Assembly (NCBI RefSeq): GCF_009749465.1
Contig: NZ_WBIS01000007.1
Span: 1-64,000, forward strand
Length of the DNA: 64,000 nucleotides
Direction of reading: 5' to 3'
Source of the DNA: Agromyces terreus
GTDB taxonomy: Bacteria; Actinomycetota; Actinomycetes; Actinomycetales; Microbacteriaceae
The notes beneath the pieces are model-generated. The model was not told the origin of the DNA. It saw only the letters and a list, made by a program, of their open reading frames with translations, and made no database searches. Below are positions 1 through 64,000 of the stretch, in pieces (position 1 is the stretch's first letter; the number at the start of each line of letters is the position of its first letter). A program made the translations under genes and the position numbers.

Positions 1-183
1 GCCGATGTGCTGGGCGGCGACGTCGGCCTCGGTGCAGTGGGTGGCCACGCGCACGCTGCGCACGCCGAGGTCGCGGGCGCGGGAGAGGTCGTCGATCGTG
101 CCGATCCCGGGCAGGATCAGGGTGGTGAGCTTCGCGCGCGTGAGCACCGAGGCGGCGGCCGCGAACGCGGCGGCGGCGGTCAC
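1..183 (-). pseudogene. Partial second copy of the 4-hydroxy-2-oxovalerate aldolase gene, running off the left edge
   Basis: Bases 1-164 match bases 876-1039 of the complete aldolase gene at 163 of 164 positions; the one difference is at 84 versus 959 and changes an Ala codon to Ser. The copied part covers residues of about 87 to 141 of the aldolase. The copy is in a different frame from the complete gene's tail, but stays open from a GTG at 183-181 that overlaps the aldolase stop as GTGA. The reading continues left beyond the window, so it could be a truncated gene, the start of a 5'-shortened paralogue, or an assembly artefact. Upstream of 164 the similarity stops abruptly. No function should be assumed. 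Confidence 0.55.
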
Positions 184-1298
184 GCGACGGCCCCCGCGCC
201 GGCCGACGCGGCCGCGCCGGCGCGCGCGGCGTCGGCGCGTTCGGCGAGCAGGTCGAGGGCCACATCCACGATCATGTCCTCCTGACCGCCGACCATGCGC
301 CGACGGCCGAGCTCGATGAGGATGTCGCGGGCGTCGAGCCCGTGGCGTTCGGCCGCGCGTTCCGCGTGCAGCAGGAAGCTCGAGTAGACGCCCGCGTAGC
401 CGAGCGAGAGGGTCTCGCGGTCGACGCGCACCGGGCGGCGCTGCAACGGGCGCACGAGCTCTTCCGCGGCATCCTGCAGTGCGAAGAGATCGCAGCCGTG
501 CTGCCAGCCGAGCAGGTTGGCGACGGCGATGAACGCCTCGATCGGCGTGTTGCCGGCGCCCGCACCCTGCCCGGCGAGCGAGGCGTCGACGCGAAGGGCG
601 CCGTGCTCCACGGCCGTGACCGAGTTCGCGACGCTCAGCGAGAGGTTCTCGTGCGCGTGGATGCCGATCTGCGTGTCGGGTGAGAGCACCTCGCGGTACG
701 CGTCGATGCGTCGGGCGACGTCCGCCATGGTGAGGCGGCCGCCGGAGTCGGTGACGTACACGCAGTGCGCGCCGTACGACTCCATGCGGCGGGCCTGCTC
801 GGCGAGCCCCTCCGGATCGTTGAGGTGGCTCATCATGAGGAACCCCGAGACGTCCATGCCGTGGTCGCGCGCCCAGCCGATGTGCTGGGCGGCGACGTCG
901 GCCTCGGTGCAGTGGGTGGCCACGCGCACGCTGCGCACGCCGAGGTCGCGGGCGCGGGCGAGGTCGTCGATCGTGCCGATCCCGGGCAGGATCAGGGTGG
1001 TGAGCTTCGCGCGCGTGAGCACCGAGGCGGCGGCCGCGATCCAGCGCTCGTCGGTGTCGGCGCCGTGCCCGTAGGCGACGCTCGACCCGCCGAGTCCGTC
1101 GCCGTGGGCGACCTCGATCGCGTCGACGCCCGCGGCCTCGAGGGCGGCCGCGATGTCGCGCACCTGCTCGACGGTGTAGCGGTGGGCGAGGGCGTGCATG
1201 CCGTCGCGGAGGGTCACGTCCTGCACGTACACGCGGGTGGCGGATGCCTCAGGGGCGGATGCCGCGGGCGCGGCGTTCGTCGGCTGCTGCGCGGTCAT
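180..1298 (-). CDS. dmpG: 4-hydroxy-2-oxovalerate aldolase (DmpG/MhpE family)
   Basis: Cleaves 4-hydroxy-2-oxovalerate to pyruvate and acetaldehyde, the last carbon-carbon cleavage of the meta-cleavage pathway; in the known family it forms a channelling complex with the acylating acetaldehyde dehydrogenase encoded just upstream. The 372-residue product shows the DRE-TIM barrel start [17 protein letters not shown] near residue 22, the metal-site His pair in GIHAHENLS, and the C-terminal communication domain after [13 protein letters not shown]. Length is about 25-30 residues above the usual 340-350 because of an Ala/Pro-rich N-terminal tail. Start ATG overlaps the upstream stop by 4 bp. It is last in the four-gene minus-strand operon. 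Confidence 0.93.
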
Positions 1299-2266
1299 GC
1301 GCGGGCTCCCGTCGTCTCGGTGGCGAGTCGGTGCTCGTCGAGGCGGCGCTCCAGGCGGCGCTCGACGAGGCGTTCGGCGGTGCGGAGCGCGGCCGAGGTC
1401 ATGATGTCGAGGTTGCCCGCGTACTCGGGCAGGTAGTGCCCGGCGCCGGCGACCTCGAGCATGACGGTCACACGGATGCCGCGGAACGGCCGGTCGAGCG
1501 CGGGCACGTAGGCCTCGTCGACGGCGTCGAACTGCACGCGCTGCTTCAGGGCGTAGCCGCCGACGTAGGCCTGCACGTCGGCGACGGCGCGGTCGACGGA
1601 GTCGCGCACGGCGGCCTCGTCGACCTCGCCCTCGACGAGGCAGAACACGGTGTCGCGCATGATGAGCGGCGGCTCGGCCGGGTTCAGCACGATGATCGCC
1701 TTGCCGCGCTCGGCGCCGCCGATGCGCTCGATGGCGCGCGCGGTCGTCTGGGTGAACTCGTCGATGTTGGCGCGGGTGCCGGGGCCGGCCGACTTCGAGG
1801 CGATGGATGCCACGATCTCGGCGTAGGCGACGGGCGCGACGCGCGACACGGCGGCGACCATGGGCACGGTCGCCTGGCCGCCGCACGTGACCATGTTCAC
1901 GTTCGACTCGTCGAGGTGCGCGTCGAGGTTCACGACGGGCACGACGTACGGCCCGATCGCGGCGGGCGTGAGGTCGACCATGATGCGGCCCGCGTTGCGC
2001 ACGAGCGCGTCGTTGCGGGCGTGGGCGCCGGCCGAGGTGGCGTCGAACACGAGCTCGACGTCGGCGAACTCGGGCATCGCGAGCAGGCCGTCGACGCCCT
2101 CGTGGGTCGTCGCGACGCCGAGGCGCCGGGCACGGGCGAGCCCGTCGGAGTGCTCGTCGATGCCGGCCATGGCGACCACGTGCAGGGTCTTCGAGAGGCG
2201 CTTGACCTTGATCAGCAGGTCGGTGCCGATGTTGCCTGAGCCGATGACGGCGACGCCGACGCTCAT
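1295..2266 (-). CDS. dmpF: Acetaldehyde dehydrogenase, acylating (DmpF/MhpF family)
   Basis: Oxidises acetaldehyde from the aldolase to acetyl-CoA with NAD+ and CoA. The 323-residue protein opens with the Rossmann motif [14 protein letters not shown] (residues about 4-17) and contains [15 protein letters not shown] with the acyl-carrying cysteine, both diagnostic of this family. Length is typical (about 310-320). The ATG overlaps the hydratase stop by 4 bp and its own TGA overlaps the aldolase ATG by 4 bp, so the three genes are translationally coupled; this fits the known DmpG-DmpF complex. Confidence 0.95.
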
Positions 2267-3162
2267 GCCGGGTTCCCTTCGGTCGAGATGGAGGTTCGGT
2301 CGGATGCCGCGGGCGCCGTGAAGTCGGCCCGCACGTCGCCGAGCCCGTCGAGGCGGGCCCGGAACACGCCGGGTGCGGCGGCGACCATGGGGCCGAGCGC
2401 ACCCGAGAGGATCACCTCGCCGGCGCGCAGCGGCTGCCCGTGGCGGGCGACCGCGCGGGCGAGCCAGGCGACCGCGATGACGGGGCTGCCGAGGCAGGCC
2501 GCGCCGGTGCCGGTCGAGACGGGCTCGCCGGCGTGGTCGAGCCGCATGCCGACCGCGGCGAGGTCGAGCCCGTCGAGCGCGTGCGGGGTCGTGCCGAGCA
2601 CGATCGCGCCGCTCGAGGCGTTGTCGGCCACGGTGTCGGCGATGCGGATGTCCCAGTCGGCGACGCGCGAGTCGACGATCTCGATCGCGGGCAGCACGAA
2701 CTCGGTGGCGCGCAGCACGTCGGCGACGTTCGTGACGGGGGAGTCGAGGTCGCGGCCGAGCACGAACGCGATCTCGGCCTCGACCCGCGGCTGCAGGAAC
2801 CGGCCGAGGTCGATCGGCGCGCGGTCGTCGAACACCATGTCGTCGAGGAGCACGCCGTAGTCGGGCGTGAAGACGCCGAACTGCGCCTGCACGGCGGGCG
2901 AGGTCAGCCCGATCTTGCGGCCGATCACGCGCCGGCCCTCGGCGATGCGGCGGGCGATGCCGAGCGACTGCACGGCGTACGCGGCGTCGAGGTCGGCCTC
3001 GCCGATGAGCTCGCGCACGGGGGCGCACGGCACGGCGGATGCCGCGGCGGCGGCCAGTCGCGCGGCGGCGGCCCTGACGGCGTCCGTCGCGCCCGCGGCA
3101 TCCGTCGCCGTCGTGATCTCCGGCGTCTCGCCGGGCCAGGCGGGGGTCCGCTGCCCGGTCAC
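2263..3162 (-). CDS. mhpD: 2-keto-4-pentenoate hydratase (MhpD/DmpE family)
   Basis: Adds water to 2-oxopent-4-enoate to give 4-hydroxy-2-oxovalerate, feeding the aldolase. Family signatures are clear: [39 protein letters not shown] with the metal-binding Glu pair, and [14 protein letters not shown] near the C-terminus. At 299 residues it is 30-40 longer than usual, because of an Ala-rich N-terminal stretch. The GTG start at 3162 is chosen because it overlaps the dehydrogenase stop (GTGA) like every other junction in this operon. Homologous 4-oxalocrotonate decarboxylases (DmpH) look similar; the motifs resemble MhpD more closely. No second paralogue is visible in the window. Confidence 0.88.
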
Positions 3163-4667
3163 AGCTGCACGCACACGTTCGTCGGCTCGGTGTAGAACTC
3201 GAGCGAGTGGTGGCCGCCCTCGCGGCCGATGCCCGACAGGCCCATGCCGCCGAAGGGGCTGCGCAGGTCGCGCAGGTACCAGGTGTTCACCCACGACATG
3301 CCCGTGCGCATGCGCTGCGCGACGCGGTGGCCGCGGGTGAGGTCGCTCGTCCAGGTGACGGCGGCGAGGCCGTAGTCGGTGTCGTTGGCGAGGGCGATCG
3401 CCTCGGCCTCGGTGTCGAACGGGATGATCGCGGCGACCGGTCCGAAGACCTCCTCGCGCACGGCGCGGTTCGAGTTGTCGAGGCCGCTCCAGAGGGTCGG
3501 CTCGATCCAAGAGCCGCCGTCGAGCCCGTCGCCGAGGGTCGGGACGCCGCCGCCGGCGAGCACCGTCGCCCCCTCCTCGCGAGCCAGGTCGAAGTAGGAC
3601 AGGACCTTCGCGCGGTGGGCCTGCGAGATGAGCGGGCCGGTCGTGGTGGCGGGGTTCTCGGGCCGCCCGAGCCGCAGCCGGCGGGCCTGTTCGGCGAGCC
3701 CGGCGGCCATCTCGTCGAAGATCGGGCGCTCGACGTAGATGCGCTCGGTGCAGAGGCAGACCTGCCCGGTGTTCAGGTAGGTCGACCTCGCGAGGCCCGC
3801 GATCGCGGCGTCGAGGTCGGCGTCGGCGAAGACCACGGCCGCGTTCTTGCCGCCGAGCTCGAACGACACGGGCCGCACGCGCGGGGCGACCGCGCGCATG
3901 ATCGCGGATCCGGTCGAGGTCTCGCCCGTGAAGGTGACCCCGTCGATGCCCGGATGCCCCGTGAGGAACGCGCCCGCGGAATCCTCGCCGAATCCGTGCA
4001 CGACGTTGACGACGCCGTCGGGCACCCCGGCCTCGCTGAGGATCTCGGCGAGGAGCGTCGCCGAGGACGGCGTCTCCTCCGAGGGCTTGATGACGACGGT
4101 GTTGCCCGAGGCGAGCGCGGGGGCGAGCTTCCAGGTGAGCAGCAGGAGCGGCAGGTTCCACGGCACGATGATCGCGACGACGCCGAGCGGCTTGCGGATC
4201 GCGTAGTTCAGCGCTCGGCGGCCGTCGGCCAACTCGGTGAGGAACGAGTCGAGTCCGGTCGAGGCGACCGTGTCGGCGAAGGAGCGGAAGTTCATGGCCG
4301 CGCGGGCGACGTCGAGGTCGCGGGCGAGCGTCTCGGGCTTGCCGGTGTCGCCGACCTCGGCGGCCACGAGGTCGTCGAAGCGGCGCTCGATCGCGTCGGC
4401 GATGCGGCGCAGCAGCGTGGCGCGGTCGCCGACCGACATCCGGCCCCACGGCCCGTCGAAGGCGGCGCGCGCGGCGGCGACGGCCCGGTCGACCTCGTGG
4501 CGGCCGGCCTCGTGCACGCGCCCGATGACCGCGCCGTCGACCGGGTCGATCTTGTCGAACCCGGCGACGCCGTCGACGAAGTCGCCGCCGATGAAGTTGC
4601 GGATGTCGCGCGGCGTGCCCGAGGCGGGCGGGGCGGTGGTCGTCGTCTGCGACGTCAGGGCGGGCAT
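3159..4667 (-). CDS. Aldehyde dehydrogenase, probably 2-hydroxymuconic semialdehyde dehydrogenase
   Basis: A 502-residue ALDH-superfamily enzyme. Visible are [20 protein letters not shown], the catalytic Glu in [10 protein letters not shown] and the catalytic Cys at about residue 304 in [17 protein letters not shown]; the CxC arrangement and the [11 protein letters not shown] stretch are typical of the 2-hydroxymuconic semialdehyde / 5-carboxymethyl-2-hydroxymuconic semialdehyde group. First gene of the meta-pathway operon and divergent from a LysR regulator. The exact ring-cleavage product cannot be fixed because no dioxygenase gene is visible. The reaction class is near certain; the substrate is inferred from context. 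Confidence 0.85.
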
Positions 4668-4750
4668 GTCCTCAGGCTAGGAAGGCGACGGGATGCCGAC
4701 AAATACTCTCTTGTGGCACTGCCATGCCTGAACGGCTATGGTTCGGTGCC

Positions 4751-5704
4751 ATGACCTCCGACCACATGCTCGACGGGCGCCTGAAGATCCGTCATCTCGT
4801 GCTGCTCGCCGCCATCGCCGACGAGGGCACGCTCGTGCGTGCGGCCGAGTCGCTGCACATCACCCAGCCCGTCGTCACCCGGGGCCTCCGCGAGGTCGAG
4901 GAGCTCGTGGGCGTGCAGCTCTTCGAACGGCTGCCGCGCGGCGTGGTGCCGACCCGCTACGGGGTGCCGTTCATCGAACGGGCCCGGTCGGTGCTCGCGG
5001 AGCTGCGCGTCGCGGGCGAGGAGGTGCGGCTCATGAAGTCGGGCCAGCTCGGCACCGTGACGGTCGGCACGCACCTGGCCGGCTCGAACCTGCTGCTGCC
5101 GCGCGCGATCGCGGCGCTCAAGGCCGAGCACCCCCGCCTGACGGTGGTCGTGCGCGAGGGCACCCCCGACACGCTGCAGCAGCTGCTGCTCGCCGGAGAC
5201 CTCGACCTCACGGTCGGCCGGCTCTCGTCGACCGTGCCCGTCCGGCTCGAGCAGGAACGGCTGCATCAGGAGCCGATCCGGCTGGTGACCCGCGTCGGCC
5301 ACCCCGTGCAGGACATCTCGCCCACCTCGCTCGCCGCCCTCGTCGGCTACCCGTGGATCTTCCCGGTCGCCCAGACCGCGCTGCGCGCCGAGCTCGAGGC
5401 GGTGTTCTTCCACGAGGGCCTGCCGCTGCCCGCCGACCGCGTGGAGTGCACGTCGATGCTCACGTTGCGCACCCTGCTGGTGTCGAGCGACGTGATCGCG
5501 GCGCTGCCCATGTTCATCGCGCTCGACGATGCCGAGCTGCAGCTGCTGCCGACCCAGCTGAGCTCGATCCGCCGGTCGGTCGGGGTCACCTCGGCGAAGG
5601 ACCGCGCGCCGTCGGCGGCGGCGGCCGCGCTGCTCGTGCACCTGCGCGACGCCGGCGCCAGGCTCGCCGCGCTCGAGCGCGAGGTCGCCGAGTCCGGGCG
5701 CTGA
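4751..5704 (+). CDS. LysR-type transcriptional regulator of the adjacent aromatic-degradation operon
   Basis: N-terminal winged helix-turn-helix in residues about 10-70 (TLVRAAESLHITQPVVTRGLREVEELVGVQLFERL), followed by the two-lobed effector domain. It resembles the GbpR/PcaQ-like subgroup. Start chosen at ATG 4751 rather than 4724: a TATGGT -10-like element at 4737-4742 lies 8 nt upstream, which suggests a leaderless or nearly leaderless message and would be inside the longer version. It is divergent from the semialdehyde dehydrogenase across 83 bp and probably controls that operon; inducer unknown. Confidence 0.85.
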   Translation: MTSDHMLDGRLKIRHLVLLAAIADEGTLVRAAESLHITQPVVTRGLREVEELVGVQLFERLPRGVVPTRYGVPFIERARSVLAELRVAGEEVRLMKSGQLGTVTVGTHLAGSNLLLPRAIAALKAEHPRLTVVVREGTPDTLQQLLLAGDLDLTVGRLSSTVPVRLEQERLHQEPIRLVTRVGHPVQDISPTSLAALVGYPWIFPVAQTALRAELEAVFFHEGLPLPADRVECTSMLTLRTLLVSSDVIAALPMFIALDDAELQLLPTQLSSIRRSVGVTSAKDRAPSAAAAALLVHLRDAGARLAALEREVAESGR

Positions 5705-5766
5705 GGCCGCGGTCGACCCCGCACCGGAGGCGCGCGGCTGCCTCGGCTCCGACGGTCCCGCTCCGT

Positions 5767-5788
5767 CCGGGCGAGTCTGAACGCCCGG
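5767..5788. terminator. Small hairpin after the LysR gene
   Basis: Perfect 7-bp arms CCGGGCG (5767-5773) and CGCCCGG (5782-5788) with an 8-nt loop, 62 bp after the LysR stop. No T-run follows, as is common in GC-rich Actinobacteria. The rest of the 5705-5947 gap holds no gene; an AT-richer patch (TTATAGATATT, about 5847-5857) may be the promoter of the next gene. Confidence 0.45.
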
Positions 5789-5947
5789 TGAGCGGTCGCT
5801 GACCGTCGCCGAAACAGGTATGCCCGATCAGTCATGGCAGCGGCCGTTATAGATATTGGACAGTACTGGGAGATCCGACGACGCTGTGATGAACGACGCC
5901 GCCCTGCGTCGTGACACCGCACAGCAGTTGCCCGATCTGGAGGCGAA

Positions 5948-7573
5948 ATGGCCGGCTCTCCCTACGCTCAGAACGCGAAGAAGTACGACCCGCAGGACTT
6001 CGAGCGGGTCGCCGGCGAGCCGGCCGATCCCGAGCCCGGTTCGTGGGGCATGCAGCCCGACGGTACCTTCCTGCCGCCCGCGCACACCCCGTCGGTGCCG
6101 CGCGACGTGTTCGTCGACTGGCCCGGCCAGCTCGACTACCGCGACCCCGAGACCTACGCCCTGAACGCGACCGCCGAGGCGTACTACCCGATCGTCGTGA
6201 ACACGAGCCACTCGTGGCAGTGCATCTACGACATGGACGGCACGCGCTACATGCTGCACTACGGCGGCGGCAACCACTGGAAGCTCTACGACATCACCGA
6301 TCCGCGCGACCTGAAGGTCGTCGACGAGGAGGAACGGGGCTGGGGCGACCCGCGCCCGCAGTTCGGCGCGACCACGGTGCAGTGGAACGAGCAGCTCGGG
6401 AAGTTCCTCGCGATCCAGGCGAGCGAGACGCCGCGCTACTTCCTGAAGGGCCGCGTCGCGAACAAGTGGATCGACGACACCGTCGAGGGCCAGCTGCTCG
6501 AGTGGGAGGGCCTGCGCGGCTTCCGCACGTTCGAGATGAACGGGCCGAGCCCCCGCGACTGGGTCCTCGTCAACGAGACCTCGACCGACCCGAACCACGG
6601 GCCCGACGAGATCCAGGAGGGCAACGGCGTCCTCGACCTGCCCGTCTACTACGGCGACAAGTACCTCTTCGTCGCCACCGCGCCCGACAACACCTTCACC
6701 AACCAGCCCTACAAGACCACGCTGTGGGCCGCGGGCCACGCGGCCTACGACATGACCGACCCGTCCAAGCCCGAGCTGCTCTCGACCTGGTGGGTGCCGG
6801 GCACCCGTGCCGGCGAGGAGGTCGACTCCGAGTACCTCGCGGGCAACGACCGCTGGAACAACAAGACCTCGTGGTTCGGCTCGCGCATGGGCGTGTTCAT
6901 GCCCCGCTCGGTCGAGTCGGGCTACCGCCACGCCTACGCCGCGCAGGGCGGCCAGGGCTTCTTCGTGCTGGATGTCTCCGACCCCGCGAACATCCACCAC
7001 GTCGGCTGGTGCGCGCTCCCGACGAGCGTCGCCGGCACCGAGGGCGACAACGTCGACACCACCCAGGTCGAGGAGACCGGCTACGTGTACGTCTCGGGCT
7101 ACCCGATGAACACCGACTGCTACGAGCCCGCCAAGGAGATCTACCAGATCGACGTCTCCGACCCGACGAACCCGCGCGTCGTGCGCACGCTCCCGCGTCC
7201 GGTGCCGCCCGCCGAGGCGAAGTTCACCGACTGGGCGCAGCGCCGCGGGTCGTTCGGCCCCAAGCGCTCGGGCTACTTCACGAACACCGGAACCCCGCAC
7301 GGCGGCGTGATCCCCTACGCGTTCTACGCGGCGGGCCTGCAGATCTTCGACGTGCGCGACCCCGAGGACCCGAAGGTCGGCGCGTACTTCGTGCCGCCCA
7401 TGGGCCTCAAGGACGACGACGATCTCGCCGCCCCGGTGCACGGCATCTTCGTCGAGTGGGACCGCAACCTCATCTGGCTGTTCTCGAACCACGGCATCTA
7501 CGCGGTCTCGACACCGCTGCTCGGCGAGCCCGTCGTCGGACTGCCCGACGCCGCGGCATCCGACGCCCGCTGA
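5948..7573 (+). CDS. LVIVD-repeat (beta-propeller-like) protein of unknown function
   Basis: A 541-residue protein without signal peptide or membrane segment. At least five degenerate LVIVD-type repeats are visible, each with a [YLIF]D[IVM][ST]DP core: YDITDPRDLKVV, YDMTDPSKPELLS, LDVSDPANIHHVG, IDVSDPTNPRVVR and FDVRDPEDPKVG. Such repeats normally form the blades of a beta-propeller. It is rich in Trp, Tyr and His, including QCIYDMDGTRYMLHYGGG and a HGGVIPYAFYAAGLQIFDV segment. Start ATG follows GGAGG at a spacing of 4 nt. It sits 28 bp upstream of an exporter gene and is probably co-transcribed. I do not recognise an enzyme function; a propeller-type enzyme or binding protein for a small molecule handled by the exporter is a guess. 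Confidence 0.75.
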   Translation: MAGSPYAQNAKKYDPQDFERVAGEPADPEPGSWGMQPDGTFLPPAHTPSVPRDVFVDWPGQLDYRDPETYALNATAEAYYPIVVNTSHSWQCIYDMDGTRYMLHYGGGNHWKLYDITDPRDLKVVDEEERGWGDPRPQFGATTVQWNEQLGKFLAIQASETPRYFLKGRVANKWIDDTVEGQLLEWEGLRGFRTFEMNGPSPRDWVLVNETSTDPNHGPDEIQEGNGVLDLPVYYGDKYLFVATAPDNTFTNQPYKTTLWAAGHAAYDMTDPSKPELLSTWWVPGTRAGEEVDSEYLAGNDRWNNKTSWFGSRMGVFMPRSVESGYRHAYAAQGGQGFFVLDVSDPANIHHVGWCALPTSVAGTEGDNVDTTQVEETGYVYVSGYPMNTDCYEPAKEIYQIDVSDPTNPRVVRTLPRPVPPAEAKFTDWAQRRGSFGPKRSGYFTNTGTPHGGVIPYAFYAAGLQIFDVRDPEDPKVGAYFVPPMGLKDDDDLAAPVHGIFVEWDRNLIWLFSNHGIYAVSTPLLGEPVVGLPDAAASDAR

Positions 7574-7601
7574 ACCGGCCGAGACCCCCGCGAGAGCCGA
7601 C

Positions 7602-9116
7602 ATGACCCAGCAGACCTCCAGACCGTGGCCCGCCCTCTGGGCGCTCGTCATCGGGTTCTTCATGATCCTCGTCGACACGACCATCGTGTCGATCGCGAAC
7701 CCGGCGATCCTCCACGACCTCGACACCGACCTCACCTCGGTGATCTGGGTGACGAGCGCCTACCTGCTGGCCTACGCGGTGCCGCTGCTCATCACCGGGC
7801 GCCTGGGCGACCGCTTCGGCCCGAAGCGCGTGTACCTCGTCGGGCTCGTCGTCTTCACGCTCGCCTCGCTCTGGTGCGGGCTCTCGGGCGACATCGGCAT
7901 GCTCATCGCGGCGCGGGCGGTGCAGGGCCTCGGCGCCGCGCTCATGACGCCGCAGACCATGGCGGTCATCACCCGGGTGTTCCCGCCCACCCAGCGCGGA
8001 GCGGCCATGGGCCTCTGGGGATCGGTCGCGGGCGTCGCGACGCTCGTCGGCCCGATCCTCGGCGGCGTGCTCGTGGACTCGCTCGGCTGGGAGTGGGTGT
8101 TCTTCGTGAACGTGCCCGTCGGCGTCATCGCGTTCGTCGCGGCCTGGCGCCTGGTGCCCGACCTCGAGACCCATGTGCACCGGTTCGACTGGCTCGGCGT
8201 GGTGCTGAGCGCGGTCGGCATGTTCCTGCTCGTGTTCGGCATCCAGGAGGGGTCGACGTACGACTGGGGCGTGATCGTCGGACCGATCACGGTCTGGGGC
8301 CTCATCGTCGCCGGCATCCTCGTGCTGGCCGGGTTCGTGGTCTGGCAGGCGTTCAACCGCGTCGAGCCGCTGCTGCCGCTCGGGCTGTTCCGCGACCGCA
8401 ACTTCGCGCTGTCGAACGTCGCGATCTCGCTCGTGGGCCTCGCCCTGACGGCGATGCCGCTGCCGCTCGCGTACTACTTCCAGGTGGGGCGAGGGCTCAC
8501 GCCCACCCAGGCCGCGCTCATGCTCGTGCCGATGGCGGTGATCTCGGGCGTGCTCGCCCCGCTCGTCGGTCGCATGAGCGACCGGGTCGACCCGAAGTGG
8601 GTCGCCTTCGCCGGGCTGTCGACGTCGGCGGTCGCGCTGGCCTGGTACAGCGTGCTGCTGGCGCCGGATGTCCCGTACGCGGTGCTGCTGCTGCCCTCGG
8701 CGCTGCTCGGCGTCGGCATCTCGGGCGTCTTCGCACCGCTCGCGTCGACGGCGACCCGCAACCTGCCCCGCGCACAGGCCGGGGCAGGATCGGGCGTCTA
8801 CTCGATGACCAGGCAGGTGGGATCCGTGCTCGGCTCGGCCGCGATCGCCTCCATCATGGGCATCGCGATCGCGGCGCAACTGCCCGGCGTCGAGGCGGAG
8901 CACGTGCGCCCCGCCGAGGGCGGCGCGCTTCCCGAGGCGCTCGTCGCGGGCTTCTCCACGGCGATGGGCCAGTCGCTCTGGCTCGCGGCGGCCGGCTTCG
9001 GGGTCTGCGCCCTCGTGGTGCTCGGCTTCGCCCGACCCAAGGTCACCGTCGGGTGGGGCGAGCCGACGCCCACCGCGGAGGCGACTCCGGCATCGACCGG
9101 CGGCGGCGAGCGCTGA
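7602..9116 (+). CDS. MFS drug-type exporter, DHA2 (14-TM) family
   Basis: A 504-residue membrane protein with the DHA2 signatures: MILVDTTIVSIANPAIL in TM1 (motif D1), GRLGDRFGPKRVYLVG (motif A) and RAVQGLGAALMTPQTMAVI with GSVAGVATLVGPILGGVL (motifs B and C, the antiporter motif). About 14 membrane helices can be traced. Predicted proton-coupled efflux at the cytoplasmic membrane; substrate not predictable. It follows the LVIVD-repeat gene by 28 bp, so the two may act together. The C-terminus ends in a short hydrophilic, Thr/Pro-rich tail. Confidence 0.9.
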   Translation: MTQQTSRPWPALWALVIGFFMILVDTTIVSIANPAILHDLDTDLTSVIWVTSAYLLAYAVPLLITGRLGDRFGPKRVYLVGLVVFTLASLWCGLSGDIGMLIAARAVQGLGAALMTPQTMAVITRVFPPTQRGAAMGLWGSVAGVATLVGPILGGVLVDSLGWEWVFFVNVPVGVIAFVAAWRLVPDLETHVHRFDWLGVVLSAVGMFLLVFGIQEGSTYDWGVIVGPITVWGLIVAGILVLAGFVVWQAFNRVEPLLPLGLFRDRNFALSNVAISLVGLALTAMPLPLAYYFQVGRGLTPTQAALMLVPMAVISGVLAPLVGRMSDRVDPKWVAFAGLSTSAVALAWYSVLLAPDVPYAVLLLPSALLGVGISGVFAPLASTATRNLPRAQAGAGSGVYSMTRQVGSVLGSAAIASIMGIAIAAQLPGVEAEHVRPAEGGALPEALVAGFSTAMGQSLWLAAAGFGVCALVVLGFARPKVTVGWGEPTPTAEATPASTGGGER

Positions 9117-9201
9117 TGCCCGCGCGAACGGCCGCCGAGGCATCCGAATCATCCAACGGGATCCAGCATCCAGAAACCGTCACTGAAAGGTGAGCACCGA
9201 C

Positions 9202-10326
9202 ATGACCGACGCAACCGGAGGCGGGCGCCTCGTCGTCGACGGCCTCGAGAAGCAGTACGAGCTCGACGGCGCCGAGGTGCCCGTGGTGAAGGGCGTCACG
9301 TTCACCATCGAGCCCGGCACGTTCACCTCGCTCCTCGGCCCCTCGGGGTGCGGCAAGACCACGACGCTGCGCTGCGTCGCCGGGCTCGAGCACAGCAACG
9401 GCGGCGTCATCTCGCTCGACGGGAACGTGCTCTCCACCGGCACGAAGCACGTCTCGCCCGACCGCCGCGACATCGGCATGGTGTTCCAGAACTACGCCAT
9501 CTGGCCGCACATGACCGTGCTCGCCAACGCGGTGTTCCCCCTGCAGGTCTCGGCCAAGCGGCTGCCGAAGCAGGAGGCCAGGCGACGCGCCATGGAGGCG
9601 CTCGAACTCGTGCAGCTCGACGCCTACGCGCACCGGCCCGCCACCGCGCTCTCGGGCGGGCAGCAGCAGCGGCTCGCCCTCGCCCGGGCGCTCGCCCACC
9701 GCCCCAAGCTCCTCCTGCTCGACGAACCGCTCTCGAACCTCGACGCCAAGCTCCGCGACACCATGCGGCACGAGCTGCGCGCCCTGCAGCAGCGACTCGG
9801 CATCACGGCGCTCTACGTGACCCACGACCAGTCGGAGGCGCTGTCGATGTCGGACCGCGTCGCCGTCATGAACCAGGGCCGCATCGTGCAGGAGGCCGCG
9901 CCCCGCGACCTCTACTACAGCCCGGCCGACCGCTTCGTCGCGGACTTCGTCGGACGCGTGAACATGATCCCCGCCGTCGTGCGCTCGCGCGACGACTCCG
10001 GCGACGCCCTCATCGAGGCGTTCGGCTCGCGCATGGTCACCCCGTGCCCGCCCGCGATCGGCACCGGCGCCGACGTGACCGTCACGTTCCGGCCCGAGAG
10101 CGTGCGCTGGCACGACAGCGCACCCGACCGCCCCAACGTGCTTCCCGCCCGCGTCGCCCGCGTCGAGTTCCTCGGCGAGATCGTCGAGTACGAGGCCGAG
10201 GTGCTGCACGGCGAGACCGTCGTCGGAACCCTCGTCGCCCGCGGCGCGCCCCTGAGATCGCCGAGCTCCGGCAGCCGCATCTTCCTCGAACTCGACCCGA
10301 CCGCCTGCCGCGTCCTCGCGGCCTAG
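9202..10326 (+). CDS. ABC importer ATP-binding protein (PotA/FbpC-like, with TOBE domain)
   Basis: Walker A GPSGCGKTT, Q-loop FQNYAIWPHMTV, signature ALSGGQQQRLALARAL, Walker B KLLLLDEPLSNLD and H-loop VTHDQ are all intact, and a TOBE-type region follows residue about 240. This is the CUT/iron/polyamine/2-aminoethylphosphonate class of import ATPase. A GTG at 9190 would add four residues, but the AAAGGTGAG ribosome-binding site then overlaps that codon, so ATG 9202 (7-nt spacing) is preferred. First gene of an ATPase, binding-protein, permease import operon next to the GABA/putrescine genes. Confidence 0.93.
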   Translation: MTDATGGGRLVVDGLEKQYELDGAEVPVVKGVTFTIEPGTFTSLLGPSGCGKTTTLRCVAGLEHSNGGVISLDGNVLSTGTKHVSPDRRDIGMVFQNYAIWPHMTVLANAVFPLQVSAKRLPKQEARRRAMEALELVQLDAYAHRPATALSGGQQQRLALARALAHRPKLLLLDEPLSNLDAKLRDTMRHELRALQQRLGITALYVTHDQSEALSMSDRVAVMNQGRIVQEAAPRDLYYSPADRFVADFVGRVNMIPAVVRSRDDSGDALIEAFGSRMVTPCPPAIGTGADVTVTFRPESVRWHDSAPDRPNVLPARVARVEFLGEIVEYEAEVLHGETVVGTLVARGAPLRSPSSGSRIFLELDPTACRVLAA

Positions 10327-10434
10327 GCCCCCCGACCGCACCACCGCTCCACCCGCAGCATCCGCTCCACCCCGCAGCATCCGCTTCACCGGCTCCATCC
10401 CCGAAGGACCACGTCAGAGAAAGGAACGCGAATC

Positions 10435-11613
10435 ATGGACACACGCATCACCCGCACCACGCGCACGGCATTCATCGCTCTCGCAGCGGTCGGAATGCTG
10501 GCGCTGAGCTCGTGCAGCTCGGGCGGCGCATCCGCCGGCGCCGAGATCGAACCCACCGGCGGCGCCGTCGACCTGGCCGCCTGCGACGCCGTCGAGCTCG
10601 GCGCGATCACCCGGTGCGAGAACTTCTACGACGACTTCTGGCCCGCGATCGACGAGCAGATGGACGGCCTCTACGAGGAGGCCAAGGAGGCCGACGGCGG
10701 CAAGCTCGTGATCTGGGACTGGTACGAGCTCTCGCCCGACGTGATCGCGCAGTTCAACTCCCGGTACCCCGACCTGAAGATCGAGACCCGCGGGCTCACC
10801 TACAACCTGTCGTCGGCGATCATCTCGGCCAAGGCGACCGGCTCGCGCAACACCGACGTCATCTCGGGCTCGCTCGTCTCGGCCGCCGCCATGACCGACG
10901 AGGGCTACTGGGCCGACGTCGACTGGACGCAGTTCGGCGTGCCGAAGGAGTACTTCACGATCGGCGCGCCCGAGATGCTGCCCGACAGCGTCAACGGCTC
11001 GCTCATGCAGGTCAACACCGACAAGATCGAGGCGCCCGACACGCTCGAGGGCCTCCTCGACCCGATGTACGCGGGCAGGGTCTCGGTGGCCAGCTACAAC
11101 GCGAACGTGTTCGCCGGCTACGGCATGGAGAACGGCGAAGAGGCGATGACGGGCCTGATCGGCGACCTCCTCTCGTCGGGCAACCTCCAGGTGCTCGAAG
11201 ACCAGGACTCGCCCCTCTCCAGCGGCGACGTGCCCCTCGCGCTCGGACAGACGCTCTTCAACCCGAACCCGAGCCTCTCGGTCTCGCCGTACGAGGACTC
11301 GGGCGTGTTCGCGCAGTTCTCGGGCGTCAACGTCGACGCGAAGAACCCCGCGGGCGCCATGCTCTGGGCGCTCTGGAACGCGTACGACCCCGACTGGCTC
11401 GAGCTGCGCATGACCGACGAGAACTACTCCACGACCCAGGTGCCCTACGCCGGTCTGCCGACCTCGCTGTTCGACTCGGCGACGGGCCTCATGAAGACGA
11501 ACGCCGATGCGTTGCTCGCGGGACTCGAGGGCGGTGCGATCACCGAGACCGCCGACACCCGCGACGACTGGATCGCCATGATCAACGCGGCCGACGCCGC
11601 ACTGAACGGATAA
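10435..11613 (+). CDS. ABC importer substrate-binding lipoprotein
   Basis: A 392-residue lipoprotein. The signal peptide (MDTRITRT followed by a hydrophobic stretch) ends in the lipobox LSSC with the lipidated Cys at about residue 27, then a Gly/Ala/Ser linker. The mature part reads as a periplasmic-binding fold (GGKLVIWDWYELSPDVIAQF at the start of lobe 1), of the iron/polyamine/opine type. It captures the ligand outside the membrane for the fused permease encoded 3 bp downstream. GC-rich direct repeats of about 18 bp sit in the 108-bp gap before it (around 10352-10390). The ligand is not certain; polyamine, GABA or a related amine is inferred only from the neighbouring catabolic genes. Confidence 0.88.
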   Translation: MDTRITRTTRTAFIALAAVGMLALSSCSSGGASAGAEIEPTGGAVDLAACDAVELGAITRCENFYDDFWPAIDEQMDGLYEEAKEADGGKLVIWDWYELSPDVIAQFNSRYPDLKIETRGLTYNLSSAIISAKATGSRNTDVISGSLVSAAAMTDEGYWADVDWTQFGVPKEYFTIGAPEMLPDSVNGSLMQVNTDKIEAPDTLEGLLDPMYAGRVSVASYNANVFAGYGMENGEEAMTGLIGDLLSSGNLQVLEDQDSPLSSGDVPLALGQTLFNPNPSLSVSPYEDSGVFAQFSGVNVDAKNPAGAMLWALWNAYDPDWLELRMTDENYSTTQVPYAGLPTSLFDSATGLMKTNADALLAGLEGGAITETADTRDDWIAMINAADAALNG

Positions 11614-11616
11614 CAC

Positions 11617-13506
11617 GTGTCTCAGGCAGGACGGACCCTGAAGGTCGAGCGCACTCGGCCGACATCCATGCGGATCGCGACGATCATCGCCGGTGCGGTG
11701 ATCTTCCTCCTCCTCGCGATCCCGTTGGCGGTGCAGGTCATCACGGCCTTCAGAGGTCCGTTCCTGCCGTTCGGCGTCTCGTCGGCCAAGTGGTCGGTCG
11801 AGAACTTCCAGACGCTGTGGGGGCTGCGCGACGACTTCTGGGCGGTGCTGGGCTCGACGGCCGCATTCGTCGGCGGCTCGACGGTGCTCTCCCTGCTCAT
11901 GGCGTTCGGCCTCGCGTGGGTCACGGTGCGCACCGACGCCCCGATGCGCCGCGTGATCTCGGTGCTCGTCGTGGTGCCGTTCATCATCCCGCCCATCGTC
12001 AAGGCGCAGGCGTACCTGCTCATGCTCTCGCCCGAGTCGGGGGTGCTGAACCAGCTGCTCCGGCTGCTGCCCGGCGACCTCGTGATCGACCCCTACTCGT
12101 TCGTGACGATGACCTTCATCCAGGCGCTCACGAACGTCACGTTCCCGTTCCTCATGATCGTGCCGATCCTCACGAGCATGGACGGCTCCCTCGAGGAGTC
12201 GGCCAGGGTATCCGGTGCCTCGTGGCCGAAGACGCTGCGCCGCGTGACGCTGCCGATGCTCTGGCCCGGCCTGCTCGGCGTCGCGGTGCTGACGTTCATC
12301 CTCGGCCTCGGCAGCCTCGAGATCCCGCTCCTGTTCGGCCAGCAGTCCGGCAAGTCGATCTTCGCGCTGAAGCTCTGGAGCCTCATCAGCGCGGGTGCGG
12401 GGGAGCTGCCGCAGTACGGCCTCGCCGCGGCGTGGGGCTGCGTGTTCCTCGTGATCACGACGATCGCGTTCGTCATCTACCTGCGGGCCACACGCAACGC
12501 CGAACGTCGGGCGTCGATCTCGGGCAAGGGGTTCCGGCCGACCGTCATGAAGCTCGGGGCGTGGAAGATCCCCGTCATGGTGCTCGTCGTCGTGTTCGTG
12601 CTGCTCACCGCGATCCTGCCCCTCTTCGCGCTGCTGTGGTCCTCGATCACGCCCTACCCGATCGCCTTCTCGTTCGACGCGCTCGTCACGCAGACGCAGT
12701 TCGGCTCGTTCGGCGCCGTGCTCGCCGACCCCGAATTCTGGGCCTCGCTCGGCCGGACCCTCGTCATCGCGGGCGGCAGCGCCACGATCGCCTGCGTGGT
12801 CGCGACGGTGCTCGCCTACGGCATCGCCCGCGGCCGGCGCACGGGCTGGTCGAAGGCGATGGACCTGTTCGCGTCGTCGTCGGTCGCCATTCCCGCGGTC
12901 ATCGTCGGCTTCGCGATGTTCCTCACGTTCATGGTCATCAACCCGGTGATCCCGCTCGCCGGAACCCTCGTCGCGCTCGTCATCGCCTACTCGTACCGGG
13001 TCTCGATCGCGTACCGCTCGGGGTACAGCGCGACCCTGCAGATCCGCATGGAGCTCGAGGAGGCCGCGCTCGTGAGCGGCGCGAGCCCCCTGCAGGGCTT
13101 CCGCAAGGTGGTCGTGCCCCTGCTCATGCCGACCGTGTTCGCCGTGTGGATCCAGATGTTCGTGCTCGGCACGAACGAGTTCACGCTGCCCGCGTTCCTC
13201 GCCACGCCCGAGACCCGGCCGCTCTCGGTCTACATGTACGCGATGATCAGCCCCCGGTCGGCGCAGCTCTACCAGCCCGACCAGGGCGCGGCGATGGCGC
13301 TCATCTTCACCCTGCTCGTCTTCGTGATCGGCTACGGCCTCCAGTGGGCGGTGTCGCTGCGCGCCATCGGCCGCGCGAAGCGCCGTCGGCCGCTGCCGGG
13401 CATCGGCGGCACGCCGGTCATCGAACCCGACGAGCCCGTGTCGCCCGACACGCGTTCCGTCGCGGCGCAGGACCTCGCCGACCAGCGCGAGCTCGCCAAA
13501 CGCTGA
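11617..13506 (+). CDS. ABC importer permease, two fused 6-TM halves
   Basis: A 629-residue permease carrying two complete BPD-transporter inner-membrane domains: half one at residues about 15-290 and half two at about 315-600. Both EAA loops are visible, EESARVSGASWPKTLRRVTLPM and EEAALVSGASPLQGFRKVVVPLLMP (shown in part). This fused layout is known from FbpB/ThiP-type importers and from 2-aminoethylphosphonate systems, and differs from the split PotB/PotC of classical polyamine importers. GTG start 3 bp after the lipoprotein stop. A strong hairpin follows at 13528, closing the operon. Confidence 0.9.
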   Translation: MSQAGRTLKVERTRPTSMRIATIIAGAVIFLLLAIPLAVQVITAFRGPFLPFGVSSAKWSVENFQTLWGLRDDFWAVLGSTAAFVGGSTVLSLLMAFGLAWVTVRTDAPMRRVISVLVVVPFIIPPIVKAQAYLLMLSPESGVLNQLLRLLPGDLVIDPYSFVTMTFIQALTNVTFPFLMIVPILTSMDGSLEESARVSGASWPKTLRRVTLPMLWPGLLGVAVLTFILGLGSLEIPLLFGQQSGKSIFALKLWSLISAGAGELPQYGLAAAWGCVFLVITTIAFVIYLRATRNAERRASISGKGFRPTVMKLGAWKIPVMVLVVVFVLLTAILPLFALLWSSITPYPIAFSFDALVTQTQFGSFGAVLADPEFWASLGRTLVIAGGSATIACVVATVLAYGIARGRRTGWSKAMDLFASSSVAIPAVIVGFAMFLTFMVINPVIPLAGTLVALVIAYSYRVSIAYRSGYSATLQIRMELEEAALVSGASPLQGFRKVVVPLLMPTVFAVWIQMFVLGTNEFTLPAFLATPETRPLSVYMYAMISPRSAQLYQPDQGAAMALIFTLLVFVIGYGLQWAVSLRAIGRAKRRRPLPGIGGTPVIEPDEPVSPDTRSVAAQDLADQRELAKR

Positions 13507-13527
13507 GGCGCCGCCGAGCCGGCCGCC

Positions 13528-13562
13528 CGACCGCCCATCCGACCTCGTCGGGTGGGCGGTCG
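13528..13562 (+). terminator. Terminator hairpin closing the ABC importer operon
   Basis: Sixteen-base arms at 13528-13543 and 13547-13562 pair except for one T-G wobble, with a 3-nt loop, and are followed by TCGTTGT. It starts 21 bp after the permease stop. Confidence 0.75.
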
Positions 13563-13566
13563 TCGT

Positions 13567-13606
13567 TGTACGTCGAGTCGAAGAATCGTGTGGGCGCTGT
13601 ACATCG
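13567..13606 (+). promoter_or_regulatory. Candidate operator: two TGTAC[GA]TCG direct repeats upstream of gabT
   Basis: TGTACGTCG (13567-13575) and TGTACATCG (13598-13606) are direct repeats 31 bp apart, about three helical turns, located 100-140 bp before gabT. GABA-catabolic genes in other bacteria are controlled through spaced direct repeats (GabR of Bacillus), but no such regulator is encoded in this window, so the assignment is a guess from spacing alone. Confidence 0.3.
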
Positions 13607-13706
13607 GGGCGCTGCGGCATCCGCTCGGCGCGTCTTAGCATTGCGGCATCGCCAACCGGATCGAACCGGTGCCCGCCACCGTCGTCAGCTTGCAGAGGAG
13701 CCCGTC

Positions 13707-15065
13707 ATGACCATCGTCGACACCCCGGTCGCCGTCACCGGAGGACCGGCGCTCCCGCAGGAGCGACGCCTCGTCACCGCCATCCCCGGCCCGCGCTCGC
13801 AGGAGCTCATGGCGCGCAAGGCCGAGGCCGTGGCATCCGGAGTCGGGACGACCATCCCGATCGCCGTCGTCGCGGGCGGCGGCGGCGTGCTCGTCGACGC
13901 CGACGGCAACTCGCTCATCGACCTCGGCTCCGGCATCGCCGTCACCGGCGTCGGCAACGCCAACCCGCGCGTCGTCGAGGCCGTGACGAAGCAGCTCAAC
14001 GCCTTCACGCACACCTGCTTCACGGTCGCGCCCTACGACTCCTACGTCGACGTCGCCGAGAAGCTCAACGAGCTCACCCCCGGCGACCACGCCAAGCGCT
14101 CGGCCCTGTTCAACTCCGGTGCCGAGGCCGTCGAGAACGCCGTGAAGATCGCCCGCGCCTACACGAAGAAGCAGGCCGTCGTCGCGTTCGACCACGCCTA
14201 CCACGGCCGCACGAACCTCACCATGGGCCTGACCGCGAAGAACATCCCGTACAAGAATGGCTTCGGCCCGTTCGCCCCCGAGGTGTACCGCGTGCCGCTC
14301 AGCTACCCCTTCCGCGACGGCGGGCTCTCGGGCGCGGATGCCGCGGCCAAGGCCATCTCGCAGATCGAGAAGCAGATCGGCGCCGAGAACCTCGCCGCCA
14401 TGATCATCGAGCCCATCCAGGGCGAGGGCGGCTTCATCGTGCCCGCGGCGGGCTTCCTCCCCGCCCTCGTCGAGTGGTGCCGCGCCAACGACGTCGTCTT
14501 CATCGCCGACGAGGTCCAGTCGGGCTTCGGCCGCACGGGCGAATGGTTCGCGAGCGACCACGAGGGCATCGTGCCCGACCTCATCACCACCGCAAAGGGC
14601 ATCGCCGGCGGCCTGCCGCTCTCCGCGGTCACCGGCCGCGCGGAGATCATGGACGCCGCGGGCGCCGGCGGACTCGGCGGAACCTACGCCGGCAACCCGC
14701 TCGCCTGCGTCGCCGCGCTCGCCTCGATCGAGTCGTACGAGCAGGACGGCCTCATCGGCCGCGCCCGCGAGATCGGCAGCGTCCTCATCGGCCGCCTGAA
14801 CGCCCTGCGCACCGCCGACGCCCGCATCGGCGACGTCCGCGGCCGGGGCGCCATGGTCGCCGTCGAGCTCGTCGACCCCGCCACCGGCGCACCCGACGCG
14901 GCCCTCACGAGCAAGGTCGCCGCGTACGCCTGCTCGCAGGGCGTGCTCGTGCTCACCTGCGGCACGTACGGCAACGTCATCCGGTTCCTGCCTCCGCTCA
15001 CCATCTCCGACGACCTGCTCATCGAGGGCCTCCAGGTCGTCGCGGAAGGACTCAAGACGGCATGA
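13707..15065 (+). CDS. gabT: 4-aminobutyrate aminotransferase
   Basis: Class-III PLP aminotransferase, 452 residues: transfers the amino group of GABA to 2-oxoglutarate, giving succinate semialdehyde and glutamate. Visible are ALFNSGAEAVENAVKIAR, AFDHAYHGRTNLTMGL, IEPIQGEGGF, the PLP-contacting Asp in FIADEVQSGFGRTG and the Schiff-base Lys at about residue 297 in LITTAKGIAGGLPLSAVTGR. RBS GAGGAG at 13695-13700, spacing 6. Its TGA overlaps the ATG of glutamate dehydrogenase (ATGA), so glutamate made by GabT is handed to a coupled enzyme. Gene order with gabD and putrescine oxidase supports the GABA assignment over other omega-amino acids. Confidence 0.95.
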   Translation: MTIVDTPVAVTGGPALPQERRLVTAIPGPRSQELMARKAEAVASGVGTTIPIAVVAGGGGVLVDADGNSLIDLGSGIAVTGVGNANPRVVEAVTKQLNAFTHTCFTVAPYDSYVDVAEKLNELTPGDHAKRSALFNSGAEAVENAVKIARAYTKKQAVVAFDHAYHGRTNLTMGLTAKNIPYKNGFGPFAPEVYRVPLSYPFRDGGLSGADAAAKAISQIEKQIGAENLAAMIIEPIQGEGGFIVPAAGFLPALVEWCRANDVVFIADEVQSGFGRTGEWFASDHEGIVPDLITTAKGIAGGLPLSAVTGRAEIMDAAGAGGLGGTYAGNPLACVAALASIESYEQDGLIGRAREIGSVLIGRLNALRTADARIGDVRGRGAMVAVELVDPATGAPDAALTSKVAAYACSQGVLVLTCGTYGNVIRFLPPLTISDDLLIEGLQVVAEGLKTA

Positions 15066-16363
15066 CCGCCCTCACCGACAACGACGTCGTGATCGCCCGC
15101 CCCGAGGCATCCGCCGACCACATCGCCACCCCGCTGACCGACGCGCGCTCCCAGCTCGCCGAGGCGGTCGCCCTGCTCGGCTACAACGACGGCCTGCACC
15201 AGATGCTCGCGACCCCGCGCCGAGAGCTCACGGTCGCCGTGCCGCTGCGCATGGACTCCGGCGAGAGCCGCCTGTACGTCGGCTACCGCGTGCAGCACAA
15301 CTTCTCGCGCGGCCCCGCCAAGGGCGGCCTGCGGTACGCCCCGAACGTCGACATCGACGAGGTGCGCGCCCTCGCCATGTGGATGACGTGGAAGTGCGCC
15401 CTGCTCGACGTGCCGTACGGCGGTGCCAAGGGCGGTGTCGCGATCGACCCGCGACTGCACTCCACGGCCGAGCTCGAGCGCGTGACCCGCCGCTACACGA
15501 GCGAGATCCTGCCGATCATCGGCCCCGAGCGCGACATCCCCGCGCCCGACATCGGCACCGACGAGCAGACCATGGCCTGGATGATGGACACCTACTCCGT
15601 CAGCAGCGGCTACACCGTGCCCGGCATCGTGACCGGCAAGCCCATCGCGCTCGGCGGATCGCAGGGGCGCGCCTCGGCGACGAGCCGCGGGGTCACGCAC
15701 ATCGCGCTCGCCGCGCTCCGCCACGTGGGCATCCAGCCCTCGGGTGCCAGTGCGGCCGTGCAGGGCTTCGGCAAGGTCGGTGCGGATGCCGCGCGGTTCC
15801 TGTCCGAGGCCGGCGTCCGCGTCGCCGGGGTGAGCGACCAGTACGGCGCCGTGTTCAACCCCGCCGGACTCGACATCGAGGCGCTCGACGAGCACGTGCG
15901 CGCCACCGGCTCCGTCGTCGGCTTCGCCGGGTCCGAGCCGCTCGAGGGCGCCGACCTGCTGACGCTCGACGTCGACCTGCTCGTGCCCGCCGCCGTCGAG
16001 GGCGTGCTGCACGAGTCCAACGCGGGCGAGGTGCGTGCGCGCGTGGTCGTCGAGGGCGCCAACGGCCCGACGACGCCCACCGCCGACCGGATCATGCGCG
16101 AGCGCGGCATCCTCGTCGTCCCCGACATCCTCGCGAACGCCGGCGGCGTGATCGTCTCGTACTTCGAATGGGTGCAGGCGAATCAGGCCTACTGGTGGCG
16201 CGCCGACGAGGTGGAGACCAGACTGGAGGAGCGGATGCTCAACGCGTGGCAGCACGTGCTGGGATACGCCGAGACCAGGGGGCTCTCGCTTCGCACCGCC
16301 GCGACGGCGCTCGCCGTCGAACGCGTGGCCGACGCGCACCGACTCCGGGGCCTCTACCCCTGA
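15062..16363 (+). CDS. Glu/Leu/Phe/Val dehydrogenase family, probably catabolic glutamate dehydrogenase
   Basis: 433 residues. Catalytic Lys at about residue 123 in PYGGAKGGV, substrate-site GGLRYAPNVDIDEVRALAMWMTWK (partial), the dinucleotide-binding loop VQGFGKVGADAARFL and EGANGPTTPTAD near the C-terminus are typical of hexameric GDH. Deaminates glutamate to 2-oxoglutarate plus ammonium. The 4-bp overlap with gabT is informative: it would regenerate the amino acceptor used by GabT and release the GABA nitrogen. Other branched-chain substrates cannot be excluded from sequence. An imperfect hairpin (about 16389-16423) follows. Confidence 0.9.
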   Translation: MTALTDNDVVIARPEASADHIATPLTDARSQLAEAVALLGYNDGLHQMLATPRRELTVAVPLRMDSGESRLYVGYRVQHNFSRGPAKGGLRYAPNVDIDEVRALAMWMTWKCALLDVPYGGAKGGVAIDPRLHSTAELERVTRRYTSEILPIIGPERDIPAPDIGTDEQTMAWMMDTYSVSSGYTVPGIVTGKPIALGGSQGRASATSRGVTHIALAALRHVGIQPSGASAAVQGFGKVGADAARFLSEAGVRVAGVSDQYGAVFNPAGLDIEALDEHVRATGSVVGFAGSEPLEGADLLTLDVDLLVPAAVEGVLHESNAGEVRARVVVEGANGPTTPTADRIMRERGILVVPDILANAGGVIVSYFEWVQANQAYWWRADEVETRLEERMLNAWQHVLGYAETRGLSLRTAATALAVERVADAHRLRGLYP

Positions 16364-16478
16364 TCCACCGACGACCATCCCGACTCGCCCGTTTTCGCAC
16401 AGAACCGGGCGACTCGGCAGCACGGCACCCACGAACCGCCGGCACTTCACCACCACATCGAACGGGAGTCACACGCAC

Positions 16479-17951
16479 ATGACGAATGCATCGCTCGAAT
16501 CGACCGTCCTCTCCGCCGTCGAGCACCGTCTCTTCATCGGCGGCGAGTGGGTCGACGCCGAGGGCGGCAAGACCCTCGCCGTCGAGGACCCCGCGACCGG
16601 CACGACGATCAAGGAGATCGCGGATGCCTCGCCGGCCGACGGCATCCGCGCCCTCGACGCGGCCGTCGCCGCGCAGGAGGAATGGGCCGCGACCGCGCCC
16701 CGCGTGCGCGGCGAACTGCTGCGCAAGGCGTTCGACCTGCTCCAGGAGCGCAAGGAGGAGTTCGCGCTCCTCATGACGCTCGAGATGGGCAAGCCGCTCG
16801 CCGAGGCGCGCGGCGAGGTCGTCTACGGCGGCGAGTTCCTGCGCTGGTTCAGCGAGGAGGCCGTGCGCATCTCCGGCCGCTACGGGCTGAACCCCGAGGG
16901 CACGGGGCGCATGATCGTCTCGCAGCGCCCCGTGGGCCCGTCGTTCTTCATCACGCCGTGGAACTTCCCGCTCGCGATGGCGACCCGCAAGATCGCCCCC
17001 GCGCTCGCCGCGGGCTGCACCGTCGTCATCAAGCCGCCGGCGCTCACGCCGCTCACGACCATCGCGTTCGTGCAGCTGCTCGAGGAGGCCGGGCTGCCGA
17101 AGGGCGTCGTCAACGTCATCCCGACGTCGACCTCGTCGAAGGTCTCGGGCCCGATCATCGAGGACCCGCGCCTACGCAAGCTCAGCTTCACCGGTTCGAC
17201 CGAGGTCGGCCGGGCCCTCATGAAGCAGGCCGCGACCGGCATCCTCCGCACCTCGATGGAGCTCGGCGGCAACGCGCCGTTCGTCATCTTCGACGACGCC
17301 GACCTCGACAAGGCCGTCGAGGGCGCGATGGTCGCGAAGTTCCGCAACATCGGCCAGGCCTGCACCGCGGCGAACCGCTTCATCGTGCACGAGTCGGTCG
17401 CCGACGAATTCGCGAAGCGCGTCGCCGAGAAGGTCGAGGCCATGAAGGTCGGCCGCGGCACCGAGGACGGCGTGAACATCGGCCCGCTCATCGACGGCAA
17501 GGCGGTCGAGTCGACCGACGCCCTCGTGCAGGACGCCGTCTCGCGCGGCGCGACCGTGCTCACCGGCGGCACCCGCATCGTCGACGGCGACGGCACGTTC
17601 TACGCGCCCACCGTGCTCGCGGGCGTCGCGGCGGGCACGCGCCTGCTGAAGGAGGAGATCTTCGGCCCGGTGCTCGGCATCACCACGTTCGCCACCGAGG
17701 ACGAGGCCGTGAGCCTCGCGAACGACACCGAGTACGGCCTCATCTCGTACGTCTTCACGAAGGACCTGGCGCGCGGGCACCGCATGATCGACCACCTCGC
17801 CACCGGCATGATGGGGCTCAACACCGGCCTCGTCTCGAACGCCGCCGCACCGTTCGGCGGCGTGAAGCAGTCGGGCATCGGCCGCGAGGGCGGGCTCGAG
17901 GGCATCCACGAGTACCTCGACACGAAGTACACGCTCGTCCCGGTCGACTGA
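16479..17951 (+). CDS. gabD: Succinate-semialdehyde dehydrogenase (GabD-like aldehyde dehydrogenase)
   Basis: A 490-residue ALDH that oxidises succinate semialdehyde to succinate. Catalytic Glu at about residue 261 (MELGGNAPFVIF) and Cys at about residue 295 (FRNIGQACTAANRFIVHE); ITPWNFPLAMATRKIAPALA and GREGGLEGIHEYLDTKY complete the SSADH pattern. ATG follows GGGAG with a longish gap. In this block it takes the GabT product into the TCA cycle. It could in addition oxidise 4-aminobutanal from putrescine oxidase, since no separate aminobutanal dehydrogenase is seen; that part is inference. Confidence 0.92.
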   Translation: MTNASLESTVLSAVEHRLFIGGEWVDAEGGKTLAVEDPATGTTIKEIADASPADGIRALDAAVAAQEEWAATAPRVRGELLRKAFDLLQERKEEFALLMTLEMGKPLAEARGEVVYGGEFLRWFSEEAVRISGRYGLNPEGTGRMIVSQRPVGPSFFITPWNFPLAMATRKIAPALAAGCTVVIKPPALTPLTTIAFVQLLEEAGLPKGVVNVIPTSTSSKVSGPIIEDPRLRKLSFTGSTEVGRALMKQAATGILRTSMELGGNAPFVIFDDADLDKAVEGAMVAKFRNIGQACTAANRFIVHESVADEFAKRVAEKVEAMKVGRGTEDGVNIGPLIDGKAVESTDALVQDAVSRGATVLTGGTRIVDGDGTFYAPTVLAGVAAGTRLLKEEIFGPVLGITTFATEDEAVSLANDTEYGLISYVFTKDLARGHRMIDHLATGMMGLNTGLVSNAAAPFGGVKQSGIGREGGLEGIHEYLDTKYTLVPVD

Positions 17952-17957
17952 CCTCCC

Positions 17958-18034
17958 GCCGGTCGAGGAGCGCAGCGTCTCGAGACCTGAGGGGGGGGGT
18001 CTCGAGACGGGCCTGGCGGCCCTCCTCGACCACC
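17958..18034. repeat. CTCGAGAC hairpin repeat between gabD and putrescine oxidase
   Basis: Inverted pair of half-units: GGTCGAGGAG...GTCTCGAGACC (17961-17986) and GGTCTCGAGAC...CTCCTCGACC (17998-18031), separated by a run of nine G. The outer arms (GGTCGAGGAG/CTCCTCGACC) and inner arms (GTCTCGAGAC, itself palindromic) can fold into a two-step hairpin. Same family as the elements at 30003, 34511, 35711 and 60230 and as the repeats inside murB. Confidence 0.8.
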
Positions 18035-18094
18035 GACCTCGACCAGCGACCTCGACCGGCGAACACCGCACGAACCAGCGAAGGAACACACACC

Positions 18095-19459
18095 ATGGAA
18101 CGCATCGACTGCGACGTCGTCATCGTCGGCGCCGGGGCATCCGGCCTCACCGCCGCGAACAAGCTGAAGGACGCCGGCAAGTCCGTCGTCGTGCTCGAGG
18201 CCCGCGACCGCATCGGCGGCCGCCTTTGGACCGACGATATCGACGGCGCCATGCTCGAGATCGGCGGCCAGTGGGTCTCGCCCGACCAGGACGCCCTCAT
18301 CGAGACCATCGACGAGCTCGGCCTCGAGACGTACTCGCGGTACCGCGAGGGCGAGAACGTGTACATCGGCGAGACCGGCGAACGCCGCCTCTTCGAGGGC
18401 GACATCTTCCCGGTGCCGGCGAAGACCGAGGGCGAGATCGTGGGCCTCATCGAGAAGCTCGACGCGCTCGTCGCCGAGATCGACCCCGACGCGCCGTGGG
18501 CGCACCCGCGTGCGAAGGAGCTCGACGAGGTCAGCTTCGCCGAGTGGCTCGGCACCCAGACCGACGACGAGGAGGCGAAGCTCAACATCGGCATGTTCAT
18601 CGCCGGTGCGATGCTCACCAAGCCCGCGCACGCGTTCTCGGCCCTGCAGGCGCTGCTCATGGCGGCATCCGCCGGCTCGTTCTCGAACCTCGTCGACGCC
18701 GACTTCATCCTCGACAAGCGCGTCGTCGGCGGCCTCCAGCTGGTGCCGCTCGGCCTCGCCGAGCGGCTCGGCGGGGCGGTGCGCCTCGGCCAGCCGGTGC
18801 GCAAGCTCCGCTGGAACCCCGAGCAGCCCGACGCCGGCGTGACGGCCGTCACCGACGACCTCGAGGTGCACGCGAAGCGCGTGATCCTCGCCCTCGCGCC
18901 CGTGCTCATCAGCCGCATCTCGTACGAGCCGCCGCTGCCGCGCCGCCAGCACCAGCTGCACCAGCACCTCTCGATGGGCTTCGTCATCAAGGTGCACGCC
19001 GTCTACGAGACGCCGTTCTGGCGCGCCGACGGCCTGAGCGGCACGGCGTTCAGCCCGTACGAGCTCGTGCACGAGGCGTACGACAACACGAACCACGGCG
19101 ACCCGCGCGGCACCCTCGTGGGCTTCGTGTCCGACGAGGAGGCCGACGGCGTCTTCACGCTCGACGCCGAGGAGCGCAAGGCGAAGATCCTCGAGTCGCT
19201 GTCGCACTACTACGGCGAGCAGGCGAAGAACCCGGTCGTCTACTACGAGTCCGACTGGGGCTCCGAGGAGTGGACCCGCGGCGCGTACGCGGCGAGCTTC
19301 GACATGGGCGGCCTCGCCCGGTACGGCGCCGACCTCCGCACCCCCGTCGGCCCGATCCACTTCTCGTGCAGCGACATGGCGGGCAAGGGCTACCAGCACG
19401 TCGACGGCGCGATCCGCGTCGGCCGCGAGGTCGCCGCCGCCATCCTCGCGGAGGGCTGA
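18095..19459 (+). CDS. puo: Putrescine oxidase (flavin amine oxidase)
   Basis: 454-residue FAD-dependent amine oxidase of the actinobacterial putrescine oxidase group (Rhodococcus, Kocuria): putrescine + O2 gives 4-aminobutanal, ammonia and H2O2. The N-terminal Rossmann motif VVIVGAGASGLTAA, the FAD-contacting VVLEARDRIGGRLWT, MLEIGGQWVSPDQ, and the C-terminal FAD/substrate segment GYQHVDGAIRVGREVA are present. Length matches the family. The gene follows a hairpin repeat, has a GAAGGAA-like ribosome site, and is 3 bp from the stress-protein gene. With gabT, gdh and gabD it gives a near-complete putrescine route. Confidence 0.9.
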   Translation: MERIDCDVVIVGAGASGLTAANKLKDAGKSVVVLEARDRIGGRLWTDDIDGAMLEIGGQWVSPDQDALIETIDELGLETYSRYREGENVYIGETGERRLFEGDIFPVPAKTEGEIVGLIEKLDALVAEIDPDAPWAHPRAKELDEVSFAEWLGTQTDDEEAKLNIGMFIAGAMLTKPAHAFSALQALLMAASAGSFSNLVDADFILDKRVVGGLQLVPLGLAERLGGAVRLGQPVRKLRWNPEQPDAGVTAVTDDLEVHAKRVILALAPVLISRISYEPPLPRRQHQLHQHLSMGFVIKVHAVYETPFWRADGLSGTAFSPYELVHEAYDNTNHGDPRGTLVGFVSDEEADGVFTLDAEERKAKILESLSHYYGEQAKNPVVYYESDWGSEEWTRGAYAASFDMGGLARYGADLRTPVGPIHFSCSDMAGKGYQHVDGAIRVGREVAAAILAEG

Positions 19460-19462
19460 GCC

Positions 19463-20347
19463 GTGTCCGCGCGCTTCGTCGTCGGGTACACCGCGAACGA
19501 GCACGGCGCCGACGCGCTGGCCCTCGCGACGAGGCTCGCGGCGGCGAGCGAAGCGCTCCTCGACGTCGTCATGGTGCTGCCGAGCGAGGCGCGCAGCAGC
19601 ACCGTGCCCTCGGATGTCGGGTACGAACGCCACCTCAAGGAGCGCTCCCGCGCCTGGCTGACCGAGGCGTCGAAGGGCCTGGACCCGGATGTCGCGCAGT
19701 CGCTCCACGTGCGCTACGCCGAGTCGTTCGCCGAGGGCCTCATCTCCGCGGCCCACGAGTTCGGCGCGTCGCTGATCGTCGTCGGCGCGGCGCGCGGCGG
19801 CATCCTCGGGCGTTCGCGCATCGGATCGGTCGCGAACGAGCTGCTGCACTCGTCGGATGTCCCGGTGGCGCTCGCACCGTCGGGTTCACGTGAGCTTGCG
19901 GCATCCGTCGGCATCTCGCGCATCACGGCGGCGGTGGGCTCGCGTCCTGGCGCGAGCGCGCTCCTCGATGCGGCGGTGCGGCTCTCGAAGGCGATGCACG
20001 CGCCCGTCCGGCTGCTGTCGCTGGCGTCGATCGACCTCCCGGCGGGCATGGACGAGGGGCTCGCCGAGCTCACGAGCACCGCGCACGCCGACGAGGTGCT
20101 CGCGGCCGCGCGCCGCGAGCTGCCGGCGACCACCGACGTCTCCGTCGCGGTCGCGACCGGCGACAGCATCGAGGCGGCGGTGCGCAGCCTCGACTGGCAC
20201 CGGGGCGAGGTCGTGCTCGTGGCATCCAGCCGCCTCGCGCGGCCCCAGCATCTCTTCCTCGGTTCGACGGCGTCGAAGATGATCCGCGAACTCCCGGTAC
20301 CGATGATCGTCGTGCCGCGCACCTCGAGCCGAAGGACGGCATCATGA
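19463..20347 (+). CDS. Universal stress protein with two UspA domains
   Basis: 294 residues made of two tandem Usp folds (residues about 1-140 and 150-290). The first ends in SLIVVGAARGGILGRSRIGSVANELLHSSDVPVALAPSG (in part), close to the G2xG9G[ST] nucleotide motif; the second ends GSTASKMIRELPVPMIVVP. GTG start 3 bp after the oxidase stop; its TGA overlaps the permease ATG by 4 bp. It may help cells cope with H2O2 or aldehydes from the oxidase, or regulate the permease; both are inferences from position. Confidence 0.88.
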   Translation: MSARFVVGYTANEHGADALALATRLAAASEALLDVVMVLPSEARSSTVPSDVGYERHLKERSRAWLTEASKGLDPDVAQSLHVRYAESFAEGLISAAHEFGASLIVVGAARGGILGRSRIGSVANELLHSSDVPVALAPSGSRELAASVGISRITAAVGSRPGASALLDAAVRLSKAMHAPVRLLSLASIDLPAGMDEGLAELTSTAHADEVLAAARRELPATTDVSVAVATGDSIEAAVRSLDWHRGEVVLVASSRLARPQHLFLGSTASKMIRELPVPMIVVPRTSSRRTAS

Positions 20348-21906
20348 CGAACGAATCCGGGTCCGGCGCGCCGCTCACCAGCGCGAGCGCGGCGGTCGAC
20401 GCCGCCGGAGCCCACGAGCACGGCATCTCGAAGAAGGGCCTCTCGGCCGGTTCCGTGGGCCTCATCGGCGCGATCGTCATCGGCATCTCGTGCATCGCCC
20501 CGGCGTACACGCTGACGGCCGCGCTCGGGCCGACGGTGTCCGAGGTGGGCGTGCAGGTGCCGGCGATCATCCTCGTCGGGTTCATCCCGATGCTGCTCGT
20601 CGCCCTCGGCTACCGCGAGCTCAACAAGCGCATGCCCGACTCCGGCACCTCGTTCACGTGGGCGACGCGCGCCTTCGGCCCCTGGGTGGGGTGGATGGCC
20701 GGGTGGGGCCTCATCGCCGCGACGATCCTCGTGCTCTCCAACCTCGCGGGCATCGCGGTCGACTTCCTGTTCCTCCTGATCGCGCAGATCTCGGGCAACC
20801 CCGACATCGCCGGCATCGCGACGAACCCGTTCGTCAACGTCGCGGTGTGCCTGCTGTTCATGCTCGGCGCCACCTGGGTCTCGTACCGCGACATGCAGAC
20901 GACGCAGAAGCTCCAGTACTGGCTGGTCGGGTTCCAGGTCGCGGTGCTCGTGACGTTCTCGGTCGCGGCGCTCATCGAGACCGCGAACGGCAACGCGTTC
21001 GACGCGACGCCGATCGAGGCGTCCTGGTTCAACCCGTTCGAGGTGGACTCGTTCTCGGCGTTCGCGGCGGGTCTGTCGCTGTCGATCTTCATCTTCTGGG
21101 GCTGGGACGTCACGCTCACGATGAACGAGGAGACGAAGGGGTCCGACAAGACCCCGGGCCGCGCCGCGACGATCACCGTCGTCACGATCGTGGTGCTCTA
21201 CCTGCTCATCTCGGTCTCGCTCATCGCGTTTGCGGGCGTCGGAACGGGCGAGTACGGGCTCGGCAATCCCGACATCCAGGACAACGTGTTCTTCCATCTC
21301 GCGGGGCCGATCCTCGGGCCGCTCGCGGTGCTGGTCTCGCTCGCGGTGCTCACGTCGAGCGCGTCGAGCCTGCAGTCGACGTTCGTGTCGCCGGCGCGCA
21401 CGCTGCTCGCGATGGGCCACTACGGCGCGATCCCCGAGAAGTTCGCGAGCGTCAGCCCGCGCTTCTTCACGCCGGGCTACGCGACGGTCGTCTCGGCGAT
21501 CGTGGCCTCGGTGTTCTACACGGTCATGCGCCTGCTGAGCGAGAACGTGCTGTGGGACACCATCACGGCGCTCGGCATGATGATCTGCTTCTACTACGGC
21601 ATCACGGCGTTCGCGTGCGTGTGGTTCTTCAGAAGGGTGTGGTTCGCGTCGGTGCGCAACACGGTCTACACGCTGCTGGCGCCGCTGATCGGCGGGGTCA
21701 TCCTCTCGGTGCTGTTCTTCACCACGCTCATCGACTCCATGGATCCTGAGTACGGCTCGGGTTCGTCGGTGTTCGGCGTCGGGCTCGTGTTCGTGCTCGG
21801 CATGGTCGTGCTGCTCGGCGGCGCAGTGGTGATGCTGTGGCAGTGGCGCAGGCGTCCGGCCTTCTTCCGCGGCGAGACGCTGTCTCGGGCGGTCGCCGAC
21901 GCGTAG
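20344..21906 (+). CDS. APC-superfamily permease, probable putrescine/GABA/amino acid uptake
   Basis: 520-residue transporter with about 12 membrane helices; the APC consensus in helix 1 (SVGLIGAIVIGISCIAPAYTL) and the RELNKRMPDSGTSFTWATRAFGPWVGWMAGW region (shown in part) is clear, as is GWDVTLTMNEETKG. Cytoplasmic-membrane secondary carrier. It is translationally coupled to the stress protein and co-oriented with putrescine oxidase, so uptake of putrescine or a related amine is likely, but the substrate is not provable from sequence. Confidence 0.88.
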   Translation: MTNESGSGAPLTSASAAVDAAGAHEHGISKKGLSAGSVGLIGAIVIGISCIAPAYTLTAALGPTVSEVGVQVPAIILVGFIPMLLVALGYRELNKRMPDSGTSFTWATRAFGPWVGWMAGWGLIAATILVLSNLAGIAVDFLFLLIAQISGNPDIAGIATNPFVNVAVCLLFMLGATWVSYRDMQTTQKLQYWLVGFQVAVLVTFSVAALIETANGNAFDATPIEASWFNPFEVDSFSAFAAGLSLSIFIFWGWDVTLTMNEETKGSDKTPGRAATITVVTIVVLYLLISVSLIAFAGVGTGEYGLGNPDIQDNVFFHLAGPILGPLAVLVSLAVLTSSASSLQSTFVSPARTLLAMGHYGAIPEKFASVSPRFFTPGYATVVSAIVASVFYTVMRLLSENVLWDTITALGMMICFYYGITAFACVWFFRRVWFASVRNTVYTLLAPLIGGVILSVLFFTTLIDSMDPEYGSGSSVFGVGLVFVLGMVVLLGGAVVMLWQWRRRPAFFRGETLSRAVADA

Positions 21907-21984
21907 TCGGCCCGGCGCTGCCGATGCGCTCACCGTGTGGCGGTGCGGGTGGGCCCGGGGGCGGCCTCCGCCGCGTCGGTGAAG

Positions 21985-22067
21985 CTGCCCGATTCGGAGA
22001 TTCCGCGACACGCCGTGTGCGAGCGGCACAACGAGCGGCATGTCGCCAAAATCTCCGAATCGGGCAG
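21985..22067. terminator. Long cruciform element between convergent genes (probable bidirectional terminator)
   Basis: Perfect 18-bp arms at 21985-22002 and 22050-22067, plus an inner stem 22006-22014/22037-22045 (8 of 9 paired). The whole 83-nt structure lies in the 325-bp gap 21907-22231 between the convergent APC permease and amidohydrolase genes; I see no gene in that gap. The outer arm contains the ATTCGGAGAT core that reappears, slightly changed, in the hairpin at 40715-40787, so it may be a dispersed palindromic element as well as a terminator. Confidence 0.7.
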
Positions 22068-22231
22068 ACCAGCGGATGCCTCGCAGCGCATCCACGGGAC
22101 CGGCCGAAGTCGACTTCAGAGACTCGACGTCACGCCCGGCGCCGAGGTCGCGGCGAACCCCAGCATGAGTGCGATGAAGGCCACGTGGAGCGGCCCGACC
22201 CGGCCCGATGAACACCCGGCGCACGGGCGGG

Positions 22232-23935
22232 TCAGGACCGCGCGGCCGTGGCGGCCCCGTCGTCGGCGTCCGCCTCGAACACCGTCGCGCCGGCCACGAC
22301 CGTGCGGATCACGCGCGCCGTGAGCAGCGCCTCGTCGCCGACCTCGAACGGGTCGACGTCGAGCACCGCGAAGTCCGCGGCGAGGCCCGCGACGAGGCGT
22401 CCGCGGGCGTCGCCGTCGCCGCACGAGGCTGCGGCGTCGCGGGTCGCATGGCCGATGGCCTGCGCGAGCGGCAGCGCGAATCCGGGCAGCGCGGGCGCGT
22501 GCGAGGGGTCGAGCGCCGACTTTCGCGTGGCGGCCACGTACATGTTGTGCAGGGCCTCGTGCGGGGCGGTCGGGGCATCTGTCGAGAAGGCGAGCAGGGC
22601 GCCCGCGTCGACGTACTCGGGCCACGCGAACGCGCGTTCGACGCGCTCGTCGCCGAGCATCGCGACCCAGTTGTCGAAGATCGCGGGGTCGGCGTGCACG
22701 GGCTGCATCGACGCGGTGACGCCGAGGCGAGACATCCGCTCAGCCGTTCCGGGGGCCGCGTACTCGAGGTGCTCGATGCGGTGGCGGCGCGGCCGGTCGC
22801 CGTTCACCTCGGCGGCGTGCTCGAGCGCGTCGAGGGCGATCTCGCTCGCGTAGTCGCCGATCGCGTGCTGGGCGACCTGCAGGCCGGCGGCGTCGGCGGC
22901 CGCGACCACGGGGTTCAGCGCGGCGGGCGGCCAGATCGGCTCGGCGTTGGACCCGTCGGCGTACGGATGCCGCATCGCGGCCGTGCACGCATCGATCACG
23001 CCGTCGAGCACGAGCTTGATGCCCACGATGCGCAGCCACGGCGCGGTCGGCGCGGCGGATGTCTCGGCGGCGAGCCGTGCGGCCTCGGCGACCTGCGCGA
23101 GGTTCGCGGCGTCGTCGCCCGTGTTGGCGACGAACCAGTGCGCGGCCACCCGGATCGGCAGGCTGCCGCCGCGCCGCTCGGCCGCACGTCGGAACGCGGC
23201 GAGCCCGAGCCCGTCGAACGCCATGTCGACGACCCCGGTCACGCCGGTGGCGAGGTACGCGTCGATGGTGCGCTCGACGGCGGCGTCGCGGTCGGCGTCG
23301 GTCGTGGCGTTCGCGAGGTGGTCCCACGCGAACTGCTGCGCGGCGGTCTCGTAGAGCATGCCGTCGGCCTCGCCGTCGGCGTCGCGGCTGATACGGCCGC
23401 CGATCGGGTCGGGAGTGTCGCGCGTGATGCCGAGTTCGGCGAGCGCCGCGGAGTTCACCCAGCAGGAGTGGTAGTCGTTGGCGTCGAGGTAGACGGGCAC
23501 GTCGGTGACGGCCGCATCGAGCATCGCGGCGGTCGGGGCGCCGCCCGGCACGGAGTCGAACAGCCACCCGCGACCGAGCACGCGCGGCGCGTCGGGGTCG
23601 GCCGCCCGTGCGGCGCGCAGCCGAGCCCGGATCTCGTCGAGCGTGCGCGCGTCGGTGAGCCCGACCCGGCCGAGCGCATCGCCCATCATCACGAGGTGGG
23701 TGTGCGCGTCGGTGAAGCCGGGCAGCACGAGGCGTCCGCCGAGGTCGACGATTGCGGCATCCGCGCCGGCGATCCGAACCGCGCCCGCCTCGTCGCCGAC
23801 GTGGGCGAGCGTGTCGCCGTCGACGACGAGGGCCTCGGCCCAGGTGACGGCGGCCGAATCGGTATCGGTCGCAGCAGCGCCCGCCGGGGCATCCGCCGTG
23901 AAGATGCGGGCGTTGCGGAAGATCGTGCGGGTCAT
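22232..23935 (-). CDS. Amidohydrolase family protein (YtcJ-like, metal-dependent)
   Basis: 567 residues, the size of the YtcJ-like amidohydrolase group. The first metal motif is LPGFTDAHTHLVMMG near residue 75; later come HRIEHLEYAAPGT, TASMQPVHADP and AFSTDAPTAPHEALHNMY, with His and Asp ligands in the expected order. Probably cytoplasmic hydrolysis of an amide or imine bond in an imported compound. The ATG overlaps the stop of the MFS gene by 4 bp, so the carrier and enzyme are coupled, and both are probably repressed by the divergent TetR regulator. Substrate unknown. Confidence 0.85.
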   Translation of the reverse strand: MTRTIFRNARIFTADAPAGAAATDTDSAAVTWAEALVVDGDTLAHVGDEAGAVRIAGADAAIVDLGGRLVLPGFTDAHTHLVMMGDALGRVGLTDARTLDEIRARLRAARAADPDAPRVLGRGWLFDSVPGGAPTAAMLDAAVTDVPVYLDANDYHSCWVNSAALAELGITRDTPDPIGGRISRDADGEADGMLYETAAQQFAWDHLANATTDADRDAAVERTIDAYLATGVTGVVDMAFDGLGLAAFRRAAERRGGSLPIRVAAHWFVANTGDDAANLAQVAEAARLAAETSAAPTAPWLRIVGIKLVLDGVIDACTAAMRHPYADGSNAEPIWPPAALNPVVAAADAAGLQVAQHAIGDYASEIALDALEHAAEVNGDRPRRHRIEHLEYAAPGTAERMSRLGVTASMQPVHADPAIFDNWVAMLGDERVERAFAWPEYVDAGALLAFSTDAPTAPHEALHNMYVAATRKSALDPSHAPALPGFALPLAQAIGHATRDAAASCGDGDARGRLVAGLAADFAVLDVDPFEVGDEALLTARVIRTVVAGATVFEADADDGAATAARS

Positions 23936-25230
23936 GCGGAGACCTCCTCGGTGTCGGCGGGCGTGGGGACGGCGGAATCGCGCGCGGCGACCCCGCGCTC
24001 GTGCCGGCTCGAGACGTGAGCGGCGAACGCGGCGGGCACGGCGAGCACGAAGCTCGCGACGCCGAGCACCACGGTGAAGCCCTGGTAGCCGAACGCCTGC
24101 GCGATCGCGGCGCCGATGACCGGCGTCAGCGCGGAGCCCACGAGGTACACGGCGAGCAGCGGGCCCGACCAGCGGCCGTCGACGTCGAGCGCGGCCGACG
24201 TCGAGACGAAGTACATGAACGCGATCGCGTACACGGTGTTCCACGCGATGAAGACCGCGATGAACGAGGCCTCGTCGGTCGTGAAGCCCTCGACGATCTT
24301 GAGCGCGCCGCCGAGCACGAGCAGCACGACGAGGGGCACGGCCCGGCCGAGCCGGTTGCCGACGATCATGAGCAGCACCGAGCCGACGAGTCCGCCGGCG
24401 GTGGCGCCGCTGAGCGCGAGACCGAGACCCTCGGGGGTGAGCGCGGCCTGCTCGGCGCCCATGACGCCGGCCATCGCCCAGAGCGAGTCCTCGCTGACGG
24501 CCCAGAGCGCGAAGGTCGCGAGCAGCACGATGCCGGCGACCGTGGTGATGCGGGAGGGGCGGGCGGATGCCGCGGCGCGGGCCTTCAGCGCCGGGATCGC
24601 CGAGGTCTCGGGCACCTCGAGGGGCACGGCCTCGGCGACGGCGCCGCCGGCTCGCGGGTCGAGCACGGGGGCCGCCGGAAGCCAGCCGCTCACGGCGAGT
24701 GCGACGACCGAGAACAGGGCGAGCGCGCCGAACACGTCGATCGGGGCGAGGCCGATGAGCGGGACGACCGCGAGGATCACGGTGACCACGGCGCGGTTGG
24801 CGAGCCCGTTGAAGCCGGCGACCCGGTCGGGGTTGGTGAACGCGGCGATCGCGGCGCCGGCCGACGCGACCGCACCGCCCGCGCCGATGCCGCCGAGGAT
24901 GAGCCCCGCGATGACGAGGGCGGGCACCGTGACGAGCGCGGCGGTGCCGAATCCGAGGATCGCGGCGACCAGGCCGATGCGGGCGACGGCGAGTCGGCGC
25001 GGTCCGGCGCAGAGCGGCGCGATGGCGAGGCCCGTGATCGCGGTGGCGAGCAGGGTGGCGGTCACGATCCAGCTGGCGGTGAGCACGTCGCTGTCGAGCG
25101 CGCCCTGCAGCGCGGTGATCATGTACGGCGACAGGTTGACGCCGAGGTAGCCCGCGATGCCGATCGTGAACGTGGCGGTCGCGGTGGGCAGCCGCAGCGG
25201 AACGCGTGCGGCGAGGTCGAGGTCGGTCAT
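23932..25230 (-). CDS. MFS transporter, 12-TM, partner of the amidohydrolase
   Basis: 432-residue major-facilitator protein with two six-helix halves; helix 1 region TATFTIGIAGYLGVNLSPYMITAL, an Ala/Gly-rich core, and a central hydrophilic loop (residues about 190-230). Start MTDLDLAARV at 25230 is preferred over upstream in-frame starts up to 25389, because those would cross the operator/promoter region and the divergent TetR promoter. First gene of a two-gene operon; likely importer of the amidohydrolase substrate, by context only. Confidence 0.82.
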   Translation of the reverse strand: MTDLDLAARVPLRLPTATATFTIGIAGYLGVNLSPYMITALQGALDSDVLTASWIVTATLLATAITGLAIAPLCAGPRRLAVARIGLVAAILGFGTAALVTVPALVIAGLILGGIGAGGAVASAGAAIAAFTNPDRVAGFNGLANRAVVTVILAVVPLIGLAPIDVFGALALFSVVALAVSGWLPAAPVLDPRAGGAVAEAVPLEVPETSAIPALKARAAASARPSRITTVAGIVLLATFALWAVSEDSLWAMAGVMGAEQAALTPEGLGLALSGATAGGLVGSVLLMIVGNRLGRAVPLVVLLVLGGALKIVEGFTTDEASFIAVFIAWNTVYAIAFMYFVSTSAALDVDGRWSGPLLAVYLVGSALTPVIGAAIAQAFGYQGFTVVLGVASFVLAVPAAFAAHVSSRHERGVAARDSAVPTPADTEEVSA

Positions 25231-25299
25231 GTTCGTTCTCCGAATGGGGCACGTCGTCGTGCGGTGGGATCGCCGGCCGGGGTGTCGCCGCGCGTTTAG

Positions 25300-25312
25300 C
25301 GAATGGTATTCG
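25300..25312. promoter_or_regulatory. Candidate TetR operator CGAAT-GGT-ATTCG
   Basis: Perfect 5-bp inverted repeat with 3-bp spacer in the only AT-rich patch of the 176-bp divergent region between the MFS and TetR genes. It is flanked by TTTAG and TTTATTAT, which could serve as -10 sequence (ATAATA on the minus strand). Position and symmetry fit autorepression by the TetR protein and repression of the MFS-amidohydrolase operon. Confidence 0.5.
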
Positions 25313-25406
25313 TTTATTATGCATACGACGGATGCCGCAGGGAAGCGGTCTAGCCTGATTCGGGACGTCCGGCCCGCGACATCCGACACCCGACGACGGA
25401 GGACAC

Positions 25407-26018
25407 ATGGCCAGGCCGAAGGTGCCGCTGCTCTCGGTCGAGCGCATCGCGGATGCCGCGCTCGAACTCGTCGACTCGGGCGAGCCGTTCGGGGTCAACG
25501 CCCTCGCGCGGCGCATCGGCGTCACCCCGTCGTCGCTGTACAACCACGTCGACGGACGCGACGGCATCATCGAGCTCATGCGCGGGCGCTTCTCGGTCGA
25601 GTCGGGCGCACAGCTGCAGCACGGCGCATGGCACGAGGTCGTCGCCGAGACCCTGCGCGCGCAGCGGCGCATGTACGCGCGGCATCCGAACCTCGTGCCC
25701 CTCGTCGTGGGCAAGACGATCACCGACCCGTTCGTCATCGAGAGCTACGACCGCCTCGCCACGACGCTGCTCGAGGCCGGGTTCCCCGACGACGAGGTGC
25801 TGGGCGTCATCGCGATCATCGACGCGTTCGCGATCGGCTTCGGCCTCGACCTCGCGTCGCCCGAGGAGGTCTGGCAGCCCCAGGGCGAGACCGCGACCCT
25901 CGGGCGCCTCATCGCCGAGTCGCCCCACGGCGACGAGCGCTCCGACCGCGCCTTCGAGCTCGGCCTCGACCTGCTGCTCGACTCGCTGCGCCTGCGGCTC
26001 GCCCGACACCTCGGCTGA
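25407..26018 (+). CDS. TetR-family transcriptional regulator
   Basis: 203 residues. N-terminal HTH: ERIADAALELVDSGEPFGVNALARRIGVTPSSLYNHVDGRDGIIELM (in part). The C-terminal half resembles the TetR_C-type ligand domain. ATG follows a GGAGGA ribosome site. Divergent from the MFS-amidohydrolase pair across an AT-rich region with a palindrome, so it very likely controls that pair; the ligand is unknown. Confidence 0.88.
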   Translation: MARPKVPLLSVERIADAALELVDSGEPFGVNALARRIGVTPSSLYNHVDGRDGIIELMRGRFSVESGAQLQHGAWHEVVAETLRAQRRMYARHPNLVPLVVGKTITDPFVIESYDRLATTLLEAGFPDDEVLGVIAIIDAFAIGFGLDLASPEEVWQPQGETATLGRLIAESPHGDERSDRAFELGLDLLLDSLRLRLARHLG

Positions 26019-26091
26019 CGCGCCGCGCGGCGTGTAGCGTCTCGCACAGGGGCGCGTTCGATCGAGACGCATGCCACCGCGGGGGAGGGCC

Positions 26092-27534
26092 ATGACGGAC
26101 ACGGGTCGGCAGCCGGTGCGTCTCGGCATCGGCAGCCTCACGGCGGTCGTCGTCGGATCGATGGTGGGCGCGGGGGTGTTCTCGCTCCCGGGGCAGTTCG
26201 CCTCGAACACGGGGGTGGTCGGCGCCCTCATCGCGTGGGTCATCGCCGGCACCGGCATGCTCATGCTCGCGTTCACGTTCCAGGCGCTCGCGAATCGCAA
26301 GCCGCACCTCGACGCGGGCGTCTACTCGTACGCGAAGACCGGGTTCGGCGACCTGCTCGGCTTCTTCTCGGCGTTCGGCTACTGGGCGAGCGCGTGCGTG
26401 GGCAACGTGACGTACTGGGTGCTCATCATGTCGACGCTCGGCGCGTGGGTGCCCGCGCTCGGCGAGGGCGACACGATCCCGGCGATGATCGGGGCATCCG
26501 CTGGATTCTGGCTGAGCTTCCTGCTCGTGCGACGCGGGGTGCGCGAGGCCGCGGCCCTGAACCGCATCGTCACGGTCGCCAAGCTGGTGCCGATCGTCGT
26601 GTTCATCGTGATCGCGCTCACGGTGCTCGACCCGCAGGTGTTCGCCGACAACCTGCTGGGCGCGCCCGACGCCGGACCGCTCTTCGACCAGGTGCGCGGC
26701 ACCATGCTCGTCACGGTGTTCGCGTTCCTCGGCGTCGAAGGGGCGAGCGTCTATTCGCGGCACGCGAGACGGCGGGCGGATGTCGGCAGGGCCACCGTGC
26801 TCGGATTCCTGTCGGTGCTCGCGGTGTTCGCGTCGGTCACGATCGTGTCGTACGGGGTGCTGCCGGCCTCCGAGATCGCCGAGCTGCGCGAACCGTCGAT
26901 GGCGGGCGTCCTGCAGGCCGCGGTCGGATCGTGGGGCGCCGTGTTCGTCAGCATCGGCCTCATCATCGCCGTGCTGGGCGCGTACCTCGCGTGGACGCTG
27001 ATGGCCGCCGAGGTCGTCTTCACGGCCGCCCGCGACGGCGACTTCCCGCGGATCTTCGCGCGCATGAACGCCCGCGACGTGCCGACGGTCGCCCTGCTCG
27101 GGAGCACGATCTTCGCGCAGGCCGTGCTCGTCGTCGCCTACTTCTCGGCCGACGCGTTCGGCTTCGCGCTCGACCTCACGAGCGCGCTCGCGCTGCTCCC
27201 GCTGCTGTTCGCGGCCGGGTACCTGCTGAAGATCGCGATCCGCGGCGACGGGTATGTTCCGGATGCCGCGTCGCGGCGTTCGCGGCCCACCGAGATCGTG
27301 CTCGGGGCCGTCGCGACCGGCTACGTGCTCTTCCTGCTCGTCGGGGCGGGCCTCGAGCTGCTGCTCATCTCGCTCATCGTGCAGGCGCCGGCGACGCTGC
27401 TGTACTTCTTCGCCCGCCGCGAGAACGGGCGCCCGTTCATCTCCTCGCCGTGGGACGTGGTCGTGCTCGGCGTGGCCGTCGCGGGCGCCGTCGTCGCGAT
27501 CGTCGGCCTCTCGGCGGGTTGGCTCGCGCTCTGA
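26092..27534 (+). CDS. APC permease, basic amino acid/polyamine antiporter type (ArcD-like)
   Basis: 480-residue, about 12-TM transporter. VVGSMVGAGVFSLPGQFA in helix 1 and DAGVYSYAKTGFGDLLGFFSAFGYWASACVGN (in part) are close to the arginine:ornithine / lysine antiporter group (ArcD/LysP-like APA family); FLGVEGASVYSRHARRR is another group feature. Start ATG 26092 follows GGGGAGG directly, so the longer reading from 26071 is rejected. No arc operon genes lie nearby; the specificity is a family-based guess. Confidence 0.85.
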   Translation: MTDTGRQPVRLGIGSLTAVVVGSMVGAGVFSLPGQFASNTGVVGALIAWVIAGTGMLMLAFTFQALANRKPHLDAGVYSYAKTGFGDLLGFFSAFGYWASACVGNVTYWVLIMSTLGAWVPALGEGDTIPAMIGASAGFWLSFLLVRRGVREAAALNRIVTVAKLVPIVVFIVIALTVLDPQVFADNLLGAPDAGPLFDQVRGTMLVTVFAFLGVEGASVYSRHARRRADVGRATVLGFLSVLAVFASVTIVSYGVLPASEIAELREPSMAGVLQAAVGSWGAVFVSIGLIIAVLGAYLAWTLMAAEVVFTAARDGDFPRIFARMNARDVPTVALLGSTIFAQAVLVVAYFSADAFGFALDLTSALALLPLLFAAGYLLKIAIRGDGYVPDAASRRSRPTEIVLGAVATGYVLFLLVGAGLELLLISLIVQAPATLLYFFARRENGRPFISSPWDVVVLGVAVAGAVVAIVGLSAGWLAL

Positions 27535-27703
27535 GCCCGGGCGCCCGGCCGCGGCATCCGTTCGCGCGGGTGTCGTGCACGATCCGTCGAAGTCGGCCCG
27601 TTGTGCGCGTGGGTCGGGCGAAGATCGACGGATCGACGGTGTTCGCCCCCGCGGCATCCGCTCGCTCGACGGATCGGCCCGGACGCGGCATCCGCTCGCC
27701 GAA

Positions 27704-27718
27704 TAGACTGGCCGGGTG
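27704..27718 (+). promoter_or_regulatory. -10 element giving a leaderless start for the MaoC dehydratase gene
   Basis: TAGACT at 27704-27709 stands 6 nt before the GTG at 27716, with no ribosome-binding site in between. This TANNNT-N6-start layout is the usual sign of leaderless transcription in Actinobacteria. The same spacing occurs at ppc (TAGTTT) and at the gene at 55088 (TATGCT). Confidence 0.55.
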
Positions 27719-28162
27719 CCAGTGAATCCCGAGCTGCAGGGGCGGGTCTTCCCGCCGGCCGAGCCCTACCTCGTCGGTCGTGAGAAGGTGCGCGAGTTCG
27801 CGCGCGCCGTGTTCGCGACGAATCCGATCAACCTCGACGTCGACGCCGCGCAGGCCGCGGGCTACGCCGACGTCGTCGCGCCGCCGACGTTCGCGGTCGT
27901 GGTGCAGGAGCACACCCTCGCGCAGCTGCTCGCCGAGCCCGACGCGGGCATCGACTTCGCGCGCGTCGTGCACGGCGACCAGCGCTTCACGTCGTCGCGG
28001 GCGATCGTCGCGGGCGACCTGCTCACGGCGACCCTCACGGTCGCGAGCGTGAAGACGCTCGGACCCCACTCGATGGTCACGGCCGAATCCGCGATCACGG
28101 ATGCCGCGGGCGAGCACGTCGTCACGGCGATCTCGACGCTCGTGGTGCGAGGAGACGAGTGA
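27716..28162 (+). CDS. MaoC-like dehydratase, HadA-type (FAS1-like dehydratase domain)
   Basis: 148-residue hot-dog-fold protein (VGREKVREFARAVFATNP, YADVVAPPTFAVVV, HGDQRFTSSRAIVAGDLLTATLTV) of the HadA type: the subunit that pairs with a catalytic MaoC partner to dehydrate 3-hydroxyacyl thioesters. GTG start with TAGACT 6 nt upstream. Followed with overlap by the HadB-type partner and then murB, an order conserved in Actinobacteria. Mycolic acids are not expected in Microbacteriaceae, so the substrate is unclear. Confidence 0.85.
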   Translation: MPVNPELQGRVFPPAEPYLVGREKVREFARAVFATNPINLDVDAAQAAGYADVVAPPTFAVVVQEHTLAQLLAEPDAGIDFARVVHGDQRFTSSRAIVAGDLLTATLTVASVKTLGPHSMVTAESAITDAAGEHVVTAISTLVVRGDE

Positions 28163-28599
28163 TGGCCGACGTGACGACTCCTCCCGTGTTCGACGAGCTC
28201 GCTGTGGGCGAGATCGTGGCCGAGCGCTCGTTCGAGCTCACCCGCGATTCGCTCGTGCGCTACGCCGGGGCATCCGGAGACTTCAACCCGATCCACTACC
28301 GTGACGACGTCGCGGCATCCGTGGGCCTGCCCGGCGTGCTCGCGCACGGCATGCTGACCATGGGCTTCGCGGTGCAGCCGGTCGTCGACTGGGCGGGCGA
28401 TCCGGGCCGCGTCGTCGACTACCAGGTGCGGTTCACGCGCCCCGTCGTGGTCGACCCGTCGTTCGGCGCGACCGTGACCGTCTCGGCCAAGGTCGGCCAG
28501 CTCGACGCCGAGGCCCGTGCCGCGCGCGTCGACCTCACGGTCAAGCTCGGCGACGACACGGTGCTCGGCAAGGCGCAGGTCCGCGTCGTCCTCGGCTGA
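28162..28599 (+). CDS. MaoC-like dehydratase, HadB-type catalytic subunit
   Basis: About 145-residue hot-dog protein with the hydratase-2 motif: YAGASGDFNPIHYRDDVAASVGLPGVLAHGMLTMG (shown in part), carrying the catalytic Asp (GDFNP) and His (PIHY). Would work as a heterodimer with the preceding subunit on 3-hydroxyacyl thioesters. A GTG at 28159 in the same frame directly precedes the ATG at 28162; either start overlaps the upstream stop. murB follows after 1 bp. Confidence 0.88.
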   Translation: MADVTTPPVFDELAVGEIVAERSFELTRDSLVRYAGASGDFNPIHYRDDVAASVGLPGVLAHGMLTMGFAVQPVVDWAGDPGRVVDYQVRFTRPVVVDPSFGATVTVSAKVGQLDAEARAARVDLTVKLGDDTVLGKAQVRVVLG

Positions 28600-28600
28600 C

Positions 28601-29983
28601 ATGGGCGGCGACCTCGAGACGACCGATGCGGCGCGGGCCGACGCGCCCGAGCCGACGTTCGCCGACCTCACCACGCTCCGCGTCGGCGGTCCGATCCGGC
28701 GGCTCGTCGACGCGACGACGCAGCGCGACCTCGTCGACTTCGCCCTCGAGGCATGGGTCGACGGCGAGCCGTGGATGGTGCTCGGCGGCGGCTCGAACCT
28801 GCTCGTCGGCGACGAGGGATTCGACGGCACCGTGATCCGCATCCGCACGCGCGGCATCGAGGTGCTCGCGGGCGATGACCGCCGGTCGGGGAGCGACGGA
28901 GGAGCGTCTCGAGACCAGGTCGCGGGCGATGACCGCCGGTCGAGGAGCGACGAAGGAGCATCTCGAGACCAGGTCGCGGGCGATGACCGCGGGTCGAGGA
29001 GCGACGGAGGAGCGTCTCGAGACCAGGTCGACGACCCGGCATCCGTTCGCATCCGGGTGCAGGCCGGCGAGGTCTGGGACGACCTGGTCGCGTGGACCGT
29101 CGATCGCGGATTCGCGGGCATCGAGGCGCTGTCGGGCATTCCCGGATGCGTCGGAGCCGCCCCCGTGCAGAACATCGGCGCCTACGGGCAGGAGCTCGCG
29201 TCGACGCTCGTCGCGATCGAGTTCCTCGACGAGGGGGCCGATGCACCGCGGCGCATCACGGCGCGCGAGCTCGAACTCGGCTACCGCACCTCGGTGCTGA
29301 AGCAGGGACTCGCGGGCATCGTCGTGTCGATCGAGCTCGACCTGCACGACACGGCCGCCGAGCGTGCCGTGCTCGGCGAGACGCTCAGCCGCCCGGTCGC
29401 GTACCCGCAGCTCGCGGGGGCGCTGCACGTCGACGTCGGCGACCGGGTGCCGCTGGCCCGCGTGCGCGAGAGCGTGCTCGAGCTGCGCGCCTCGAAGGGC
29501 ATGGTGCTCGACCCCGACGACCCCGACACGTCGAGCGCCGGGTCATTCTTCACCAACCCGATCGTGAACGAGCACACCGCGCGGTCGCTGCCGGGCGATG
29601 CGCCGCGCTGGTACGTCGAGGCCGACCCGGTCGACGAGGTCGTGCCGCTCGCGGCGGGTCTCGAGGCGTCGCCGCTCGACCAGTTCCTCGCGCACCAGGC
29701 GTCGCTCGAGGCATCCGAAGCGCCGACGGATGCCGCACCGCAGCCCACGCTCGTGAAGCTGTCGGCCGCGTGGCTGATCGAGCACGCCGGGGTCGGTCGA
29801 GGGTTCCGCCTGCCCGGGTCGCGGGCGGCCGTCTCGTCGAAGCACACCCTCGCGCTGACGAATCGCGGGGGAGCCTCGGCCGAAGAGGTCGCCCAGCTCG
29901 CGAGGTTCGTGCAGAGCCGGGTGCAGGCCGAGTTCGGCATCCTGCTGCATCCCGAACCGGTCGTCGTCGGCCTCGACCTCTAG
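28601..29983 (+). CDS. murB: UDP-N-acetylenolpyruvoylglucosamine reductase with an in-frame repeat insertion
   Basis: Reduces UDP-GlcNAc-enolpyruvate to UDP-MurNAc with NADPH and FAD, for peptidoglycan. FAD-binding VLGGGSNLLVGDEGFDGTVI, GIEALSGIPGCVGAAPVQNIGAYGQE, Arg in GYRTSVLK, catalytic Ser in SSAGSFFTNPIV and the C-terminal Glu in EFGILLHPEPVVVG are intact. The 460 residues exceed the usual 340-370. Most of the excess is a 54-residue insertion at about residues 90-143, made of three tandem 18-residue copies derived from the genome's CTCGAGAC repeat; a second Ala/Glu-rich insertion lies near residue 370. Both fall between conserved blocks, so the enzyme is probably active. Confidence 0.93.
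   Translation: MGGDLETTDAARADAPEPTFADLTTLRVGGPIRRLVDATTQRDLVDFALEAWVDGEPWMVLGGGSNLLVGDEGFDGTVIRIRTRGIEVLAGDDRRSGSDGGASRDQVAGDDRRSRSDEGASRDQVAGDDRGSRSDGGASRDQVDDPASVRIRVQAGEVWDDLVAWTVDRGFAGIEALSGIPGCVGAAPVQNIGAYGQELASTLVAIEFLDEGADAPRRITARELELGYRTSVLKQGLAGIVVSIELDLHDTAAERAVLGETLSRPVAYPQLAGALHVDVGDRVPLARVRESVLELRASKGMVLDPDDPDTSSAGSFFTNPIVNEHTARSLPGDAPRWYVEADPVDEVVPLAAGLEASPLDQFLAHQASLEASEAPTDAAPQPTLVKLSAAWLIEHAGVGRGFRLPGSRAAVSSKHTLALTNRGGASAEEVAQLARFVQSRVQAEFGILLHPEPVVVGLDL
28868..29029 (+). repeat. Three tandem 54-bp repeats inside murB
   Basis: Units at 28868-28921, 28922-28975 and 28976-29029 differ by only a few bases. Each contains the half-site CGGTCGAGGAGCGAC...GTCTCGAGACCA of the intergenic hairpin family and is read as GDDRRSRSDGGASRDQVA-like peptide. 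Unit length is a multiple of three, so the frame is kept. Confidence 0.92.
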
Positions 29984-30002
29984 CGAGGGCCCGGCGCACT
30001 CG

Positions 30003-30242
30003 CCGGTCGAGGAGGCGCGCCAGCGCCGTCTCGAGACCAGCGGCGATTCCGTGTCATGTGGTCTCGAGACGCTCCTGCGTCGCTCCTCGACCGGCGGGGC
30101 TCCTGCGTTCCGGGGTCCGCCGGTCGAGGAGGCGCGCCGGCGCCGTCTCGAGACCAGCGGCGGTTCCGTGTCACGTGGTCTCGACACGCTCCTGCGTCGC
30201 TCCTCGACCGGCGGGGCCCCTGCGTCGCTCCTCGACCGGCGG
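30003..30242. repeat. Cluster of CTCGAGAC hairpin repeats after murB
   Basis: Two near-identical hairpin units of about 93 bp (30003-30095 and 30120-30212), each running from CCGGTCGAGGAGGCGCGCC through GTCTCGAGACCAGCGGCG to CGCTCCTCGACCGGCGGGG (the second unit has CTCGACAC in its right half), and a further right half-unit at about 30222-30242. They fill the 262-bp gap between the convergent murB and small membrane protein genes, and probably act as transcription barriers. Confidence 0.85.
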
Positions 30243-30245
30243 GTG

Positions 30246-30692
30246 CTATCGCGCGCCGTGGTGCACGGGCGGCCGCGGGGGACCTGCCACGGCGGGAGCG
30301 GCCTTCGCCGTTCGGGCGCGTTCGCCGCGGCGGATGAGCCCGACGACGCCGAACAGGGCGACGACGACGCCGATCGCGATGAGCGCGAACAGCGCGGCCG
30401 CGAGCGGGCTGAGCACGGCGAGCCATTCGCCGACGTCGGCACGTCGTCCAGGATCGACCAGGATCCAGAGGGTGAGCGCGGCCGCACCGCCGAAGATGAG
30501 TGCCCACACGAGGGCACCCCATCGGATGGTCGGGCGAGCCACGGTCGCGGCCTCGGCGGCCGCGGCCCCGACGGTCTTGGTCTCGACGGCCAAGGTCTCG
30601 ACCGCCGCGGTCTCGACCGCCGCGGTCTCGACCGCCTCGGAGTCGGAGCCGGCGTTGGGGTTCGGGTTCGTGTCTGGCATGTGCTCGCTCAC
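30246..30692 (-). CDS. Small membrane protein of unknown function with a VETAA-type repeat
   Basis: 148 residues. Hydrophilic N-terminus with a degenerate pentad repeat (EAVETAAVETAAVETLAVET) coded by 15-bp tandem DNA repeats at about 30583-30645, then two hydrophobic segments: WGALVWALIFGGAAALTLWILV and LAALFALIAIGVVVALFGVVG (approximate), then a basic C-terminal tail. GTG start at 30692 overlaps the PspC gene stop (GTGA), so it is coupled to that gene. I do not recognise a family; a partner in the PspC envelope system is likely from coupling. Confidence 0.7.
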   Translation of the reverse strand: MSEHMPDTNPNPNAGSDSEAVETAAVETAAVETLAVETKTVGAAAAEAATVARPTIRWGALVWALIFGGAAALTLWILVDPGRRADVGEWLAVLSPLAAALFALIAIGVVVALFGVVGLIRRGERARTAKAAPAVAGPPRPPVHHGAR

Positions 30693-32455
30693 TGGTTGAC
30701 CTGGATGTAGACGGTGCCGGTCCGTTGCGTCAGCACGACGCGGGCGTCGATGCGCTCGTCGTCCGACGGGTCGCCGATGCCGGATTCGCCGCCGAGGAGG
30801 AGCGCCGAGGCGTCCTCGCCGCCGAGCTGCGGCCGGGTGATGACGCCCGTCTCGTCGCTGACGACGAGATCGAGGCGGCCGGCGTCCTCGGCGTCGAGCA
30901 GCACGCGGTCGTCGCCGTCGATCGAGAGGATCACGTCGCCGGCGCCCTGAGTGAGCTCGATGACCGGGGTCGGGCCGCTCGTCGCCGCGGAGTACAGGTA
31001 GGCGCTGCCGAGCGGCTGTACGATCCGCTGCGAGCGGGACAGGTCGACGACGACGTTCGGCCCGATGAGGTCGCCCTGCGTCGCGACGGTCGCGCCGCCG
31101 ATGCCGGCGAGCATCGCGAGCGTCGTCATGAGCGTGAAGAACGCGAGGGCGCCGCTGCGGCGACGGCGGAGCGCGGCGACGACCATGCCGAGCGCGAGCA
31201 CGAGGGTCGCGGCGGCGAGGGCGACGGGCACCGCGAAGGCGGCGACATCCGGATCTCCGAGCGCCCACAGGGCGACGGCCGCGCCGCCGACGAGCGCGAG
31301 GCCGAGGGCGGTGAAGACGAACGCGGCGCTCGCACGGGGGCGGCTCCGGCGGCGGGCGGCGCGAGCCGCGTCGGCCTGCGCGGCGAGTGCACGGGCCTGC
31401 TCGCGGTTCTCGGCGGCCGCCTGGGCTCGGGCGGCGCGCATCGCCTGGTCCTGCCCCGACTTCCACTCGGCGTGCGCGACGCGCCACGCCTCGTGCTGGG
31501 CGCGCCACTGCGCGATCGCGTCGGCGTCGGCGCCCATGGCGGGCACGGGCGGTTCGGTCGAGGGGGCGGATGCCGCGGGGGCGCCGGTGCTTCCGTCGAG
31601 GCCCGCGCCGCCGGGGCCGGCGGTCGCGCCCGAGTATGAGGCGGACGCGGCATCCGTCGACTGAGCGGATGCCGCATCCGCACCCGACGCGCGGGTGTCG
31701 CCGTGCGTCGGGGCCCCGGCCGTGGCGGCGGCTGCGGAAGCCGTTCGCGCGCCGACGCCGCCGGCCGGGGGGTTCTGGGGATCTGGGGCGGTGCGGCCTG
31801 CCAGCGCGGTCTGCGACGACCGGCGGGCGAGCCAGATGACGAGCGCGACGATGCCGCCCACGACGAGCAGGGTCCAGATGATGCGCAGCGGCACCATCAG
31901 GTCGAACCCGAAGATCGGGTCGGAGACGACGGGCCAGTCGTCCCACCAGTGCCAGCCGAGCCAGCCGCCCTGCACCAGGGGGATGAAGCCCAGCACGGCC
32001 ATCACGGCGATGCCGACGACCGCCGGATCCACGATGCCGCGCGTCAGCCGCTCGAGGTGGATGCGCCCCTCGACGTCGGGCAGCAGCAGCCACGCGACCG
32101 CGTACAGCAGCACGAAGGGTGCGCCGAGCACCGCGACCACGACGACGATGCCGCGCACGATGATCGGGTCGATGCCGAGCCGGGCGCCGATGCCGGCGCA
32201 CACGCCGCCGAGCCAGCCGGCGCGGCGCGGCAGGCCGAGACGTCGCAGCCAGGGGTAGAAGCCCGGGCCCGTGGCATCCGGTGCGGGCTCGTCGGGGATG
32301 CCGGCGCCTGTGCTGCCTTCGTCGGCGCCGGCGTCGCCCGCGCCCATCGAAGCCGAACCGACCGCCCCGCCGGCCGCCGACGCGGTCGACGCGGAGTCCC
32401 CCTGCGCGTCGTCTGACGCCGGGTCGGTCTGCGGGGCGGTCTGGTTCGTCTCCAT
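30689..32455 (-). CDS. PspC-domain membrane protein with C-terminal adhesin-like domain
   Basis: 588 residues. Acidic N-terminus; PspC domain at about residues 70-130 (LGGVCAGIGARLGIDPIIVRGIVVVVAVLGAPFVLLYAVAWLLLP, in part); two more membrane segments; a long Ala/Gln-rich low-complexity and coiled-coil stretch (about 225-370); two to three further TM helices; then an extracytoplasmic repeat-rich domain (VILSIDGDDRVLLDAEDAG and following) like the DUF4097/adhesin-type beta domains found with PspC. Divergent, 115 bp apart, from a histidine kinase that carries its own PspC domain. Probably an envelope-stress sensor or effector of that two-component system. Confidence 0.85.
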   Translation of the reverse strand: METNQTAPQTDPASDDAQGDSASTASAAGGAVGSASMGAGDAGADEGSTGAGIPDEPAPDATGPGFYPWLRRLGLPRRAGWLGGVCAGIGARLGIDPIIVRGIVVVVAVLGAPFVLLYAVAWLLLPDVEGRIHLERLTRGIVDPAVVGIAVMAVLGFIPLVQGGWLGWHWWDDWPVVSDPIFGFDLMVPLRIIWTLLVVGGIVALVIWLARRSSQTALAGRTAPDPQNPPAGGVGARTASAAAATAGAPTHGDTRASGADAASAQSTDAASASYSGATAGPGGAGLDGSTGAPAASAPSTEPPVPAMGADADAIAQWRAQHEAWRVAHAEWKSGQDQAMRAARAQAAAENREQARALAAQADAARAARRRSRPRASAAFVFTALGLALVGGAAVALWALGDPDVAAFAVPVALAAATLVLALGMVVAALRRRRSGALAFFTLMTTLAMLAGIGGATVATQGDLIGPNVVVDLSRSQRIVQPLGSAYLYSAATSGPTPVIELTQGAGDVILSIDGDDRVLLDAEDAGRLDLVVSDETGVITRPQLGGEDASALLLGGESGIGDPSDDERIDARVVLTQRTGTVYIQVNQ

Positions 32456-32570
32456 GCCTCAAGGCTGGCAGCGTCGCCGACCGGCTCGCTATGGGGTGAG
32501 TCCCTGATTCGACCCTGAGCGTCGCCCCCGGGCCCGGCCGCGCGGCGCGGCGTCTGCTTGGATTGCTGAC

Positions 32571-33791
32571 ATGACCGAGGCATCCGCGATCGCAGGCCCG
32601 CGGATGTCGCGTCCGCGCGACTGCCTCGCCACGGGCGTCTGCGCGGGGCTGGCCGCGCATCTCGGCTGGCCGCCGGTCGTCGTCCGACTCGCGTTCGCGG
32701 TCACCGCCCTGCTCGGGGGAGCCGGCGTGCTGCTGTACCTGTGGCTGTGGGCGCTGACGCCGTGGGAGCCCGGCGAGGCCCGCCCGAGCCGACGCGCGCC
32801 GGTCGCGTGGCTGCTGGTCGCGGCATCCGCCCTCGTGCTCGGATTCGCCTGGATGCTCGGGGCGCAGGCGCTCGGCACGGGCAACGCCACCGTGCAGTGG
32901 TGGTTCGGAGCGGTGCTCGCGGGCGTCGCGCTCGCCGTGGGCGCCGGCGCGTGGGCGAGCTTCATCGACCGGCCCGAGCCCGAGCGCGGCCCCCGGCATG
33001 AGCTGACGATCCGGCTCGTCGCGACCGGCCTGCTCGCGGTCACGGCCCTCGCCCTCGTGCTCGGCGACGCCGCGAGCCGGCACACCGTCGCCTCGTTCAC
33101 GGCCGCGCTCGCCGCGATCGTCGGCATCGCGCTCGTGTACGCGCCGACCCTCGTCACGGCGTGGCGCGACCTCACCGAGGAGCGCACGAAACGCATCCGC
33201 GAGGAGCAGCGCAGCGAGATCGCCGCGCACCTGCACGACTCCGTGCTGCAGACCCTCGCGCTCATCCAGAACCGGGCGGGCGCGACGAGCGAGGTCGCCC
33301 GCATCGCGCGGGCGCAGGAGCGCGAGTTGCGCGACTGGCTGTTCGACGGCGAGGCGCCGGCCGACCGCGACCTCGGCACCGAGCTGCGCGCGTTCGCCGC
33401 CGACCTCGAGATCGAGTACGCCGTCACGATCGACGTCGTCGCCGTCGGCACCTCGAGCGAGCGCGCGAGCGGCGAGGTCGCCGCCGCGGCCCGCGAGGCG
33501 ATGCTGAACGCGGCGCGGCACGCGGGCGGCGAGGTGTCGGTCTACCTCGAGGCCTCACCCGAGCTGGTCGAGGTGTTCGTGCGCGACCGCGGCCCCGGAT
33601 TCGACCCCGCCGAGGTGCCGGGCGACCGGCTCGGCGTGCGGCAGTCGATCATCGGCCGCATGCGCCGCGCCGGCGGATCGGCCGAGGTGCGCCGCGGGGT
33701 CGGGGGCGTCGGCACCGAGGTGCGGCTGCGGTTCCCCGCCGAGCGGGCGGCCACGGTCGAACGAGCGACAGGAGACATGAACCGTGGCTGA
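32571..33791 (+). CDS. Sensor histidine kinase with N-terminal PspC domain
   Basis: 406 residues. PspC domain at about residues 10-65 (CLATGVCAGLAAHLGWPPVVVRLAFAV, in part), several TM helices to about residue 195, then a NarL-class kinase core: phospho-accepting His in EIAAHLHDSVLQTLALIQN and an ATPase domain with REAMLNAARHAGG (N box) and VRDRGPGFDP (G box). Senses an envelope signal and phosphorylates the regulator encoded next, whose start lies 8 bp inside this gene. ATG is close to a weak -10 (TTGGAT) and lacks a clear ribosome site. Confidence 0.9.
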   Translation: MTEASAIAGPRMSRPRDCLATGVCAGLAAHLGWPPVVVRLAFAVTALLGGAGVLLYLWLWALTPWEPGEARPSRRAPVAWLLVAASALVLGFAWMLGAQALGTGNATVQWWFGAVLAGVALAVGAGAWASFIDRPEPERGPRHELTIRLVATGLLAVTALALVLGDAASRHTVASFTAALAAIVGIALVYAPTLVTAWRDLTEERTKRIREEQRSEIAAHLHDSVLQTLALIQNRAGATSEVARIARAQERELRDWLFDGEAPADRDLGTELRAFAADLEIEYAVTIDVVAVGTSSERASGEVAAAAREAMLNAARHAGGEVSVYLEASPELVEVFVRDRGPGFDPAEVPGDRLGVRQSIIGRMRRAGGSAEVRRGVGGVGTEVRLRFPAERAATVERATGDMNRG

Positions 33792-34503
33792 GGCATCCGC
33801 TCGACCGACTCACGACGGCGCCGTACGTGTGGTCATCGTCGACGATCACTCGATCTTCCGGTCGGGGCTGAAGGCCGACCTCGACGCGTCGATCGAGGTC
33901 GTGGGCGAGGCGCACGACGTCGAGTCCGCCGTGCAGGCGGTGACGGATGCCGCGCCAGACGTCGTGCTCCTCGACGTGCACCTGCCCGGGGTCGGCGTGC
34001 CCGCGGGCACGAGCGGCGGGGCCGAGGTGATCCGCCGTGCCGCGGCAGCCCTGCGACAGGCTCAGGACGGTGCCGTGCCCGCGACGAGGTTCCTGGCGCT
34101 GAGCGTGTCCGACAGGGCCGAAGACGTGGTCGGCGTGATCCGTGCGGGCGCCCGCGGGTACATCACGAAGGGGTCGTCGGGGGCCGACGTCAGCCGGGCC
34201 GTGCACGCCGTCGCGAGCGGAGACGCCGTCTTCTCGCCCAAGCTCGCCGGATTCGTGCTCGACGCCTTCGGCGCCGCCGGCGGCGAGACCGCGGCCGCGA
34301 GCGACGAGCTCGACCGGCTGTCGGCGCGCGAGCAGGAGGTCATGCGCCTCATCGCCCGCGGCTACGCCTACAAGGAGGTCGCGGCCGAGCTGTTCATCTC
34401 GACGAAGACCGTCGAGACCCACGTGTCGGCTGTGCTGCGCAAGCTCCAGCTCTCGAGCCGGCACGAGCTGACCGCCTGGGCGAACGCGCGACGTCTGCTC
34501 TGA
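33784..34503 (+). CDS. NarL/LuxR-type response regulator
   Basis: 239 residues: receiver domain with phospho-Asp in DVVLLDVHLPGVG and Lys in GYITKGSSG, then a LuxR HTH (LSAREQEVMRLIARGYAYKEVAAELFISTKTVETHV, in part). GTG start overlaps the kinase gene by 8 bp, so the pair is translationally coupled. Likely target is the divergent PspC operon and itself. The receiver has an insertion (residues about 72-100, VPAGTSGGAEVIRRAAAAL) longer than the family norm. Confidence 0.92.
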   Translation: MAEASARPTHDGAVRVVIVDDHSIFRSGLKADLDASIEVVGEAHDVESAVQAVTDAAPDVVLLDVHLPGVGVPAGTSGGAEVIRRAAAALRQAQDGAVPATRFLALSVSDRAEDVVGVIRAGARGYITKGSSGADVSRAVHAVASGDAVFSPKLAGFVLDAFGAAGGETAAASDELDRLSAREQEVMRLIARGYAYKEVAAELFISTKTVETHVSAVLRKLQLSSRHELTAWANARRLL

Positions 34504-34510
34504 GGATCCG

Positions 34511-34712
34511 CCGGTCGGGGCGTCCCCGTCGGTCGAGGAGCGAAGCGTCTCGAGACCTGCCGGGGGTCTCGAGACGGCGCCGGCGCGCCCCCTCGACCTG
34601 CGCCCGCCCCGCCGGTCGAGGAGCGAAGCGTCCCCCGCCGGTCGAGGAGCGAAGCGTCTCGAGACCTGTCGGGGGTCTCGAGACGGCGCCGGCGCGCCTC
34701 CTCGACCGGCGG
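34511..34712. repeat. Cluster of CTCGAGAC hairpin repeats between convergent genes
   Basis: Two full hairpin units (34531-34598 and 34638-34709) with a truncated left half-unit between them (34613-34632) and a degenerate one at 34511-34520. Arms are CCGGTCGAGGAGCGAAGC / GTCTCGAGACC and their complements. Lies between the convergent response regulator and the DUF1990 gene, occupying almost the whole gap. Confidence 0.85.
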
Positions 34713-34721
34713 CAACGCCGG

Positions 34722-35648
34722 TCAGCCGAGCGCGCGAAGGTACCTCCGCCGGGCGACGATCTGCGCGATCCGGAGCGCGGGGTAGAGCGCGCGCCACGGC
34801 CCGCCCGGCGCCGGCGCCGTCAGCGACCGCACCGTGAGGAACACGTCGTCGCCGTCGCGATGCACGATGAACGCCTCTTCGCCGTCGACCGGATGCCCGG
34901 GAAGCGTCCGATACGAGAACCCGACCCGCGACGAGGTCTCGACGACGTCCACGACCTGAACGGGTTCGCGCACGGTCACCCCGACGACGCGAGCGGTCAC
35001 CGTCGACTCGGCACCGCGCGTGACGGGCCGCGCGTCGTCGACCGTGAAGCCGCTGCGGGTCTTCACCGCCCATCGGAGCACGTCTCGCGAGGCGCGGCGC
35101 CACACCTCGTCGCCGCGACCGATGAGGGCGGATGCCTCGGAGCGCCGGAACGGGCTCGACGGATCGTCGGCCCAGCTCGGCGATCCCGGGTCGGTGCCGC
35201 GCGCCGCCCCCAACGCCTCGAGGAGATGGTGGTTGCGTCGGCGGATCAGGCGGCGCAGATACGGGACGAGCACGAGGCGTTCCGCCAGCCGCCCGAAGAC
35301 CGGCGAGGCGAGGGTCAGCGTGTCGACCATGACGGTGGTCTCGCCGTCTCGAGTGAACGAGTGCTCGTGGTGGAAGGAGCGGAACGGACCGCGAACCTGC
35401 TCGTCGACGAAGCGATCCGGCCGTTCGAGGGCGGTGATCCGCGATGTCATCGTGAACCAGATGCCGAAGTGCCGTGCACGCCAGGTCACGGTCTCGTCGA
35501 GGCCGATCGTGCCGGTGGTGACGCCCCCGACCGCCTGCTCGCCCGACTGGTCCATCGAGGCCACGTGCTCGTCGATGCTGAGGCAGACGTCGAACAACCG
35601 CTGCGCCGGCACGGTCGTGCGGGTCACGAGGGAGAACGAGCTGGCCAT
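34722..35648 (-). CDS. SRPBCC-fold / DUF1990 fusion protein
   Basis: 308 residues. The N-terminal half (about 1-155) reads as an SRPBCC ligand-binding fold: LVTRTTVPAQRLFDVCLSID, WRARHFGIWFTMTSRITALE, FRSFHHEHSFTRDGETTVMVDTLTL (in part). The C-terminal half (about 185-305) reads as DUF1990: GFTVDDARPV, VVETSSRVGFSYRTLPGHPVDGEEAF (in part), YPALRIAQIVARRRYLRAL. Both halves are usually separate proteins. No membrane segment. Function unknown; a hydrophobic-ligand binding role is possible. Confidence 0.75.
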   Translation of the reverse strand: MASSFSLVTRTTVPAQRLFDVCLSIDEHVASMDQSGEQAVGGVTTGTIGLDETVTWRARHFGIWFTMTSRITALERPDRFVDEQVRGPFRSFHHEHSFTRDGETTVMVDTLTLASPVFGRLAERLVLVPYLRRLIRRRNHHLLEALGAARGTDPGSPSWADDPSSPFRRSEASALIGRGDEVWRRASRDVLRWAVKTRSGFTVDDARPVTRGAESTVTARVVGVTVREPVQVVDVVETSSRVGFSYRTLPGHPVDGEEAFIVHRDGDDVFLTVRSLTAPAPGGPWRALYPALRIAQIVARRRYLRALG

Positions 35649-35710
35649 CCCTCGATCCTGTCAGGCCTTCCGCGGTCTGCCGTACCGAGGCCGGGAGGTC
35701 TCGGGATGCT

Positions 35711-35760
35711 GCGCGCCTCGACCGGCGCGATGGGGCAAGCCGGTCGAGGAGCCGCGCCGG
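35711..35760. repeat. Outward-facing pair of CTCGAGAC-family half-sites
   Basis: GCGCGCCTCGACCGG (35711-35725) and CCGGTCGAGGAGCCGCGC (35740-35757) form an inverted repeat around a 14-nt spacer in the gap between the arr and DUF1990 genes. The central GTCTCGAGAC part of the family is missing. Confidence 0.65.
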
Positions 35761-35776
35761 CAGGGGCGCACGACGA

Positions 35777-36187
35777 TCAGTTGATGATCTCGCCGCGCTC
35801 GTCCTCGCGGAGCTCGGCGAGCCGCTCCCGCCACGCCCGGAGCGCCTCGGGCGTCAGCCGTTCCCAGTCGTCGACCTCGCCGACGACCTCGAGCGGGGTG
35901 CTGCTGCGGTACGACCGCGTGGGGTTGCCCGGGAACTTCTTGTCGGTCACGTTCGGGTCGTCCTCGTATTCGCCGGTGGGCTCGACGAGGTAGACGCGCG
36001 GGGCGGCATCGCCGGGCGCGAGCTCGGCCGCCAGTCCCGCGCCGTTCGGCAGCGCGGTGAAGTAGATGTGGTTCATGACCACCTCGGGGCGGTAGTTCGA
36101 TCGGAAGCCCGCCGTGAGCCGGTCGCCGACCCGGAGATCGGCCTTCGTGCCGTGGTAGAACGGGCCGTCGTCGTGTGCTGCGTTCAC
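35777..36187 (-). CDS. arr: NAD+-rifampin ADP-ribosyltransferase (Arr)
   Basis: 136 residues, exactly the Arr size. Near-diagnostic blocks are FYHGTKADLRVGDRLTAGFR, SNYRPEVVMNHIYFTAL, RVYLVEPTGEYEDDPNVTDK and KFPGNPTRSYRS. Arr inactivates rifamycins by ADP-ribosylating the C23 hydroxyl; the NAD-site His and Asp (DDPNVTD) are present. GTG start with GAGG upstream, preceded by a good promoter at 36242-36270. Chromosomal Arr is widespread in soil Actinobacteria, and nothing here suggests a mobile cassette. No rifamycin-associated RNA polymerase protector gene is adjacent. Confidence 0.95.
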   Translation of the reverse strand: MNAAHDDGPFYHGTKADLRVGDRLTAGFRSNYRPEVVMNHIYFTALPNGAGLAAELAPGDAAPRVYLVEPTGEYEDDPNVTDKKFPGNPTRSYRSSTPLEVVGEVDDWERLTPEALRAWRERLAELREDERGEIIN

Positions 36188-36241
36188 GGTTCGCCTCGCT
36201 CCTCACCGACGGTCGGGACTCGCCGATCCGTCTCGGACTGC

Positions 36242-36270
36242 AGTATAAGAAAAGACATTCCCAGTGTCAT
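36242..36270 (-). promoter_or_regulatory. Promoter of arr with an overlapping inverted repeat
   Basis: On the minus strand, ATGACA (36270-36265) and TATACT (36247-36242) are separated by exactly 17 nt, an unusually good sigma-70-type promoter for this GC-rich sequence. The spacer overlaps GACATT-CCC-AGTGTC (36254-36268 on the plus strand), an inverted repeat with one mismatch that could be a repressor site. Confidence 0.6.
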
Positions 36271-36329
36271 TGCTGATACCGCCGGGTGATCCGGCCGACG
36301 GCACTGTCGACGATGGCGCGGCCCTCGGA

Positions 36330-38030
36330 TCACGAGCCCGCCCGCGCCAGCAGCTCCTCGCGCACCTGCCGGCGCAGCACCTTGCCGATGAGCGAGCGGG
36401 GCAGCTCGTCGAACGGCTCGATACGGCGGGGGACCTTGTAGGGCGTGAGACTCGTGCGCAGGAAGTCGCGCATGGCGGTCTCGTCGAATGCGGCGCCGTC
36501 GCGCAGTTCGACGGCCGCGGCGACGACCTCGCCGCCGTCGGCGCGTGGAAGCCCGACGGCGGCGGCGCCCCGGACGTCGGGGTGCGCGAGCAGCGCCAGC
36601 TCCACCTCGGACGGCGAGACGTTGAAGCCGCCCGTGATGATGAGCTCCTTCACCCGGTCGACGATCGTCACGAAGCCGTCGTCGGAGACGCGCACGATGT
36701 CGCCGGTGCGCAGCCAGCCGCCGGGCAGCAGCGTCTCGGCGGTCTCGGTCGGGCGGCGCCAGTACCCCTGGAACACCTGCGGCCCGCGGATGAGCAGCTC
36801 GCCCTCCTCGCCGGCGCCGCGATCGGTCTCGGGGTGCTCGGGGTCGACGACGCGGATCTCGGTGCTCGGGAACGGCACGCCGACGGTGCCCGGCCTGCGG
36901 GTCGGTCCCATCGGGTTGCCGACGGCGATCGGCGAGCTCTCGGTCATGCCGTAGCCCTCGACGAGGAGGCCGCCGGTGGCGTGCTCCCACGTGTCGACGG
37001 TCGTGACCGGCAGGCTCATCGCCCCCGAGATGGCGTAGCGGATGCGGGAGAGCGCCTTCGGGTCGGCGGCGGCCGCGGTCACGAGGGTGTCGTAGATGGG
37101 CGGCACGGCCGGCAGGAACGTGGGCGGCGAGTGGCGCGCGGCGTCGAGCACGAGTTTCGTGTCGAACTTCGGGAACAGCACGAGCCGGGCGCCGACGCTC
37201 ATCGCGGTGGTCAGGCAGAGCGTGAGCCCGTAGGCGTGGAACAGCGGAAGCACCCCGTAGAAGACCTCGTCGCCGAGGTGGAGGCCGGGCACCCACGCGC
37301 GTGACTGCATCGCGTTCGCGCGCAGGTTGCGGTGGCTGAGCACCGCGCCCTTGGGGCTGCCCGTGGTGCCGCTCGTGTACTGGAGCACGGCGGTGTCGTC
37401 GAGGGAGGGGCGCGGATGCCGCGTGCTGATCGCCCGGCGCGAGGTGAGGCGTTCCCAGGGCACGAGGCCGCGCGCACGCGGTCTCGTCGAGAGCGCCGCG
37501 CGCGAGCGCCGTGCTTGCGGGATCGGCAGTCGCAGCGCCATCCGCTTGCCGAGGGGCAGCGCCCGCGTGAGGTCGACGGCGATGATGTGCTCGGGCCGGA
37601 TGTCGCCGGGGAAGTCCGCGACGGTGTCGGCCACGTTGCTCCACACCACGGCGACGCGGGCGCCGTGGTCCTCGAACTGGTGCCGCAGTTCGGGCGGTGT
37701 GTAGAGCGGGTTGTGCTCGACGACGATCGCGCCGAGCCGCAGCGCGGCGTAGAAGGCGACGACGTGCTGCGGGCAGTTCGGCAGGATGAGCGCGACGCGG
37801 TCGCCGGCGGTCACTCCGAGCCGGCGCAGTCCCTCGGCGACGGCGCCGATCTGCGCGCCGAGGTCGTGGTAGCTCGTCTCGGCGCCGAAGAACTCGAGGG
37901 CGGTGCGCCGACGGTAGCGCTTCACCGACGCGTCCATCATGTCGACGAGCGTCTCGGCGGGTTCGTCGATCTCGGGCGGCACCCCCTCGGCGTAGTGCGC
38001 GAGCCACGGTCGGTGCTCATAGGGGTTCAT
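36330..38030 (-). CDS. Long-chain fatty acid-CoA ligase (AMP-forming)
   Basis: 566-residue adenylate-forming enzyme. P-loop-like AMP motif LQYTSGTTGSPKGAVLSHRN, A5-type LVEGYGMTESSP, A7-type GWLRTGDIVRVSDDGFVTIVD and the catalytic Lys in RSLIGKVLRR at the C-terminus are all there. FadD-type activation of a carboxylate with ATP and CoA; chain length uncertain. Start MNPYEHRPW at 38030 is chosen over an Arg-rich upstream extension. A basic stretch (QARRSRAALSTRPRARG, residues about 190-206) is an unusual insertion. Confidence 0.9.
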   Translation of the reverse strand: MNPYEHRPWLAHYAEGVPPEIDEPAETLVDMMDASVKRYRRRTALEFFGAETSYHDLGAQIGAVAEGLRRLGVTAGDRVALILPNCPQHVVAFYAALRLGAIVVEHNPLYTPPELRHQFEDHGARVAVVWSNVADTVADFPGDIRPEHIIAVDLTRALPLGKRMALRLPIPQARRSRAALSTRPRARGLVPWERLTSRRAISTRHPRPSLDDTAVLQYTSGTTGSPKGAVLSHRNLRANAMQSRAWVPGLHLGDEVFYGVLPLFHAYGLTLCLTTAMSVGARLVLFPKFDTKLVLDAARHSPPTFLPAVPPIYDTLVTAAAADPKALSRIRYAISGAMSLPVTTVDTWEHATGGLLVEGYGMTESSPIAVGNPMGPTRRPGTVGVPFPSTEIRVVDPEHPETDRGAGEEGELLIRGPQVFQGYWRRPTETAETLLPGGWLRTGDIVRVSDDGFVTIVDRVKELIITGGFNVSPSEVELALLAHPDVRGAAAVGLPRADGGEVVAAAVELRDGAAFDETAMRDFLRTSLTPYKVPRRIEPFDELPRSLIGKVLRRQVREELLARAGS

Positions 38031-38168
38031 GCTCGCCTCTCGGGCGGCCCGTCTGCGTCGGCGGCGGTTGCGACCGCCGCTGCCACGGCACATGCGGATG
38101 CCTCATCCCAGCGTAGGCGCGATCGCCGGCGCGTGCCCGTCGCCGCGAACATGCCGAGCATGCCGGAT

Positions 38169-38224
38169 GCAGGAAACGAGGACCCATCCCCGCTCCACAC
38201 GGGGGATGGGTCCTCGATTCCTGC
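38169..38224 (-). terminator. Strong terminator after the DHA2 exporter gene
   Basis: Twenty-three-base arms at 38169-38191 and 38202-38224 pair with one mismatch around a 10-nt loop; the inner GAGGACCCATCCCC/GGGGATGGGTCCTC pairing is perfect. It lies 16 bp downstream of the minus-strand exporter stop and upstream of the acyl-CoA ligase gene. Confidence 0.85.
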
Positions 38225-38239
38225 AGGTCGAACCGGCGG

Positions 38240-40641
<2,402 letters not shown>

Positions 40642-40643
40642 GA

Positions 40644-40659
40644 AGTGCAATTCTGCACT
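40644..40659. promoter_or_regulatory. Candidate operator AGTGCA-N4-TGCACT
   Basis: Perfect 6-bp inverted repeat directly upstream of the TetR start. Further half-sites of the same type lie close by: TTGCACTATC at about 40626-40635 and AGAGTGCAAAAT at about 40670-40681. The clustering suggests autoregulation of the TetR-exporter operon. Confidence 0.6.
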
Positions 40660-40714
40660 ATTCGAGCCAGAGTGCAAAATAGAGCACCAGTCGGGTTCGG
40701 CCGACGTGGGGGGT

Positions 40715-40787
40715 GCGGATATTCAGGAGATCGCGGGGCATGCCCGCTCCGGTGGACCTATAACCCCGGGATCTCCTGAATTCCCGC
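40715..40787. terminator. Long imperfect hairpin downstream of the response regulator
   Basis: Arms 40715-40738 and 40764-40787 pair with three mismatches over 24 bp; the central ATTCAGGAGATC/GATCTCCTGAAT is perfect. The loop is 25 nt. Likely terminator of the minus-strand ABC-2/two-component operon. Its ATTCAGGAGAT core resembles ATTCGGAGAT of the element at 21985-22067. Confidence 0.65.
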
Positions 40788-40809
40788 TCGCGAACCCCGC
40801 GGGCGGTCG

Positions 40810-41472
40810 TCAGAGCAGGCCGAGCTCCATCGCCTTCGTCACCGCGCGCGTGCGGTCGCCCACGTCGAGCTTCTCGAACACGTGCGCGAGGTGCGTCTTC
40901 ACGGTCGCCTCGCCGATGATGAGCATGCGGCCGATCTCGGGGTTCGACCGCCCGGCGGCCACGAGGCGCAGCACCTCGAGCTCGCGCGGCGAGAGCGCCG
41001 GGCGAGCCCCGCGGGCCGCGTCGCCCTCGCCCGCACCGCCGGCCGGGCCGCCCCGCAGCCGCGACACGAGTTTCGTCGCGATCGACGGGGCGAGCGCCGT
41101 CTCGCCCGCCGCGACCGCCCGGATGCCGGCCAGGATCTCCTCCTGGGGTGCGGCCTTCAACAGGTAGCCGCTCGCGCCCGCCTCGATCGCGCCGAGGATG
41201 TGCTCGTCGGTCTCGTACGTCGTGAGCACGAGCACGCGCGTGCCTGGCGCCTCCGCGACGATGCGCGCGGTCGCCGCAGCGCCGTCGAGGTTCGGCATCC
41301 GCAGGTCCATGAGCACGAGGTCGGGTCGCAGCCCGAGGGCGAGCTCCACGGCCATGGCGCCGTCGGATGCCTCGCCGATCACCTCGAGGCCCTCGACCGA
41401 CCCGAGCAGGCCGACGATGCCCGCGCGTACGATCGGGTGGTCGTCGGCGACGACGATGCGGATGCCGCTCAT
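40810..41472 (-). CDS. NarL/LuxR-type response regulator of the ABC-2 operon
   Basis: 220 residues: receiver with VVADDHPIVRAG, phospho-Asp in DLVLMDLRMPN and GYLLKAAPQEE, then LuxR HTH (LSPRELEVLRLVAAGRSNPEIGRMLIIGEATVKTHLA, in part). ATG overlaps the kinase stop by 4 bp. Last gene of the ATPase, permease, kinase, regulator operon, and presumably its activator. Confidence 0.93.
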   Translation of the reverse strand: MSGIRIVVADDHPIVRAGIVGLLGSVEGLEVIGEASDGAMAVELALGLRPDLVLMDLRMPNLDGAAATARIVAEAPGTRVLVLTTYETDEHILGAIEAGASGYLLKAAPQEEILAGIRAVAAGETALAPSIATKLVSRLRGGPAGGAGEGDAARGARPALSPRELEVLRLVAAGRSNPEIGRMLIIGEATVKTHLAHVFEKLDVGDRTRAVTKAMELGLL

Positions 41473-42677
41473 CGCGTCTCCTCCGCCGTCGCGGTCCGTC
41501 TCGGCACGGTGACGCGGAGCAGCGCCCCGCCGCCCTCGGCCGGGCCGAACGCGAAGGAGCCGCCCACGAGGGCGGCGCGGTCGCGCAGCCCCGCGAGCCC
41601 GAAACCGCCCGGGCCGGTTCCTCCGGCATCTCCGGCACCGCCAGCCTCGCCGTGGGCGGTCGGGCCGACGCCGTCGTCGCGGACGGTCAGCACGACGCCG
41701 TCGGCCGAGTCCTCGACGGTGATCCACGCGGTCGCCGCCTGCGCGTGCTTGCGCACGTTCGCGAGCCCCTCCTGGGCGCACCGCAGCACCACGACCTCGA
41801 GCTCGCGGTCGAGCCCGGTCGCGTCGGCCTGTACGCGCACGACCGTTCCGGTCTCGCGCTCGAACGCGGCCGCGAGGCGGTCGAGCGAGGCGGCGAGCCC
41901 GCCGTCGGCGGTCACGGGCGCGATGGTCGCGACGAGCCCCCGCGCCTCGGTCAGGGCCTCGCGCGCCATCTCCTCGATGAGCGAGACATCCGCTCGGACG
42001 GATGCCGCGGCGGGACCGTCGACGGCCGTGAGCCGGTTCCCGGCCCGCTGCGCCACCATCACGAGGCCGGTGAGGCTCTGCGCGATGGTGTCGTGGATCT
42101 CGCGCGCGAGCCGCGCCCGCTCCTCGCCGACGCCGGCCTCGCGGTGCAGCGCCGCGAGCTCGCCCTGCACGGACTGCAGGTCGGCCAGCAGCCGCGCCCG
42201 CTCGTCGCCGTACTCCGCGATGCGCGTGATCCAGAGCCCGAGCGCGAGGGCGAAGCCGAGCGAGAGGGCGCCGACCGTCAGCCCGGTGACGATGCCCGCG
42301 GCGCCGAAGTGGAGCACGTAGCCGATGACGATGCCCGTCGCGAGGATGCCGTTGCCGATCACCGCCCTGCGGGTGTCGGGCGCCGTGATCCAGAGGAAGG
42401 GGTACGCGAACGCCTGGAGCATCGCGAAGGAGGGCTCCGCCGCCGTGCCGGCGACGGACAGCGCGGTGAGCACGATCACGATCGCGACGTAGTGCCGTGG
42501 GCCGTCGTCGCCGCCGATGCGGCCGCGCAGGTACAGCGCGTAGGCGAGGAGGAACGCCGCGGTCACCGCCCAGGTCGCCACGTCGTCGGCGCCGTAGGGC
42601 GGATCGACCAGCCCGACGAGCACCGTGACGAGCGCGACCGCGAGCGCCGCGGCATCCCACCATCGCCGGTTCACCAT
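41469..42677 (-). CDS. Sensor histidine kinase (DesK/NarL class) of the ABC-2 operon
   Basis: 402 residues: five to six N-terminal TM helices (to about residue 150), then HisKA_3 dimerisation domain with the His in RARLAREIHDTIAQSLTGLV and an HATPase domain ending GGFGLAGLRDRAALVGGSF. A Gly/Ala-rich loop (EAGGAGDAGGTGPGG) is inserted before the G2 box. Pairs with the regulator encoded downstream. Kinase-linked ABC-2 transporters of this sort usually respond to envelope-active compounds; that is family knowledge, not seen here. Confidence 0.92.
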   Translation of the reverse strand: MVNRRWWDAAALAVALVTVLVGLVDPPYGADDVATWAVTAAFLLAYALYLRGRIGGDDGPRHYVAIVIVLTALSVAGTAAEPSFAMLQAFAYPFLWITAPDTRRAVIGNGILATGIVIGYVLHFGAAGIVTGLTVGALSLGFALALGLWITRIAEYGDERARLLADLQSVQGELAALHREAGVGEERARLAREIHDTIAQSLTGLVMVAQRAGNRLTAVDGPAAASVRADVSLIEEMAREALTEARGLVATIAPVTADGGLAASLDRLAAAFERETGTVVRVQADATGLDRELEVVVLRCAQEGLANVRKHAQAATAWITVEDSADGVVLTVRDDGVGPTAHGEAGGAGDAGGTGPGGFGLAGLRDRAALVGGSFAFGPAEGGGALLRVTVPRRTATAEETR

Positions 42678-42715
42678 GCGGTCAGGCTCCCATACCGTGC
42701 CGCGCCGGGGCGAGT

Positions 42716-43525
42716 TCAGGCATCGCGCCGGATCCAGCGGAACGTGAGGCGGCTGAGCACGAGTCCGACGACGAGCCAGACGAGCAGCGCGACGGCGACG
42801 CCGGGAAGGTTCCACGACTCGTTCTGCTCGAGCGCCTCCCACCCCTCGGGGAGGAACACCGCCCGCATGCCCTGCGCGATCCACTTCAGCGGGAAGATGC
42901 TCGCGATGTTCTGGAGCCAGTCGGGCAGCATGTTCCACTGCAGGTAGACCCCCGAGATGAACTGCAGGATCAGCCCGATCGGGATCACGACGGCCGCGGC
43001 GCTCTTGCCCGAGCGCGGCAGCGCCGAGAGCGCGATGCCGAGCAGCGCGCACGTGGTCAGGCCGAGCACGAACACCCATGCGAACGTGAGCCACTTCTCG
43101 GGCTCCGTCGGCAGTTCGATGCCGAGCACGAGCCAGCCGGCGAGGATCAGCAGCCCCGCCTGCAGGGTGCCGGTCGCGAAGACCTGGCCGATCTTGCCGG
43201 CGAAGTACGCGATCGGCGAGAGCGGGGTGCCGCCGAGCCGCTTGAGCGTGCCGTTCGACTTCTCGAGGGCGATGTCGACGGCGAGGTTCTGCACGCCCGA
43301 CAGGAAGATGCCCGAGGACACCATCGCCGGCAGGTAGAGGGCAGCGATCGAGATCTCGGAACCGGGAGGGCCGACCTCGCCGGAGGTGCTGAACGCGGCC
43401 GAGAAGATCGCGAGCATGACGAACGGGAAGAGGAAGGTGAAGAACAGCGTGTCGGGCGCGCGGAAGTACATCTTCGTCTCGACGCCGATGCGCGCCGTGC
43501 CCTGGGTCATCAGTCCGGCGGTCAT
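42716..43525 (-). CDS. ABC-2 type transporter permease
   Basis: 269 residues with about six TM helices: FFTFLFPFVMLAIFSAAF, a conserved ALEKSNGTLKRLGGTPLSPIAYFAGK segment (in part) characteristic of drug-export ABC-2 permeases, and LQFISGVYLQWNMLP. ATG overlaps the ATPase stop by 4 bp. Forms the membrane channel of an exporter with the ATPase encoded upstream. Confidence 0.92.
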   Translation of the reverse strand: MTAGLMTQGTARIGVETKMYFRAPDTLFFTFLFPFVMLAIFSAAFSTSGEVGPPGSEISIAALYLPAMVSSGIFLSGVQNLAVDIALEKSNGTLKRLGGTPLSPIAYFAGKIGQVFATGTLQAGLLILAGWLVLGIELPTEPEKWLTFAWVFVLGLTTCALLGIALSALPRSGKSAAAVVIPIGLILQFISGVYLQWNMLPDWLQNIASIFPLKWIAQGMRAVFLPEGWEALEQNESWNLPGVAVALLVWLVVGLVLSRLTFRWIRRDA

Positions 43526-44430
43526 GCGACGGCCTCCTCGTTCGTGTCGGCGGCAGCGGCGTCGGGATCGGCGCCCGCGCTCCGCACGAGCCCGAGGTAG
43601 ACGTCCTCGAGCGTCGGGCGGATCACCTCGAGCGCCCGCGGCTCGCCGCCCAATGCGCCGACCATGGATGCCACGACCCGCCCGGGCTCGTGCGTGCGCA
43701 CCTCGTGCGGTCGGCCCTCCGCGTCGTTCCACCGCACGACGGGGACCCTGGCCTCGGCGCCGCCGATCTCGTGGATGCCGCCGACGTCGACGAGGCGACC
43801 CCCGGCGATGACGCCGGCGCGGTCGGCGAGCTGCGCGGCCTCGTCGAGGTAATGGGTGGTGAGCACGATGGTCGTGCCCTCGGCCTTCAGCGAACGGATC
43901 AGCCCCCAGAACTGGCGGCGCGCCTCGGGGTCGAAACCGGTGGTCGGCTCGTCGAGGAACAGCAGTTCGGGGCGCCCGACGATGCCGAGCGCGACGTCCA
44001 CGCGCCGCTGCTGTCCGCCCGAGAGCTTCGAGACGCGCATGTTCGCCTTCGCCTCGAGGCCGACGGCCGCGATCACGTCGTCGACGTCGCGCGGGTCGGG
44101 GTAGAGCCGCGCGAAGTGCTTCAGCACCTCGCGCACCGTCAGCAGTCCGGTCTCGCCGCCGGTCTGCAGCACGATGCCGAGGCGGGCCTTCCAGTCGCGG
44201 CCGCCGTGGGCCGGATCGACGCCGAGCACGTCGACCTCGCCCGCCGTGCGCGAGCGGTAGCCCTCGAGGATCTCGACGGTCGTCGACTTGCCCGCGCCGT
44301 TCGGGCCGAGCAGCGCGAACGTCTCGCCGCGACGGATGTCGAGGTCGATGCCGTCGACCGCGACCACGCCGCCGTAGACCTTGCGGAGCCCGCGGATGCG
44401 GACCGCGGTGCCGGTTGGTGGAGATTGCAT
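43522..44430 (-). CDS. ABC-2 exporter ATP-binding protein
   Basis: 302 residues: Walker A LLGPNGAGKSTTVE, Q-loop VLQTGG, signature SKLSGGQQRRVDVAL, Walker B LLFLDEPTTGFD and H-loop LTTHYLDEAAQLADR. DrrA/CcmA-like class. Start MQSPPTG at 44430 is preferred to 44490, since the extension is low-complexity and has no ribosome site. First gene of the operon; likely export of an antibiotic, lipid or peptide. Confidence 0.93.
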   Translation of the reverse strand: MQSPPTGTAVRIRGLRKVYGGVVAVDGIDLDIRRGETFALLGPNGAGKSTTVEILEGYRSRTAGEVDVLGVDPAHGGRDWKARLGIVLQTGGETGLLTVREVLKHFARLYPDPRDVDDVIAAVGLEAKANMRVSKLSGGQQRRVDVALGIVGRPELLFLDEPTTGFDPEARRQFWGLIRSLKAEGTTIVLTTHYLDEAAQLADRAGVIAGGRLVDVGGIHEIGGAEARVPVVRWNDAEGRPHEVRTHEPGRVVASMVGALGGEPRALEVIRPTLEDVYLGLVRSAGADPDAAAADTNEEAVA

Positions 44431-44580
44431 GCTCCGAGCCTGCCCTGCCGGGCCGCCGCGCAACAGCCCTCGACCGGTCGATGCGGGCATCCGCCGATCG
44501 GGGGATGCCCGCCCGGGGCGTGCGTTTCACGCCCCGTCATCCGATTTCGACGCCGACGGCAACGCGGCTAGTTTCGAAGC

Positions 44581-47304
44581 ATGCCCAACCCCATGGAATC
44601 CGCCTACGACCGCGACCGCGAACTCGTCGTCAGCGACATCGACGCCCGGTTCCGCGCCGACGTGAGCCTGCTCGGCGGGCTGCTCGGCACGATCCTCGTC
44701 GAGGCCGGCGGGCAGAGCCTGTTCGACGACGTCGAGCGGCTGCGGCACGCGGCGATCGACGCCTACGAGACGCGCGACGACGAGGCGCTCGCGGCCGCCG
44801 AGCGCATCGCGGCCTCGTTCGATCCGGCCCGCGCCGAGCAGGTCGCGCGGGCGTTCACCGTGTACTTCCACCTCGTGAACCTCGCCGAAGAGCACCAGCG
44901 CGTGCGCATCCTCCGGGCGCGTGCCGAGCAGCGCGAGCGCGCCTCCCGCGACGGCGCGACGGCGACCGGGGCGGCCGCGAACGGCGGCGCGATCGGCGCG
45001 GCCGGCGCCGACGGCTCGCTGTCGGCCGCGATCCGCCGCCTCGTCGACGAGGTCGGCGCCGACGAGGCCCGCTCCCGCGTCGCCGGGCTGCGATTCCACC
45101 CCGTGCTCACGGCGCACCCGACCGAGGCGCGCCGTCGCGCCGTCGCCTCCGCGATCCGTCGCATCGGCGAACTCGTCGACGAGCGCGACGACCTTGCCCC
45201 GGGCGACCGCACCGAGGCCGAGGTCGACCGTCGCCTGCTCGAGGAGATCGAGGTGCTCTGGCGCACGGCGCCCATCCGCACCACGCGGCCGACGCCGCTC
45301 GACGAGGTGCGCACCGCGATGGGCGTCTTCGACCAGACCCTCTTCGAGGTCGTGCCGCAGGTCTACCGCAGCATCGACGACCGCCTCCAGTCGGATGCCG
45401 CGGGCCGCGTCGCGCCCGTCGCGCCGGCGTTCCTCCGGGTCGGCAGCTGGATCGGCGGCGACCGAGACGGCAACCCGTTCGTGACGTCCGAGATCACGCG
45501 CGAGGCGGCCCACATCGCGGCCGAGCACGTGCTCCTCGGGCTCGAGCGGGCCGCGACGCGCATCGGCCGGACCCTCACGCTCGACGCGAGCGAGACCCCT
45601 CCTTCCGATGAGCTGCTCGAACTGCTCGCCGCCCAGCAGGAGCTCGCACCGCAGGTCACCGCGAGCATCGGCACCCGCGCCCCGCACGAGCCGCACCGCC
45701 GGGTGCTCCTCGTCGTGGCCGAGCGCATCGCGGCCACACGACGCGGCGACGCCGAACTCGGGTACGCGGGGCCCGAGGCGCTGCTCGACGACCTGCACGT
45801 GCTGCAGCGCTCGCTCCGCCACGGCGGCGCCCTCCGCAGCGCGAACGGCGAGCTCCAGCACCTCGTCTGGCAGGCCGAGACCTTCGGGTTCCACCTCGCC
45901 GAGCTCGAGGTGCGCCAGCACTCGAAGGTGCACCGGCAGGCGCTCGCCGAGATCCGCGAGGGCGGCGAGCGCGGCGAGATGACCGAGGAGGTGCTCTCGC
46001 TGTTCCGGGTCATCGCCGAACTGCAGGGCCGCTTCGGCGTGCGCACCGTGCGCCGCTACATCGTGTCGTTCACGCAGAGTGCCGAAGACCTCGCGAACGT
46101 GTACGCGCTCGCCGAGGCCGCGCTCGGGCCGCAGGCGGCCGACGTCGCGATCGACGTCGTGCCCCTGTTCGAGACGTTCGCCGACCTCGAGGCGAGCGTC
46201 GACATCCTCGACGGCATGCTCGAGCTCGAGCCGGTGCAGGCTCGCCTCGCGGCGACCGGCCGGCAGATCGAGGTCATGCTCGGCTACTCCGACTCCTCGA
46301 AGGACGTCGGCCCCGTGTCGGCGACGCTGGCCCTGCATCGTGCGCAGGCGCGCATCGCCGCCTGGGCCGACCGCAACGACATCGAGCTCACCCTCTTCCA
46401 CGGCCGCGGCGGCGCGCTCGGACGCGGCGGCGGGCCCGCCAACGAGGCCGTGCTCGCGCAGCCCGCCGGCTCGGTCGACGGGCGGCTCAAGATCACCGAG
46501 CAGGGCGAGGTCATCTTCGCCCAGTACGGCGACCCGGCGATCGCGAGGCGTCACCTCGAGCAGATGGCCTCGGCCGCGCTGCTCGCCGGAAGCCCGTCGA
46601 ACGAGGCCCGCAACCGCGCCGCCGACGAACGGTTCGCCGCCCTCGCCGAGACGCTCGACGACACCTCGCGGGCCCGGTTCCACGCGCTCGTCAAGGCCGA
46701 CGGCTTCGCCCCGTGGTTCGCCGACGTGACGCCCATGGAGGAGATCGGCCACCTCGCGCTCGGTTCGCGTCCGGCGCGTCGCGGGCTCTCGGTCGAGTCC
46801 CTCGACGACCTGCGCGCCATCCCGTGGGTGTTCTCGTGGAGCCAGGCCCGCATCAACCTCGCCGCCTGGTTCGGTCTCGGCACCGCGCTCGAAGCCGTGG
46901 GCGATGAGCAGCTGCTGCGCGAGGCGTACGCCGAGTGGCCGCTGTTCACGGCCATGATCGACAACTTCTCGATGTCGCTCGCGAAGACCGACGAGCGCAT
47001 CGCGGCACGCTACCTCGCGCTCGGCGACCGCGACGACCTCGCCGGGCTCGTGCTCGACGAGATGCGGCTCACGAAGCAGTGGCTCGGCCGGGTGACGCAG
47101 AGCGACGAACTGCTCGTCGCGCGCCCGGTGCTCGCGAAGGCCGTGCGCCTGCGCAGCCCCTACGTCGACGCGCTGTCGCTGCTGCAGCTCCGCGCGCTCG
47201 CCGCGGTGCGGGCCGGCGAGGCCGACCTGCCGAGCGACGACCACCACCGGCTGCTGCTGCTGACCGTCAACGGCGTCGCCGCCGGCGTGCAGAACACGGG
47301 CTGA
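44581..47304 (+). CDS. ppc: Phosphoenolpyruvate carboxylase
   Basis: 907 residues, normal length. Catalytic His at about residue 179 in PVLTAHPTEARRR, RVGSWIGGDRDGNPFVT, the glycine-rich HGRGGALGRGGGPANEAV loop and EQGEVIFAQYG are all intact; it ends TGVQNTG, the conserved C-terminus. Carboxylates PEP to oxaloacetate, an anaplerotic reaction in the cytoplasm. A low-complexity Ala/Gly insertion lies at about residues 125-145. TAGTTT at 44569-44574 is 6 nt before the ATG, so the message is probably leaderless. Confidence 0.97.
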   Translation: MPNPMESAYDRDRELVVSDIDARFRADVSLLGGLLGTILVEAGGQSLFDDVERLRHAAIDAYETRDDEALAAAERIAASFDPARAEQVARAFTVYFHLVNLAEEHQRVRILRARAEQRERASRDGATATGAAANGGAIGAAGADGSLSAAIRRLVDEVGADEARSRVAGLRFHPVLTAHPTEARRRAVASAIRRIGELVDERDDLAPGDRTEAEVDRRLLEEIEVLWRTAPIRTTRPTPLDEVRTAMGVFDQTLFEVVPQVYRSIDDRLQSDAAGRVAPVAPAFLRVGSWIGGDRDGNPFVTSEITREAAHIAAEHVLLGLERAATRIGRTLTLDASETPPSDELLELLAAQQELAPQVTASIGTRAPHEPHRRVLLVVAERIAATRRGDAELGYAGPEALLDDLHVLQRSLRHGGALRSANGELQHLVWQAETFGFHLAELEVRQHSKVHRQALAEIREGGERGEMTEEVLSLFRVIAELQGRFGVRTVRRYIVSFTQSAEDLANVYALAEAALGPQAADVAIDVVPLFETFADLEASVDILDGMLELEPVQARLAATGRQIEVMLGYSDSSKDVGPVSATLALHRAQARIAAWADRNDIELTLFHGRGGALGRGGGPANEAVLAQPAGSVDGRLKITEQGEVIFAQYGDPAIARRHLEQMASAALLAGSPSNEARNRAADERFAALAETLDDTSRARFHALVKADGFAPWFADVTPMEEIGHLALGSRPARRGLSVESLDDLRAIPWVFSWSQARINLAAWFGLGTALEAVGDEQLLREAYAEWPLFTAMIDNFSMSLAKTDERIAARYLALGDRDDLAGLVLDEMRLTKQWLGRVTQSDELLVARPVLAKAVRLRSPYVDALSLLQLRALAAVRAGEADLPSDDHHRLLLLTVNGVAAGVQNTG

Positions 47305-47310
47305 GCGGGC

Positions 47311-48618
47311 TCACCCGAGGTCGGGCGCGTCCCGCCCGTCGAGCTCGGCGAGGCGTCGCGTCAGGAACCGCCGCTCGGGCTCGGTCGGGGCGAGCTCGAT
47401 CGCCCGGCGGTAGCGTGCCGCCGAGGCATCCGCTCGCCCGAGCCGGCGCAGCAGGTCGGCCTGCGCGGCCGGCAGCAGGTGGTAGCCGTCGAGCGAACCG
47501 GATGCCTCGAGCCGCTCGAGCTCGTCGAGCCCCGCCTGCGCGCGGCCGGCCAGGCCGAGGGCGACGGCGCGGTTGAGCTCGATGACGGGCGACGGCGTCA
47601 GGGCGAGCAGGGCGTCGTAGCGTCGCACGATCGCCGGCCAGTCGGTGTCGTCGGCGTGGGCGGCGATCGCGTGCTCGCGCTGGATCTCGGCCTGCAGGCG
47701 ATACGGCCCTGCCGCGGCGGGTCGCGTTGCGTCGAGCCGGTCGAGCACCGCGAGCCCCTGCGCGGTCTCGGCGGCGTCCCACCGGGTGCGGTCCTGCGCG
47801 TCGAGCGGCACGAGATCGCCCGACGCGTCGACGCGGGCCGCCGAACGCGCGTGCTGCAGCAGCAGGAGCGCGAGCAGCCCGCCGGCTTCAGGCTCGTCGG
47901 GCATCAGCTCGACCACGAGGCGGGCGAGCCGGATCGCCTCCTCCTGCAGGTCGAGGCGCAGCAGTCGGTCGCCCGAGCTCGCGAGGTAGCCCTCGTTGTG
48001 CACGAGCATGAGCACCGCGAGCACACCCGAGAGCCGTCGCCGCAGCTCGTCGCCCTCCGGCACCCGGTACGGGATGCCCGCGTTGCGGATCTTGCGCTTG
48101 GCGCGCACGAGCCGCTGGGCCATCGTCGCCTCGGGCACGAGGAACGCGCGCGCGATCTCGGGCGTCTCGAGCCCGCCGACCGTGCGCAGGGTGAGGGCGA
48201 CGCGCGCCTCGAGCGGCAGCGCCGGGTGCGCGCACGTGAAGACCAGCCGCAGCCGGTCGTCGATCTCGGCGGCACCCGAGCGGGCCGCGACCACGTCGGC
48301 CGGATCCGTCGGGGCGCCCGGCCCCCGCATCTCGTCCATCGCCATCCACTCCCTCACCTTGCCGACCTCGACGCCTCGGCGCCGCAGCACGTCGAGCACC
48401 CGATTGCGGGCGACGGTCGTCAGCCACGCGCCGGGGTTGCGCGGAACGCCCTCGCCCGGCCAGCGCTCGGCCGCGCGCACGAACGCGTCGGCGGCGGCAT
48501 CCTCGGCGACGTCCCAGTCGCCCGTGGCGCGGATCAGCGTCGCGACCACGCGCGTCCACTCCTCGCGGTAGGCGCGGTCGACCGCCTCGCGCACCCCGTC
48601 GGGATCGGCTCCGGTCAT
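47311..48618 (-). CDS. ECF sigma factor of the ECF42 type with C-terminal TPR-like extension
   Basis: 435 residues, twice a normal ECF sigma. Region 2 (WDVAEDAAADAFVRAAERWP...PGAWLTTVARNRVLDVLRR) and region 4 (ETPEIARAFLVPEATMAQRLVRAKRKI) are followed by a long helical extension containing DGYHLLPA near residue 380, which matches the conserved C-terminal signature I associate with ECF42. No anti-sigma gene is nearby; these sigma factors are typically linked to DGPF/YCII proteins, and three are encoded here. Starts 7 bp after the first DGPF gene, so they share an operon. Converges with ppc. Confidence 0.92.
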   Translation of the reverse strand: MTGADPDGVREAVDRAYREEWTRVVATLIRATGDWDVAEDAAADAFVRAAERWPGEGVPRNPGAWLTTVARNRVLDVLRRRGVEVGKVREWMAMDEMRGPGAPTDPADVVAARSGAAEIDDRLRLVFTCAHPALPLEARVALTLRTVGGLETPEIARAFLVPEATMAQRLVRAKRKIRNAGIPYRVPEGDELRRRLSGVLAVLMLVHNEGYLASSGDRLLRLDLQEEAIRLARLVVELMPDEPEAGGLLALLLLQHARSAARVDASGDLVPLDAQDRTRWDAAETAQGLAVLDRLDATRPAAAGPYRLQAEIQREHAIAAHADDTDWPAIVRRYDALLALTPSPVIELNRAVALGLAGRAQAGLDELERLEASGSLDGYHLLPAAQADLLRRLGRADASAARYRRAIELAPTEPERRFLTRRLAELDGRDAPDLG

Positions 48619-48625
48619 CGGCCGC

Positions 48626-48967
48626 TCACTCGTCCTCCTCGCCGTTCCAGAACGGGCGCAGCTCGATGCGGCCGCCCCTTGCCATCGGATGCCGCGACGC
48701 GATCTCGATCGCCTCGTCGAGGTCGCGGCACTCGAGGATGTCGAAGCCCGCGATCCACTCCTTGGACTCGGTGAACGGGCCGTCGGTGACGATCGTCTCG
48801 CCGTCGCGGACCCGCACGAGCGTGGCGTCGCGCACCGGCTGGAGCCGCTGCCCCTCGATGCGGGTACCCCGGGCGTCGTTCTCCTCGACCCACTGCTCGA
48901 CGGGGATGCCCTCGTCGCTCGAACGGTCGGGGGCGGTGTCGGTCGCGACGAACATGACATAGCGCAT
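48626..48967 (-). CDS. DGPF/YCII-domain protein, co-operonic with the ECF sigma factor
   Basis: 113 residues. Starts MRYVMFVATD and carries ETIVTDGPFTESKEWIAGFD, the signature that names the DGPF family, then LDEAIEIASRHPMARGGRIELRPFW. YCII-like dimeric alpha-beta fold; the biochemical role is not established. Ribosome site GAGGAGAAG. Preceded by a TGTCGA-N17-CGTCGC promoter at 49035-49007. Confidence 0.92.
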   Translation of the reverse strand: MRYVMFVATDTAPDRSSDEGIPVEQWVEENDARGTRIEGQRLQPVRDATLVRVRDGETIVTDGPFTESKEWIAGFDILECRDLDEAIEIASRHPMARGGRIELRPFWNGEEDE

Positions 48968-49006
48968 GTGCTTCTCCTCAGGTTCCGGTGTTCACGGTAT
49001 GCCCAG

Positions 49007-49035
49007 GCGACGAACGGCGACAGGATGAATCGACA
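49007..49035 (-). promoter_or_regulatory. Probable ECF42-dependent promoter of the minus-strand DGPF-sigma operon
   Basis: On the minus strand, TGTCGA (49035-49030) and CGTCGC (49012-49007) are 17 nt apart. The same motif pair and spacing faces the opposite way at 49083-49111. Located 40 bp before the DGPF start. Confidence 0.7.
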
Positions 49036-49082
49036 GGTCCGAGGCATCCGTTCGAGATTCCTCCGGCGGATGTCCCGAACGG

Positions 49083-49111
49083 TGTCGATCCAGCGCCGAC
49101 CCGTTCGTCGT
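49083..49111 (+). promoter_or_regulatory. Probable ECF42-dependent promoter of the plus-strand DGPF pair
   Basis: TGTCGA (49083-49088), 17-nt spacer, CGTCGT (49106-49111). Matches the divergent promoter in both boxes and spacing; the shared sequence implies recognition by the same sigma factor, most simply the adjacent ECF42. Confidence 0.7.
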
Positions 49112-49149
49112 AGGGGAAAGCGCAGGATGAACGAGAGGAGCGCACCGTG

Positions 49150-49491
49150 ATGGAGATCATGATGTTCGTGGTCGGCGACCCCGAGGTCGAGGCCGGCGAG
49201 GTCGATCAGGAGGCCGTGGCCGAGTGGGACAGGCTGCGGGCCGAGCAGGGCGTGCTCACGCGCGCCATGCGGCTGCGGCCCGCCGACGAGGCGGTGACCG
49301 TGCGGGTCAGGGGCGGCGAGACGATCGTCACCGACGGCCCGTTCGCCGAGTCGAAGGAGTGGATCGCCGGCTACGACCTCCTCGCCGTCGACGACCTCGA
49401 CGAGGCGATCGAGTTGGCCGAGGGCGATCCGCTCGCGCGCCACGGCGCCCTCGAACTGCGGCCGTTCTGGCCGCTCGACCGGGAGGAGTGA
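49150..49491 (+). CDS. DGPF/YCII-domain protein
   Basis: About 113 residues; MEIMMFVVGDPEVE and ETIVTDGPFAESKEWIAGYD. GTG at 49147 directly precedes the ATG at 49150 in frame; GAGGAG at 49135-49140 fits either (6 or 9 nt). Paralogue of the genes at 48626 and 49495, probably by local duplication. Under the TGTCGA-N17-CGTCGT promoter. Confidence 0.9.
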   Translation: MEIMMFVVGDPEVEAGEVDQEAVAEWDRLRAEQGVLTRAMRLRPADEAVTVRVRGGETIVTDGPFAESKEWIAGYDLLAVDDLDEAIELAEGDPLARHGALELRPFWPLDREE

Positions 49492-49494
49492 GCC

Positions 49495-49842
49495 GTGGAG
49501 TACCTGATGCTGGTGCGCAACGATCCCACCGCCGTGCCCTACGATCCCGCCGAGGACGATATCGCCGAGTGGGGCGCCGAGGTCGGCGCGCGCGGCGTCT
49601 GGATCGCGGGCGATCGGCTGCGCCCGCCCGAGTTCGCCAAGACGGTGCGCGTGCGCGACGGGCGATCGCTCGTCACCGACGGCCCGTTCGCCGAGTCCAA
49701 GGAGTGGATCGCGGGCTTCGACGTGCTCGAGGTGCGCGACCTCGACGAGGCGATCGAGATCGCGGCGAAGCATCCGATGGCCAGGTTCGGGTGCATCGAA
49801 CTGCGCCGGGCGTGGCCGCTCGCCGAGGGCTTCGAACCCTGA
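49495..49842 (+). CDS. DGPF/YCII-domain protein
   Basis: 115 residues; MEYLMLVRNDPTAV and RSLVTDGPFAESKEWIAGFD, then LDEAIEIAAKHPMARFGCIEL. GTG start 3 bp after the preceding DGPF gene. Third paralogue of the locus; all three keep the Asp and His positions typical of YCII-like folds. Function unknown. Confidence 0.9.
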   Translation: MEYLMLVRNDPTAVPYDPAEDDIAEWGAEVGARGVWIAGDRLRPPEFAKTVRVRDGRSLVTDGPFAESKEWIAGFDVLEVRDLDEAIEIAAKHPMARFGCIELRRAWPLAEGFEP

Positions 49843-49899
49843 GCGGATGCCGCGTGCCCGGCGCCGTGCGCGGCTTCGGCGCCGCGGCGCCCCGGCCGC

Positions 49900-50667
49900 T
49901 CAGTGCGGCAGCACGAGCATGACGCCGAGCGTGATCATGACGACCGCGATCACCGCGTCGAGCACGCGCCACGCGCGCGGGCTGCCGAGCACGCCGCCGA
50001 GCAGGCGGCTGCCGTAGGCGAGGGCGAAGAACCAGACGAAGCTCGCGAGCCCGGCGCCGGCGGCGAACGCCCAGCGTCCGTCGCCGTGGGTGTTCGCGAT
50101 CGACCCGAGCAGGAACACGGTGTCGAGGTAGACGTGCGGGTTCAGCCAGGTCAGGGCGAGGCAGGTGAACAGGGCCGCGGCGAGTCCCGTGCGTCGCGGC
50201 CCTGCGGTCGGGTGCACGAGCGTCGGGGCCGCGGATGCCGCGGGGCCGGCGACGCGCTCGTCCGGCGCGACGCCGGCGGCCTGCGCGATCCGGACGGTTC
50301 CGCCTTGCGCTGCTGCGCCGCCGTCGTGCGGCCCGGAGGCGGCGTCGATCGCGGCATCCGCCTCGACGTCGAGCGCCTCGCCGCTCGGTCGCAGAACGCG
50401 TCGGGCCGCGAGCAGGCCGTACGTCACGAGGAACGCGGCGCCGGCCCATCGCACGGCTTCGACGAGCCAGGGCACCGCCTGGAGCACGGCTCCGACGCCC
50501 GAGACGCCGATGCAGATCAGCACGAGGTCGCTGAGGGCGCAGACGAGGGCCACCGCGAACACGTGCTCGCGGCGCACGCCCTGGCGCAGCACGAAGAGAT
50601 TCTGCGCGCCGATGGCGACGATCAGCGAGAGGCCGAGGCCGAAGCCAGCGAGCAGGGAGGAGGGCAC
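49900..50667 (-). CDS. lysE: LysE/ArgO-family amino acid exporter
   Basis: 255 residues, six hydrophobic segments. LGLSLIVAIGAQNLFVLRQGVRREH and LTWLNPHVYLDTVFLLGS are LysE hallmarks; it exports lysine or arginine across the membrane. The loop between TM3 and TM4 (about residues 95-165) carries a long Ala/Gly/Asp-rich insertion absent from typical LysE (about 200-230 residues). GTG start. Divergent from its LysG-like regulator, the standard arrangement. Confidence 0.92.
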   Translation of the reverse strand: MPSSLLAGFGLGLSLIVAIGAQNLFVLRQGVRREHVFAVALVCALSDLVLICIGVSGVGAVLQAVPWLVEAVRWAGAAFLVTYGLLAARRVLRPSGEALDVEADAAIDAASGPHDGGAAAQGGTVRIAQAAGVAPDERVAGPAASAAPTLVHPTAGPRRTGLAAALFTCLALTWLNPHVYLDTVFLLGSIANTHGDGRWAFAAGAGLASFVWFFALAYGSRLLGGVLGSPRAWRVLDAVIAVVMITLGVMLVLPH

Positions 50668-50707
50668 CCGTCGAGGCTACGGCGCGCGATCTCATCAATC
50701 CAGCTCA

Positions 50708-50722
50708 GGTTCCTTCAGAACC
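50708..50722. promoter_or_regulatory. Candidate LysG operator GGTTC-N5-GAACC
   Basis: Perfect 5-bp inverted repeat with a 5-bp spacer in the 71-bp lysE-lysG divergent region. It sits just upstream of TAGCGT (50725-50730), a -10-like element 8 nt before the lysG ATG. Confidence 0.5.
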
Positions 50723-50738
50723 ATTAGCGTTGCTTCAT

Positions 50739-51719
50739 ATGGAGATCCCGCTCGACCTCGCGCGCACCCTGGCCGCCGTCATCGACGAGGGCACGTTCGA
50801 CGCGGCCGCACGCCGGCTCAGGGTGACCCCGTCGGCGGTGTCGCAGCGCATCAAGGCGCTCGAGCAGCAGCTCGGACGCGTTCTCGTCGTGCGCTCGAAG
50901 CCCGTCAGGGCGACGGAGGCCGGGGGCGCAGTCGTGCGCCTCGCCCGCCAGGTGGCGCTCCTCGAGCACGACACCCTCGCCGAGTTCGGGCTCGAGGCGG
51001 GCGCGCCCGACGGTGCCGGCCGGGCCCAAGGGGCCGACGGGTCCGCCGCGTCCGGCGCCGCGCGGCCCGCGCGCCCGGTGACGCTGCCGTTGGCCGTGAA
51101 CGCCGATTCGCTCGCCACGTGGTTCCTCCCGGCGCTCGCGCGCGTCGCGCGGAGGCATCCGGTCGTGTTCGACCTGCATCGGGACGACCAGGACTTCACG
51201 GTCGGCCTGCTCGAGTCGGGCACGGTCATGGGCGCGGTGACCTCGCAGGCCACGCCGGTGGCCGGATGCCTCGTCCGCCCGCTCGGAGTCATGCGCTACG
51301 AGGCGGTGGCGACGCCGGAGTTCGCCGCGCGCTGGGGCCTCGGCGGTGACGCGGCGGATGCCTTCGAGGCGGCGCCCGTCGTCGAGTTCGATCGCCGCGA
51401 CGACCTGCAGCGCGGATACCTCGCCGCGCGCGGTCTCGACGCCGACCTGCCGCCGCGGCATTTCGTGCCCGCGTCGAGCGATTTCGCGTCGGCCGTGCGG
51501 CTCGGTCTCGGATGGGGCTTGCTGCCGGGCTTCCAGTCCTCCGACGGGCTGGCCTCGGGCGGGCTGGTCCGGCTCGGCGGCCCGCACGTCGACGTGCCGT
51601 TGCACTGGCAGCAGTGGAACCTGCGCTCACCGCTGCTCGACGCCGTCGCCGACGCGCTCGCCGAGGAGGCCGCGACGGCCCTTCGCGCGCCCACCCCCGC
51701 TCGGGGGTGGAAGCGGTAG
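50739..51719 (+). CDS. lysG: LysR-type regulator of the amino acid exporter (LysG/ArgP-like)
   Basis: 326 residues. HTH: TFDAAARRLRVTPSAVSQRIKALEQQLGRVLVVR (in part), matching the LysG/ArgP subgroup, and effector-domain blocks TLPLAVNADSLATWFLPAL and GWGLLPGFQS. A Gly/Ala-rich linker (about residues 85-110) is expanded. ATG 50739 is chosen over a TTG at 50730. Activates lysE in response to basic amino acids in studied homologues; arginine versus lysine cannot be told here. Confidence 0.9.
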   Translation: MEIPLDLARTLAAVIDEGTFDAAARRLRVTPSAVSQRIKALEQQLGRVLVVRSKPVRATEAGGAVVRLARQVALLEHDTLAEFGLEAGAPDGAGRAQGADGSAASGAARPARPVTLPLAVNADSLATWFLPALARVARRHPVVFDLHRDDQDFTVGLLESGTVMGAVTSQATPVAGCLVRPLGVMRYEAVATPEFAARWGLGGDAADAFEAAPVVEFDRRDDLQRGYLAARGLDADLPPRHFVPASSDFASAVRLGLGWGLLPGFQSSDGLASGGLVRLGGPHVDVPLHWQQWNLRSPLLDAVADALAEEAATALRAPTPARGWKR

Positions 51720-51822
51720 ACGATCCTCGCTGGGAACTCAACCCCTAGTCCGTCGTCGCCGACGCGGGTTGACTGGTCCTCGAGCACGGCAGACCGCCGA
51801 TCGCTCGCGAAGGGAGTCCACC

Positions 51823-51996
51823 ATGGGAATCGATGACCGCGTCGAGAACACCGCCGAAGACCTCAAGGGCAAGGCGAAGGAGGCCCACGGCAAGATGACC
51901 GGAGACGACGAGAAGGTCGCCGAAGGCAAGGCCGATCAGGCCAAGGCCGACCTCAAGAACGCTGCTGAGGACGTCAAGGACGCCTTCAAGCACTGA
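51823..51996 (+). CDS. CsbD-family stress protein
   Basis: 57 residues, highly charged and helical: GIDDRVENTAEDLKGKAKEA, HGKMTGDDEKVAEGKADQAK. CsbD proteins are general-stress proteins of unknown mechanism. AGGGAG ribosome site 6 nt before the ATG. Single gene closed by the terminator at 52038. Confidence 0.9.
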   Translation: MGIDDRVENTAEDLKGKAKEAHGKMTGDDEKVAEGKADQAKADLKNAAEDVKDAFKH

Positions 51997-52037
51997 CCTC
52001 CTCGGGCCGCACCGCGACGGTGCCGCCTGAGGTGAGC

Positions 52038-52074
52038 GAGAACGCCCGCACCCGGGGAGAGTGCGGGCGTTCTC
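52038..52074. terminator. Bidirectional terminator between csbD and aspC
   Basis: Perfect 14-bp arms (52038-52051, GAGAACGCCCGCAC, and 52061-52074) with a 9-nt loop between convergent genes. Confidence 0.85.
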
Positions 52075-52099
52075 GTGCGTCCGATGCCGGCGGCTCCGC

Positions 52100-53329
52100 T
52101 CAGGCGAAGAGGCGCTGCAGGCGCTGCACGCCCTCGAGCAGGGGCGCGTCGCCCAGGGCGTAGCTGAAGCGCAGGAAGCCGCTGGGGCCGAAGGCCTCGC
52201 CGGGCACGGCGGCGACCTCGGCCTGGTCGAGGATCAGGTCGGCGAGCTCGAGCGAGTTCGTGGGCGTCACGCCGCCCCAGGTGCGACCGAGCAAGCCGGT
52301 GACGTCGGGATACACGTAGAAGGCGCCCTCGGGCACCGGCACGGTGAGGCCGTCGATCTTCGACAGCTCCGACACGATGAGGCGGCGTCGGCGGTCGAAG
52401 GCGCGGCGCATCTCCTCGACGGCGTCCTGCGGGCCGTTCAGGGCGGCGATCGCGGCGCGCTGCGAGATGTTCGACACGTTCGACGTGAGGTGGGACTGCA
52501 GGTTCGCGGCGCCCTTGATGACGTCGGCGGGACCGACCATCCAGCCGAGGCGCCAGCCGGTCATGGCGTACGTCTTGGCGACGCCGTTCACGAGGATCGT
52601 CTGGTTCGCGAGCTCGGGCACCGCCTCGACGATCGACAGGGCGCGCGGCGGGGCGGCGCCGACCTCGGTGTCGAGCCCGGCGTAGGTGAGGTTCTGGTAG
52701 ATCTCGTCGGTCACGACCCAGATGCCGTGCTCGAGCGCCCACTCGCCGATGGCGCGGGTCTGCTCGGGGGAGTAGACGGCGCCGGTCGGGTTCGACGGCG
52801 ACACGAACAGCAGCACCTTCGTGCGCTCGGTGCGGGCGGCCTCGAGCTGTTCGACGGTGACGAGGTAGCCCTGGTCGCTGCCCGCGAACACGTCGACCTG
52901 CACGCCGCCGGCGAGCTTGATCGCCTCGGGGTACGTCGTCCAGTAGGGGGTCGGCACGAGCACCTCGTCGCCCGCGTCGAGCAGCACCTGGAACGCCTGG
53001 TAGACCGCCTGCTTGCCGCCGTTCGTGACGACGACCTGGCCGGGCGAGACCTCGAGGCCCGAGTCGCGCAACGTCTTCGCGGCGATCGCCTCGCGCATCT
53101 CGGGCAGGCCCGGGGCGGGCGTGTAGCGGTGGTTGCGGGGCTCGTGCACGGCCGCGAGCGCGGCCTCGACGATGTGCTCGGGCGTGGCGAAGTCGGGCTC
53201 GCCCGCGGCATACGAGATGACCGGGCGGCCCTCGGCCTGCAGGGCCTTCGCCTTCGCGTCGACCTTCAGGGTCGCGGACTCGGCGATGGCGGCGATACGG
53301 GCGGAAAGGCGCGGCTTCTCGGTCACCAC
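52100..53329 (-). CDS. aspC: Aspartate aminotransferase (class I PLP aminotransferase)
   Basis: 409 residues. [57 protein letters not shown] and the PLP Lys in [19 protein letters not shown] are present; AspC of the Ib subgroup. Makes aspartate from oxaloacetate and glutamate. In Actinobacteria this gene is commonly encoded near secE-nusG, as here. Two GTG codons (53329, 53326) are possible starts. Confidence 0.95.
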
Positions 53330-53416
53330 GCCAGTCTACCGAGCGGATGCCGCGGGCGGCCGTGCGTGACGACGTGCACGTCGTGCACGACGTGCGCGAC
53401 GGGCCGCGCGGCGGGG

Positions 53417-54934
53417 CTACAGGTTCTGCCCGATGTCCCACAGGCGGTCGGGGCGTCCGTCGATGGCCTCCGAGACGCCGAGCGCCTGGTCGTCGCTGAG
53501 CGACGCGACGTAGTCGATGACGCCGCGCGCGACGCCGAGGCGGTGCACCTCCGAGGCATCCGGAACCGGCACGCCCTCGGGCTTCGCGACGCGCAGCAGC
53601 GCGTAGCCCTCGGTCGCCAGGTCGACGAGCTCGCGCAGGCGCTGCGGCACCCGGTGCCGGTCGTAGTCGTCGGTGACCCACGCGGTGAGGCCCTTGACCG
53701 CGCGCGTGATGACCCGGCTGAGCCCCCGCTGGTACATGGCGATGTCGGAGCGGTCGAGGATGAAGTGCCGGTGCACGAACTTCAGCACCTCGACCTGGTG
53801 CCAGGCGAGCGCGTCGAGCGTGACGAGCCCGGTGCGGATCTCGTCGGCGGGCGCGGGCACGACGGAGTCCTGGAGGTGGTTGATCCAGCGGTACGTGAAC
53901 GACGAGAGTGCGCGCTCGGCCGCGATCGACCCGTCGAACGGGATCGACAGCAGCCCGTCGACGAGGTCGTCGGCGACGACGTCGACGGCCTCGGCGAACG
54001 CCTCGTCGGAGGCGATCCACGCGTCGGAGCGGTGCAGCTTGCGGCGCAGCCCCTCGAGGCCGGCGCCCGGGGGAGCGGAGCGGGCGCCGATCGCGTCGTC
54101 GTCGAGGTCGCGCAGACTCGCGCCGTCCTCGATGAAGCCGCGGAACTCGCGGGCCACCGACCCCTGGCTGAGCAGGCCCGCCCGGTAGAAGTCGTCGACG
54201 TCGTGGATCGAGTAGGCGATGTCGTCGGCGATGTCCATGACCGAGCACTCGAGCGACTGCATGAGCGGCGGGAGCCCGTCGCGGGCCGAGGCGAGGTCGG
54301 CCGCGTCGAGGTCGTACGCCGAGAACTTGCCCACGTCGACCCCGCCGGAGACGCGGCGAAGGCCCCGGGGCAGCGATCCGCCGCCGAGCGAGGAGACGTC
54401 GACGAACCGGGTCCACGGGTACTTCGCGACGGCGGTGCGCACGGCGGCCGTGAGGTTGAGGCCGTGCGGTGCGATGGCCGAAACGTCGAGCGCGGTGATG
54501 ATGCGGTAGGTCTGCGCGTTGCCCTCGAACCCGTCGCTGAGGCCGAGCTCCTCGCGGGCGAGGCGGTCGAGCACGCGCTCGCCGAGGTGCCCGAACGGCG
54601 GGTGGCCGAGGTCGTGGGCGCTCGCGGCGGCCTGCACGGCGACGGCGTCGCAGCCGTGGGCGGCGGCGAGGTCGCGGCTCGGGGACGCGGCATCCGTCAG
54701 CCCCACGGCGATGGCGCGTGCCACGGCCGTGACCTTGATCGAGTGCGTGAGCCGGTTCTGCACGAGGGGGCCGGCGCCGGGCTGGGCGATGACCTGCGTG
54801 ACGGCCGACAGCCGCGAGAAGTACGGCGAGAACCGGATGCGTTCGAGGTCGAGCCGGAACTCGGAGTGCTCGCCCGTGATCTGCAGGCTGCTCTGCGGTT
54901 CGGCGACGAGCCGGCTTCCGCGTTCGGTCGACAT
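53417..54934 (-). CDS. dgt: Deoxyguanosinetriphosphate triphosphohydrolase-like HD protein
   Basis: 505 residues, HD superfamily. RLTHSIKVTAVARAI provides the first His, AASAHDLGHPPFGHLGERVL the HD pair, and DIADDIAYSIHDVDDF the distal Asp. Hydrolyses dNTPs (dGTP in the type enzyme) to deoxynucleoside and triphosphate. The N-terminal HSEFRLDLERIRFSPYFSRLSAVTQV is typical of type-1 dGTPases. The 87-bp gap to aspC holds short GACGTGCACGTCGTGCACGA palindromic repeats at about 53368-53392. Confidence 0.9.
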   Translation of the reverse strand: MSTERGSRLVAEPQSSLQITGEHSEFRLDLERIRFSPYFSRLSAVTQVIAQPGAGPLVQNRLTHSIKVTAVARAIAVGLTDAASPSRDLAAAHGCDAVAVQAAASAHDLGHPPFGHLGERVLDRLAREELGLSDGFEGNAQTYRIITALDVSAIAPHGLNLTAAVRTAVAKYPWTRFVDVSSLGGGSLPRGLRRVSGGVDVGKFSAYDLDAADLASARDGLPPLMQSLECSVMDIADDIAYSIHDVDDFYRAGLLSQGSVAREFRGFIEDGASLRDLDDDAIGARSAPPGAGLEGLRRKLHRSDAWIASDEAFAEAVDVVADDLVDGLLSIPFDGSIAAERALSSFTYRWINHLQDSVVPAPADEIRTGLVTLDALAWHQVEVLKFVHRHFILDRSDIAMYQRGLSRVITRAVKGLTAWVTDDYDRHRVPQRLRELVDLATEGYALLRVAKPEGVPVPDASEVHRLGVARGVIDYVASLSDDQALGVSEAIDGRPDRLWDIGQNL

Positions 54935-55051
54935 CCGCGCTCCCCTCGGTCGGCCGCGGCGACGGATGTCCCGTGCGGCCGTCCTCCCAATCTACGGCCG
55001 TGCCCGGTGCGGGCGCGGCATCCGCTCGCTTCCGTCATGGAAGATCACAAC

Positions 55052-55081
55052 TGGGTCACGCGACCCACTCTGGGGTATGCT
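55052..55081 (+). promoter_or_regulatory. Promoter/operator of the membrane hydrolase-like gene
   Basis: TGGGTC-ACGC-GACCCA (55052-55067) is a perfect 6-bp inverted repeat immediately upstream of TATGCT (55076-55081), a -10 element exactly 6 nt before the GTG at 55088. Transcript is probably leaderless and may be repressed at the palindrome. Confidence 0.55.
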
Positions 55082-55087
55082 CCGCGC

Positions 55088-58000
55088 GTGATGAAGCGCC
55101 CCGGTCGACCCGTGCTCGCCGCGGTCGCCGCCCTGATCCTGCTCGCGCTCGGCGCGGGCATCGCCTTCGTGCTGACCGACGCGCTCGGCATCCGCACCGA
55201 GGCGGCCGACCTCCCGGTCGAGTCGCCGCGCGCGGTCGACATCGCCCCGACGGTGCTGCCGCCCGCGTTCGACGTCGTCGCCGCGACCGGCTCGCCACGC
55301 CTCGACGCGGCGCTCGCCGAGCTCGAGGAGGCGGTGGCGGATGCCTCGGCCACGGCCGGAACCGCGACGCTCGCCGTCGTGGCGGGCGACGGCGACCCGG
55401 CCGACGAGACCTACACGCTGACGGGCGCACCCGACGCCCTGCGCGTCGAGGGGGCGAGCGAAGCCGGAGCCGTGCGCGGCGTGTACGACCTCGCGCTCGC
55501 CGTGCGCGACGGACGGTCGACGGCCGAGCGCCTCGGCGACACGGTCGTGTCGCGGCTGCCGTTCCGCATGGCGGACCTCGGCGCGGTCGGCGTCGAGCCC
55601 GACGAGGAGGCCTGGGCGGCGGGCGACGACTACTCGCACAACTCGAAGGCCTTCGAGGACGTCATCCTGCCCGACGCCCCGTACATCGACGAGGAGGCGC
55701 TCGCCGCCGCGCGCGTCGAGTTCGACGACTACGTCGACCACCTGCTCGCCGAGGGGTACACGGCGCTCGCGTTCCCCGGCCTGCTCGAGTACCTCACGTT
55801 CTCGGACGTCGGCGACGGCACCGAGGTCTACGCGCCGGGCGACGAGCACGTCGAACGCGCGCTCGCGATGCGCGCCGCCTTCGGGCCGATGCTGCAGTCC
55901 GCGCACGACGCGGGGCTCCAGGTCTTCTTCCGCACGGACATGCTCGTCGTCACGACGCCGCTCGAGGAGTACCTGACCGAGCGGTTCGGCGGACTCGACA
56001 CCGAGAACCCCGAGTTCTGGGGCGTGTACGCGGCCGGCCTCGACGAGCTCTACCGCGAGCTGCCCGCCGTGGACGGCGTGCTGATCCGCATCGGCGAGGC
56101 GGGCCAGGTGTACGACCTGCCCGACTGGGACTACCGCTCCGAGCTCGCGGTCACGACGGTCGAGGCCGTGCAGGCCATGCTCTCGACCCTCCTCGATCAG
56201 GCCGAGCGGGCCGACCGCGAGGTGATCTTCCGCACGTGGACCGTCGGCGTGGGCGCGGTCGGCGACCTGCACACGAACCCCGACTCGTACCGCACGGTGT
56301 TCGACGGCATCGACTCCGATCGGCTCATCGTGTCGACGAAGTACACGCTCGGCGACTTCTACAGCCACCTGCCGTTCAACGACACGCTCGAGATCGGCGA
56401 CCAGCGGCGCATCATCGAGTTCCAGAGCCGGCGCGAGTTCGAGAACTTCGGCGCCTGGCCGAACGACCTCGGCGACCTGTACGCGCAGGCCCTCGACCGC
56501 CTGCTCGCGGCGAACCCGAACATCGAGGGCGTCTGGACGTGGACGCAGGACGGCGGCCCCTGGCGGGCCGGCCCCATGAACCTCGAGCTGAAGACGGGGT
56601 TCTGGCAGCTCGCCGAGCTCAACACCGTGCTCGCGGTGCGGCTCGCCCGCGACCCGTCGACCGACCCCGCCGAGGTCACGGCCGACTGGGCGAGACGGTG
56701 GTTCTCCGACGACCCGCAGACCGTGCAGGCGATCGTCGAGGCGATGGCCGACTCCCGCGAGGCCATCGCCGACGGGCTCTACATCGGGCCGTTCGCCGAC
56801 CAGCGGGTGTTCGCGATCGGGCTCGAGCCGCCGCCCATGATGTGGATCTTCGAGTGGGACATCCCCACCGGCGACAGCGCGGCGCTCGACGTGATCTACG
56901 CCATCGCGCGCGACGACCTCGACGAGGCGATCGCGGGCGGCGACCGGGCGCTCGACGCCGTCGACCGCATGCGGACCCGCATCGAGGGCACGGATGCGTC
57001 GACCTGGAAGGATGCCGCGCTCCGCGAGGCGTTCGTCGGGGCGCTCGCCTACGAGCGCAGCACGCTGGCCATGCTCGGCGACTACCGCGAGACGGTGCTC
57101 CGCAAGGCGCAGTGGCACGACACGCGCGACCCGGAGGCGCACGCCTCGTGGCAGACCGCGCGCGCCGCGTTCCTCGAGAGCGCGGCGGCGCACGAGCGGG
57201 AGTACGCGGGCGACCCGTACCACCCCGCCTACAACCTCGAGGCGGCCCGCCTCGGGCTCGAGCGCGGCGACCGCGACCTCGCGATGGGCTGGGCGGCCGG
57301 GGGCGCGCTCGTGCTGACACTGCTCTGGATCGCGTACGGCGTCGCGGCCCGCACCCGATGCGTCGCGGCCTGGCCAGGAGCGCGGCTCGCGCGCGCCATG
57401 TGGGTCGCCGGCACGCGGCCGTGGCGGGCGGCCGAGGCCACCGTGGCGCTCGGCCGCGCGGAGCGGGTGCTCCTCGTCGCGGTCCCCGCGGCCGCGCTCG
57501 TGGTCAGCCGCGGCATCCTCACCTGGTTCGCGGCGCCCGCGCATCTGGTCGCGACCCTCGGGGCGTGGCTCGTCTTCGGCGCGGTGCTGCTGACGCTCGC
57601 GCGCGTGCTCGGCGGACGCGACGCGCAGGCGTCGGTCGCGGCATCCGTCGGCGGAGCGGCGATGCTCCGGGTCGCGCTGCTGTCGTTCGCGCTCGCCCCG
57701 ACCGGCCCAGGCGGCTACTGGTTCGGGTTCTGGACCGACCCGATCGCGCGATCGGCGTACTCGACGGTCGCGTTCGCCCTGTTCGCCTGGGTGATCGTCG
57801 CGGGGGCGTGGGCGCTCGCGTGCTCGATCGGGGCTCGACGGGCGGTCGGTGCGGCGCTCGCCGCGTGCGGGGGCGCGCTCGCAGCCGTCGCCGCGCTCGT
57901 CGCGGTGATCGGGCTCGAGGCCGCGCTCACCGTGTGGAACGACCAGATGGCGCTGCTGCCCTGGGGGCTCTCGCGGATCCTCGGCATCACCGTCTACCTC

Positions 58001-58132
58001 GGCATCCCGGCGGATGCCGCGTGGTGGGCGGCCGCGATCGGGGCGCTCGTCGCGGTGGTCGGGGTCGTGCTCGTGGTGCTGCCCGGCGGCCGTCGGGCGC
58101 ACCGGTTTGGCGGTGGGGCATCCGTCGCCTAA
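55088..58132 (+). CDS. Large membrane-anchored protein with glycoside-hydrolase-like ectodomain
   Basis: About 1014 residues. One N-terminal TM helix (residues about 8-30), an extracellular region to about residue 730, then about seven TM helices. The ectodomain starts with an alpha-beta region like the N-domain of alpha-glucuronidases and continues as a probable TIM barrel: SRLPFRMADLG, a DEEALAAARVEFDDYVDHLL helix, IRIGEAGQ, EVIFRTWTVG, NIEGVWTWTQDGGPW. This recalls GH67/GH20-type enzymes, but I cannot assign a family; conserved acids in RIGEAG and WTQDGG are candidate catalytic residues. The GTG start is favoured by the -10 spacing. Single gene, no sugar-pathway neighbours. Confidence 0.75.
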   Translation: MMKRPGRPVLAAVAALILLALGAGIAFVLTDALGIRTEAADLPVESPRAVDIAPTVLPPAFDVVAATGSPRLDAALAELEEAVADASATAGTATLAVVAGDGDPADETYTLTGAPDALRVEGASEAGAVRGVYDLALAVRDGRSTAERLGDTVVSRLPFRMADLGAVGVEPDEEAWAAGDDYSHNSKAFEDVILPDAPYIDEEALAAARVEFDDYVDHLLAEGYTALAFPGLLEYLTFSDVGDGTEVYAPGDEHVERALAMRAAFGPMLQSAHDAGLQVFFRTDMLVVTTPLEEYLTERFGGLDTENPEFWGVYAAGLDELYRELPAVDGVLIRIGEAGQVYDLPDWDYRSELAVTTVEAVQAMLSTLLDQAERADREVIFRTWTVGVGAVGDLHTNPDSYRTVFDGIDSDRLIVSTKYTLGDFYSHLPFNDTLEIGDQRRIIEFQSRREFENFGAWPNDLGDLYAQALDRLLAANPNIEGVWTWTQDGGPWRAGPMNLELKTGFWQLAELNTVLAVRLARDPSTDPAEVTADWARRWFSDDPQTVQAIVEAMADSREAIADGLYIGPFADQRVFAIGLEPPPMMWIFEWDIPTGDSAALDVIYAIARDDLDEAIAGGDRALDAVDRMRTRIEGTDASTWKDAALREAFVGALAYERSTLAMLGDYRETVLRKAQWHDTRDPEAHASWQTARAAFLESAAAHEREYAGDPYHPAYNLEAARLGLERGDRDLAMGWAAGGALVLTLLWIAYGVAARTRCVAAWPGARLARAMWVAGTRPWRAAEATVALGRAERVLLVAVPAAALVVSRGILTWFAAPAHLVATLGAWLVFGAVLLTLARVLGGRDAQASVAASVGGAAMLRVALLSFALAPTGPGGYWFGFWTDPIARSAYSTVAFALFAWVIVAGAWALACSIGARRAVGAALAACGGALAAVAALVAVIGLEAALTVWNDQMALLPWGLSRILGITVYLGIPADAAWWAAAIGALVAVVGVVLVVLPGGRRAHRFGGGASVA

Positions 58133-58242
58133 ACTTGCTGAGGTTGCGCACGACGACCAAGCTTTCCCGTGCCCGAATTCCTCCGGAGTTCGAGTAAGGT
58201 GAGCCGGTCACGAGGTGTGATCTTCAGGGGCGTTGCTCCTGA

Positions 58243-58315
58243 AGGGCGGTGGCTCAATTGGTAGAGCAGCGGTCTCCAAAACCGCAGGTTGCAGGTTCGA
58301 GTCCTGTCCGCCCTG
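58243..58315 (+). tRNA. trnW: tRNA-Trp (CCA anticodon)
   Basis: 73-nt cloverleaf. Acceptor AGGGCGG (58243-58249) pairs with CCGCCCT (58308-58314), discriminator G; anticodon loop CTCCAAA with CCA at 58276-58278; T loop GGTTCGAGTCC. CCA end is not encoded. A hairpin (CTTCAGG/CCTGAAG, 58222-58228 and 58238-58244) overlaps its 5' end and may affect processing. Precedes secE as in most Actinobacteria. Confidence 0.97.
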
Positions 58316-58355
58316 CGAGCCGGCAGTGATTGCCGGCCCACGAAAGGTGTACGAG

Positions 58356-58631
58356 GTGGCACGGAAGATCATCGACGAACCCAGCGAGGACGTCGTCGCC
58401 GACGCGAAGCGCGAGCGCGCAGCGCGGCGGAACCCCTTCGCGCGGATCGCGTTGTTCATCCGACAGGTCTTCGCCGAGCTGAAGAAGGTCGTCACCCCGA
58501 CCCGCAAAGAGCTCGTCAACTTCACCATCGTGGTGCTCGTGTTCGTCGTCATCATGATGGCGCTCGTCTGGGCGCTCGACACGGTGTTCGGATGGGTTGT
58601 GCTGTACGTCTTCGGGTCGACGGGGGCCTGA
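58356..58631 (+). CDS. secE: Preprotein translocase subunit SecE
   Basis: 91 residues: short charged N-terminus, FIRQVFAELKKVVTPTRKEL (the conserved amphipathic region) and one C-terminal TM helix, the Gram-positive form. GTG start with GAAAGG 8 nt upstream. Part of SecYEG in the cytoplasmic membrane. Sits between tRNA-Trp and nusG. Confidence 0.97.
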   Translation: MARKIIDEPSEDVVADAKRERAARRNPFARIALFIRQVFAELKKVVTPTRKELVNFTIVVLVFVVIMMALVWALDTVFGWVVLYVFGSTGA

Positions 58632-58693
58632 TCAGCCACTCGTCCTGAAGAGCCGCGCGCCGCGAGGCGCACGAATGAGAAGGAATCGAGAAA

Positions 58694-59623
58694 TTGGCAA
58701 AGATTGAGCGCGACGACGTCGACTGGGCCACGGCTGCAGAGCAGTCGGCCGAGGACGACGAGGCCCAGGAGGGCAACTCGCTCGAGCACGACGAGCAGTC
58801 GGTCGAGCCGGCCGAGCACCGTGCCGTGCACGTGATCGACGACGAGGGCAACGACGTCGACCTCGATGCCGTTCTCGACGCCATCGCCGAGGCGAGCGAC
58901 CCCGAGGCCGACGCGGTCGTCGAGGACGCCCTCGACATCGACTCGGTCGAAGAGGCCGACGCGGCGCTCGAGGCCGTCTCCGAAGAGAGCGAAGAGCCCG
59001 AGCACGACCCCTACGAGGAGTTCCGCAACGAACTGCGCTTCCTCCCGGGCAAGTGGTACGTCATCCACTCCTACGCGGGCTTCGAGCGTCGCGTGAAGGC
59101 GAACATCGAGCAGCGCCGCGAGTCGATGGCGATGGCCGACTACATCTACCAGGTCGAAGTGCCGATGGAAGACGTCGTCGAGATCAAGAACGGCCAGCGC
59201 AAGATGGTCACCCGCGTGCGCATCCCCGGCTACGTGCTCGTGCGTATGGACCTCAACGAAGACAGCTGGTCGGTCATCCGCCACACGCCCGGCGTCACGG
59301 GCTTCGTGGGCAACGCCCACAACCCGACGCCGCTCCGCTTCGAAGAGGCCTTCGGCATGCTGAAGAGCCTCGTCGAGCCGAAGGACGTCCCGGCGGCCAA
59401 GGGAGCCAAGAGCTCCGGCGGCGCGACCGCGGCCCGCGTCATCCCCGCCGAGGTCGACTTCGAGATCGGCGAGACCATCACGATCAAGGACGGCTCGTTC
59501 GCGGGCCTGCCCGGCACGATCAGCGAGATCAAGCCCGAGAGCGGCAAGCTCACCGTGCTCGTCTCGCTCTTCGAGCGCGAGACCCCGGTCGAGCTCAGCT
59601 TCGACCAGGTCACCAAGCTCTAG
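58694..59623 (+). CDS. nusG: Transcription termination/antitermination factor NusG
   Basis: 309 residues, TTG start with AAGGAA upstream. NGN domain from about residue 113 ([20 protein letters not shown] ... [31 protein letters not shown]) and KOW domain at the end ([20 protein letters not shown]). The first about 110 residues are a strongly acidic, probably disordered extension, longer than the 40-80 residues usual in Actinobacteria. Binds RNA polymerase and Rho or S10. Confidence 0.97.
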
Positions 59624-59661
59624 CCTCCGGGCACTTCGGGCTCCCACCTGAAACCCAGCCG

Positions 59662-59684
59662 ACCCTCCGGTATACTCGGAGGGT
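59662..59684. promoter_or_regulatory. Palindrome with a TATACT box in the nusG-rplK gap
   Basis: Perfect 8-bp arms ACCCTCCG (59662-59669) and CGGAGGGT (59677-59684) flank GTATACT. TATACT (59671-59676) is a good -10 element, so this may be an rplK promoter; as RNA the arms make a stable hairpin after nusG. The 172-bp gap holds no gene. Confidence 0.5.
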
Positions 59685-59795
59685 TGTGCTGTGTCAGCAG
59701 CGCTGTCGCAGCACCCGATCCACCGCCTTCCGGAACCGCCGGTCGAGCGGGAGAGTGCCCAGGACTTGGGCGTTCGAACAGAAAGAGAGAAATCA

Positions 59796-60224
59796 ATGGC
59801 ACCGAAGAAGAAGGTCACTGGTCTGATCAAGCTTCAGATCAAGGCCGGCGCCGCCAACCCCGCCCCGCCCATCGGCCCGGCGCTGGGTCAGCACGGCGTC
59901 AACATCATGGAGTTCTGCAAGGCGTACAACGCGCAGACCGAGTCGCAGCGCGGCAACGTCATCCCCGTCGAGATCACCGTCTACGAGGACCGTTCGTTCA
60001 CCTTCATCCTGAAGACCCCGCCCGCCGCGGAGCTCATCAAGAAGGCGGCCGGCGTCGCCAAGGGCTCCGGCGTCCCGCACACCACCAAGGTCGGCAAGCT
60101 GACCCAGGCGCAGGTGCGCGAGATCGCCGAGGCGAAGATGGTCGACCTCAACGCCAACGACCTCGACGCCGCGTCGAAGATCATCGCCGGCACCGCCCGC
60201 TCGATGGGCATCACGGTCGAATAA
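59796..60224 (+). CDS. rplK: 50S ribosomal protein L11
   Basis: 142 residues, standard length. [40 protein letters not shown] and the C-terminal RNA-binding ARSMGITVE are canonical. Binds the GTPase-associated region of 23S rRNA and is the target region of thiopeptides. ATG start with AAAGAGAG upstream. Confidence 0.99.
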
Positions 60225-60229
60225 CGCCG

Positions 60230-60266
60230 TCGGTCCAGGAGGCGCTCCGGCGCCGTCTCGAGACCA
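60230..60266. repeat. Half-unit of the CTCGAGAC repeat between rplK and rplA
   Basis: CGGTCCAGGAGGCGCTCCGGCGCCGTCTCGAGACCA-like half-site (60230-60266) in the 130-bp leader of rplA. It can form a GGCGCTCC/GGCGCC-type short hairpin. The matching right half is absent. Confidence 0.7.
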
Positions 60267-60354
60267 GGGTGCCGCAGGCATCCGAATCCAGAACTCTCAA
60301 CTCGTGGCAGCGCCCGCCAGGCGCGATGACCACACTCTCTCAAGGAGAACCAAC

Positions 60355-61044
60355 ATGGCACAGAAGTCCAAGGCCTATCGGGCCGCGGCCGAGAAGATCA
60401 AGGCCGACACCTTCTACACCCCGACCGACGCCGTCGCACTCGCGAAGGAGACCGGTTCGGCGAAGTTCGACTCGACCATCGAGGTCGCGCTGAAGCTCGG
60501 CGTCGACCCCCGCAAGGCCGACCAGATGGTGCGCGGCACCGTCATCCTCCCGCACGGCACCGGCAAGACCGCTCGCGTCATCGTGTTCGCGACCGGCCCC
60601 GCCGCCGAGGCCGCCATCGCGGCCGGCGCCGACGAGGTCGGCGGCGCCGAGCTCATCGAGAAGGTCGCCGGCGGCTACACCGCCTTCGACTCGGCCGTCT
60701 CGACCCCCGAGCTCATGGGCCAGGTCGGTCGTCTCGGCAAGGTCCTCGGTCCGCGTGGCCTCATGCCGAACCCGAAGACCGGCACCGTGACCCCGAACGT
60801 CGGCCAGGCCGTCTCCGACATCAAGGGCGGCAAGATCGAGTTCCGCGTCGACAAGCACGCCAACGTGCACTTCGTCGTCGGCAAGGCGTCGTTCTCGGTC
60901 GAGCAGCTCGACGAGAACGTGAAGGCCGCCCTCGAAGAGGTCGTGCGTCTCAAGCCGTCGAGCTCCAAGGGCCGCTACATCCAGAAGGGCGCCGTGTCGA
61001 CCACGTTCGGCCCCGGCATCCCGCTGGACGTCAACTCCATCTGA
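60355..61044 (+). CDS. rplA: 50S ribosomal protein L1
   Basis: 229 residues. [60 protein letters not shown] and [18 protein letters not shown] are canonical. Forms the L1 stalk; a translational autoregulator in well-studied bacteria. AGGAGA ribosome site 7 nt before the ATG. Confidence 0.99.
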
Positions 61045-61059
61045 TCCCCGTCAGATCTC

Positions 61060-61091
61060 GAAGGGCTCGCCGGTTCGCCGGCGGGCCCTTC
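61060..61091 (+). terminator. Terminator of the rplK-rplA operon
   Basis: Fourteen-base arms 61060-61073 and 61078-61091 with one T-G wobble and a TTCG tetraloop, 15 bp after the rplA stop. Confidence 0.9.
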
Positions 61092-61181
61092 GTCATCCCG
61101 GCGGCACGCGGCCGACGGGCGCCGAGCGGCACCCCCGGGTGGGTGCTGGCAGGCGGCAACCCGGGGTGCGATGATGCACGC

Positions 61182-61553
61182 ATGGGACTCATCGACACGC
61201 ACCTCGCCGGCGTCGCCGACGCCAACCGCGCCGCGCTCGCGCGCGTGTACGACATCGCCCGCGACGTCGACCCCGACGCCACCGAGGGCGAGAGCTACGG
61301 CATGGCGGCGCTGCTGCACCGCGGCAAGGGCTACGTGGCGGCGCTCGAGTCCAAGGCGCACCTCGGGCTCTACCCGTTCAGCGGCAGCGTGTTCTCGTCG
61401 ATCGCCGACGAGCTGACCGACTTCGACTGGTCGCCCGGAGCGCTGAAGTTCAGCGCCGACCACGAGATCCCCGAACCGGTGCTGCGCCGCATCCTCGAGG
61501 TGCGCATCGCCCAGATCGACGCCCAGCTCGACCGCAGCGGCAAGAAGCGGTAG
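61182..61553 (+). CDS. DUF1801-family protein (iron-chaperone/YdhG-like)
   Basis: 123 residues. EGESYGMAALLHRGKGYVAA, HLGLYPFSGSVFSSIADEL and ALKFSADHEIPEPVLRRIL are typical of DUF1801, a small cytoplasmic fold that includes the Fra/YdhG iron chaperone group. ATG 61182 is chosen: GATGAT stands 6 nt upstream in the position of a leaderless -10. Convergent with the permease gene; role unknown. Confidence 0.85.
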   Translation: MGLIDTHLAGVADANRAALARVYDIARDVDPDATEGESYGMAALLHRGKGYVAALESKAHLGLYPFSGSVFSSIADELTDFDWSPGALKFSADHEIPEPVLRRILEVRIAQIDAQLDRSGKKR

Positions 61554-61625
61554 CCGCGCGCTGCCCGGCGCAGCAGCCGCGCACGTCTGCCCGGCGTCGG
61601 TGGCCGCGCACGCCCGCCCGGACGA

Positions 61626-61664
61626 CGGATGCCGCCCCCGACCGAGGTCGTGGGGCGGCATCCG
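61626..61664. terminator. Bidirectional terminator
   Basis: Perfect 13-bp arms CGGATGCCGCCCC (61626-61638) and GGGGCGGCATCCG (61652-61664), extended by GAC/GTC, between the convergent DUF1801 and permease genes. It is built from the abundant GGATGCC word. Confidence 0.8.
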
Positions 61665-61687
61665 CTTCGTGCGGCGATCGCGAGCGG

Positions 61688-63208
61688 TCAGTCGACCTTC
61701 GCCATGCCCGAGGTCTCGACCCGACGGGCCCGCAGGCGCTCGGCGACCTCGATCGCGTCGCCGGCGGGCGCGTCGGACTTGCGGTCGGGGCGTGCGATGA
61801 AGAGGTACGCCAGCCCGGTGACGAGCACGACGCCGAGCCCGATCCAGACGGCGTAGTCGACGACGAAGTCGCCCGAGCTGCCCGGCGTGGCCATGAGCCA
61901 GATCGCGAACACGCCGTAGGCGAGCGCGAGCACGTTGATCACGAAGCCCCACGCGCCGAGCGAGAACGTGCCGGCGGGCTTCCAGCCGCGCAGGCGCTGG
62001 CGCAGGGCGCCGAGCACGACCATCTGGAAGGCGATGTAGATGCCGAGCACCGCGAACGCCGTGACGGGCAGGGTGATGCCCGGCTCGAAGTAGATGAGCA
62101 CGGTGATGATGGCCGGAACCGTGCAGGCGACGATGAGCGCGTTGCGCGGCACCTTGTTGGGGCTCACCTTCGAGAGCCAGCGGTGGCCCGGGATCATGCC
62201 GTCGCGCGCGAAGCTGTAGAGCAGGCGGCTGGCGGCGGCCTGCAGGCTCAGCACGCACGAGATGAAGGCGAGCACGGCGACCACGAGGAAGATCTTCGCG
62301 CCGACGGTGCCGAGGGTCGCCTCGAGGATGCCGGGGATCGGGTCGGCGTCCTCGCCCGAGACGATCGAGGCGAGGTCGGGGGCGGCGAGCACGTAGCCGC
62401 CGAAGGAGAAGAGGGCCGAGACGCCGCCGACGAGGATCGTGAGGATCATCGCCTTGGGGATCCGGCGGCCGGGGTTCTCGACCTCCTCGGCGACGTCGCC
62501 GCAGGCCTCGAATCCGTAGAAGAGGAACAGGCCGGCGATGGCCGCGCCGATGAACGCGGTGACGTACGACCCGTCGCCCTCGACGCCCATGGTGTCGAAG
62601 AAGACGCTGAACTCCTGCTTGCGCTGGAAGATGAGCAGGTAGAGGCCCACGCCGATGACGCCGATGAGCTCGGCCGCGAGGCCGATCTTCGCGACGCGGG
62701 CGAGCGTCTTCGTGCCGGTGAAGTTGAAGATGAGCGCGAGCAGGAGCAGGCCGAGCGAGAATCCGAGGACGACCTCGGGCGTCGCGCTGATGCCGAAGAG
62801 GCTCGCGACGAACCCGGAGCCGTATCCGGCGACCGCGGTGATCGTCACGATCATGGCCCAGATGTAGACCCATGCCGCCATCCAGGCGTAGCGACGGCCC
62901 CAGAGGCGCCTGGCCCACGGGTAGATGCCGCCGTGGATCGGGTACTGCGAGACGACCTCGCCGAACACGAGCGACACGAGCAACTGCCCGGCGCCGACGA
63001 TGACGATCCACCAGATCGAGGGCGGGCCGCCGATCGTGAGGGCCACCGCGAACAGCGAGTAGACGCCGACGAGGGGGGAGAGGTAGGTGAAGCCGAGGGC
63101 GAAGTTCGCCCAGAGGCTCATCGAGCGGTTGAACGAGTCCTGGTAGCCGAGGACTTCGAGGTGGTCGCGGTCGCCGAGGTCGGTCGGCTTGGCTGGTTCG
63201 ACGGACAT
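61688..63208 (-). CDS. APC-superfamily amino acid/GABA permease
   Basis: 506 residues, about 12 TM helices. DSFNRSMSLWANFALGFTYLSPLVGVYSLFA (in part), GQLLVSLVFGEVVSQYPIHGGIYPWARRLWG (in part), GFEACGDVAEEVENPGRRIPKAM, and SRLLYSFARDGMIPGHRWL mark the GABA/choline-permease-like (BAT1/ACT) group. The gene upstream on the same strand is a succinate-semialdehyde-type dehydrogenase, which supports a GABA-like substrate, although a hairpin (63335-63366) lies between them. Confidence 0.9.
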   Translation of the reverse strand: MSVEPAKPTDLGDRDHLEVLGYQDSFNRSMSLWANFALGFTYLSPLVGVYSLFAVALTIGGPPSIWWIVIVGAGQLLVSLVFGEVVSQYPIHGGIYPWARRLWGRRYAWMAAWVYIWAMIVTITAVAGYGSGFVASLFGISATPEVVLGFSLGLLLLALIFNFTGTKTLARVAKIGLAAELIGVIGVGLYLLIFQRKQEFSVFFDTMGVEGDGSYVTAFIGAAIAGLFLFYGFEACGDVAEEVENPGRRIPKAMILTILVGGVSALFSFGGYVLAAPDLASIVSGEDADPIPGILEATLGTVGAKIFLVVAVLAFISCVLSLQAAASRLLYSFARDGMIPGHRWLSKVSPNKVPRNALIVACTVPAIITVLIYFEPGITLPVTAFAVLGIYIAFQMVVLGALRQRLRGWKPAGTFSLGAWGFVINVLALAYGVFAIWLMATPGSSGDFVVDYAVWIGLGVVLVTGLAYLFIARPDRKSDAPAGDAIEVAERLRARRVETSGMAKVD

Positions 63209-63307
63209 GTTGGCCTTTCGGGGTCGTCATGAGGTGCCGCCGACGTCCCCCGGCGCCGTCGCCACCTCATCGTGGTCGGGCCAGCCTACAGATACATCCG
63301 GTCATAA

Positions 63308-63317
63308 AGCTATAGCT
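63308..63317. promoter_or_regulatory. AGCTATAGCT palindrome upstream of the permease
   Basis: Perfect 10-bp palindrome inside the only AT-rich stretch of the gap 63209-63396 (63295-63330), about 100 bp before the permease start. Probably promoter (TATAGCT) and/or operator for the permease. Confidence 0.45.
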
Positions 63318-63334
63318 ATGAATGATTAAACGAC

Positions 63335-63366
63335 GGATGCCCCGGGGCGCCGGCCCCGGGGCATCC
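63335..63366 (-). terminator. Terminator after the right-edge aldehyde dehydrogenase gene
   Basis: Perfect 13-bp arms GGATGCCCCGGGG (63335-63347) and CCCCGGGGCATCC (63354-63366) with a 6-nt loop, 31 bp downstream of the minus-strand dehydrogenase stop. Confidence 0.85.
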
Positions 63367-63396
63367 GCTCGCTCGTGCGAGCCGCTTCAGCGGTGG

Positions 63397-64000
63397 TCAG
63401 CCGATGCGGATCATCTTCTTGTTCACGAACTCGTCGGCGCCGAAACGGCCGAGCTCGCGGCCCGAGCCCGAGCGCTTGATGCCGCCGAACGGCAGCTCGG
63501 CGCCGTCGGCGCCCACGACGTTGACGAAGACCATGCCGGCCTCGATCTTGTCGGCGACGCGCAGCGCCTGCTCGTTGTCGGTCGTGAAGACGTAGGAGCC
63601 GAGGCCGAACGGGGTGTCGTTCGCGAGCTCGACGGCGGCGTCTTCGTCGGCGACCTTGAACACCTGCGCGACGGGGCCGAAGAACTCCTCGTGGAATGCG
63701 TCGGAGCCGGGCTTGACATCGGTGAGGATCGTCGCCGAGTAGTAGTTGCCGTTGCGCGAGCCGCCCGAGTGCAGCGTGGCGCCCTGCGCGACCGCGCGGG
63801 CGACCTGGTCGGCGAGGCCGTCGGCGGCCTTGGCCGAGGAGAGCGGGCCGAGCCCGGTGCCCTCGGCGGCGGGGTCGCCCTCTTCGACGGCGTTCATCGC
63901 GGCCGTGAACTTCTCGAGGAACGGCTCGTAGAGGTCTTCGACGACGATGAAGCGCTTGGCCGCGTTGCAGGCCTGGCCGTTGTTGTCGATGCGGGCCGCC
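63397..64000 (-). CDS. Aldehyde dehydrogenase, succinate-semialdehyde type, C-terminal part (cut by window edge)
   Basis: The visible 200 residues contain the catalytic Cys in NNGQACNAAKRFIVVEDLYEPF, FHEEFFGPVAQVFKV, NDTPFGLGSYVFTTD and PFGGIKRSGSGRELGRFGADEFVNKK, a pattern of the GabD/SSADH class distinct from the gabD at 16479. The N-terminal half lies beyond 64000. It is followed by a terminator and then by a GABA-type permease gene on the same strand, suggesting a second GABA/semialdehyde locus. Confidence 0.88.
   Translation of the reverse strand, partial: AARIDNNGQACNAAKRFIVVEDLYEPFLEKFTAAMNAVEEGDPAAEGTGLGPLSSAKAADGLADQVARAVAQGATLHSGGSRNGNYYSATILTDVKPGSDAFHEEFFGPVAQVFKVADEDAAVELANDTPFGLGSYVFTTDNEQALRVADKIEAGMVFVNVVGADGAELPFGGIKRSGSGRELGRFGADEFVNKKMIRIG

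Follow-up and report, generated by a model that had tools for sequence, protein, structure and literature searches.

The locus raises the question of how a short repeat that lies mostly between genes came to be read as part of a cell-wall enzyme. In the window, the whole stretch of 64,000 nucleotides analysed here, which belongs to contig C25 of an Agromyces genome (3.71 Mb, 27 contigs), murB carries an array of repeat units within its reading frame (Table 1). Very probably, the array is the product of a dispersed, mostly intergenic repeat that now and then becomes part of a reading frame, persists where a loop tolerates it and can be expanded there by tandem duplication.

The gene is recognised by the Pfam domains PF02873 (MurB_C) and PF01565 (FAD_binding_4) in its product and by matches to MurB chains of the PDB (best E 6.2e-69); the ATG at 28601 was chosen by us as the start, the listed open reading frame opening upstream at a GTG (28517). 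The original prediction of three 54-bp units in frame is borne out by the open reading frames, by TRF (score 302) and by an alignment of the units, and the array is confirmed at the place given for it (28868-29029), with measured limits of 28866-29030. The units share one orientation, and the later copies are 95-96% identical to the first. Each contains a 33-bp element, GGTCGAGGAG...TCTCGAGACC, and the translation reads (L/V)AGDDRRSGSDGGASRDQ plus two close variants; the description of the added residues as mostly charged overstates the composition, R, D and E making up 23 of the 54, under half. Elsewhere in this genome, at C8:19011 and C25:95803, stand 33-mers identical to the third element. 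Every unit starts with TCG, and these three bases are seen again at 29028-29030, right after unit 3, possibly marking a 3-bp duplication or slippage junction. Tandem repeats are prone to mis-assembly and the number three comes from one assembly, yet an assembly or sequencing artefact is very improbable: the units differ pairwise at 2-3 of 54 bases, their junctions are in frame, and comparable captures are found in other genomes.

Table 1. The murB gene, its repeat array and further copies of the element in the window.
Feature	Position	Strand	Remarks
murB (UDP-N-acetylenolpyruvoylglucosamine reductase)	28601..29983	+	ATG to stop; ORF list, Pfam, PDB matches
murB tandem unit 1	28866..28919	+	54 bp = 33-bp element + 21 bp of neighbouring loop
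murB tandem unit 2	28920..28973	+	54 bp
murB tandem unit 3	28974..29027	+	54 bp
33-bp element copy 1, murB	28884..28916	+	GGTCGGGGAG, 1 base off strict pattern
33-bp element copy 2, murB	28938..28970	+	
33-bp element copy 3, murB	28992..29024	+	
Two inverted element pairs 3' of murB, in 117-bp tandem	30001..30225	.	30005-30038 +, 30060-30092 -, 30122-30155 +, 30177-30209 -
Inverted element pair outside called genes	17961..18031	.	
Element cluster, both orientations, outside called genes	34531..34707	.	
Degenerate element outside called genes	35697..35723	-	
Degenerate element outside called genes	60232..60265	+	

In the three PDB alignments displayed, the match ends at query residue 88 and restarts at 144 or 151, and in E. 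coli MurB (2mbr) a single residue, 71, bridges the turn that holds the insert. The AlphaFold model, built on a 32-row alignment (mean pLDDT 80.2, with 228 of its 460 residues scoring at least 90), falls below 50 at residues 98-141, between the strands at 86-89 and 148-154. The expected loop position is thus recovered as a turn both against solved MurB structures and in the model. The pLDDT values hint weakly at disorder in the insert, since an insert that no aligned relative shares would score low in any case. A disorder scale was applied to 12 typed elements, 11 of them with the used frame marked. That frame came first or second in 9 of the 11; the frame of one SNF2 element ranked third and that of the MurB unit fifth of six, the latter a point against the preferred reading, and the ranking was not used as evidence of frame choice. 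The MurB turn is length-tolerant in general, because some MurBs of other genera have long loops of different sequence.

The element of the murB units belongs to a dispersed family. The strict pattern GGTCGAGGAG-N4-34-TCTCGAGACC matches 251 times in this genome, nested matches included, against none for the reversed control; a tighter pattern of the element matches 16 times, and the 12-mer GGTCGAGGAGCG occurs 214 times against 2 for its control. By a different counting method, 129 non-redundant strict copies were taken from the window and from stretches of the same genome, copies less than 120 bases from a stretch end being dropped; 118 of these fall outside gene calls, 11 within them. Three of the 11 were taken by eye for artefacts in which a gene call reaches into the sequence upstream of its start, which leaves 8 copies in 5 genes: murB, an SNF2-like gene, hrpA, a penicillin-acylase homologue and protease II. 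The calls at L173 and L190:3899-5641 were discarded by eye on this ground. The claim that the half-site is found elsewhere only between genes stands for two-sided matches in the window and not for the genome. In the window, where genes were called by codon usage trained on 19 long window ORFs, a loose two-sided pattern gives three rows inside murB and 15 others, all outside called genes; genome-wide, copies sit inside other genes as well.

Copies outside genes fall in convergent (44), tandem (58) and divergent (13) spacers, with 3 at an edge, and the window itself has 7 convergent, 40 tandem and 7 divergent gene pairs. Convergent spacers are commoner among copies with two neighbours (44/115) than among window gene pairs (7/54), a comparison in which copies of the same spacer are counted apart and are not independent. 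Among the copies listed, monomers measure 27-41 bp and often form inverted pairs, the two pairs folded being 76 and 97 bp long. The inverted pair at 30001-30097 folds with a z of -6.9, against -0.14 for two murB units and -0.32 for a single element; unlike intergenic inverted pairs, the murB units form no strong hairpin. The pairs lying 3' of murB, about 1 kb off, are the nearest possible donors of its element. Two further repeats are recorded here as observations in their own right. The 8-mer CGGATGCC occurs 85 times on both strands of the whole window (6 for the reversed control), and some relatives show it in a loop of MurB, protease II or SNF2 (L018, L226-L228, L261); a 15-bp tandem repeat of 6.7 copies at 30541-30640, within a minus-strand gene (30249-30674), codes for AVETA-like repeats.

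The MurB loop was compared across 60 Agromyces genomes, one per species, of which this genome is G000. A MurB match was obtained in 59 (none in G021) and 58 stretches were parsed, that of G051, at a contig end, being left out. The stretch from GGGSN to SGIPG has a median of 70.5 residues (n = 58) and is longest here, at 121, which identifies the murB array as an insertion. Elements are recognised by pattern in the loops of this genome (three), G016 (one), G020 (one) and G013 (two); the murB flanks examined hold none, and shuffles of these four gave 0.0. The remaining 54 of 58 loops are element-free by pattern, including the short loop of G040, the nearest relative by MurB sequence (86%), a distribution that supports the proposal that an intergenic repeat was captured and is now coding sequence. 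The genome of G016 holds 14 copies within 3 mismatches, that of the MurB loop among them (control 0). Counting the murB copies, the 18-mer carried by the G013 and G020 elements matches 5 times in the first genome and 2 times in the second (control 0). On a MurB tree built without the loop, the distribution needs at least 3 changes; G020 and G013 are sisters with 94% identical MurBs and an insert in common, which was probably inherited rather than captured twice. A long loop does not in itself point to capture, because long loops without a recognised element exist (G055, 97 residues; G010, 87; G048 and G037, 85). The G058 loop, which looks by eye like a decayed element, fails the pattern and is uncounted, and two extra matches in G041 that resemble coding repeats are open in several frames and were judged intergenic by eye. 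A CCTTCGACAGGCTCAGG-like motif in the MurB loops of G046, G035, G014 and G056 (L049, L050, L062, L033) is perhaps a second captured repeat and was not counted as a capture.

The opposite direction of descent, in which the peptide is ancestral to MurB and the intergenic copies are chance likenesses or derived from murB, has a next to negligible probability and appears already contradicted by sequence comparison, which brought up nothing in its favour. The repeat is far too widespread, with its 251 genomic matches, and its element too often missing from the Agromyces loops; conservation of the peptide in distant MurBs, which the original prediction had named as the mark of an old protein feature, was looked for in 77 loci of other genera, where the repeat peptide (up to 3 substitutions) matched five times and never in the murB stretch.

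Elements also stand in frame in other protein genes of the same genome: an SNF2-family helicase, HrpA (two sites), protease II, the penicillin-acylase homologue and LigD, the last found in addition to the five genes of the 129-copy count. The SNF2 element lies between Walker A (GLGKT) and the next conserved block (PFLVVAPTSV), and that of LigD at residues 481-507 of the reading frame used, between the phosphoesterase and ligase domains (Pfam). The SNF2 stretch has 111 residues here against 41, 41, 44 and 43 in G044, G004, G055 and G020, and the protease II stretch 83 against 38-55 in five relatives. HrpA site 1 is element-free in G040, G055, G004 and G044; site 2 is visible in three relatives, with no evident element, and HrpA of G020 has an element-like stretch that was judged by eye to be decayed.

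The SNF2 loop was sought in 57 genomes, G017, G049 and G052 being left out for weak matches only, and parsed in 56, G011 failing with a match that starts 58 bases from a contig end. By pattern, nine of the 56 loops carry elements (G000, G029, G008, G040, G059, G010, G056, G045, G012). The stretches hold 20 elements in all, whereas their flanks (33,596 bp) hold none and shuffles gave 0.0. Stretches without an element measure 40-56 residues in the genomes with printed lengths; that of G059 (L257) reaches 186, with many tandem elements in both orientations, and the insert of G029 is tandem-expanded as well. G040 carries an element of its own, one mismatch from the searched repeat and one of 6 such places in that genome. 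To account for the SNF2 distribution, a minimum of 7 gains or losses is needed on the murB tree, which stands in for a species tree and on which such counts depend; the inserts of G000 and G008 are alike, as are those of G029 and G012, and either likeness may be due to inheritance. The MurB capture thus looks like part of a pattern across several genes and species of the genus, a recurring process rather than a one-off event. GTCGAG in native codons at the SNF2 site resembles the element start, a lead at most. In G018 the SNF2 match appears with equal scores at both ends of one contig (C1:7224 and C1:3680019), perhaps because the assembly is circular and its ends overlap unresolved.

All six frames are open in each of eight copies translated from this genome, so that a copy landing in a gene in the right register could be read through. 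The reading frame is open through the site in 56 of 57 SNF2 and 58 of 59 MurB stretches, both failures lying near contig ends; as the stretch parser required an open frame, the weight of these figures rests on the fewness of failures. The near-absence of failures argues for a frame that matters, and hence for translation of the insert. Translational bypass, in which ribosomes hop over the element, has precedents in the byp elements of yeast mitochondria and in gene 60 of phage T4, and the shortness of the elements and the strong folding of an inverted pair inside the SNF2 gene (z -5.3) would suit it. It would, however, tolerate frame-breaking inserts, contrary to the nearly universal openness of the SNF2 and MurB stretches, and the murB units lack a strong hairpin; we regard it as extremely unlikely.

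On the preferred reading of in-frame capture, copies would survive where extra residues are tolerable, as in a beta-hairpin turn, in loops or in an interdomain linker. In MurB, the 33-bp element would have entered the turn that joins the strand with GIEV at its end to the strand VRIRVQAGE; the element and some 21 bp of adjacent loop would then have been tandemly duplicated to three copies, presumably by slippage, and these may since have diverged at single bases. The resulting insert is probably translated, disordered and nearly neutral. Retention for a function is improbable: on that view a disordered segment rich in Asp, Arg, Ser and Gly would tune MurB, as similar ones would in helicases, and the number of units would provide an adjustable length. 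Such a role could account for three in-frame copies in a gene that is essential in model bacteria, for the entry of the same loops in several lineages, for an insert retained in G020 and G013 while their MurBs diverged, and for the tandem expansion of SNF2 inserts in G059 and G029. Against it, same-site inserts differ between species in sequence, orientation or frame, none is recognised by pattern in most MurB and in 47 of 56 SNF2 loops, and most base differences among the murB units change an amino acid, in keeping with weak constraint.

The Y1 (RAYT) transposase, PF01797, was found in none of the 60 Agromyces genomes and in 5 of 14 control genomes. A rather tentative extension is that a RAYT-less palindromic repeat system re-enters the same few protein loops, above all the SNF2 ATPase-core loop, these being either insertion hot spots for whatever moves the repeat or places where a disordered peptide is repeatedly selected.

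In the literature searched, no title or abstract dealt with repeats of this kind, either in Agromyces or elsewhere in the Microbacteriaceae; PMC5217419, considered as a report on palindromic repeats, was rejected, the word in the text concerned being part of the CRISPR abbreviation. The findings suggest that non-coding repeats recurrently become protein sequence in a high-GC actinobacterial genus. Across dozens of related genomes, one homologous loop is empty in some, holds a single capture in others and a tandem expansion in yet others; this natural series bears on whether captured repeats are tolerated or selected and on the origin of new loops and disordered segments.

Among known systems, the Rickettsia palindromic elements (RPEs) are described as dispersed repeats that occupy intergenic sites and also lie in frame within genes for conserved proteins (PMC2229807), and the Agromyces element is like them in both respects; an RPE-bearing guanylate kinase is reported in the same source to be translated and active, with altered substrate affinity. 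Compared by description, RPEs differ in belonging to an intracellular alphaproteobacterium and in their length of 105-146 bp, with long stem-loops (PMC2229807), as against an actinobacterium and the short monomers seen here. Length is nevertheless no strict divide, because RPE-4 and RPE-6 have been equated with short CGTC REPs (PMC3733652). ERIC and the 107-bp Correia form, MITEs with ORFs that are given as non-autonomous and fused in frame to genes (PMC2229807), share the in-frame position within genes and have longer units.

A resemblance in size and distribution is seen to REPs of the GTAG and CGTC families, described as 20-40 bp long, mostly extragenic, single or in inverted dimers, and in some cases intragenic (PMC3733652). 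Like them, the Agromyces element is of the 20-40 bp class, of high copy number by the strict pattern, mainly extragenic and mostly in convergent or tandem spacers, the non-independence of same-spacer copies applying here too. Many REP-bearing genes code for DNA- or RNA-acting enzymes, including helicases and a DNA ligase, and inserts of 43 to 82 residues composed of clustered repeats are reported (PMC3733652). Unlike REPs, the listed Agromyces copies begin with GGTC and end with GACC, and by eye show no terminal GTAG or CGTC, although these ends are fixed by the search pattern itself and the true limits of the element may differ; both tetranucleotides are seen by eye internally in some variants. 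Unlike REP/RAYT pairs, the repeat is accompanied by no Y1/RAYT in the genomes searched. A same-site REP is reported in one case, recB of X. campestris and X. oryzae (PMC3733652), whereas in Agromyces elements recur in the same loops of MurB and SNF2 in several species. To the RPE and REP precedents these results add an actinobacterial family, found without a RAYT, whose elements lie in the same loops in several species.
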